Shown one piece after another: positions 1-32,354 of a DNA stretch of 32,354 nucleotides. The first letter of the stretch is position 1. Every line of letters begins with the position of its first letter. Under the pieces are notes generated by a model, which had not been told where the DNA came from, did no database searches, and was given only the letters and a program-made list of their open reading frames with translations. The stretch lies in contig JADCJL010000170.1 in assembly GCA_020247055.1 (NCBI GenBank), positions 1 through 32,354 of the forward strand, read 5' to 3'. Both the position numbers and the translations under genes were made by a program. Source of the stretch: Acidobacteriaceae bacterium (GTDB lineage: Bacteria; Acidobacteriota; Terriglobia; Bryobacterales; Bryobacteraceae).

Positions 1-549
1 AGCATGGCCACCCCCATGGTCGCCGGGGCCGCCGCCCTCCTTGCCCAAAAGTTCGGACCTACCATCACCCCGGACTCGATCAAAGCCAAACTCATGAAGT
101 CCGCCACCAAATCGTTCCCTACCCGCACCGAAATCGGCGACCAAACCATTCAGTACGACATGTTCACCGTCGGTGCCGGCTACCTCGACGTCATGGCCGC
201 CCTCAGCAACCCCAACTCCGCCCCCGCCGGCCAATCCGCCCTCTCCCCGAGGGCCACCTACACCTGCGGCTCTGCCGGCGGCTCTAACTGCGTCCAGATC
301 ACCCACGCCGCCAACTCCCTGTTCACCAATACGACCACCGCCGCCACCTGGGGCAGTCGATCCGTCTGGGGCTCCTCCGTCCTCTGGGGCGACTCCGTTC
401 TCTGGGGCGATAGCGTCGTCTGGGGCGACTCCCGCTCCTCCGGCTTCAGCCTCCTCTGGGGCGACAGCCTCCTCTGGGGTGATAGCCTCCTCTGGGGCGA
501 CACCAATACCGTTCAGGCCCTCAAGATACTCGGCTACGGAGACAAATAA
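1..549 (+). CDS. S8 (subtilisin-like) serine peptidase, C-terminal part only
   Basis: The 5' end lies outside the window. The first codon is the Ser of the subtilase motif (G-T-)S-M-A-T-P, so only the end of the catalytic domain is present, followed by helix AGAAALLAQ. Asp and His of the triad are upstream and cannot be checked. The remaining domain runs to about residue 75; a low-complexity linker with two cysteines (about residues 88 and 97) follows. From residue 117 there is a hexapeptide repeat, W-G-(D/S)-S-x-(V/L), with Trp at eight of nine slots. The protein then ends in a short non-repeat tail. Such WGDS tails are, to my knowledge, seen in acidobacterial secreted subtilases; their role is unknown to me. 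It is probably an exported protease. A hairpin terminator follows at 568-600. Confidence 0.85.
   Translation, partial: SMATPMVAGAAALLAQKFGPTITPDSIKAKLMKSATKSFPTRTEIGDQTIQYDMFTVGAGYLDVMAALSNPNSAPAGQSALSPRATYTCGSAGGSNCVQITHAANSLFTNTTTAATWGSRSVWGSSVLWGDSVLWGDSVVWGDSRSSGFSLLWGDSLLWGDSLLWGDTNTVQALKILGYGDK
349..504 (+). repeat. 18-bp tandem repeat coding for WGDSxL hexapeptides
   Basis: Trp codons fall at 349, 367, 385, 403, 421, 457, 475 and 493, an exact 18-bp period with one degenerate unit (the 439 slot reads RSSGFS). Units such as tggggcgactccgttctc differ mainly at codon third positions. The pattern suggests slippage or recombination with selection on the peptide. It is in frame throughout and lies in the C-terminal tail of the subtilase. 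Confidence 0.9.
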
Positions 550-567
550 ACCATCCCCCGACCCACC

Positions 568-600
568 CGGCGCGCCCACCCCACCAAGGGCGGCGCGCCG
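568..600 (+). terminator. Hairpin terminator after the subtilase
   Basis: A perfect 9-bp stem (cggcgcgcc at 568-576 pairs with ggcgcgccg at 592-600) with a 15-nt loop lies 19 nt after the stop codon. It is followed by ttatatctta, which is T-rich but not a clean T run. The position fits an intrinsic terminator. The rest of the gap to 762 is C-rich and I see no gene in it. Confidence 0.6.
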
Positions 601-747
601 TTATATCTTACTCCCCGCCAACCACGAACTTAACCCTGTCTCCCCCAGGACAACAACATCCGCCCAAGTCCCCCACCCCGCCCGCCCACCCGATCCCAAC
701 CACACAACGAACGCTCATTTCGCCGCCCCTTCCTCCCTTCAAGGTTG

Positions 748-753
748 TAGAAT
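748..753 (+). promoter_or_regulatory. Candidate -10 element (TAGAAT), possibly leaderless start
   Basis: TAGAAT matches the sigma-70 -10 consensus at 5 of 6 positions. It sits 9 nt before the ATG of the DUF1592 gene, which has no Shine-Dalgarno. I see no -35 element at the usual distance. If used, the transcript would begin at or within a few bases of the start codon. Confidence 0.35.
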
Positions 754-762
754 GTTGCTGCC

Positions 763-3186
763 ATGCCTCCCCGCCTCCCGGCCGTCCTCCTCTTCTCCCT
801 CCTCCTCTCCCTCCCCGCCCCCAGCCAGACCCCCCAACGCCCCTTCCTCGATCGTTACTGCGCCAACTGCCACAACCGCACCGCCAAAATGGGCGGCCTC
901 CACCTCGACCCCGCCGCTCTCCCCGCCCCCGCCGCCCACCCCGCCCTCTGGGAAAAAATCGTCCGCAAACTCCGCACCGGCCTCATGCCCCCGCCCGGCG
1001 CCCCCCAGCCCTCCCCCGCCGAACGCCGCACCCTCCTCACCTCCCTCGAAGCCTCCCTCGACGCCGCCAAACTCAACCCCGGCCGCACCGAATCCCTCCG
1101 CCGCCTCAACCGCACCGAATACCAAAACGCCATCCGCGACCTCCTCGCCGTCGACATCGACGCCGCCTCCCTCCTCCCCGCCGACGAAAGCGGCCACGGC
1201 TTCGATAACGTCAACCTCGGCGATCTCCCCCCCGCCCTCCTCAACCGCTATATCGCCGCCGCCCAGAAAATCAGCCGCCTCGCCGTCGGCAGCAGCCAGT
1301 CCGCCCTCCGCAGCGAAACCATCACCCTCCCCGCCGACCTCACCCAGGAAGACCATCTCCCCGGCATGCCCCTCGGCACCCGCGGCGGCATGGCCGTCCC
1401 CTACACCTTCGTCCAGGACGGCGACTACGAGTTCCACATCCTCCTCGCCCGCGACCTCACCGGCACCATCAGCGGCCTCCGCGACTCCCGCCAGCACCAA
1501 CTCCTCCTCCTCCTCGACCGCCAGCCCGTCCACACCTTCACCCTCTCCCAGGAACTCCTCGGCGACCAGATCCTCAACGAAAAAGAGCTCAAAATCCGCC
1601 TCCCCATCCCCGCCGGCCCCCACCACCTCGCCGTCACCTTCCTCAAAGAAGGCTCCTCCCTCCCCGACTCCTCCCGCCAACCCCCCGCCTCCCGCTTCAA
1701 CGACCGTCGCTACCCCCGCACCGCCCCCGCCGTCTCCCAACTCGCCATCACCGGACCCTTCTCCCCCCACGGCCCCGGCCAAACCCCCAGCCGCCGCCGC
1801 CTCTTCGTCTGTCAACCCGCCACCCCCGCCACTGAAGCGCACAGGCCGCCCAGGCCCGGCACCAACGGGCGAGAAACTCGCCCCTCCTGCCGGGCCGAAG
1901 CGAGTCCGTTGTGCGCGGCCGCCTTCGAAGAGCCCTGCGCCGCCTCCATCCTCAATACCCTCCTCCGCCGCGCCTACCGCCGCCCCGCCACTCCCGCCGA
2001 TCTCCAGGAGCTACTCCCCTTCTACCGCCAGGGCCGCGCCCAGGCCGGCTTCGACAACGGCATTACCTCCGCCGTCGCCGCCGTCCTCGCCAACCCCAAA
2101 TTCCTCTTCCGCGTCGAAACCGATTCCCCCCAAGGCGGCGTCTATCGCATCTCCGACCTCGAACTCGCCTCCCGCCTCTCGTTCTTCCTCTGGAGCAGCA
2201 TCCCCGACGACGAACTCCTCCGCCTCGCCGCCCAGGGCAAGCTCAGCCAGCCCGCCGAACTCGAACGCCAAACCCGCCGCCTCCTCGCCGACCCCCGCTC
2301 GAAAAACCTCGCCACCAACTTCGCCGGCCAATGGCTCCGCCTCCGTAACATCGACTCCGTCATCCCCAGCGGCAACCTCTTCCGCGACTTCGACGACAAC
2401 CTCCGCCAGGCCTTCCGCCAGGAAACCGAACTCTTCTTCGACAGCATCCTCCGCGAAGACCGCACCATCCGCACCTTCCTCAAATCCGATTACACCTTCC
2501 TCAACGAACGCCTCGCCCGCCACTACGACATCCCCGGCATCTACGGCAGCCGCTTCCGCCGCGTCGCCCTCCCGCCCGGCAGCCACCGCGGCGGTCTCCT
2601 CCGCCACGGCAGCATCCTCTCGGTCACCTCCTACGCCACCCGCACCTCCCCCGTCCTTCGCGGCGTCCTCGTGCTCAAAAACATCCTCGGCGCCCCGCCC
2701 CCCGCTCCGCCCGCCGCCGTCCCGCCCCTTCCAGAAACCACCATGGCCGCCAACCTCCCCATGCGCCAGCGCCTCGCCGCCCACCGCGCCAACCCCGCCT
2801 GCGCCAGCTGCCACCGCACCATCGACCCCGTCGGCTTCGCCCTCGAAAACTACGACGCCACCGGCCGCTGGCGCACCATCGAAGTCGAAGATCAGCCCGT
2901 CGATGCCGCCGGCGCCATCCCCGGCGACCGCGCGTTCCAAGGCGTCGACGGCCTCGAAGACGCCCTCCTCCGCCATCCCGAACTCTTCGCCGCCACCCTC
3001 ACCGAAAACCTCCTCACCTTCGCCCTCGGCCGCGGTGTCGAATATTACGACGCCCCCGCCGTCCGCAAAATCGTCGCCGCCGCCGAAAAGAACGATTACC
3101 GTTTCTCCTCGATTATCCTGGGAGTGGTCAACAGCGCACCCTTCCGCCTGCGCCGTGCCGAACCGCTCGCCACCGCCCAAAAGTAA
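763..3186 (+). CDS. Planctomycete-type cytochrome c / DUF1592 multidomain protein
   Basis: This 807-residue exported protein has a hydrophobic signal peptide (about 1-22). Domain order fits the planctomycete PSCyt/PSD family: N-terminal cytochrome-like domain with CANCH (C33, C36, H37) and GLMPPPG near 73-79; DUF1587 near 110-175; a beta-rich middle; DUF1595 near 391-420; DUF1592 near 428-560; DUF1588 near 605-705 with a second haem motif CASCH (C680-H684); DUF1585 near 727-796. The two CxxCH motifs predict covalent haem and an extracytoplasmic redox role. The family's substrate is unknown. Residues 359-389 (31 residues, Pro/Arg/Cys-rich) look like an in-frame insertion encoded by a palindromic element; the flanks join sensibly without it. 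The DUF1552 gene follows after 9 nt, so the two are probably co-transcribed. Confidence 0.88.
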   Translation: MPPRLPAVLLFSLLLSLPAPSQTPQRPFLDRYCANCHNRTAKMGGLHLDPAALPAPAAHPALWEKIVRKLRTGLMPPPGAPQPSPAERRTLLTSLEASLDAAKLNPGRTESLRRLNRTEYQNAIRDLLAVDIDAASLLPADESGHGFDNVNLGDLPPALLNRYIAAAQKISRLAVGSSQSALRSETITLPADLTQEDHLPGMPLGTRGGMAVPYTFVQDGDYEFHILLARDLTGTISGLRDSRQHQLLLLLDRQPVHTFTLSQELLGDQILNEKELKIRLPIPAGPHHLAVTFLKEGSSLPDSSRQPPASRFNDRRYPRTAPAVSQLAITGPFSPHGPGQTPSRRRLFVCQPATPATEAHRPPRPGTNGRETRPSCRAEASPLCAAAFEEPCAASILNTLLRRAYRRPATPADLQELLPFYRQGRAQAGFDNGITSAVAAVLANPKFLFRVETDSPQGGVYRISDLELASRLSFFLWSSIPDDELLRLAAQGKLSQPAELERQTRRLLADPRSKNLATNFAGQWLRLRNIDSVIPSGNLFRDFDDNLRQAFRQETELFFDSILREDRTIRTFLKSDYTFLNERLARHYDIPGIYGSRFRRVALPPGSHRGGLLRHGSILSVTSYATRTSPVLRGVLVLKNILGAPPPAPPAAVPPLPETTMAANLPMRQRLAAHRANPACASCHRTIDPVGFALENYDATGRWRTIEVEDQPVDAAGAIPGDRAFQGVDGLEDALLRHPELFAATLTENLLTFALGRGVEYYDAPAVRKIVAAAEKNDYRFSSIILGVVNSAPFRLRRAEPLATAQK
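1837..1926. repeat. Palindromic repeat element inserted in frame in the DUF1592 gene
   Basis: Three nested inverted repeats occur: gcgcaca (1837-1843) with tgtgcgc (1910-1916); ggcccggca (1853-1861) with tgccgggcc (1888-1896); and gggcgag (1867-1873) with ctcgccc (1877-1883) around an aaa loop. The segment is flanked by gaa at 1834-1836 and 1927-1929, a possible 3-bp target duplication. One gaa plus the element makes 93 nt, so the reading frame is kept. The right part, 1886-1919, recurs at 30195-30228 with 2 mismatches in 34. This looks like a REP-like or small non-autonomous mobile repeat. I do not recognise a named family. Confidence 0.75.
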
Positions 3187-3195
3187 GGAGCCCGC

Positions 3196-4539
3196 ATGAC
3201 CTTCCTCGCCCGAAAAGCCATCCCTCGCCGCGCCCTCCTCCGCGGCGCCCTCGCCCTCCCCCTGCTCGACGCCATGGTCCCCGCCGCCACCGCCTGGGCC
3301 CAGACCCCCGCCCGCCCCGTCCGCCGCCTCGGCTTCGTCTTCATCCCCATGGGCTGCGATCAGGACCGCTGGACCCCGCCCGGCCCCGCCGGCCCCCTCG
3401 GCCCGCTCTCCCCCATCCTCGCCCCCCTCGAACCCGTCAAGTCCCACCTCTCCGTCATCACCAACCTCCGCCTACCCAACGCCTACCCCGGCACCCACGA
3501 CACCTCCAACTCCGCCTTCCTCAGCGCCTCCCAGGCCAAACACACCGAAAGCTCCGACTACTTCTCCGGCATCACCGTCGACCAGATCGCCGCCCGCGAA
3601 ATGGGCCGCGATACCCAAATCGCCTCTCTCCAGCTCGCCATGGACCTCCACCCCCTCGCCGGGGTCTGTAACAACGGCTACTCCTGCGTCTATCAGAACT
3701 GCCTCTCCTGGTCCTCCCCCACCACCCCCCTCCCCTCGGAAGCCCACCCCCGCGTCGTCTTCGAACGCCTCTTCGGCGAAGGCGGCAACGCCGCCGCCCG
3801 CCGCGCCGCCCTCCGCAATCGCGCCAGCCTCCTCGACGCCTTCACCGCCGAAATCGCCCGCCTCAAACAACGCATCGCCGCCCCGGACCGCCTCCGCCTC
3901 GATCAGTATCTCGATAGCGTCCGTCAGGTCGAAAGCGAAATCGAACGCGCCGAACGCGCCGCCAAGGACAATCAAACCCCCGACCTCGAACGCCCCGTCG
4001 GCGTCCCCGCCGCCTTCGCCGATCACGCCAAGCTCATGTTCGACCTGCAGATCCTCGCCTTCCAGGCCGACATCACCCGCGTCATCGCCTTCCAGTTCAC
4101 CCGCGAACAAAGCAACCGCACCTACCCTGAAATCGGCGTCCGCGACCCCCACCACCCCACGAGCCACCACGGCAACGATCCCTACAAAGTCGCCCAGATC
4201 GCCAAAATCAACACCTATCACATCAAACTCTTCTCCGAGTTCCTCCAGCGCCTCAAAGCCACCCCGGACGGCAACGGCTCGCTGCTCGACCACTCCGTCT
4301 ACCTCTACGGCAGCGGCATGGGCAACCCCAGCCTCCACGACCACGAAAACCTCCCCATCCTCGTCGCCGGCGGCGCCGCCAGCCGTCTCAAGGGCGGCCG
4401 CCACCTCCGCTACGAAAAACCCGCCAACCTCGCCAATCTCCACCTGACCCTGCTCGATCGCGTCGGCGTCCACCTCGATTCTTTCGTCGACAGCACCGGC
4501 AAAATCGAAGACCTCTTCGACCGCGTCGACCTCGCCTAA
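3196..4539 (+). CDS. DUF1552 domain protein, Tat-exported
   Basis: The 447-residue product starts with a twin-arginine-type leader (R11-R12 in PRRALLRG, hydrophobic stretch, AWAQ near 33-36), as is usual for DUF1552 proteins. Tat export suggests it folds, perhaps with a cofactor, before crossing the membrane. Family features include FIPMGCDQDRWTP near 49-61, a region rich in HHPTSHHG near 320, and GSGMGNPSLHDHENLP near 371. DUF1552 proteins are almost always encoded next to DUF1592/cytochrome proteins, as here, and have no assigned biochemical activity. The start is set by GGAG at 3187-3190, 5 nt before the ATG and just after the upstream stop codon. Third positions are almost all C. Confidence 0.88.
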   Translation: MTFLARKAIPRRALLRGALALPLLDAMVPAATAWAQTPARPVRRLGFVFIPMGCDQDRWTPPGPAGPLGPLSPILAPLEPVKSHLSVITNLRLPNAYPGTHDTSNSAFLSASQAKHTESSDYFSGITVDQIAAREMGRDTQIASLQLAMDLHPLAGVCNNGYSCVYQNCLSWSSPTTPLPSEAHPRVVFERLFGEGGNAAARRAALRNRASLLDAFTAEIARLKQRIAAPDRLRLDQYLDSVRQVESEIERAERAAKDNQTPDLERPVGVPAAFADHAKLMFDLQILAFQADITRVIAFQFTREQSNRTYPEIGVRDPHHPTSHHGNDPYKVAQIAKINTYHIKLFSEFLQRLKATPDGNGSLLDHSVYLYGSGMGNPSLHDHENLPILVAGGAASRLKGGRHLRYEKPANLANLHLTLLDRVGVHLDSFVDSTGKIEDLFDRVDLA

Positions 4540-4551
4540 GGAGCGCCGCCC

Positions 4552-6081
4552 ATGAAGCCCCTCGCCCTCGCCCTCCTCGCCTGCGGCCTCGCCGCCGCCG
4601 CCGATTCCCGCCCCTCCCTCGCCGACGCCGCCGAACGCGCCGATGCCCCCGCCGTCCGCCAGCTCCTCGCCGCCGGCGCCGACGCCAATCACCCTCAGCC
4701 CGACGGCACCACGCCCCTCCACTGGGCCGTCCACCACGACGATGCCTCCCTCGTTGCCGCCCTCCTCCGCGCCGGCGCCCGGCCCAACGCCCTGAATCGC
4801 TTCGGCGTCCCGCCCCTCGCCCAGGCCTGCACCCAGGGCAGCGCCGCCGTCGTCCAGCTCCTGCTCGCCGCCGGCGCTGATCCCCACGCCACGCTCAAAG
4901 GCGGCGAAACCATGCTCATGCTTGCCTCCCGCGCCGGCAACCTCGCCGCCGTCCAGGCCCTCCTCGCCCGCGACGCCCGCCCCGAAGCCCGCGAACGCCT
5001 CGGCCAAACCGCCCTCATGTGGGCCGCCGCCGAAGGCCACGCCCCCGTCGTCCGCGCCCTCCTCGCCGCCGGTGCCTCCCCGCTGCCCACCACCGACTCC
5101 GGCTACCCCCCGCTCTACTTCGCCATCCGCCACGGTCATCTCGAAACCGTCCGCCTCCTGCTCGCTGCCGGCCCCGGCCCCGCCGCCCCCGCCCGCGCCA
5201 TCATCGCCCGCCCCGAACCCTCCACCCGCCAGAGCGCCGGCGCCCAGCGCGCGGCCCGCAACCGCCCGCCCCTCACCCCCCTCTCCCTCGCCGTCCAGAA
5301 CGGGCACTTTGAACTCGCCATCGCCCTCGTCGACGCCGGCGCCGACCCCAACGATCTCCGCTCCGGCCTCAGCGCCCTCCACGCCCTCCCCGGCGTCCGC
5401 AAACCCGACGCGAGCGACATGAGCGACCCCGCCCCGGTCACCGGCCAGGGCCGCCTCACCAGCCTCGAATTGGTCCGCCAACTCGTGGCGCGCGGCGCTA
5501 ACGTCAATCTCCGTCTGCCCCCGGGCGCCCCCAAGCAGCCGGCCACCTCCTCGAGCGTCGCCTCCCCCGGCGCCACCCCTCTCCTGTTCGCCGCCGACCG
5601 CGCCGACCTCCCTCTCCTGCGGCTCCTCCTGAGCCTCGGCGCCGACCCTCTCCTGCCCAACGCCGAAGGCACCACCCCGCTACTGGCCGCCGCCGGCGTC
5701 GGCACCAACGAACCGCAGGAGGAAGCCGGCGAAGAGTCCGAGGCCGTCGAAGCCGTGAAGCTCCTCCTTGACCGCGGCGCCGACATCAACACGGTCGACC
5801 ACAACGGCGACACCGCCATGCACGGCGCCGCCTACGCCATCAGTCCCCTGGTGGTCAAACTCCTCGCCGAGCGCGGCGCCGACCCCCAAGTCTGGAAGAA
5901 TCCCAACAAAGCCGGCGGCACGCCCCTCTATATCGCCGAAGGCTACACGAGCCGCCTGCCCCGCCCCGACGCCGCCACCATCGCCGCCGTCACCGAACTC
6001 ATGCAAAAGGCCGGCCTGTCCACCGCCGGCCAGCGGCCCAAAATCATCGACCACTACGGCGTCCCCCCGCCGGCCAAATAA
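4552..6081 (+). CDS. Exported ankyrin-repeat protein
   Basis: The 509-residue protein consists almost wholly of ankyrin repeats, about ten in number, recognisable by TPLHWAV, LLLAAGADP, TALMWAAAEGH and similar. A loop-rich gap occurs near 205-235 and an acidic insert (EEAGEESE) near 390. The N-terminus (MKPLALALLACGLAAAADS) is a signal peptide. LLAC could be a weak lipobox, so a lipoprotein is possible. Ankyrin repeats bind proteins, so it may act as a periplasmic scaffold for the DUF1592/DUF1552 proteins encoded just upstream. That role is inferred from co-location only. GGAG at 4540-4543, directly after the upstream stop, supports the ATG chosen and an operon. Confidence 0.85.
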   Translation: MKPLALALLACGLAAAADSRPSLADAAERADAPAVRQLLAAGADANHPQPDGTTPLHWAVHHDDASLVAALLRAGARPNALNRFGVPPLAQACTQGSAAVVQLLLAAGADPHATLKGGETMLMLASRAGNLAAVQALLARDARPEARERLGQTALMWAAAEGHAPVVRALLAAGASPLPTTDSGYPPLYFAIRHGHLETVRLLLAAGPGPAAPARAIIARPEPSTRQSAGAQRAARNRPPLTPLSLAVQNGHFELAIALVDAGADPNDLRSGLSALHALPGVRKPDASDMSDPAPVTGQGRLTSLELVRQLVARGANVNLRLPPGAPKQPATSSSVASPGATPLLFAADRADLPLLRLLLSLGADPLLPNAEGTTPLLAAAGVGTNEPQEEAGEESEAVEAVKLLLDRGADINTVDHNGDTAMHGAAYAISPLVVKLLAERGADPQVWKNPNKAGGTPLYIAEGYTSRLPRPDAATIAAVTELMQKAGLSTAGQRPKIIDHYGVPPPAK

Positions 6082-6126
6082 CATCCAGCCTTAAAATCCT
6101 GTCCAACGTCGCTTCCCCCACTCGGA

Positions 6127-6132
6127 TATACT
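6127..6132 (+). promoter_or_regulatory. Candidate -10 element (TATACT) for receptor 1
   Basis: TATACT lies about 85 nt before the receptor start codon, in the 136-bp gap after the ankyrin gene. No convincing -35 is seen. The same hexamer occurs before three other starts in the window. The leader it would give ends in a purine-rich Shine-Dalgarno region (gagaagagagaagagg, 6200-6215). Confidence 0.3.
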
Positions 6133-6217
6133 GAATCGGTATTTCGCCACGTAGCACCTGCCCCGTCCGGAAAGTCAATCCATCCCTTACCCATTTCAAG
6201 AGAAGAGAGAAGAGGCA

Positions 6218-9200
6218 ATGAAGCGAACTATACTCCCGTTGTTCTTATGTTTTCTGGCTACCCTCGATCCGGCACATGCCCAGGTGCTCTACGGCTCCGT
6301 CGTCGGTGCCGTCTTAGACCCCAGCGATGCCGCCGTGCCCAACGCCACGGTGCAACTCATCAGTAAAGAAACCGGCCTCAGCCGCGATGGCAAAAGCGAC
6401 TCCAACGGCCGCTACTCCTTCGTCAATGTCCTCCCCGGCGCCTACTCCCTGCGCGTCACCGCCGGCGGCTTTCGCGCGGTTACCCGCGAAGAACTCGCCG
6501 TCGTCATCAATACGGTGGCCCGCGCCGATGTCCGCCTTCAGGTAGGCGACGTCACCGAACAGATCACCGTCAGCGGCGCCGCCACCGTCCTCCAAACCGA
6601 AAAAGCCGACGTTCGCACCGAGTTCAACCGCAAAGAGATCTCCACCCTCCCCCTGGCCAGCTACCGCAACTTCCAAAGCCTGTTCAACCTCGTTCCTGGC
6701 GCCACCCCTGCCAACTTCCAGAACAGCACCGGCTCCACCCCCGCCCGCGCCCTTTCGACCAACATCAACGGCACGGCCCGCAACAACAACAACACTCGCG
6801 TCGACGGCGCTACCAACGTCTACATCTGGTTGCCCCATCACATGGTCTATGTGCCCCCCGTCGAGTCCATTGAAACCGTCAACCTCTCGAGCGGCTCCTT
6901 CGACGCCGAACAGGGCATGGCCGGTGGCTCCTCCATCACCGTCGCCACCAAAAGCGGCACCAACGAGTTCCACGGCTCAGCCTTCCATTTCCACGACAAT
7001 CAGCGCCTCCGCACCCGCAACTTCTTCCTGCCCGCCGGCCGCCCCATTCCCAAATCCATCTTCAACATCTTCGGCGCCACCCTGGGCGGCAAGATCATCC
7101 GCGACAAACTTTTCTTTTTCGGTAGCACGGAAGGCACCCTCGAACGCGCCGGCATTACCCGCATCACCGATGCCGTCCCCACCGCCGCCATCCGCGGCGG
7201 CAACTTCTCCGGCCTCCCCACCACGCTCTACGACCCCCTCACCGGCACCGATGGCAACAACCGCACCGCCTTTCCGGGCAACGTCATCCCCGCCTCCCGC
7301 ATCCACCCCATCAGCCGCCGCATCCAGGATCTGGCGCCCCTCCCCAATCAAACCGGCACCTCCTTCGGTACCCTGCAGAACTTCTTCAGCGCCGGCACTG
7401 AGGCCCTCAACCGCTACAACTACGACCTGAAGATCAACTACAACCCCCGCAGCGATCTCTCCCTCTGGGGCAAGTACAGCCGCATGGACGCCTCGGTCGC
7501 CTCCAAGTTCGCCTTCGGCGAAATCGGCGGACCCGGCCTCTCCCGCGCCGGCGCCCCCGAAGTCGCCCCCATGACGGTGAACATCTACACCTTCGGCTTC
7601 AACAAAACTTTCTCGCCCACCTTCCTCGTCGACGGCACCCTCGCCATTAACCGCATGGATACCAACGGCGTCTTCCCGGGCTTCGGCAAAAACATCGGTA
7701 CCGATCTCTGGGGCATCCCCAACACCAACGATCCCGTCGTCTCCGGACCCGGCGCCGATCGCATCAAATCCGCCTGTCCCGCCCAGGCCGGCGGCGCCTG
7801 CTACTCCGGGATGCCCAGCATCAACCACGGCTTCACCACCTGGGGCAACACCGCCGGCTGGCAGCCCTACTTCTACGGCGAACGCACCTACAATCTCTCC
7901 ACCAACTTCACCAAAATCCGCGGCGGCCACGAGTTCCGCTGGGGCTTCGATACCGTCCGCTATCACATGGACCAGTGGCAGCCCGAAGTCAGCGGCGGCC
8001 CGCGCGGCTCCATCAGCTTCGATGGAAACGTCACCGGCCAGCGCGGCTACACCCCCAACTACCTCAACCAGTACGCCACCTACCTGCTCGGCCTCACCAC
8101 CACCATGCAGAAGGCCGTTCAGTTCCTCCAGTACACCAACCGCGAATGGCAGTTCGGCTTCTACGCCCGCGACCGCTGGCAGGTCACCCGCAAGCTCACC
8201 GTCAACATCGGCGTGCGCTGGGAGTACTTCCCCTTGATCACCCGCGCCGACCGCGGCCTCGAACGCTGGGACCCGGCCACCAACCTCGTCTACATGGGCG
8301 GCATCGGCAACGTCCCCCGGAACACCGGCATGGGCACTCGTAAGGATCTGTTCGCCCCCCGCCTCGGCATCGCCTACCGGATGAACGAGAAAACCGTCAT
8401 CCGCACCGGCTACGGTCTCACCTACGATCCCCTGCCGTTCTCCCGGCCCCTCCGCGGCATGTACCCCTCCACCATCGGCGCCAGCTTCGTCTCCGCCAGC
8501 CCCTTCCAGTGGATCGACACCCTCGACAAAGGCATCCCGCCCATCCCCCTCCCCGACATCAGCACCGGCGTCTTCCCGCTGCCCCCCACCGTCGACATGG
8601 GTCCGCGCAGCCCCTGGGGCGGAACCCTGAATCGCGGCTACATCCAGTCGTGGAACCTGACCGTCGAACGCCGCCTCCCCTCCGACTTCGTCGGCTCGCT
8701 CGCTTACGTCGGCACCCAAACCACCAACCAGCTCGCCGACCGCGACATCAACGCCGCCGCTCCCGGCGCCGGTCCCGCCGGCCGCCCCCTCGCCGCCACC
8801 CAGAACCGGCGCATCGCCGCCCTCATGTGGGACGGCTGGCTCAGCTCCAACTACCACTCCATGCAGGCCGCTCTCAATCGCCAGTTCCGCAATGGCCTCT
8901 TCTGGAAGTCCGCCTACACCTGGTCCAAAGCCATCAACATGACCGACGAAGACGGCTGGACCGGCGCCCTCCCCTGGGGCTGGGATCCCGTCGTCCGGCG
9001 CAACCGCGCCGTGGCCGGCTACGACCGTACCCACATGTTCACCACCGGCTTCTTCTACGAACTGCCCTTCGGCCCCAACAAACGCTTCCTGCAGACCGGG
9101 CCCGTGGCGCAGCTCCTCCGCGGCTGGCAAACCAACGGCCTCTACACCGCCTACACCGGCACCCCCTTCACCGTCGGCGCCGATGGCGGCGTGTTGAACG

Positions 9201-9619
9201 CCCCTGGCAACATCCAAACCGCCGACCAGGTCAAGCCCGGCAAGGTGCGCGTCGTCGGCGAGATCGGTCCCAACCGCCAGTGGTTCGATGCCTCCGCCTT
9301 CCGCCAACCCACCGGTGTCCGCTTCGGTTCCACCGGCCGTAACACCCTGCGCGGCCCCGGCATGTGGAACTTCGACTTGAGCATCTTCCGCAACTTCGCT
9401 CTCACCGAGCGGATCAAAATGGAGTTCAAGGCCGAAGCCTTCAACGTCACCAATACCCCGAAGTTCTCCAATCCCGGCGCCTCCGTTCAGTCTATGCGGC
9501 TCAATCCGGACGGCTCGATTCTCGATCTGGGCAACTTCTCCTCCATCACCAGCACCCTGCCCAATCTCGGGTCAGGCTCGGAGCGCCAGTTCCGGTTCGG
9601 TCTCCGCCTCAGCTTCTAG
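6218..9619 (+). CDS. Oar-like TonB-dependent receptor (receptor 1)
   Basis: The 1133-residue outer-membrane protein has a signal peptide (1 to about 21, AHA/QV). A carboxypeptidase-regulatory-like beta-sandwich follows (about 24-112, with GSVVGAVLDPSDAAVPNATV and GRYSFVNVLPGAYSL). A plug domain (about 115-260, with SGTNEFHGSAF) and a long beta-barrel end in the aromatic terminus FGLRLSF. This order is that of Oar/acidobacterial TonB-dependent transporters, thought to move large substrates (oligosaccharides, peptides) across the outer membrane. Substrate cannot be read from sequence. A purine-rich Shine-Dalgarno precedes the ATG. It is followed by a bidirectional hairpin and a convergent operon. 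No partner gene lies on the same strand immediately after it. Confidence 0.9.
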   Translation: MKRTILPLFLCFLATLDPAHAQVLYGSVVGAVLDPSDAAVPNATVQLISKETGLSRDGKSDSNGRYSFVNVLPGAYSLRVTAGGFRAVTREELAVVINTVARADVRLQVGDVTEQITVSGAATVLQTEKADVRTEFNRKEISTLPLASYRNFQSLFNLVPGATPANFQNSTGSTPARALSTNINGTARNNNNTRVDGATNVYIWLPHHMVYVPPVESIETVNLSSGSFDAEQGMAGGSSITVATKSGTNEFHGSAFHFHDNQRLRTRNFFLPAGRPIPKSIFNIFGATLGGKIIRDKLFFFGSTEGTLERAGITRITDAVPTAAIRGGNFSGLPTTLYDPLTGTDGNNRTAFPGNVIPASRIHPISRRIQDLAPLPNQTGTSFGTLQNFFSAGTEALNRYNYDLKINYNPRSDLSLWGKYSRMDASVASKFAFGEIGGPGLSRAGAPEVAPMTVNIYTFGFNKTFSPTFLVDGTLAINRMDTNGVFPGFGKNIGTDLWGIPNTNDPVVSGPGADRIKSACPAQAGGACYSGMPSINHGFTTWGNTAGWQPYFYGERTYNLSTNFTKIRGGHEFRWGFDTVRYHMDQWQPEVSGGPRGSISFDGNVTGQRGYTPNYLNQYATYLLGLTTTMQKAVQFLQYTNREWQFGFYARDRWQVTRKLTVNIGVRWEYFPLITRADRGLERWDPATNLVYMGGIGNVPRNTGMGTRKDLFAPRLGIAYRMNEKTVIRTGYGLTYDPLPFSRPLRGMYPSTIGASFVSASPFQWIDTLDKGIPPIPLPDISTGVFPLPPTVDMGPRSPWGGTLNRGYIQSWNLTVERRLPSDFVGSLAYVGTQTTNQLADRDINAAAPGAGPAGRPLAATQNRRIAALMWDGWLSSNYHSMQAALNRQFRNGLFWKSAYTWSKAINMTDEDGWTGALPWGWDPVVRRNRAVAGYDRTHMFTTGFFYELPFGPNKRFLQTGPVAQLLRGWQTNGLYTAYTGTPFTVGADGGVLNAPGNIQTADQVKPGKVRVVGEIGPNRQWFDASAFRQPTGVRFGSTGRNTLRGPGMWNFDLSIFRNFALTERIKMEFKAEAFNVTNTPKFSNPGASVQSMRLNPDGSILDLGNFSSITSTLPNLGSGSERQFRFGLRLSF

Positions 9620-9660
9620 CGGCGCCGTCTCTCGAACACCAGCCCATCCCCGTAACCGGC

Positions 9661-9689
9661 CGGCGGGGTACGACCCAAGTACCCCGCCG
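9661..9689. terminator. Bidirectional hairpin terminator between convergent genes
   Basis: A perfect 11-bp stem (cggcggggtac at 9661-9671 with gtaccccgccg at 9679-9689) closes a 7-nt loop. It lies in the 75-bp gap between the stop of receptor 1 and the stop of the TPR gene, so it could end transcripts from both sides. No strong T run follows on either strand. Confidence 0.6.
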
Positions 9690-9694
9690 CGCTC

Positions 9695-10540
9695 CTACCG
9701 CCGCCCCCCCGTCAAAACATGGTGCCGCTTCCGCGCCGCCAGCGCCTTCTCCCGCTCCCCCGCCTTGGCATACAACTGCGCCAAAGCGTAATACGCCGGT
9801 CCATACTCCGGATTCAACTCCACCACCCGCTCGAGCAGCGCCACCGCCCGCCCCGGCGCCACGCCCCGGTGCAGCGCAAACGCCGCCGGCCAGAACCTCC
9901 CGTCCAACCCCCAAGCCTTCTCAAACAGCGCCGCATCGCCCCGCTCCAAACCCAGCAAATACCACCCCAACGCCGACCCCGGATGCCGCGCCGCATACCC
10001 CGCCAGCCGCCGCTCCACCTCCGGCCCCCCCGGCAGCAGCGTCTCCAACCCCGCGTACAGCGTCTCCTCCTCCGGCGCCCGGTCAATCGCCTGCACAAAC
10101 GCCCCCACCGCTTCCCCGTTCCGCCCCTGCGCGTACAGCGCCAACCCCAGCAGCCGCCACAACTCCGCCTCCCCCGGATACGCCTTCACCGCCGCCCGCA
10201 GCACCCCCTCGGCCTCCTTCTCCCGTCGCCCGTCCAACAGCCCCTGCGCCGTCTCCCCCATCCGCCGCCCAAACATCGCCCGCCCCCGCTCCACCATCGC
10301 CGACCCCGGAGCCAATCGCCCCGCCTGCTCCATCGCCGCCACCGCCTCCGCCGCCGCCCCCGTCCGCAGCCGCGCCTCCGCCACCGCCAGCCACATCACC
10401 GGCTGCCCCGGCGCCTGCCGCACCGCCTCCTCGAGCGCAATCCGCGCCTCCTGCCCATGACCCGCCTTCAACGCCGCCACCCCCTTTGCGAGCCACTCCT
10501 CCGCCCCCGCCTGCAGCAGCAGCGCCAGCAACATCACCAT
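9695..10540 (-). CDS. TPR-repeat protein
   Basis: The 281-residue protein is built of tetratricopeptide repeats: AKGVAALKAGHGQEARIALEEA, WLAVAEARLRTGAAAEAV, WRLLGLALYAQGRNGEAVGAF and AYYALAQLYAKAGEREKALAARK are clear A/B helix pairs. A short hydrophobic start (MVMLLALLLQAGA) may be a signal peptide. The start is the ATG at 10540, which overlaps the stop codon of the upstream CRTAC1-type gene; the ATG at 10534 (TGATG overlap) is equally possible. The reading frame stays open upstream to 11158, but that part is low-complexity Gly/Ala antisense-type sequence inside the neighbour and is not coding. TPR genes often sit beside ASPIC/UnbV genes in Acidobacteriota. It is probably a protein-binding partner in the same exported system. 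Confidence 0.82.
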   Translation of the reverse strand: MVMLLALLLQAGAEEWLAKGVAALKAGHGQEARIALEEAVRQAPGQPVMWLAVAEARLRTGAAAEAVAAMEQAGRLAPGSAMVERGRAMFGRRMGETAQGLLDGRREKEAEGVLRAAVKAYPGEAELWRLLGLALYAQGRNGEAVGAFVQAIDRAPEEETLYAGLETLLPGGPEVERRLAGYAARHPGSALGWYLLGLERGDAALFEKAWGLDGRFWPAAFALHRGVAPGRAVALLERVVELNPEYGPAYYALAQLYAKAGEREKALAARKRHHVLTGGRR

Positions 10541-12174
10541 ACCCGCTTCCCCACAACTCCCGCCCCCTCCTTCACCCGGTACAGCGCCCCCGCCGCCAAC
10601 CGCCCCAACTCCTCCGTCTCCCCGTTCGGCCACCGGATCTCCACCCGCTCCGCCCCCGCCGCCGCCCCCAGCCCGAAATACACCGCGAAGTCGTGCTGCG
10701 AAGCATAGCTCCCCCCGCTCCGCACCTCCTCCGTCATCGTCTTCCCCCCCACCGTCACCCGCACCCGCGCCCCAATCGCGCTCCGGTTCGACCGCGTCCC
10801 CTCCAACCGCAACCCCAACCCGTTCCCCCGCTTCCCCTCCACCCGGTACACCACCGGCCCCGCCCCCAAATTCGTCACGACGATCTCCTCCATCCCGTCC
10901 CCGTCCAAATCCCCCACCGCCAGCCCCCGCGACGCCATCGGCGTCCCCATCCGCGCCGTCGCAAACACCCCGCCCCCGTTCCAGTACAGCGACTTCGTCT
11001 GCTTCTGCGCCGCCCCCAGCTCCGGGTAAATATGCCCGTTCGCCATCACCAGATCCCGCCGCCCGTCCCGGTCCCAGTCCACCACCCCCAGCCCCCATCC
11101 CACCGCCGTCGCATCGCTCCCCAACCCCGTCTCCTCCGTCGCATCCACGAAGAACCAATCCCCCAGATTCCGGTACAGGCTCGGCGTCTCGTCAATGAAG
11201 TTCGTCTTCACCAGGTCCATCCGCCCATCCCCGTCCACGTCCACCGCCGCTACGCCCATGCTCCCTAGCTCCTCCCCGTTGGCCCCGTACGCCGCCCCTG
11301 CCTCCACGGCCACGTCCGTCAACGTCCCGTCCCGGTTGTTCCGCAGCAGAATCCCCGGCGTCGAGTCGCAGGCGATGTAGAGGTCCGTCCACCCGTCCCC
11401 GTCAAAGTCCGACACCACCACCCCCAGTCCGTAGTGCAGCCCCTCCACCCCGCGCAGCGCCCGCTCCGTCACGTCCCGAAACTTCCCGTCTCCCCCGTTC
11501 CGGTACAGCATCGGCCGGTCCGTCGGAAACCCGCGCGGCCCGCAGAAGACCTCCAGCCCCAGCCACGTGCAGTACTTCGTCGCCCCCGGCTGCCCCGCCC
11601 GCTCCAAATCAAAAGCCACGTAATTCGCCACCACCAGGTCCAGCCGCCCGTCCCGGTCGTAATCCACAAACGCGCACCCGGTCGAAAACCGCTTCCCCGC
11701 CACCGGCATCCCCGCCGCCGCCGTAACATCGCGAAACCTGCCCCGCTCGTTCCGGTACAGCCGGCTCGCCCCGTAGTAGGTGAGCAGCACGTCCGTCCAC
11801 CCGTCGTTGTCGTAGTCCCCCGCGCACACCCCCTGCCCCCACTCCCGCGCCTCCAATCCGCTCGCCGCCGAGACATCCACAAACTTCCCGGCCCCCGTGT
11901 TCCGGTACAGCACCGGCGCCGCTCCGTCGGCAAACAACAGGTCCACCGCCCCGTCGTTGTCGTAGTCCACCGCCGCCACCCCGTTGCCCGTCATGCTCAG
12001 GATGTACCGCGACGTCCCGTCCCCGTACCGGTGCTTCGCCGTCAACCCCGCCGCCACCTCCCGCAAAGAAAAAGCGGGCGCGGCCACCTTCGGCCCGCCC
12101 GCTCTCTTCCCGCTCCGCGGACCGCTGCCCATCCCTTGGAACAGCAGCAGTCCGGTCAGCAACCAAGCAATCAT
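10534..12174 (-). CDS. CRTAC1-type protein: FG-GAP/VCBS repeats + ASPIC/UnbV domain
   Basis: The 546-residue exported protein (hydrophobic N-terminus MIAWLLTGLLLFQ) carries seven calcium-binding-type repeats of the FG-GAP/VCBS beta-propeller: DYDNDGAVD, DYDNDGWTD, DYDRDGRLD, DFDGDGWTD, DVDGDGRMD, DWDRDGRRD and DLDGDGMEE. The C-terminal ASPIC/UnbV domain (about 460-530) shows RSAIGARVRV, GGSYASQHDFAVYFGLG and VEIRWPNGETEE. The family is extracellular or periplasmic and its function is not settled. It is encoded 7 nt after receptor 2 and overlaps the TPR gene, so the three are probably one transcript. The coding strand is G-rich with many GGG, GCG, GTG and CTG codons, the mirror image of the plus-strand genes nearby. 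Confidence 0.88.
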   Translation of the reverse strand: MIAWLLTGLLLFQGMGSGPRSGKRAGGPKVAAPAFSLREVAAGLTAKHRYGDGTSRYILSMTGNGVAAVDYDNDGAVDLLFADGAAPVLYRNTGAGKFVDVSAASGLEAREWGQGVCAGDYDNDGWTDVLLTYYGASRLYRNERGRFRDVTAAAGMPVAGKRFSTGCAFVDYDRDGRLDLVVANYVAFDLERAGQPGATKYCTWLGLEVFCGPRGFPTDRPMLYRNGGDGKFRDVTERALRGVEGLHYGLGVVVSDFDGDGWTDLYIACDSTPGILLRNNRDGTLTDVAVEAGAAYGANGEELGSMGVAAVDVDGDGRMDLVKTNFIDETPSLYRNLGDWFFVDATEETGLGSDATAVGWGLGVVDWDRDGRRDLVMANGHIYPELGAAQKQTKSLYWNGGGVFATARMGTPMASRGLAVGDLDGDGMEEIVVTNLGAGPVVYRVEGKRGNGLGLRLEGTRSNRSAIGARVRVTVGGKTMTEEVRSGGSYASQHDFAVYFGLGAAAGAERVEIRWPNGETEELGRLAAGALYRVKEGAGVVGKRVW

Positions 12175-12181
12175 CTAGCCA

Positions 12182-15100
12182 TTAGAACGTAAATTTCAAC
12201 GCCATCTGCACCAGCCGCGCATTCACCGACGTCGACAAAATCTGGCCGTAGCCCGCGTTGTCGATGTTGTTGCCCGGATTGCCGAAGTTCGGCTGATTCA
12301 GCAGGTTGAACATCTCCGTCCGGAACTGCGTCGCAAACCGCTCGCCGAACCGGAAGTTCTTGAACACCGAGAAGTCCACCGTCGTCTGCCCCGGCCCGCG
12401 CAGCATGCCGCGGCCCGAGTTGCCGTAGGTGCCCCGCGGCGCCCGCGTAAACGCCGCCGGATTAATATAGTTCCGCAGCTTGCTCTTGAGGTCGCCCGGC
12501 GTCACCAGCGGCACCCCCGCCGTTACGTTGGCAAAGAACGGCGCCGCCGGATCGGTCGCGATGCCGCCCAGACCCTGGCCGCTGTCGCGGTTGAAGACCG
12601 TCACCGGAGTACCCGTCTGCGTCACGAAAAACGCGTTCAGGCTCCAGTCATTCAGCAGAAACTTCCCGGCCCCGCTCCCGAACCGGTTCGGCAGATCCTG
12701 GTTGACCACCAGGGTGAACCGGTGCGTCCGGTCAAAGTTCGCCGGACCTTTGGCGCGGCTGAAATCGTTCCAGGGCGTCGGGAAAAGTCTCGTGCAGAAC
12801 CGCGCGCTCTCGTCGCCGTTGCCCAGCGCCTTGCCCCAGGTGTAGGCCCCCTGCATCGTCGTCAGCTTGCTCCGCTTCTTCACCGTGGTCTGGAAAGAGT
12901 GGTAAGTCGACGAACCGTTCTGCGCCGTGATCAGCAACGTGCCGAACCCCGGGTACCGCCGCACCGCGGTGCCGTCGGCCTGCGGAATGATCGGGTTGAA
13001 GTTCCGCCGCGCCATCAGGTTGGTGCCCTTCGTGCCAACGTAAGCTGACTCCACCAGCACATTCCCCGGCAGCTGCTTCTGGACGCTGAAGTTGTACTGC
13101 CAGGCGTTGTCCAGCTTGGTCTGCCGTTCCGTACCCCACACTTGCAGCTGTTGGGTCGGGGAGGTGGGGAAGGGAATCCGCGTCGGGTCATAGCCCGGGT
13201 CCAGGTAGGTCCAGTTGTCCGGCGTATTCAGCCGGCAGGGTGTCCCCGGCGCCGCGCAGTCCGCCTCTAACTGTGTAGAGGTCGGCGGGTTGTTAAACGC
13301 CTGCTGCGCAATCTGGCCGGTCCGCGTGTCATAGTAAAGCCCGGCGCCCGCGCGAATCACCCAGCTGTCGGTCACCCGGTAGGCGATCCCCAGCCGCGGC
13401 GCGAAGTTATTGCCGTCGTTATAAACACCGCTCTTCGGCACCCCGTTCACCCCGCCCTGCACAATGCCGGAACTGGCAAGCGAACCCACCCCCGTGTAGT
13501 TCTCCGGCCACCAGTTCACCATGCCCAGGTTATAAGCTGCCGGCTGGAAGTGATACTCGTACCGCGCTCCCACGTTCACCGTCAGCCGCTCGCTCACCTT
13601 CCAGTCATCGTTAATGAAACCCGACATCAAATTGTCGCGCATCTTCAACTCCCCACCGGCTCCCGGGGCGCTGAACTGCTTCAGCCGCGCATGGCTCAGC
13701 AGGAAGTCGGCGTACTCGTCGCCGCTCGCCTGTCCGTTGTACTGCCACAGCCCCCGGCTTACCTGCGCGTTCTTCGGGTTGTAGTCGGATACCTGGCTCT
13801 CCGCGCCGTACTTGATATTGTGCTTGCCGCGAATCCAGGTCATCGTGGCGCCCATCGTGTAGCGCTTGATGAAGTCCGACCAGTTGGCCTGGTTGCCGAA
13901 CTGCACATAGTTCAGGATGTTGATGCGGGGCATCCCGTCCAGATTGGTGACGGAGAGCGGCCGCAGCCCCACGGCGGTCGGAGCATCGGAGTTCTGCATC
14001 TGCAGAAACTGCGAGGAATCGTCAAAACCAAACCGCGATTCAAGCACCTGCGTGGCGCTGAACAGATGCGTGTACGTCACATTGCCCGAGTCCTTCTGCC
14101 GGTTGGCAATGTTGCCGAATCCCGGCAAACCCTGCCCGAAGGGCGTCAGGTCGCCCTGCTTGCTCTTAAACCAACGACCCGAAATCGTGTCGTTCGATCC
14201 GAGCCGGTGGTCCAGTTTCACCGTCCACATATCGATATCGGTCGCAATCGAACGGGCCGCGAAGAAGTTATTCGCACCGAAAGAGAAGTTCGGCGAAGGA
14301 ATAAACCGGTCCTGAATCGCCTTCGAAATCGGGTTGATGCGCGAAGCCGGAATAATTGCCCCCGGGAACGGTTGCCCGGTCACCGGATCATTAATCGCCC
14401 GCCGCGCCGAAAAGTCACCACTCCGCATCGGCACCGTCGGCACAATCCGCTGAATCGCCGCATTCGCCGAGTTCGCATTGCGCTGCCGCGAACTCTCCCA
14501 GCCAAAGAAGAAAAAGGTCTTGTCCTTGCCGTTGTAAAGCTTCGGAATCACCATCGGGCCGCCAATGTTGCCGCCAAACTGGTTCTGGTTGTTCTGGCCG
14601 CGCACGGGGTTGAAGAAGGGCCGCGCGTTCAGCTTCGTATTGCGCAGGAAGTTATACGCCGCGCCATGGAACTCATTGGTTCCGCTCCGCGTCGTCACGT
14701 TAATCGTCGAACCCAGGTTCCGCCCGTACTCGGCGCTGAACAGGCTCGTCATCACCTTGAACTCGCCCAGAAACTCAATCGACGGCGTCCCGTCACCGTC
14801 CGGCGCGTTGTTCAGCGGATTCGTGGTCGGCACCCCGTCCACCAGCAGGTTGTTGCTGCCCCGCCGCGCCCCGTTCACGCTGACGCTGTCGCTCCCCGTC
14901 CCCGGGTTATCGGCGTTGAACACGGAACCCACCACCCCGGCCGACGTCCCCAGAATCTGCGTGAAGTTCCGCGTCGCCAGCGGAATCGATTGAATCGTCC
15001 GCTGCTCCACCACCTGCCCGATCGTCACCTTCTCGCTCTGCAGCAGCGGCGTCTCGGCCGTCACGTTCACCGTATCGGTCACCTGCCCCACGCTCAACGT

Positions 15101-15412
15101 CACGTCAATGCGCGCCCGCTCGCTCGTGTTCACAATCACGCCCGTCTGCTGCACGCGCTGAAAACCCTTGCTCTCCACCACAATCCGGTACGTCCCGGAC
15201 CGCAGCAGCGGAAAAAGATAGTTGCCCGCGTCATCGGTTACCGTCCGGAATTCTCCGCCGGTCTGCGCGTTCGTCGCCGTCACCGCGGCGCCCACAATCA
15301 CCGCGCCGGTCGGATCCTTCACCGTCCCGGTCACACTGCCCGTTGTTTCCTGAGCGGCCAACGGCGCCAGCCCGAGGATGATCCCAAAGCAAAATTTAAC
15401 GGCCTGATTCAT
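12182..15412 (-). CDS. Oar-like TonB-dependent receptor (receptor 2)
   Basis: The 1076-residue outer-membrane receptor has a signal peptide (1 to about 20, PLAAQ). The carboxypeptidase-regulatory-like domain (about 22-110) includes GSVTGTVKDPTGAVIVGAAV and GNYLFPLLRSGTYRIVV. A plug (about 115-255) contains VNGARRGSNNLLVDGV and SGTNEFHGAAYNF. The barrel ends in MALKFTF. It lies 19 nt downstream of the phosphoesterase gene and 7 nt upstream of the CRTAC1-type gene on the same strand. A TATACT box lies 7 nt before the ATG and there is no Shine-Dalgarno, so it may also have its own leaderless promoter. Base composition is more balanced than in the two genes after it. Substrate is unknown; the linkage suggests that receptor, propeller and TPR proteins work together at the outer membrane. 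Confidence 0.9.
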   Translation of the reverse strand: MNQAVKFCFGIILGLAPLAAQETTGSVTGTVKDPTGAVIVGAAVTATNAQTGGEFRTVTDDAGNYLFPLLRSGTYRIVVESKGFQRVQQTGVIVNTSERARIDVTLSVGQVTDTVNVTAETPLLQSEKVTIGQVVEQRTIQSIPLATRNFTQILGTSAGVVGSVFNADNPGTGSDSVSVNGARRGSNNLLVDGVPTTNPLNNAPDGDGTPSIEFLGEFKVMTSLFSAEYGRNLGSTINVTTRSGTNEFHGAAYNFLRNTKLNARPFFNPVRGQNNQNQFGGNIGGPMVIPKLYNGKDKTFFFFGWESSRQRNANSANAAIQRIVPTVPMRSGDFSARRAINDPVTGQPFPGAIIPASRINPISKAIQDRFIPSPNFSFGANNFFAARSIATDIDMWTVKLDHRLGSNDTISGRWFKSKQGDLTPFGQGLPGFGNIANRQKDSGNVTYTHLFSATQVLESRFGFDDSSQFLQMQNSDAPTAVGLRPLSVTNLDGMPRINILNYVQFGNQANWSDFIKRYTMGATMTWIRGKHNIKYGAESQVSDYNPKNAQVSRGLWQYNGQASGDEYADFLLSHARLKQFSAPGAGGELKMRDNLMSGFINDDWKVSERLTVNVGARYEYHFQPAAYNLGMVNWWPENYTGVGSLASSGIVQGGVNGVPKSGVYNDGNNFAPRLGIAYRVTDSWVIRAGAGLYYDTRTGQIAQQAFNNPPTSTQLEADCAAPGTPCRLNTPDNWTYLDPGYDPTRIPFPTSPTQQLQVWGTERQTKLDNAWQYNFSVQKQLPGNVLVESAYVGTKGTNLMARRNFNPIIPQADGTAVRRYPGFGTLLITAQNGSSTYHSFQTTVKKRSKLTTMQGAYTWGKALGNGDESARFCTRLFPTPWNDFSRAKGPANFDRTHRFTLVVNQDLPNRFGSGAGKFLLNDWSLNAFFVTQTGTPVTVFNRDSGQGLGGIATDPAAPFFANVTAGVPLVTPGDLKSKLRNYINPAAFTRAPRGTYGNSGRGMLRGPGQTTVDFSVFKNFRFGERFATQFRTEMFNLLNQPNFGNPGNNIDNAGYGQILSTSVNARLVQMALKFTF

Positions 15413-15419
15413 GGGCCGT

Positions 15420-15425
15420 AGTATA
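15420..15425 (-). promoter_or_regulatory. Candidate -10 element (TATACT) before receptor 2
   Basis: TATACT on the minus strand ends 7 nt before the ATG of receptor 2, inside the 19-bp gap to the phosphoesterase stop codon. No -35 or Shine-Dalgarno is visible. It could give a leaderless transcript in addition to read-through from upstream. Confidence 0.3.
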
Positions 15426-15431
15426 CCCCAA

Positions 15432-17897
15432 TTAGGGTTTCAGGCCGATGACGCCGGGGTACGGCGCATCGTACCCCTTCGCCTCGCCCCACAGAATCCG
15501 GTTGAGCTTGTCGGTCGGCACATCGTCCACATCGCTCCAATTCATCTTGGCCGACTCCTCGGCCGCCCACCGCTCCCGCCCCCGCAGCGCCCGCAGCGGC
15601 GGGTTTAACTCATCCAGCTTCACCCGCGCCGGCACATGCGTGTACGGTCGCAAATCCGCGTCTTTCACAAACACCCCGTTCATGGCCCGCGCCGCCTGCA
15701 AAAACCGCGTCCTCGGCTCAATCCGGAACACGTCCTGAATCGTCCGCACCATGCTCGTCTGCGTGTAGAAGTTCGAATTCAGCGACTTCCGCTTCACGTG
15801 CGGCCCAATCGCCAGCGCCACCGTCCGGTTCCCCGCCACGTGGTCCACCCCGTCCTGCGCATCGTCCTCCACCACCAGAATCAGCGACTTCGCCCAGATC
15901 TTGCTCTTGCTGATCCCCTCCACCATCCGGCCCAGCGCCAGATCGTTATCCGCCACCATCGCCCGCGGCGTCGGCGCCCCCGGGTTCTTCCCCACCGTGT
16001 GGTCGCTCGTCATCGTCACAATCGTCAGGTTCGGCGTCGTCCCGTCCTTATCCCACTTCGCCAGCCGCTCCAAAAATGCCTCGGCCCGAATCTGGTCCGG
16101 AATCTTCATCTCGCTCGGCGGGAACCGCTCATCATAGATCCCCTTCATCGCCGGCACGCCGCACCGCGACGCCACCACGTCCCGCCACGTCCCCTTCTTG
16201 TAGTGATCCCAGTAGAACGTCCACGGCGGCAGCGCGCTCTCGTTCACATCCTTTACGAGCCCCGTCTTGGCGTCAAACACCGCCGGCAGCGACAGCGGCC
16301 CCAGCAACTGCACCCGCAGCGGCCGCCGCGCCCCCTGCCAGAAAAAGCCCTGCGGACTCACCGCCAACCCGTCCGCCATGTTCCACGCATACCCCCGCGG
16401 CGCCGCCTGCAGCGCCCGCTCCACGTGGTCGCTCACAAAGCCCATCATCAGCCACTGATGCCCCTCAAAACTAATCGCCCCGGAAGCATAAAAGTTATCG
16501 AGCAGCACAAACTCCTCGGCCAGCGCATGATGATTCGGCGTCACCTCCCGCGGATACATCGCCAGCTCCTTCCTCCCGTTCCCCACCGGCATATCGCCGA
16601 AAACCTGGTCATACGTCCGGTTCTCTTTGATCAGCAGAAACACGTGCTCAATGCCCAGCCGGTCCAGATCCTTCACCCCACCCTGCGGCGTAAACCGCGG
16701 CGCGTTCGCCAGCTTCACCTCCCGCTGCCCCGCCGCCGCTTGCGCCCGGCTCGGCGCCGGAATCGTCAGCAGACTCCCTTCAAACGCCCGGCTGTTGAAC
16801 TGCCCCGGCGCCTGCTCCGTGTTCCCCACCCCCTTGATGTTCACCACCCGCAAATCGCCCTTGCCATCCAGCGCCATCGCCGAAGGAAACCACCCCGTCG
16901 GGATCGCCCCCACCCGCTTGCCGCCCTCCACAATCGCCACCGCGTTCTCCCCCGCGCACGCCACATACAACCGGCTCCCGTCTCCGCTATAAAGCACCCC
17001 CACCGGCTGCCCGCCCACGGTCAGCGTCCGCGTCTTCCGCGTCTTCGTATCCACCAGCGTCACCGTATCCGCATGCCCGTTGGCCACCGCCACCTCGCCC
17101 CCGTCCGGCCGCAGCGCGATTCCCGAAGGCGCCCGGTCCACCGGCACATCCTCCCGCTTGCCGTCCGCCAGCGCCAACACCGTCAAACTCCCCGGCAGCA
17201 CCGACCCGTTGGCATCCACCGGCACCTCCACCCCGCCGCTCGGCGCCGTCGCCGCGCCCGCCGGCACCGCCGACCCCGCCCGGTTCGTCACATACGCCAC
17301 CCCGTCCCGCACCACCACGCCAAACGGCGCCAAACCCGTCGCCCAGCGCCGGATCTCCTTCCGCGTCGCCCGGTCAAACGCCACCAGCACATTGTCCCGG
17401 TGCATCGCCACGTACACCGTCTTGCCGTCGGCCGCAAAAGCAATCCCCGTCGGCACCGCGTGGCCCGGCAGGTTCAGCCGCTCCGTCGCCGTCACTTTCC
17501 CGGTGGCTCCCACCCCTAACACCAGCAAGCTGTCCGGCCCGGTCCGCGTCGTCTCCGACGCCCAAATCTCTTTGCCATCCGGCGAAAAGGCAATCCCCGC
17601 GTACGACGTCGTCTTCGCCTTCGCCCGGTCCACCACGCTCCCGCTCGTGCCGTCCAGAATCACCACCTCGTTCCCGCTCAGCACCGCCAGCCACCGCTTG
17701 GCCGGATCAAACGCCAGATCCACCGGACGCCCCTTGAAAAACAGCTGGCTCCCCCACGGCTTCACCAACTGATGGTTCGCCAGCAGAAAGCTGCCGTCCA
17801 CCTGCCGCCCCAAGAGCGTCGTCGAAATCATCGGCGCCGCCGCCGCTCCCAACGCGGCCACCGCCGCCACCAGCCATGCTGCATTCCGAAAGGTCAT
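15432..17897 (-). CDS. YncE-like beta-propeller fused to a phosphoesterase-family domain
   Basis: This 821-residue protein has an N-terminal membrane or signal segment (AAWLVAAVAALGAAAA). A YncE/cytochrome-D1-like beta-propeller (about 50-370) shows repeats such as GIAFSPDGKEIW, GIAFAADGKTVYVA, GIALRPDGGEVAVANG and VLYSGDGSRLYVA. A C-terminal phosphoesterase domain (PF04185/alkaline-phosphatase fold, from about 417) has ENRTYDQVFGD (425-435) and a later VVEDDAQDGVDHV motif likely to bind metal. The family includes phospholipase C and acid phosphatases, so phosphate-ester hydrolysis outside the cytoplasm is likely. The real substrate is unknown. It is the first gene of the run leading to receptor 2. 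The start codon lies 8 nt after TACGCT, divergent from cysM, with no Shine-Dalgarno. Confidence 0.85.
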   Translation of the reverse strand: MTFRNAAWLVAAVAALGAAAAPMISTTLLGRQVDGSFLLANHQLVKPWGSQLFFKGRPVDLAFDPAKRWLAVLSGNEVVILDGTSGSVVDRAKAKTTSYAGIAFSPDGKEIWASETTRTGPDSLLVLGVGATGKVTATERLNLPGHAVPTGIAFAADGKTVYVAMHRDNVLVAFDRATRKEIRRWATGLAPFGVVVRDGVAYVTNRAGSAVPAGAATAPSGGVEVPVDANGSVLPGSLTVLALADGKREDVPVDRAPSGIALRPDGGEVAVANGHADTVTLVDTKTRKTRTLTVGGQPVGVLYSGDGSRLYVACAGENAVAIVEGGKRVGAIPTGWFPSAMALDGKGDLRVVNIKGVGNTEQAPGQFNSRAFEGSLLTIPAPSRAQAAAGQREVKLANAPRFTPQGGVKDLDRLGIEHVFLLIKENRTYDQVFGDMPVGNGRKELAMYPREVTPNHHALAEEFVLLDNFYASGAISFEGHQWLMMGFVSDHVERALQAAPRGYAWNMADGLAVSPQGFFWQGARRPLRVQLLGPLSLPAVFDAKTGLVKDVNESALPPWTFYWDHYKKGTWRDVVASRCGVPAMKGIYDERFPPSEMKIPDQIRAEAFLERLAKWDKDGTTPNLTIVTMTSDHTVGKNPGAPTPRAMVADNDLALGRMVEGISKSKIWAKSLILVVEDDAQDGVDHVAGNRTVALAIGPHVKRKSLNSNFYTQTSMVRTIQDVFRIEPRTRFLQAARAMNGVFVKDADLRPYTHVPARVKLDELNPPLRALRGRERWAAEESAKMNWSDVDDVPTDKLNRILWGEAKGYDAPYPGVIGLKP

Positions 17898-17905
17898 CGC
17901 CTCAA

Positions 17906-17923
17906 AGCGTAACGCGTTACCCT
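17906..17923. promoter_or_regulatory. Palindromic operator with divergent -10-like elements
   Basis: The 32-bp gap between the divergent phosphoesterase and cysM starts contains a perfect 12-bp palindrome, gtaacgcgttac (17909-17920). Each end runs into a TANNNT box: TACCCT (17918-17923) toward cysM, 6 nt before its ATG, and TACGCT (17906-17911, minus strand) toward the phosphoesterase, 8 nt before its ATG. The symmetry fits a dimeric repressor or activator site between two back-to-back, leaderless promoters. No -35 elements are visible. Confidence 0.4.
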
Positions 17924-17929
17924 GTGTAG

Positions 17930-18835
17930 ATGCACCTGCTCGACGCCATCGGCAACACGCCGCTCTTCCGGCTCGACCGCCTCACTGCCCACCTACCCGG
18001 CATCGAACTCTACGGCAAAGCCGAGTTCTCGAACCCCGGCGGCAGCGTCAAAGACCGCCCGGCGCTCAACATGATCCTCGACGGCGAACGCCGCGGCCTC
18101 CTCACCCCGGACAAAATAATCCTCGACTCCACCTCCGGCAATACCGGCATCGCCTACGCCATGATCGCCGCCGCCCGCGGCTATCAGGTCAAACTCTGCC
18201 TCCCCGCCAACGCCTCTCCGGAACGCAAACAGATCCTCGCCGCCTATGGCGCCGAACTCGTCCTCACCGACCCCGCCACCGGCTCCGACGGCGCCATCCG
18301 CGAGTGCAAGAAGATCTACGCCGCCGACCCCGGCCGCTACTTCTACCCCGACCAGTACAATAACCCCGCCAACTGGCAGGCCCACTACCAAACCACCGCC
18401 CTCGAAATCCTCGCCCAAACCGATCACCGCATCACCCACTTCGTCGCCGCCATGGGCACCTCCGGCACCTTCGTCGGCACCACCCGCCGCCTCAAAGAGG
18501 TCAACCCCGCCATCCAGTGCCTCTCCGCCCAACCCTCCAGCGGCTTCCACGGCCTCGAAGGGCTCAAGCACATGCCCACCGCCATCGTCCCCGGCATCTA
18601 CGACGAATCGCTCGCCGACGACAACCTCTGGATTGAAACCGAAGACGCCTACCGCATGGCCCGCCGCCTCGCCCGCCAGGAAGGCCTCCTCGTCGGCATC
18701 TCCGCCGGCGCCAATGTCCACGGAGCCCTTTCGCTCGCTGAACGCATCAAAAAAGGGGTCATCGTCACCATCCTCTGCGACGGCGCCGAAAAGTACCTCT
18801 CCGAACCCTTCTGGAACGACCCTCAATACTCATGA
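17930..18835 (+). CDS. cysM: Cysteine synthase, CysM type (probably CysO-thiocarboxylate dependent)
   Basis: The 301-residue PLP enzyme belongs to the cysteine synthase family. PLP lysine is K41 in NPGGSVKDR. The substrate loop is SGNTG (69-73), the phosphate-binding loop GTSGT (176-180), and the end reads LCDGAEKYL (282-290). Its neighbours, a JAMM peptidase, a CysO-like carrier and a MoeZ-like activator, match the M. tuberculosis CysM system, in which sulfur comes from a protein thiocarboxylate and the acceptor is O-phosphoserine. At the place of the mycobacterial Arg that binds that phosphate (R220, from memory of the family), this protein has K213 in LKHM, so a positive charge is kept. 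O-phosphoserine use is therefore likely but not proven. The stop overlaps the next start (ATGA). Confidence 0.9.
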   Translation: MHLLDAIGNTPLFRLDRLTAHLPGIELYGKAEFSNPGGSVKDRPALNMILDGERRGLLTPDKIILDSTSGNTGIAYAMIAAARGYQVKLCLPANASPERKQILAAYGAELVLTDPATGSDGAIRECKKIYAADPGRYFYPDQYNNPANWQAHYQTTALEILAQTDHRITHFVAAMGTSGTFVGTTRRLKEVNPAIQCLSAQPSSGFHGLEGLKHMPTAIVPGIYDESLADDNLWIETEDAYRMARRLARQEGLLVGISAGANVHGALSLAERIKKGVIVTILCDGAEKYLSEPFWNDPQYS

Positions 18836-19248
18836 TCCGCGTACACCCCGAACCCTGGGCCACCATGGTCGCCCACGCTGAAGCCACCTACCCCAACGAG
18901 TGCTGCGGCGCCATGCTCGGCACGGCCGATGGCGACGACAAAACCGTCACCGTCGCCCTCCCGCTGGAAAACGCCTACACCGGCGCCCAGGAAGACCGCT
19001 ACGAAATCCGCCCCGAAGATCTCCTCCGCGTCGAGCGCGAAGCCCGCCAGCGCGGCCTCGACGTCATCGGCATCTTCCACTCCCATCCGGACTGCGACGC
19101 CTACTTCTCGAAAACCGACCTCGAAAACTCCTGCCCCTGGTACAGTTTCATCGTCCTCAGCATCCAAAAAGGGAAGTTCCACCACGCCAACAGCTGGCTC
19201 CCCAACGCCGAGCAAACGAAAGCCGAGCAGGAGCCTTTAGAATATTAA
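18832..19248 (+). CDS. mec: JAMM/MPN+ metallopeptidase (Mec-like, processes CysO)
   Basis: The 138-residue zinc peptidase has the complete JAMM signature: E23 (YPNECCG), H83 and H85 in HSHP, seven residues, then S93 and D96. It is cytoplasmic and small, as for bacterial Mov34/MPN/PAD-1 proteins linked to sulfur carriers. In M. tuberculosis Mec+ cuts the cysteine-CysO adduct to release cysteine. In Pseudomonas QbsD and Wolinella HcyD homologues also trim extra residues from the carrier's C-terminus. Both jobs fit here because the adjacent carrier ends in GGRS. The ATG overlaps the cysM stop, showing translational coupling. It is followed after 11 nt by the carrier gene. Confidence 0.9.
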   Translation: MIRVHPEPWATMVAHAEATYPNECCGAMLGTADGDDKTVTVALPLENAYTGAQEDRYEIRPEDLLRVEREARQRGLDVIGIFHSHPDCDAYFSKTDLENSCPWYSFIVLSIQKGKFHHANSWLPNAEQTKAEQEPLEY

Positions 19249-19259
19249 GGAAACGTCTC

Positions 19260-19538
19260 ATGGCCAAGATCCTCATCCCCACCCCCCTGCGGCAGTACGC
19301 CGAAAAGAATAACTCCGTCGAAGTCTCCGGCTCCACCGTCGGCGAAGCGCTCGCCAACCTCACCACGCAGTTCCCCGACCTCCGGAAGAACCTCTACAAC
19401 GACGAAGGCAAACTCCGCAGCTTCGTCAACGTCTACGTCAACGACGAGGACATCCGCTACCTGCAGAAGGATGCCACCGCCATCGCCGATGGCGACACCA
19501 TCTCCATCGTGCCCTCCATCGCCGGCGGCCGCTCCTAA
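19260..19538 (+). CDS. cysO: CysO-like sulfur carrier (ThiS/MoaD fold) with masked C-terminus
   Basis: The 92-residue ubiquitin-fold sulfur carrier resembles mycobacterial CysO along its length: VGEALANLTTQFPDL, LRSFVNVYVNDEDIRYL and TAIADGDTISIVPSIAGG. ThiS/MoaD carriers are adenylated and thiocarboxylated on a terminal Gly-Gly. Here GG (89-90) is followed by Arg-Ser, so the tail must be trimmed before activation, most likely by the JAMM peptidase encoded next door. It is the sulfur donor for CysM. AAGGA at 19247-19251 gives a good Shine-Dalgarno for the ATG at 19260; the upstream open frame in this phase is not coding. The MoeZ-like gene follows after 9 nt. Confidence 0.9.
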   Translation: MAKILIPTPLRQYAEKNNSVEVSGSTVGEALANLTTQFPDLRKNLYNDEGKLRSFVNVYVNDEDIRYLQKDATAIADGDTISIVPSIAGGRS

Positions 19539-19547
19539 CCACCTGTC

Positions 19548-20675
19548 ATGCTCACGCAAGAAGAGATCTCCCGCTATAGCCGGCACCTCATCATGCCGGA
19601 GGTCGGCGTCGCCGGCCAGGAAAAACTCAAAGCCGCGAAAGTCCTCCTCATCGGCACCGGCGGCCTCGGCGCCCCCGTCGCCATGTACCTCGCCGCGGCC
19701 GGCGTCGGCACCATCGGCCTCGTCGATTTCGACGTCGTCGATGTCTCGAACCTCCAGCGCCAGGTCATCCACGGCACCAAGGACATCGGCAAGAAGAAGA
19801 TCGACTCGGCCGAAGAGACGATGCGCGACATCAACCCGCTCATCAAAATCATCAAGCACGAAGTCGCCCTCTCGAGCGCCAACGCCCTCGAAATCCTGAA
19901 GGATTACGACATCATCGCCGACGGCACCGACAACTTCCCCACCCGCTTTTTGATCAACGACGCCTGCGTCCTGCTCAACAAGCCCAACGTCTACGCCTCC
20001 ATCTTCCGCTTCGAAGGCCAGGCGACCATCTTCGCCGCCGAAGGCGGCCCTTGCTACCGCTGCCTCTATCCGGAACCGCCTCCTCCGGGCCTCGTCCCCA
20101 GCTGCGCCGAAGGTGGCGTGCTCGGCATTCTCCCCGGCGTTGTCGGCCTGTTGCAGGCCACCGAAGTCGTCAAGCTCATCCTCGGCGCCGGCGAACCGCT
20201 CATCGGCCGTCTGCTGCTTTATGACGCCCTCGCCATGAAGTTCCGCGAACTCAAGCTCCGCAAGAACCCCGAGTGCCTCTGCGCCACCGGCCAAGTGAAG
20301 CTCATCGACTACGAACAGTTCTGCGGCATCCCCAAACAACCGGAGCCCCCGCCCATGTCTGCCGAAATCAGCCCCAAAGAAGTCAAAGCGCTCATCGACG
20401 CCAAGGAAAACTTCGTCCTCATCGATGTCCGTGAGCCGCACGAGTTCCAGATCGGCCGCATCCCCACCTCCACGCTCATCCCGCTCGGGGATCTGCCGAA
20501 AAAGGTAGCCGAACTCGATCCCTCCGCCCACTACGTCCTCCATTGCAAGATGGGCGGCCGCAGCGCCAAAGGGTGCGACGTTCTCCGCCAGGCCGGCTTC
20601 AAGAACGTCCGCAATATGACCGGTGGCATTTCGGCCTGGTCCGATCAGGTCGATCCGTCCGTACCCAAGTATTAG
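19548..20675 (+). CDS. moeZ: MoeZ-like adenylyltransferase/sulfurtransferase (ThiF/MoeB + rhodanese)
   Basis: The 375-residue protein has an E1-like ThiF/MoeB domain (about 1-250) and a rhodanese domain (about 272-368). ATP-binding GTGGLG is at 36-41, N68-R71 in SNLQRQ, and TDN at 127-129. Cys186 (PSCAEGG) is the likely thioester/persulfide Cys and C333 in HCKMGGRS is the rhodanese Cys. It should adenylate the trimmed carrier's C-terminus and then place sulfur on it. The structural zinc pair C169/C172 is normal, but the second pair is C243-L-C245, a CxC where MoeB-type proteins normally have CxxC. The gene completes the cysM-mec-cysO run. No clear Shine-Dalgarno precedes the ATG. Confidence 0.9.
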   Translation: MLTQEEISRYSRHLIMPEVGVAGQEKLKAAKVLLIGTGGLGAPVAMYLAAAGVGTIGLVDFDVVDVSNLQRQVIHGTKDIGKKKIDSAEETMRDINPLIKIIKHEVALSSANALEILKDYDIIADGTDNFPTRFLINDACVLLNKPNVYASIFRFEGQATIFAAEGGPCYRCLYPEPPPPGLVPSCAEGGVLGILPGVVGLLQATEVVKLILGAGEPLIGRLLLYDALAMKFRELKLRKNPECLCATGQVKLIDYEQFCGIPKQPEPPPMSAEISPKEVKALIDAKENFVLIDVREPHEFQIGRIPTSTLIPLGDLPKKVAELDPSAHYVLHCKMGGRSAKGCDVLRQAGFKNVRNMTGGISAWSDQVDPSVPKY

Positions 20676-20687
20676 TCATCAACGATT

Positions 20688-20720
20688 CATAGGCTACGCG
20701 CTACGATGGTGTAGCCTATG
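20688..20720 (+). promoter_or_regulatory. 10-bp inverted repeat enclosing the receptor 3 start codon
   Basis: cataggctac (20688-20697) pairs perfectly with gtagcctatg (20711-20720) around a 13-nt loop. The ATG of receptor 3 is the last three bases of the right arm. If transcribed from upstream, the start codon would be base-paired. A TACGAT box (20702-20707) in the loop could instead start a shorter transcript lacking the left arm. The repeat may also be a DNA-binding site or a weak terminator of the cys operon. Confidence 0.5.
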
Positions 20721-23700
20721 CGTCGATTTCTGCTTTGTCTGCTGGCCCTCGCGGCCCTTCCCCTCTCTGCCCAGTTTGACTCGGCCACCGTCCTCGGCCT
20801 CGTCCGCGACTCCTCGGGCCTCGGCATCCCCAAAGCCAAGCTGAAACTCACCAACGTGCGCACCGGCGTCGAAGCCTCCGCGGAGGCCGATGGCGCCGGC
20901 GCTTATCAATTCCTCACCGTCCGCGCCGGCCGCTACAAGATCGCCGCCGAAGCCGCCGGCTTCAAAACCGCGGTCGCGCAGGAGTTCGAAGTCACCGTCA
21001 ACGCCCGCCAGCGCGTCGACCTCCAACTCGAAGTCGGCGCCACCACCGAAAGCGTTACCATCAACGCCGCCGCCCAGGTGCTGGAAACCGACACCAGCTC
21101 CCGCGGCACCGTCGTCGGCACCCAGCAGGTCGTCAACCTCCCGCTCAACGGCCGCGCCTACGCCGACCTCGCCCTCCTCGCCCCCGGCGTCCGCCGCAGC
21201 GGCATCGCCAACTCGCGCGACGCCTCCTTCAACGTCAACGGCATGCGCAGTTCGCAGAATAACTTCGTCGTCGACGGCGTCGACAACAACTCCTACGGCA
21301 CCTCGAACCAGGGCTTCTCCAATCAGGTCGTCCAGATCACCCCGGACGCCGTCCAGGAGTTTCGCCTCGAAACCAACAACTTCTCGGCCGAATTCGGCCG
21401 CGCCGGCGGCGCTGTCATCAACGCCTCCATCCGCAGCGGCACCAACGAACTCCACGCCTCCGTCTGGGAGTACCTGCGCAACACCTCGCTCAACGCCACC
21501 GGCTTCTTCAAGCCCGTCAACAATCAGAAGCCCACGCTGATCCAGAATCAGTTCGGCGCCGCCATGGGCGGAGCGCTCGTCAAAAACAAGATGTTCGTCT
21601 TCGGCGACTACGAAGGCTACCGCCGCGTCAGCCGCACCATCACCTACGCCACGCTTCCCTCGCTCGCCATGCGCCAGGGCAACCTCGGCATCCCCATCCG
21701 CAACCCCTACACCGGCGAAATCTACCCGAACGGTGTCATCCCCGCCAGCGCCATCTCCCGCTCGGCCCGCGAAATCCTCGCCGACCTGCCCGCGCCCAAC
21801 CGCGCCGGCACCGGCCCGCTTGGCGTCGGCAATAACTTCGAATCCCAGCCCCGCCGCACCGACCAGAACGACAAAGGCGACATCCGCTACGACCAGTACT
21901 TCAACGACAAGTGGACCGCCTTCGCCCGCTACAGCCACCGGCTGATGAACAACCTCGAACCGCCCGCCATCCCCGGCCCCTCCGGCGGCGACTCCAACGG
22001 CACCGTCCGCGTCCGCAACGAACAGATGGCCGTCGGCAGCACCTACACCATCAACCCCACCTCGCTCATCGAAATCCGCGCCGGCATCTCCCGCACCGAA
22101 GGCGGCAAGTTCCCCATGTTCGTCGGCACCCCCACCATCGGCGACCGCTTCGGCATCCCCAATATCCCGAACGATCCCCGCTTCACCGGCGGCGTCATGA
22201 GCACCGGCATCAATGGATTCACCTCCATCGGCGTCCAGGGCTCGAACCCCCAGTTCCAGAACCCCTTCGTCATCAACCCCAAAGTCAACTATTCCAAGAT
22301 CCTCCGCAAACACAGCCTCAAAGCCGGCTACGAGTACCAGAGCATCGATACCGACATCGATGACTTCAACCCCAAATACGGCTCCAGCGGCTTCTCTGGC
22401 CGCTTCTCGCAGGCCCCCGGCACGCCCAACGACGACCGCCAATTTGTCGCCGACTACCTGTTCGGCGCCCGCTCCACCTACCAGCTCAACACGGCGACCA
22501 TCGTCAATTACCGCCAGCGGATGCACTTCCTCTACCTCCAGGACGACTACAAAGTCTCCCGCCGCCTCACGCTGAACGTCGGCCTCCGCTACGAGTTCGC
22601 CACCCCGCAGTGGGAGGGCGCCAACCGCCTGTCCAACTTCGACCCGGCCACCAACACCATGGTCTTCGCCAAGGACGGCTCCCTCCGCGACCGCGCCCTC
22701 GTCAACCCCGACCGCAACAACTTCGCCCCCCGCATCGGCGCCGCCTACACGCTCAACGATAAGACGGTCCTCCGCGCCGCCTTCGGCGTCAGCTATCTAC
22801 ACTTCAACCGCATGGGCGGCGAAAACCTGCTCGCCTACAACCTGCCGTTCATCCTCAACCCGAACATCAACCAGGTCGCCCCGGCCGTCCCCAGCGGCGG
22901 GCAGCCCCTCTGCCCCTCCACCGGCAGCTACAACCCGGCCACCTGCTTCCTGCCCTTTGAGCGCGGCTTCCCGAACAACTTCCTCAACATCGCCAACGTG
23001 CGCACCAACACCGTCCGCACCAACCAGATCCCCTTCGGCCTGCCCTCGGCCTCGGTGAAGAGCACCCACTTCACCATCCAACGGCAGATCGCCGCGGGCC
23101 TCGTCCTCGACCTCGGCTACGTCGGCACCTTCGGCCGTAACATGATGATCCTCGGCGACCTCAACACCGCCCGCGTCAATCAGCCCGGCCAGAATCTGCC
23201 GGTCGATGCCCGCCGGCCCATCCAGGGCTTCAGCTACATCCAATCGGCCTTCCCCGGCGGCTTCCTCGACTATCACGCCTTCCAGGCCAAGCTCGAGCGC
23301 AAGTTCTCGAACGGCTTCTACTTCCTCAACTCCTTCACCTGGTCCAAGGCCATCGACAACGCCTCGGGCCATCTCGAAGCCCAAAACGGCGACAACAGCC
23401 GCGTCAACTACGAAAACCTCGCCGCCGAAAAAGGCCTGAGCGGCTACGACCAGCCCTTCAATAACGTCACCACGTTCCTCTACGACCTGCCCTTCGGCCA
23501 GGGCCGCCGCTTCGGCGCCGGCTGGAACAAGGCTACCGATCTGGTCGCCGGCGGTTGGCGCCTTTCGGCCATCAACTTCGCCGGCAGCGGCACGCCGGTC
23601 AACCTCAGCTGGGGCCCGTCGGCGCAGTTCCAGGTGAGCGGCGCACCCACCTACCGCCCCAACATCTCCGGCAACCCGCTCGTGCCCGAAGGGCAGCGGT

Positions 23701-24005
23701 CGGTAGCGCGCTGGCTCGATTCGGCGGTCGTCTCCATCCCCACCGACCCCCGCTTCCCCTTCGGCAACGCGGGTCGCAACATCGTCCGCGGACCCTCGCT
23801 CCAACAGATGAACTTCGGCCTCCACAAGGACTTCTACATCACCGAAAAGTTCAAGACCGAGTTCCGCATGGAAGCCTTCAACTTCTTCAATAAAAGCAAC
23901 CTCGGCAACCCGAACGGCAACCGCTCGGCGGGCGGCTTTGGCACCATCACCGGCCTGAACGGGCCGGCGCGCGAAATCCAGTTCGCGCTCCGCTTGGCGT
24001 TCTAA
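20718..24005 (+). CDS. Oar-like TonB-dependent receptor (receptor 3)
   Basis: The 1095-residue receptor has a signal peptide (1-18, LSA/QF). The carboxypeptidase-regulatory-like domain (about 20-110) includes GLVRDSSGLGIPKAKLKL and YQFLTVRAGRYKIAAEA. A plug (about 115-255) contains LPLNGRAYADLALLAPGV, FNVNGMRSSQNNFVVDGVD and SGTNELHASVWEYL. The barrel ends in IQFALRLAF. The order matches receptors 1 and 2 but the three differ clearly in sequence, so they are old paralogues and not recent copies. There is no Shine-Dalgarno and the ATG lies in an inverted repeat. It starts 42 nt after moeZ and is followed by a hairpin and an exported NHL-like gene. Substrate unknown. Confidence 0.9.
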   Translation: MRRFLLCLLALAALPLSAQFDSATVLGLVRDSSGLGIPKAKLKLTNVRTGVEASAEADGAGAYQFLTVRAGRYKIAAEAAGFKTAVAQEFEVTVNARQRVDLQLEVGATTESVTINAAAQVLETDTSSRGTVVGTQQVVNLPLNGRAYADLALLAPGVRRSGIANSRDASFNVNGMRSSQNNFVVDGVDNNSYGTSNQGFSNQVVQITPDAVQEFRLETNNFSAEFGRAGGAVINASIRSGTNELHASVWEYLRNTSLNATGFFKPVNNQKPTLIQNQFGAAMGGALVKNKMFVFGDYEGYRRVSRTITYATLPSLAMRQGNLGIPIRNPYTGEIYPNGVIPASAISRSAREILADLPAPNRAGTGPLGVGNNFESQPRRTDQNDKGDIRYDQYFNDKWTAFARYSHRLMNNLEPPAIPGPSGGDSNGTVRVRNEQMAVGSTYTINPTSLIEIRAGISRTEGGKFPMFVGTPTIGDRFGIPNIPNDPRFTGGVMSTGINGFTSIGVQGSNPQFQNPFVINPKVNYSKILRKHSLKAGYEYQSIDTDIDDFNPKYGSSGFSGRFSQAPGTPNDDRQFVADYLFGARSTYQLNTATIVNYRQRMHFLYLQDDYKVSRRLTLNVGLRYEFATPQWEGANRLSNFDPATNTMVFAKDGSLRDRALVNPDRNNFAPRIGAAYTLNDKTVLRAAFGVSYLHFNRMGGENLLAYNLPFILNPNINQVAPAVPSGGQPLCPSTGSYNPATCFLPFERGFPNNFLNIANVRTNTVRTNQIPFGLPSASVKSTHFTIQRQIAAGLVLDLGYVGTFGRNMMILGDLNTARVNQPGQNLPVDARRPIQGFSYIQSAFPGGFLDYHAFQAKLERKFSNGFYFLNSFTWSKAIDNASGHLEAQNGDNSRVNYENLAAEKGLSGYDQPFNNVTTFLYDLPFGQGRRFGAGWNKATDLVAGGWRLSAINFAGSGTPVNLSWGPSAQFQVSGAPTYRPNISGNPLVPEGQRSVARWLDSAVVSIPTDPRFPFGNAGRNIVRGPSLQQMNFGLHKDFYITEKFKTEFRMEAFNFFNKSNLGNPNGNRSAGGFGTITGLNGPAREIQFALRLAF

Positions 24006-24014
24006 CCGGCGGTG

Positions 24015-24045
24015 CGGGGCGCGCGCCCTTCCCGCGCGCGCCCCG
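24015..24045 (+). terminator. Strong GC hairpin after receptor 3
   Basis: A perfect 12-bp stem (cggggcgcgcgc at 24015-24026 with gcgcgcgccccg at 24034-24045) closes a 7-nt loop, 9 nt after the stop codon. No T run follows. Three bases later a TATACT box begins, so this hairpin probably insulates the next promoter from read-through. Confidence 0.65.
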
Positions 24046-24048
24046 CGG

Positions 24049-24054
24049 TATACT
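24049..24054 (+). promoter_or_regulatory. Candidate -10 element (TATACT) for the NHL-like gene
   Basis: TATACT lies 46 nt before the ATG at 24101. The resulting leader contains GGGGAGG (24082-24088), a strong Shine-Dalgarno although 12 nt from the ATG, slightly far. No -35 is visible because the expected place is in the GC hairpin. Confidence 0.35.
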
Positions 24055-24100
24055 CCGCTTCCGCGGATGTGATTGAATAACGGGGAGGCTTCCCATCCGC

Positions 24101-25171
24101 ATGAAACGATTCTTCAGCGTCACACTCTCCCTGGCTCTTCTGGCCCTCGCCTGGCACCTCGCCCCGGGCGGCGCCACCTCCGCTCTCGGCCAAGCCGGCA
24201 ATATCAGCGGCCAGGGCAAATACAAGTTCCGCGTTCTGTTCAACTCCTCCCACCTTCCCGCCGAAGCGCAGAAGGTTCTCAAAGCCGCTCACGGCGGCTT
24301 CGCCATCGATAGCCGCAAGGGCAAAGGCGATATCTACTTCGCTCTGCCCGGCGCCGGCATCATTCAGATCAGCTCGGACCTGAAGTCCACCAAGATGCTG
24401 CCTACCGACCCGGCCATGCGCGATACCAACATGCACAACGCCCTGTTCTGGAAGGCCCAGGACGGTACGCCGCTGCTCTCCTTCCCCGGCAACTCGGTCG
24501 GCAAGATCTTCACTACCGCCATGGACGGCAAGCTGATCGGCACGCTCAACGCCCCGGCGGCGAACACCGACATGGGCAACCCCACCGCCAACGCCTACTT
24601 CGCCGGCGGCGGCGCCTTCGTGCCCACCGACGTCGAACAGCTCGACGGCATGTTCTATATCCCCACCGGCTACTCGAAGCTCGACTACGTGCTGACGGCC
24701 AAGATCAACTCCGTCAGCCCCTTTAACGCCTCCTGGAACCCGCTCGCCTTCGGCGGCCGCGGCACCGGTCCCGGCCAGCTCGGCACCGGCCACGGCATCG
24801 CCATCCCCCGTGGCACCACCCGCATCGACGTCGCCGACCGGCCCAACTCGGAAATCGACCGCTACAGCCGCACCGGCGAGTATCTGTCCACCCTGAGCCT
24901 GCCCAAGGGCTCCTTCCCCTGCGACATCCAGTACCTCGATAAGTTCGCCGTCGTCGGCGCGCTGCACGGACCGGACCGCAGCAAGGGCGCGCCCATCTAC
25001 CTGCTCGAAAACGACCAGGTGGTCTCCACCATCATGCCCAAGGAAGAGCTCGGCCTGTCCAACTTCCAGCACATCCACAACGCCGTCATCAAGAAGCAGG
25101 GCGGCAAGCTGTTCATCATCGCGCAGGCCTGGAATCCGGGTGACTTCGCGATCCTCGAACAGGTGAAGTAA
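24101..25171 (+). CDS. Exported NHL/six-bladed beta-propeller-like protein
   Basis: The 356-residue protein has a clear signal peptide (MKRFFSVTLSLALLALAWHL, cleavage probably near ALGQA, about 33). The rest is beta-rich with propeller-type blades. The best is NHL-like: GTGPGQLGTGHGIAIP followed by RIDVADRPNSEIDRYSRTG and LSTLSLP (about 226-268). GGFAIDSRKGKGDIYFA and DAKFAV-like segments look like further blades. NHL propellers bind ligands or act as lyases or hydrolases; no catalytic set can be assigned. Codon use is more balanced, with many AAG and CTG codons, unlike the C-ending codons of the genes before it, which may reflect higher expression. It ends against the convergent uridine kinase gene. 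Confidence 0.78.
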   Translation: MKRFFSVTLSLALLALAWHLAPGGATSALGQAGNISGQGKYKFRVLFNSSHLPAEAQKVLKAAHGGFAIDSRKGKGDIYFALPGAGIIQISSDLKSTKMLPTDPAMRDTNMHNALFWKAQDGTPLLSFPGNSVGKIFTTAMDGKLIGTLNAPAANTDMGNPTANAYFAGGGAFVPTDVEQLDGMFYIPTGYSKLDYVLTAKINSVSPFNASWNPLAFGGRGTGPGQLGTGHGIAIPRGTTRIDVADRPNSEIDRYSRTGEYLSTLSLPKGSFPCDIQYLDKFAVVGALHGPDRSKGAPIYLLENDQVVSTIMPKEELGLSNFQHIHNAVIKKQGGKLFIIAQAWNPGDFAILEQVK

Positions 25172-25185
25172 GACAGCCTCGCGGC

Positions 25186-25785
25186 TTACCGGTCGAGACC
25201 GTGGCGCAACACGGTCTCGACCGACTCATCAAGCTGCCCGTCCCCCCGCACGACAAGATCCGCGTGCCGCTTCGTGGGCAGAATGTAGCGTTCGGCCATC
25301 GGCCGGACCGTAGTGCGGTACTGCCAAGCCACCGATTCCGCGGTCCTGCCCCGCTCGCGCATATCGCGAGCCAGACGCCGCGCGTAGCAGATCTCCTGTT
25401 CGAGGTCGACATACACCGTCGTATCGAACAGCAGCCGCACCTCCTCCCAATAGAGCGTGAAAAGCCCTTCGACGATCACGTGGGGCGCCGGCGCCAGCGT
25501 CTCGCGCCGCTCGAGGCGCGCGTGCGTGGCGAAGTCATAGACCGGGATCTCCACCGACTCGCCCGCGCGGATCACCGCCAGGTGCTCCCGCAGCAGCCCG
25601 TCGTCAATCGAGGCCGGCTCGTCGAAATTCACCGCCGCCCGCTCGGCCGGCGTCAGGTGCGGCAGGTCGCGATAGTAGGAGTCCATCGAAATCACCGGCG
25701 CGGCGAGCCGCCGTGCCAGCCGCCGTGCCAGTTCACTCTTCCCCGAACCCGAAGGCCCGGCGATGCCAATCAGGATCACCATCAT
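25186..25785 (-). CDS. udk: Uridine kinase-family P-loop kinase
   Basis: The 199-residue cytoplasmic kinase has Walker A GPSGSGKS (10-17), the uridine kinase motif DSYYRDL (35-41), NFDEPASID (53-61), YDFATHAR (83-90) and VIVEGLF (103-109). Family members phosphorylate uridine/cytidine (pyrimidine salvage), using ATP or GTP. Length fits Udk (about 200-210). I chose the ATG pair at 25785/25782, 4 nt after the upstream YciI-like stop. A longer frame to 25818 would overlap that gene and adds no family sequence. Its last codons form one arm and loop of a 14-bp hairpin that also ends the convergent NHL-like gene. It is the last gene of the minus-strand run. Confidence 0.88.
   Translation of the reverse strand: MMVILIGIAGPSGSGKSELARRLARRLAAPVISMDSYYRDLPHLTPAERAAVNFDEPASIDDGLLREHLAVIRAGESVEIPVYDFATHARLERRETLAPAPHVIVEGLFTLYWEEVRLLFDTTVYVDLEQEICYARRLARDMRERGRTAESVAWQYRTTVRPMAERYILPTKRHADLVVRGDGQLDESVETVLRHGLDR
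25190..25223. terminator. Bidirectional 14-bp hairpin inside the end of udk
   Basis: cggtcgagaccgtg (25190-25203) pairs perfectly with cacggtctcgaccg (25210-25223) around a 6-nt loop. It lies 18 nt after the NHL-like stop and wholly within the last codons of udk (ETVLRHGLDR). It could end both convergent transcripts. There is no T run on the plus side. Confidence 0.6.
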
Positions 25786-25789
25786 CGCG

Positions 25790-26158
25790 CTATCGCTTGG
25801 CCGGCGGTAGCACGCCAATGCCCTTCGCCGCGTACCACTTGTGCAGCTCCACGCGCAGCCGCCCCGCCTTCACCGCCGGGTCCTGGTCGCACCAGGCCTG
25901 CGCCTGTTTGAGATCGTCGGTGTCGAAGACAAAGATGCCGCGCAGGTCGCCCGTACCCGCCATCGGCCCGGCCAGAATCAGCTTCTTCTCCCCGGCCAGC
26001 TTGTTAATGTTGGCCATGTGCCCTTCCTGGAGTTTTTTGACCTCCTCGGTGGCCTCAGCCGTCCACTGGGGGCCGCGATAGAGCATCCCCATGACGTAAA
26101 AACGCATCTCCTGCGCCGTCAGCGACAGACTGAAGACGAACAATAAGAGCATCCGCAT
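25790..26158 (-). CDS. YciI-like protein with a signal peptide
   Basis: The 122-residue protein has a Sec-type signal peptide (MRMLLLFVFSLSLTA) before a YciI/dimeric ferredoxin-like domain: H47 in QEGHMANINKL, LILAGPMAGTGDLRGIFVFDTDD and AWCDQDPAVKAGRLRVELHKW. YciI-like proteins are mostly cytoplasmic, small and of uncertain function; some are hydrolases that use a conserved His/Asp pair. Export is therefore unusual. The gene starts 26 nt after the flavoprotein stop. A TATACT box lies 8 nt before the ATG with no Shine-Dalgarno. It is followed by udk after 4 nt. Confidence 0.82.
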   Translation of the reverse strand: MRMLLLFVFSLSLTAQEMRFYVMGMLYRGPQWTAEATEEVKKLQEGHMANINKLAGEKKLILAGPMAGTGDLRGIFVFDTDDLKQAQAWCDQDPAVKAGRLRVELHKWYAAKGIGVLPPAKR

Positions 26159-26166
26159 GATTCGTC

Positions 26167-26172
26167 AGTATA
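26167..26172 (-). promoter_or_regulatory. Candidate -10 element (TATACT) before the YciI-like gene
   Basis: TATACT on the minus strand ends 8 nt before the ATG, in the 26-bp gap after the flavoprotein gene. It could drive a short leaderless transcript of the YciI-like gene and udk. No -35 is visible. Confidence 0.3.
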
Positions 26173-26184
26173 CCTGCTCGCGGC

Positions 26185-27315
26185 TCACACCCCCGTGGCT
26201 GCCGCATACGCCGACGCCCACGCCCATTGGAAGTTGTATCCGCCCAGCCAGCCGGTGACATCCACGGCTTCGCCAAGGAAGAAGAGCCCCTTCTGCCGTC
26301 TGGCCTCCATCGTCGTCGACGAGAGCTCGGCCGTATCGACGCCGCCCGCCGTGACTTCCGCCTTCTCGTAGCCCTCGGTCCCGGTGGGCTCAACGCGGAA
26401 TCGGTGGACCGCCTCGCCGAGCTTGCGGCACTCTTTATCGGTCCACTCCGCCAGCGGCTCGTTCGCGGCAAGCCGTTCGGCAAGCCGCGCCGGCAGCGCG
26501 GCGGCCAGCGCCGTGCGGGCCGAGATGCGCTCCTGCTTCCGTGCAATCAACTCCGCGGCCAGGTCGCGCCCGGGCGCCAGGTTCAACTCCACCGCCTCGC
26601 CCGGCCGCCAGTACGACGAGATCTGCAAAATGGCCGGCCCGCTCAGGCCCCGATGGGTGAACAGCATCTTCTCGCGGAACGCGCGCTTGCCCGTGCGCGC
26701 CACGCACTCCGCCGCCACCCCGCTCAAGCCCTCCCAACCCGGCCACAGCAGCGGCACCAGCGCCGGACGCGGCTCCACCACGCGCAGGCCGAACTGCCGG
26801 GCCAGGTCAAAGGCAAGGCCCGTGGCGCCAATCTTCGGAATCGACAGGCCGCCGGTGGCCACCACCAGCACCGGCGCCCGGTGCTCGCCCACGACATACT
26901 CGCCGTCGTGCCGCACCTCGCTGACGCGATAGCCGGTCACAATCCGCACCCCGGCCGCCGCGCACTCGGCCTCGAGCATCGCGACGATCTGCGCGGCCGA
27001 GCCGTCGCAGAACAGCTGCCCAAGCGTCTTCTCGTGCCACGCAATCCGGTGCTGCGCAAGCAGCGCGAGAAAGTCGGCGGGCCGGTAACGGGCGAGCGCC
27101 GACTTGGCAAAGTGCGGATTCTCGCTCAGGAAGTTTTCAGGCCGCACCTCGCGGTTGGTGAAGTTGCAGCGCCCCCCGCCCGAGATCAGAATCTTGCGGC
27201 CCGTCTGCCGGTTGTGCTCGAGCACCACCACGCGCCGGCCCCGCCGGCCCATCTGCGCCGCGCAGAACAGGCCGGCGGCGCCGCCGCCCAGCACAATAAC
27301 GTCACTTCCGGGCAA
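26185..27315 (-). CDS. HI0933/BaiN-family FAD-dependent oxidoreductase
   Basis: The 376-residue flavoprotein starts with the dinucleotide-binding motif GGGAAG (10-15, after VIVLG). The family signature [16 protein letters not shown] follows near 39-54. [16 protein letters not shown] lies in the middle, and the C-terminus has the second FAD-contact region [19 protein letters not shown] (FAD family HI0933). The family includes BaiN, a flavoprotein linked to bile-acid dehydroxylation, but most members have no proven substrate. The start is TTG at 27315, overlapping the accC stop by 14 nt; no ATG or GTG comes before the FAD motif. Translational coupling to accC is likely. The gene order with accBC has no obvious metabolic reason. 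Confidence 0.85.
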
Positions 27316-28648
27316 GGAAACGGGCGATATAGCCCGTGTCGATGTCTCCCGCCTGGAACTCGGGATCGCTGAGGATCCGGTGATGCAGCGGGATAGACGT
27401 GTGAATGCCCTCGACGATGAACATATCCAGGGCGCGCAGCGACCGCGTGATCGCCTCTTTCCGGTCGCTGCCGTAACAGATCAGCTTCGCCACCAGCGAG
27501 TCGTAGTAAGGCGGGATGACGCAATCGGTGTAGGCCCACGTATCGACGCGGACGCCGATGCCGCCGGGCAGGTTGAGGCCGGTGATCTTGCCGGCCGACG
27601 GGGTGAATGTCTCCGGGTTCTCGGCGTTGATGCGGCACTCAATCGCGTGGCCGCGCAGGGTCACCGGTTCGGTCAGAATCGACGAGAGCGGTTCGCCGGC
27701 GGCGATCCGGATCTGCGCCTTGACGATATCGATCCCCGTGACCAGCTCCGTCACCGGGTGCTCCACCTGCACGCGCGCGTTCACTTCGATGAAGTACAGG
27801 CTGCCGTCTTCGTCCATCAGAAACTCGACGGTGCCGGCGTTGGTGTAACCCACCTCGCGCATCGCCTTCTTCAGACTGTCCGTGATCCGCTGCCGCAGCT
27901 CCGGGGTCACGCGCGGCGAAGGCGACTCTTCGATCAGCTTCTGGTGACGCCGCTGTATGGAACACTCGCGCTCGCCGAGCACCTCCACCTGCCCGTAATG
28001 ATCGGCCAGAATCTGGAACTCAATGTGGCGCGGCTTGCGGATGTACTTTTCGATGTAGACGTCCGGGCACGAGAACGCCGCGCCAGCTTCGGCCTGCGCC
28101 TGCGCCAGCAGCCCAGGCAGTTCGCTGGCTTCGTTCACCACGCGCATGCCCCGGCCGCCGCCGCCCGCCGTCGCCTTCAGGATGACGGGGTAACCAATCT
28201 TCGCGGCGGTTTCGAGACCATGTTCCGGGGATTCAAGCACCCCGGCCGAGCCGGGCAGAATCGGGATGCCGGCTTTGTCCATCGCCTCGCGGGCGTGCTG
28301 CTTGAAGCCCATCGCGCGGATCACGGGCGGCTTGGGGCCGATAAAGGTGAGCCCGGAGGTTTCGCAGACCTCGGCGAAGTTGGCGTTCTCGCTGAGAAAG
28401 CCATAGCCGGGATGGATGGCGTCGACGTTGGTGATCTCGGCGGCGCTGATCACGCTGGGGATATCAAGATAGCTGCGCGCGCTCTTGGCCGGGCCGATGC
28501 AGACCGCTTCGTCCGCGAACCGGACGTGCAGACTGTGACGGTCGGCCTCCGAGTAGACGGCAACGGTCTTGATCCCGAGCTCCTTACAAGCGCAGATCAC
28601 CCGCAGCGCGATCTCGCCCCGGTTGGCGATGAGGATCTTTTGAAACAT
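27302..28648 (-). CDS. accC: Acetyl-CoA carboxylase, biotin carboxylase subunit
   Basis: The 448-residue ATP-grasp enzyme carboxylates biotin on AccB, the first step of fatty-acid synthesis. Signatures are [13 protein letters not shown] at the N-terminus, [11 protein letters not shown] (ATP loop), [17 protein letters not shown], and [16 protein letters not shown] with Mg and catalytic residues. Length matches E. coli AccC (449). The start is ATG at 28648, from the conserved [13 protein letters not shown] longer open frame up to 28747 only overlaps accB. The gene follows accB after 5 nt, the usual accBC order. No strong Shine-Dalgarno is visible, so translation may be coupled to accB. Confidence 0.96.
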
Positions 28649-28653
28649 AGGAA

Positions 28654-29118
28654 TCAGTTCGGGCGGACGGTGAACAGCGTGGTGCCGTACTCGACCGGCT
28701 GGCCATTGTCGACGTGCTTGGCGACGATAGTGCCGGAGACCTCGCACTCGATCTCGTTCATCAGCTTCATGCTCTCCACAATGCAGAGCACCTTGCCGGG
28801 CTTCACCGCATCGCCGACGTTGACGAACTCGGCGGCGCCGGGCGACGGGGCCGAGTAGTACGTCCCGACGATCGGCGATTTCACGGTCAACAGCCCCTCT
28901 TCGGGTTTGGGGGCGGCCGGAGCAGCCGGAACGACCGGCGCGGAGACCACCGGCGCCGGGGGCGCTGCCGCCACGGCGGCAGGAGCCGGGACCACCACCT
29001 CCTGTCCGGTGGCTCCCCGGACGATACGGACGCGACTGTCGCCGCGCTGGACTTCGAGCTCCCCTACGCCGCTGTCGAGGAGCGCTTGGATCAACTCTTT
29101 GATTTCAGAAATGTTCAT
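28654..29118 (-). CDS. accB: Acetyl-CoA carboxylase biotin carboxyl carrier protein
   Basis: The 154-residue carrier has an N-terminal region (1-40: [16 protein letters not shown] and VRIVRG), a flexible Ala/Pro/Val linker (about 42-75), and a C-terminal biotinyl domain (76-154). The biotin-accepting Lys is K118 in VESMKLMNE. The motif is ESMKL instead of the E. coli EAMKM; this is a common variant. It carries carboxybiotin between AccC and the carboxyltransferase, whose genes are not in the window. It starts 3 nt after the peptidase stop on the same strand, which ties acetyl-CoA carboxylase to the M24 peptidase in one transcript. Confidence 0.95.
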
Positions 29119-29121
29119 TGG

Positions 29122-30186
29122 TTAAAGGACCAGCAGTTTTTTCGAGGTTGGCGTCAGGATTTCGCAGCCCGAGGCGGTGACGAGCACCGTATCTTCAATA
29201 CGAACCCCGCCGAAACCTTCGAGATAAGCGCCCGGCTCGATGGTGATCACCATCCCAGCCTCGAGACGCGTTTTGTCTTGTTTGCCGATGCGCGGCATTT
29301 CGTGAATTTCCAATCCGAGCCCGTGCCCGGTGCTGTGCACAAAGGCCTTCCCATACCCGCGAGCTGTCAGAACCTTCCGGGCAGCTGCATCGACGGAAGC
29401 CGTGGTGACCCCCGCCTTCACCCGGTCCAGCGCCGCCAACTGCGCCTCGGAGACGGCGTCATACAACTGGCGAGTGGCCGTGGGCACCTTGCCGAGGTGA
29501 GCCATGCGCGTCATATCGCTGGCGTAGCCACCCAGGAATGCACCCATATCGATTAATAGTAACCCACGGCCGGAGATGCTGGCGGGGCCGGGATGGGCGT
29601 GGGGCAGCGCGCTGCGTTCGCCGAAGGCCACAATCGTTTCAAAGGCCGGCTTTTCGGCCCCGCGCCGGCGCATACGGTACTCGATTTCGGCCGCAAGATC
29701 GGTTTCCGTCATGCCGGCCCGGAAGTGCGTCAGCGCCTCGTCCAGGGCCGCCGAGTTGAGCAGCACCGAAGCACGGATCGCCTCCTGCTCGGCGTCCGAT
29801 TTCACCATGCGCAGCGCTTCGCACGTATCGTCGAGTGCGCACCAGTCCACGCGCGCCTTCTGCAGCGCGGCCATCGACCGGAAGCTGATCCGGGTGTTTT
29901 CAAACGCCACTTTGCGGAACGAACCCAACTGGCCCGCGATGGCGCTTTCGAGTGGACCCTTGGCGATCACCACCTTGGCCGCTGTTTCGCGCCCGGCCTG
30001 CAGCGTGTAGCGCGGGTCGGTAAACAGCGTTACCTGGCCGGCCGACACCAGCAGGGCGCCGTTGCTGCCGGTGAAGCCGGAGAAGTACCGGACGTTGGGC
30101 GCGCTGGTGATCACGGCTCCATCGGCCTCGCGGGCCGCGAGCGCGGCGCGGAGGGCCGTGATGCGGTCGGCGTAGGCGAGGTTCAC
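29122..30186 (-). CDS. M24 family Xaa-Pro aminopeptidase/dipeptidase
   Basis: The 354-residue metallopeptidase has the creatinase-like N-domain (about 1-125: NVRYFSGFTGSNG near 31-43) and the pita-bread catalytic domain with all five metal ligands: D213 (LLIDMGA), D224 (ASDMTR), H288 (STGHGLG), E317 (TIEPGAY) and E331 (VRIEDT). It should remove N-terminal residues before proline or cleave Xaa-Pro dipeptides in the cytoplasm. I place the start at GTG 30186 (product begins MNLAYADRIT, matching the family). A TTG at 30243 would add 19 residues encoded by a dispersed repeat and overlap the upstream stop, so it is unlikely. An M24 gene before accBC is a recurrent bacterial order. Confidence 0.92.
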   Translation of the reverse strand: MNLAYADRITALRAALAAREADGAVITSAPNVRYFSGFTGSNGALLVSAGQVTLFTDPRYTLQAGRETAAKVVIAKGPLESAIAGQLGSFRKVAFENTRISFRSMAALQKARVDWCALDDTCEALRMVKSDAEQEAIRASVLLNSAALDEALTHFRAGMTETDLAAEIEYRMRRRGAEKPAFETIVAFGERSALPHAHPGPASISGRGLLLIDMGAFLGGYASDMTRMAHLGKVPTATRQLYDAVSEAQLAALDRVKAGVTTASVDAAARKVLTARGYGKAFVHSTGHGLGLEIHEMPRIGKQDKTRLEAGMVITIEPGAYLEGFGGVRIEDTVLVTASGCEILTPTSKKLLVL

Positions 30187-30194
30187 CGCCGGCG

Positions 30195-30228
30195 CCTGCC
30201 GGGTCGAAGCCAGTCCGTTGTGCGCGGC
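30195..30228. repeat. Partial second copy of the dispersed palindromic element
   Basis: These 34 bases match 1886-1919 with 2 mismatches (same orientation on the plus strand). The match ends at gtgcgcggc on one side and cctgccggg on the other. Only the right arm of the element is present; the left arms that form the nested stems at 1837-1883 are missing. With the GTG start chosen for the M24 peptidase, the copy lies in the 46-bp gap between the quinone oxidoreductase stop and that start. Confidence 0.75.
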
Positions 30229-30232
30229 TTTT

Positions 30233-31201
30233 TTAGACGGCAAGCAGTAGTTTCCCCGTCGTCTTGCGGCCAGCGAGATCTTCCTGCGCCTGACGAGCGT
30301 CGCTGAGTGGGTAGGTCTCGTGAATGTGGAGCTTCAACTCGCCGCTCGCGAGCCAGCTGAGCACATCGCCGGCGCGCCAGAGCAGTTCGTCGCGGGTGGC
30401 GATGTGATGGGCCAGCGTCGGACGGGTCAGAAATAGCGAGCCCTTGGCGTTCAGCAGCAGCGGTTCGACGGCGGGCACCGGGCCGCTGGCGTTGCCGAAG
30501 GTCACCATCATGCCGCGCGGGCGGAGCGAGTCCAGCGATTTGACGAAGGTCGAGGCGCCGACCGAATCGTAGACCACGTCCACGCCCTTGCCATCGGTCA
30601 GGCGCCGGGTCTCGGCGGCAAAGTCGGCCTCTTCGTACAGGATCACCTCGTCGGCCCCCGCCTGCCGGGCCAGTTCGGCCTTCGCCGCGCTGCCGACGGT
30701 GGCGATTACGCGGGCGCCGCGGCGCTTCGCCATCTGTACGATGCACTGCCCGGCGCCGCCGGCCGCGGCGTGGACGAGGCAGGTATGACCCTGCTCGAGC
30801 GGAAACGTCGAGTGGGTCAGGTAGTGCGCCGTCATGCCCTGCAGCATGGCCGCGGCAGCGAGTTCCCCAGAGACGCCGGCGGGAATTTTCACCAGCTGCC
30901 AGGCCGGCGTCACCGCGTATTCGGCGTAGGCGCCGCGCGGACCGGCGTAGGCCACCCGGTCGCCCGGAGCCACCTCGGTGACTCCCTCGCCAACGCTTTC
31001 CACCACGCCCGCGGCCTCCATGCCGAGGATCATGGGCAGATCCGCCTTGTAAAGGCCCATGCGGAAGTAGATATCGATGAAGTTGACCCCGGCGTGCGTA
31101 ATCCGCACGAGGGCCTGCCCCGGGCCGGCGACGGGCGCTGCCGTTTCCTGAAAGTGCAGCTGTTCGGGGCCGCCGCACTGATGAACCACAATCGCTTTCA
31201 T
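30233..31201 (-). CDS. Quinone oxidoreductase-like zinc-free MDR protein
   Basis: The 322-residue protein belongs to the medium-chain dehydrogenase/reductase family, QOR branch: MKAIVVHQCGGPEQL start, ITHAGVNFIDIYFRMGLYK, PGDRVAYAG, VHAAAGGAGQ with the NADPH-binding AxxGxxG, and KGVDVVYDSVG. The structural-zinc cysteine cluster of alcohol dehydrogenases is absent, as usual for QOR. It likely reduces quinones or reactive carbonyls with NADPH in the cytoplasm. The ATG at 31201 has a good Shine-Dalgarno (aggag, minus strand 31211-31215) and overlaps the stop of the upstream gene (ATGA). The open frame continues to 31558 but that extension lies in the neighbour and is not family sequence. Confidence 0.92.
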   Translation of the reverse strand: MKAIVVHQCGGPEQLHFQETAAPVAGPGQALVRITHAGVNFIDIYFRMGLYKADLPMILGMEAAGVVESVGEGVTEVAPGDRVAYAGPRGAYAEYAVTPAWQLVKIPAGVSGELAAAAMLQGMTAHYLTHSTFPLEQGHTCLVHAAAGGAGQCIVQMAKRRGARVIATVGSAAKAELARQAGADEVILYEEADFAAETRRLTDGKGVDVVYDSVGASTFVKSLDSLRPRGMMVTFGNASGPVPAVEPLLLNAKGSLFLTRPTLAHHIATRDELLWRAGDVLSWLASGELKLHIHETYPLSDARQAQEDLAGRKTTGKLLLAV

Positions 31202-31815
31202 GCGCGAACTCTCCTGCGAAGATGAACAACGCCCGCAAACGCGAGCAGGTAGATAAAGGCCAGCGGGAACGACAGCAGTCGTCCCAGCGTGACCACGGCG
31301 TCGGGACCTTTGAGCCCGGCGCGGAAAAGAACAAAGTGGAGCAGCGTGCGCCAGTTGCCGTAGTCCACCCAGAAGTAATCGCCGTTTTCGTTGAGAACGA
31401 ACAATTTGGCGGGTAGACGCAGGGCCAGCATCCACTTCCATTTGGTCATAATGGGCTCGTTCGAGCAAAGGATGCCGATAATGGAGTGGTGGCGGGCCTG
31501 CAGTTCGTGGACGATTCGCGCCCGGCCGGCCGGGCCAGGGTAATCGGTGATGCGCCACAGCCGCCCGCGGTCGGCCCGGAAGCCGGCGGGGGCGCCCGCG
31601 TAGCAGGTGATCAGGTCAATCTGCAGCTGCGTACCGTACAGTTCATAGAGTCCTGGCAATAGGTCCTCGAGAAGCTGCCGGGAGCCGCTTTCGACGATGG
31701 CCACGCGATCAAAATGCGGGATGCGCTGGGACAGGAAGAGCCGCAACCTTTTACTATAGCCGAACCCCGGTTCCCCGGGCGGCGCCGCCGCGCGCGCTGC
31801 ACCACCCGGCTTCAT
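31198..31815 (-). CDS. Conserved-looking hypothetical protein with C-terminal membrane segment
   Basis: I do not recognise the family. The 205-residue product has a Gly/Ala/Pro-rich start (1-20) and an alpha/beta-like middle: FDRVAIVESGSRQLLEDLLPGLYELYG, QIDLITCYAGAPAGF, IIGILCSNEPIMTKWKWMLALRLPAKLFVLNENGDYFWVDYGNW (written in pieces across 35-155). One hydrophobic segment lies near 180-198, followed by a basic tail (LRRRVRA). The layout suggests a cytoplasmic domain tethered to the membrane. The alternating beta strands recall Rossmann-type glycosyltransferases, but no motif proves this. I chose ATG 31815; a TTG at 31839 would add 8 residues. It heads the minus-strand run and its stop overlaps the quinone oxidoreductase start. 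Confidence 0.7.
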   Translation of the reverse strand: MKPGGAARAAAPPGEPGFGYSKRLRLFLSQRIPHFDRVAIVESGSRQLLEDLLPGLYELYGTQLQIDLITCYAGAPAGFRADRGRLWRITDYPGPAGRARIVHELQARHHSIIGILCSNEPIMTKWKWMLALRLPAKLFVLNENGDYFWVDYGNWRTLLHFVLFRAGLKGPDAVVTLGRLLSFPLAFIYLLAFAGVVHLRRRVRA

Positions 31816-31975
31816 CCCGCCAATCTTTTCGTTCCGCAAGCACGCATTACGCGGCCAGTTCAGGTCGTTCCCATTTATTTTTCAGCCCGCAACCCGTTCA
31901 ATAAAAAACACTTCTCCGTTTCGCCCCACCGCCCGCCCCCGGGATTCGCTTGACCTCCATGCTATTGTCTGAAGC
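31816..31975. other. Divergent intergenic region, relatively AT-rich
   Basis: This gap separates the divergent hypothetical genes at 31815 and 32046. Around 31870-31915 it is much richer in A/T than the rest of the window. On the minus strand TTGAAC, then 17 nt, then ATAAAT is a weak promoter candidate for the long minus-strand run. On the plus strand TATTGT (31963-31968) lies 7 nt before the leader hairpin. I see no gene or RNA gene in it. Confidence 0.35.
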
Positions 31976-32018
31976 AAAGGCGTTCTTCTTCCCCAAACCA
32001 GGGAAAAAGAACGCCTTT
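31976..32018 (+). promoter_or_regulatory. Long leader hairpin before the partial gene at 32046
   Basis: aaaggcgttctt (31976-31987) pairs perfectly with aagaacgccttt (32007-32018). After one mismatch, ttccc (31989-31993) pairs with gggaa (32001-32005), leaving a 7-nt loop. A T-rich stretch (ttttgcattt) follows. It looks like an intrinsic terminator or attenuator, but it stands between a candidate promoter and the Shine-Dalgarno (aaggag, 32032-32037) of the next gene and not after a gene on its strand. Confidence 0.6.
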
Positions 32019-32045
32019 TGCATTTCCAGCCAAGGAGATTCCGCC

Positions 32046-32354
32046 ATGCCAGCCAAACTACTGTCCGACGAACAGCGCCAGCGTCGCGCCGAAATCGCTC
32101 GCCAGAACGGCGCCAAAAGCAAAGGCCCCGTCACCGCCGAAGGCAAATACCGCAGCTCCATGAACGCCATCGCTACCGGCGAACACGTCGAACTGCATAA
32201 AGAAGATCTGCCACCCTTCTTTTTCCTGCTCTCTACGGACGATCGGTCCGCCTATCTGCGCGCCTTCCAGGCGCAAATGCGCCATCTCAAGCCGCAGTCC
32301 GAGTTTGAACAAGGCCTCGTCCGGCGCATGGCCATCGCCCTGTTTCAACACGAT
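32046..32354 (+). CDS. Hypothetical protein of the SKGPxTxEGK type, N-terminal part
   Basis: The gene runs off the window after 103 codons with no stop, so only the N-terminal part is seen. The product starts MPAKLLSDEQRQRRAEIARQ. The motif NGAKSKGPVTAEGKYRSSMNA (residues 21-41) follows, then an acidic/hydrophobic region (HKEDLPPFFFLL) and a helical part (YLRAFQAQMRHLKPQSEFEQGLVRRMAIALF). Proteins with an N-x-x-K-S-x-G-P-x-T-x-E-G-K-x-R-S motif are common, unnamed and multicopy in Acidobacteriota as far as I know; they have no assigned function. AAGGAG at 32032-32037, 8 nt before the ATG, makes the start convincing. A long hairpin sits directly upstream. Confidence 0.75.
   Translation, partial: MPAKLLSDEQRQRRAEIARQNGAKSKGPVTAEGKYRSSMNAIATGEHVELHKEDLPPFFFLLSTDDRSAYLRAFQAQMRHLKPQSEFEQGLVRRMAIALFQHD

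Follow-up and report, generated by a model that had tools for sequence, protein, structure and literature searches.

A single run of four intact genes, all on the + strand, occupies positions 17930-20675 of the window, our term for the whole 32,354-nucleotide acidobacterial stretch that was analyzed. The run consists of cysM (17930..18835), encoding a PLP-dependent cysteine synthase of 301 amino acids (Pfam PALP, E 3.5e-69), a gene for a JAMM/Mec-like metallopeptidase of 138 amino acids (18832..19248; Prok-JAB, E 4.5e-26), a gene for a CysO-like sulfur carrier of the beta-grasp type, 92 amino acids long with a C-terminal GGRS (19260..19538; ThiS, E 3.4e-15), and a gene for a ThiF/MoeB-type E1 enzyme of 375 amino acids with a C-terminal rhodanese domain (19548..20675; ThiF, E 2.2e-82; Rhodanese, E 2.5e-20). 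All of these Pfam matches are over their cut-offs. The tetranucleotide ATGA at 18832-18835 is common to the end of cysM and the start of the JAMM gene. An earlier, sequence-only reading of this DNA had described the tight run, its overlap and a carrier ending in Gly-Gly-Arg-Ser, and had taken the whole for a CysO-like run encoding its own E1. We find the same, with a carrier homologous to CysO and the JAMM, E1-rhodanese and cysteine synthase genes all in the run.

The window CysM matches the NCBIfam model cysKM TIGR01136 over its cut-off (352.5 bits) and the cysM model TIGR01138 below it (362 bits; cut-off 394), and the Lys of its GSVKDR motif is kept in 189/189 aligned relatives. An argument for substrate specificity from a candidate basic CysM residue, Lys in 189/189, was dropped because E. 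coli CysM has a basic residue there too, an Arg, so that the position is uninformative on substrate. The JAMM motif HSHPDCDAYFSKTD (19078..19119, + strand) comprises metal ligands and the serine; its two His, Ser and Asp, as well as the Glu, are invariant (Glu, H-x-H, Ser, Asp) in all 211 JAMM sequences aligned across the fetched loci, window included. In the E1, the adenylation-loop Gly is conserved and the rhodanese Cys is kept in 220/221 aligned sequences; the protein scores 504 bits against the MoeZ model, below the curated cut-off of 647. Phage-defence E1-E2-JAB models (PADLOC) gave weak or partial matches (JAB, 23.9 bits; best E1-E2, 64.4 bits over residues 6-177). The gene context of the run is metabolic. 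Given that CysE and a second cysteine synthase are encoded elsewhere in the genome, the run is not its sole cysteine route.

The carrier translation ends in ...SIVPSIAGGRS. Its Gly-Gly codons, GGCGGC, lie at 19524..19529, with the predicted cleavage point directly 3', and the Arg-Ser tail, a putative mask, is encoded at 19530..19535. Among solved structures, 3dwg_C gives the best match (E 9e-19); this is the CysO of M. tuberculosis, and its chain stops at Gly-Gly, as the sequence-only reading had stated. Alignment with five close relatives reveals a 16-base insert at 19532..19547 (boundaries ambiguous by about one base), which accounts for the Ser codon, the stop codon TAA and the spacer before the E1 gene. 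Among the 331 fetched loci it is seen in the window's genome only: three match, all of them copies of the window region. The five relatives have Arg-Cys or Leu-Cys after Gly-Gly, not Arg-Ser, because their E1 gene starts within the end of the carrier gene. Judged from this alignment, the window's Arg-Ser looks like an accident of the insert, which would have replaced the overlap with the E1 start and parted the two genes. An Arg-Ser end recurs in L059, an acidobacterial relative that is further removed (76% identical), and is also found at a Burkholderia locus (L214). Stop-codon readthrough joining the window carrier to E1, whose frames agree, was set aside, as split relatives are mostly out of frame and the gap is a private insert.

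To place this carrier among its relatives, we surveyed 211 acidobacterial carriers, all complete and distinct, whose genes lie at most 1.2 kb downstream of a JAMM gene; one further carrier is incomplete and lies outside the 211. Tails follow Gly-Gly in 111 of these, 98 are fused through Gly-Gly to the E1, and two are bare (L270, and L259, whose JAMM gene runs off its contig). Left out of the counts were two window copies (L001, L112), a locus with a weak Prok-JAB match distant from the operon, which we take to be RadC (L113), a stray stretch (L285), seven plasmid loci of other phyla (L214-L220) and carrier matches covering fewer than 70 profile positions; loci L294-L297 were scanned and also lie outside the counts. 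Tail lengths and E1 starts were counted in a main set of 203 rows with a carrier score >110 bits and an E1 nearby. The tails are 1-29 residues long, hypervariable and without a common sequence; comparison of carrier ends thus fails to bear out the conserved two-residue tail after Gly-Gly that the sequence-only reading had raised. Ala-Gly-Gly is invariant in 60/60 aligned carrier-E1 fusions and 13/13 aligned unfused carriers, and Gly-Gly is present in every complete fused or tailed form examined. The linker is poorly conserved across the 60 fusions, and in a structure model of one fusion the carrier-E1 junction has pLDDT <50. On the tree, fused and split states require 21 changes (22 if bare forms are counted), 10-11 of them forced by well-supported branches, and tail length changed at least 35 times among 114 tails, a set with one bare form. 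One relative encodes JAMM, carrier and E1 all in one reading frame. Of the 207 distinct carrier loci that adjoin a JAMM gene and are linked to an E1, 186 have a strong cysteine synthase match nearby, and some of the others are cut by contig ends. The CysO-type operon is present in many families of Acidobacteriota. Some masked carriers sit away from the JAMM gene. At the two actinobacterial loci L216 and L217 the order is JAMM-carrier-synthase, the carrier end is bare Gly-Gly, and no E1 was found within the fetched stretches.

JAMM proteins and close carriers also track each other genome by genome. Of 131 genomes whose best carrier match is a close one (E <1e-23), 130 have a JAMM; of 199 genomes without a carrier, 18 do. 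The window JAMM is the only Prok-JAB protein above the Pfam cut-off in its genome, and each of nine genomes searched from its family has exactly one. In genome G140 (91% complete, 650 contigs) a fused carrier occurs with no JAMM above cut-off. From other genomes scored as JAMM-less (none at E 1e-10), 30 loci were read from 30 of 35 genomes, out of 45 carrier matches; all 29 complete carriers end in Gly-Gly, one as Gly-Gly-Gly, and these are distant kin, so that the presence of JAMM cannot be fully separated from carrier family. In G026, a genome scored as JAMM-less, there is a weak Prok-JAB match above cut-off (E 3e-7). Carriers beside a threonine-synthase-like enzyme give a weak contrast: where JAMM is present, 9 are tailed and 10 bare, and where it is absent, 0 and 5 (hand count; P 0.12). 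Since all counts are drawn from related sequences, P values here are only indicative.

The position of the E1 start offers an explanation for many of the short tails. It lies at most 16 bases from Gly-Gly in 64 of 108 split loci, and only nine of these 64 starts are in frame with the carrier. GGAGG occurs at Gly-Gly in 31 of the 64, versus 16 of 95 fusions. In many relatives the codons for Gly-Gly probably also serve as the site where ribosomes bind to translate E1, and the carrier frame would consequently run on for a few codons, giving a short tail. In the window, 18 bases separate the Gly-Gly codons from the E1 start, too far for them to act in this way. Long tails with distant E1 starts fall outside the gene-overlap explanation.

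Several known systems resemble parts of this arrangement. In QbsE/QbsD and HcyS/HcyD, whose end products are thioquinolobactin and homocysteine, a JAMM enzyme strips the residues after the carrier Gly-Gly before thiocarboxylation. The window likewise has residues after Gly-Gly and a JAMM enzyme in the operon, with the difference that its JAMM would free the product too, and that the mask in relatives often appears to be a whole E1. In mycobacteria, the E1 gene is located away from the CysO genes. The synthase of a CysO-type pathway works on O-phosphoserine and the thiocarboxylate of the carrier. The CysO-CysM-Mec-MoeZ cysteine pathway of M. tuberculosis, according to excerpts of PMC3227635, has homologues of all four window proteins (carrier, synthase, peptidase and E1-rhodanese), but its CysO ends in bare Gly-Gly rather than GGRS. 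If the window tail is cut off, that difference would be one of form, with no bearing on the chemistry. The window's four-gene set is the same as the operon type that Iyer, Burroughs and Aravind (2006; PMC1779556) numbered 4c, namely cysteine synthase, JAB, ThiS/MoaD and E1-rhodanese, listed for Acidobacteria (Solibacter usitatus). The excerpted text proposes for JAB a possible role in releasing ThiS/MoaD from proteins fused to it, and mentions neither tails nor carrier-E1 fusions for type 4c. JAMM enzymes unmask MoaD/SAMP1-MoaE fusions (HvJAMM1, excerpts of PMC4443979; DRJAMM, excerpts of PMC8832034), and MoaX needs cutting at Gly82-Ser83 (abstract of PMC4326299). There, too, a Ubl is fused to a partner and a cut after Gly-Gly is required for activity, although the partner is MoaE rather than E1 and the pathway leads to molybdopterin. 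The Ubl-E1-TBP fusions of Thaumarchaeota also join a Ubl to an E1-like enzyme, while neither a rhodanese domain nor an operon with cysteine synthase is mentioned in the excerpts of PMC2948915. Among the matches listed from the open-licence literature searched, no paper concerned masked CysO carriers or CysO-E1 fusions.

The explanation that we favor, at a probability of about 0.78 for the whole, is a CysO-type pathway with a pro-carrier, in which JAMM is both the trimming enzyme and the one that releases the product. The short tails of many relatives would come from gene overlap, and the window's from the insert. The carrier would be made with residues beyond Gly-Gly, Arg-Ser in the window and other residues or a whole E1 in relatives, and the adjoining JAMM would cut after Gly-Gly whatever comes next. 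By analogy with MoeZ and CysO, the E1-rhodanese would adenylate the freed Gly and turn it into a thiocarboxylate, from which CysM would make carrier-bound cysteine; the same JAMM, as Mec does for CysO, would then hydrolyze carrier-Cys. The tail would hold no sequence signal, and the presence of JAMM is what would make it tolerable. Where the carrier is fused to E1, as in many relatives, it could not be activated uncut. Trimming by JAMM is, for a prediction from comparative data, well supported. That one JAMM enzyme acts twice, as first put forward from the sequence alone, remains the best reading of a genome with a sole Prok-JAB protein above cut-off, of masked carriers that track JAMM and of fusions that need cutting.

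These observations suggest that the CysO route in a large soil phylum would pass almost always through proteolytic maturation, with one JAMM both maturing the carrier and releasing the product, and with the carrier often arriving joined to the E1 that activates it, in one case within a polyprotein of JAMM, carrier and E1. The arrangement parallels, in bacteria, the precursors of ubiquitin; it is also one where a ribosome-binding site within catalytic-motif codons may have rendered a protease indispensable. Annotation pipelines and modelers that assume Gly-Gly carrier ends will misread such genes.

The sequence-only reading had also seen in the tail a built-in activation checkpoint, whereby selection keeps the carrier inactive until JAMM is present and so avoids dead-end carrier-cysteine. 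The cutting step is common to this proposal and to the pro-carrier explanation; the reason for the tail differs. Bare Gly-Gly is rarer than tail turnover predicts (P about 0.003 in a rough model with an assumed chance of 0.2 per draw), and at some loci long tails or fusions have lasted with no gene overlap to explain them, both of which speak for a checkpoint. However, neither the sequence nor the length of the tail is conserved, the window tail is the product of an insert private to its genome, and the two actinobacterial carriers beside JAMM are bare. Given that an E1 start on a Gly-Gly ribosome-binding site explains the short tails of many relatives, a dedicated checkpoint is unnecessary, and we consider it unlikely. 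Still less probable is trimming by another protease, with JAMM merely freeing cysteine or taking the carrier off proteins. The abstract of PMC4326299 leaves the protease that cuts MoaX, a MoaD-MoaE fusion, unidentified, and the masked carriers distant from a JAMM gene would also fit this idea; the co-occurrence of close carriers with JAMM, the Gly-Gly ends in the other JAMM-less genomes and the single-frame JAMM-carrier-E1 relative all disfavor it.

Two further alternatives concern the function of the carrier. It could be mainly a SAMP-like ubiquitin-like protein modifier, joined to target proteins by isopeptide bonds and removed from them by JAMM, as the window carrier scores above the cut-off of the NCBIfam SAMP1 model (63.3 bits versus 60) and the JAMM matches the desampylase model, though below cut-off (63.3 bits versus 130). 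The frequency of a cysteine synthase beside such carriers and the near-universal rhodanese Cys of the E1 argue against a modifier, making this reading very improbable. Least credible of all is a carrier that works uncut or is a relic, with CysM using free sulfide: the genome does have another cysteine route, yet retention of Gly-Gly in all complete fused or tailed forms would be senseless if that end were never exposed, and the operon occurs in many families of the phylum.

In family f2, which belongs to the window's class and is probably Acidobacteriaceae, there are carrier genes with strings of Cys codons at their extreme 3' end, giving tails such as CCCCCCL, SACCSCCPLL and TDAVSPCCSCCPSL. 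The f2 tail might serve as a cysteine sensor, scarce Cys-tRNA stalling ribosomes on the Cys codons and changing expression of the downstream E1, an idea akin to that of the mycobacterial polycysteine attenuator, although we regard it as a long shot. Tails of a lone Cys occur in family f2 (L125, L163) and in another family (L210). A lone-Cys pro-carrier would be chemically identical to the pathway's carrier-cysteine intermediate, which JAMM would have to accept anyway.

The cysM-JAMM-carrier-E1 run proposed in the sequence-only reading is borne out. On the forward strand, cysM (Pfam PALP, 17930-18835), the Mec-like metallopeptidase JAMM (18832-19248, overlapping cysM in an ATGA), the CysO-like carrier (19260-19538) and the activating E1-rhodanese protein (19548-20675) are consecutive, intact and above their Pfam cut-offs. 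The carrier translation ends ...PSIAGGRS, so the Arg-Ser extension is also real; among solved structures, the carrier is closest to M. tuberculosis CysO (E 9e-19). The gene cluster itself is not new, since a Solibacter usitatus operon of equal make-up appears as row 4c in Iyer et al. 2006 (PMC1779556). The source genome, 97.7% complete in 358 contigs, has Bryobacteraceae MAGs as near relatives, with 99% identical carriers among the matches listed. It also encodes CysE and another cysteine synthase, which outscores the window cysM on the family model (441 versus 352 bits); the CysO-type pathway is therefore a second route in this genome. Near the operon lie two large outer-membrane beta-barrel proteins with carboxypeptidase-regulatory domains (12182-15412, reverse strand; 20718-24005, forward strand), the latter gene beginning 43 bases past the E1 gene. 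The second zinc motif of E1 is C-x-C in the window and in eight close relatives (loci L032-L037, L223 and L225); among 221 aligned rows, C-x2-C occurs in 178, C-x3-C in 8 and C-x4-C in 5, with the pattern unmatched in 21.

Relatives were drawn from a phylum sample (carrier match in 197 of 396 genomes), from a search of genome contigs (80 kept of at least 478 matches) and from a near-relative set (88 of 101 genomes), with further stretches fetched; this yielded 282 carrier rows from Acidobacteriota (258 distinct). Where a JAMM gene lies within 1.2 kb upstream, 211 complete distinct carriers comprise 111 with a short tail after Gly-Gly, 98 fused in frame to E1-rhodanese, and two ending bare at Gly-Gly (L270, and L259 with a JAMM gene that runs off its contig), with one more truncated. 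Loci without an adjacent JAMM gene, some on short contigs, gave 19 tailed, 10 fused and 17 bare carriers. Tails range from 1 to 29 residues and are hypervariable, so the conserved two-residue tail that was to be looked for does not exist across these carriers: masking is the rule, and the mask itself is not fixed. One other acidobacterial row, L059, ends in Arg-Ser, using different codons. Outside the phylum, a Burkholderia multivorans replicon (L214, 4001-4279) carries E1, JAMM and a carrier also ending GGRS, unannotated in the source collection. The Aliarcobacter cibarius plasmid pACIB (L215, 1041-8270) has cysM, JAMM, a carrier with an Ile tail and a match to E1, with IS elements in between, and beside them a family 2A encapsulin whose cargo is a cysteine desulfurase.

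In the fused form, the order is carrier, Gly-Gly, linker, ThiF-rhodanese. Ala-Gly-Gly is invariant in 60 of 60 aligned fusions, and the commonest residue takes a mean share of 34% per linker position versus 75-81% in the flanks. On a FastTree phylogeny of 217 carrier-plus-E1 rows, fused and split states change 21 times (22 with the single bare row), 10-11 of these forced by well-supported branches. A model of the L062 fusion (mean pLDDT 87) falls below 50 at residues 86-95, the Gly-Gly and linker, and has Uba4, MoeB and ThiF as best structural matches. The substrate of an E1 is a free C-terminal Gly, so the fused forms are sensible only if cut after Gly-Gly. At L136 (4837-6693, reverse strand), JAMM, carrier, E1 and rhodanese form a single open frame of 619 codons, possibly a self-maturing polyprotein. 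Near other carrier-E1 loci, cysteine-synthase-like enzymes show a C-terminal match to the rhodanese part of E1 (L012, 2279-3262; L143, 6641-8020; L124, 3878-5356).

What the sequence data say is that a mask goes with JAMM. In the phylum sample, a Prok-JAB protein (E 1e-10 or better) was present in 130 of 131 genomes with a close carrier (best E <1e-23) versus 18 of 199 carrier-free genomes, and in 23 of 30 and 8 of 36 genomes of two weaker-carrier groups. The sole exception, G140, has a fused carrier in an assembly 91% complete and in 650 contigs. Another 35 genomes have a carrier match and no JAMM at this threshold (one, G026, has a weak Prok-JAB match, E 3e-7). Of the 30 loci examined among them, each from a different genome, 28 end exactly at Gly-Gly, one ends at Gly-Gly-Gly and one is truncated by its contig. 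The contrast is partly one of family, since these carriers are only distantly related to that of the window. Carriers beside a threonine-synthase-like enzyme (three neighbours checked by NCBIfam, the rest called from a weak synthase-profile match) point weakly the same way, with 9 tailed and 10 bare where JAMM is present and 0 and 5 where it is absent (P 0.12). JAMM exceeded the cut-off in 24 of 25 genomes picked mainly for a masked carrier without JAMM in the fetched stretch, five of them chosen for a bare carrier. Four fused carriers of a sister family (L294-L297) have no JAMM gene within the 9-10 kb read, yet each of their genomes carries one at another site; counting these, JAMM was present in 26 of 26 genomes searched, in some beside the carrier. 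The window genome and eight other searched genomes of its family each have a single JAMM protein over the cut-off. JAMM does not require a mask, given the bare carriers in JAMM genomes and beside JAMM at two actinobacterial plasmid loci (L216, L217). Related cuts have precedents: HvJAMM1 cleaves a SAMP1-MoaE fusion, which is inactive until cut (PMC4443979), DRJAMM cuts MoaD-MoaE (PMC8832034), and MoaX has to be split at Gly82-Ser83, the protease responsible not having been identified at the time (PMC4326299).

In 64 of 108 split loci, at most 16 bases separate the E1 start codon from the Gly-Gly codons, and often it falls inside the tail. Those codons read GGAGG in 31 of the 64 near-start and 10 of the 44 distant-start loci, and in 16 of 95 fusions (near-start versus fused, Fisher P 3e-5, rows related). 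Most simply, the catalytic Gly-Gly codons probably double as the E1 ribosome-binding site; the carrier frame would then have to run past them, leaving a short tail. Near relatives of the window (carriers 89-99% identical) continue after Gly-Gly as CGA-TGC-TAA or CTA-TGC-TAA, with the ATG starting E1. The window has 16 extra bases at this point that give Arg-Ser and a separate E1 start, and since this insert is absent from every other fetched locus, its Arg-Ser tail looks like an accident. That selection keeps the tail as an activation checkpoint, the role which the sequence-only reading gave it, seems unlikely to us; in its favour, bare forms are less common than the turnover of tails would predict, and long tails find no explanation in a ribosome-binding role.

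Some tails are rich in Cys, and these may have a regulatory role. Cys accounts for 60 of 460 tail residues, compared with 110 of 4531 residues when spacer DNA is translated; with one tail per coded genus, it occurs in 9.7 of 33 genera versus 3.8 expected (P about 0.002), and a single genus, g5 in family f2, contributes many of the Cys tails. In eleven loci (L160, L161, L164, L165, L167, L169, L176, L177, L185, L192 and L196) the tail has at least two Cys, encoded mostly by TGT, and 120-411 bases separate it from the E1 profile match.

Directly behind a threonine-synthase homologue, several loci encode a second carrier, often bare at Gly-Gly (L148, 1360-2595; L273, 4723-5961; L206, 4693-5943; and similar loci). 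TIGR00260 was over its cut-off in all three homologues checked, and we speculate that such pairs perhaps serve carrier-fed homocysteine synthesis from O-phosphohomoserine.
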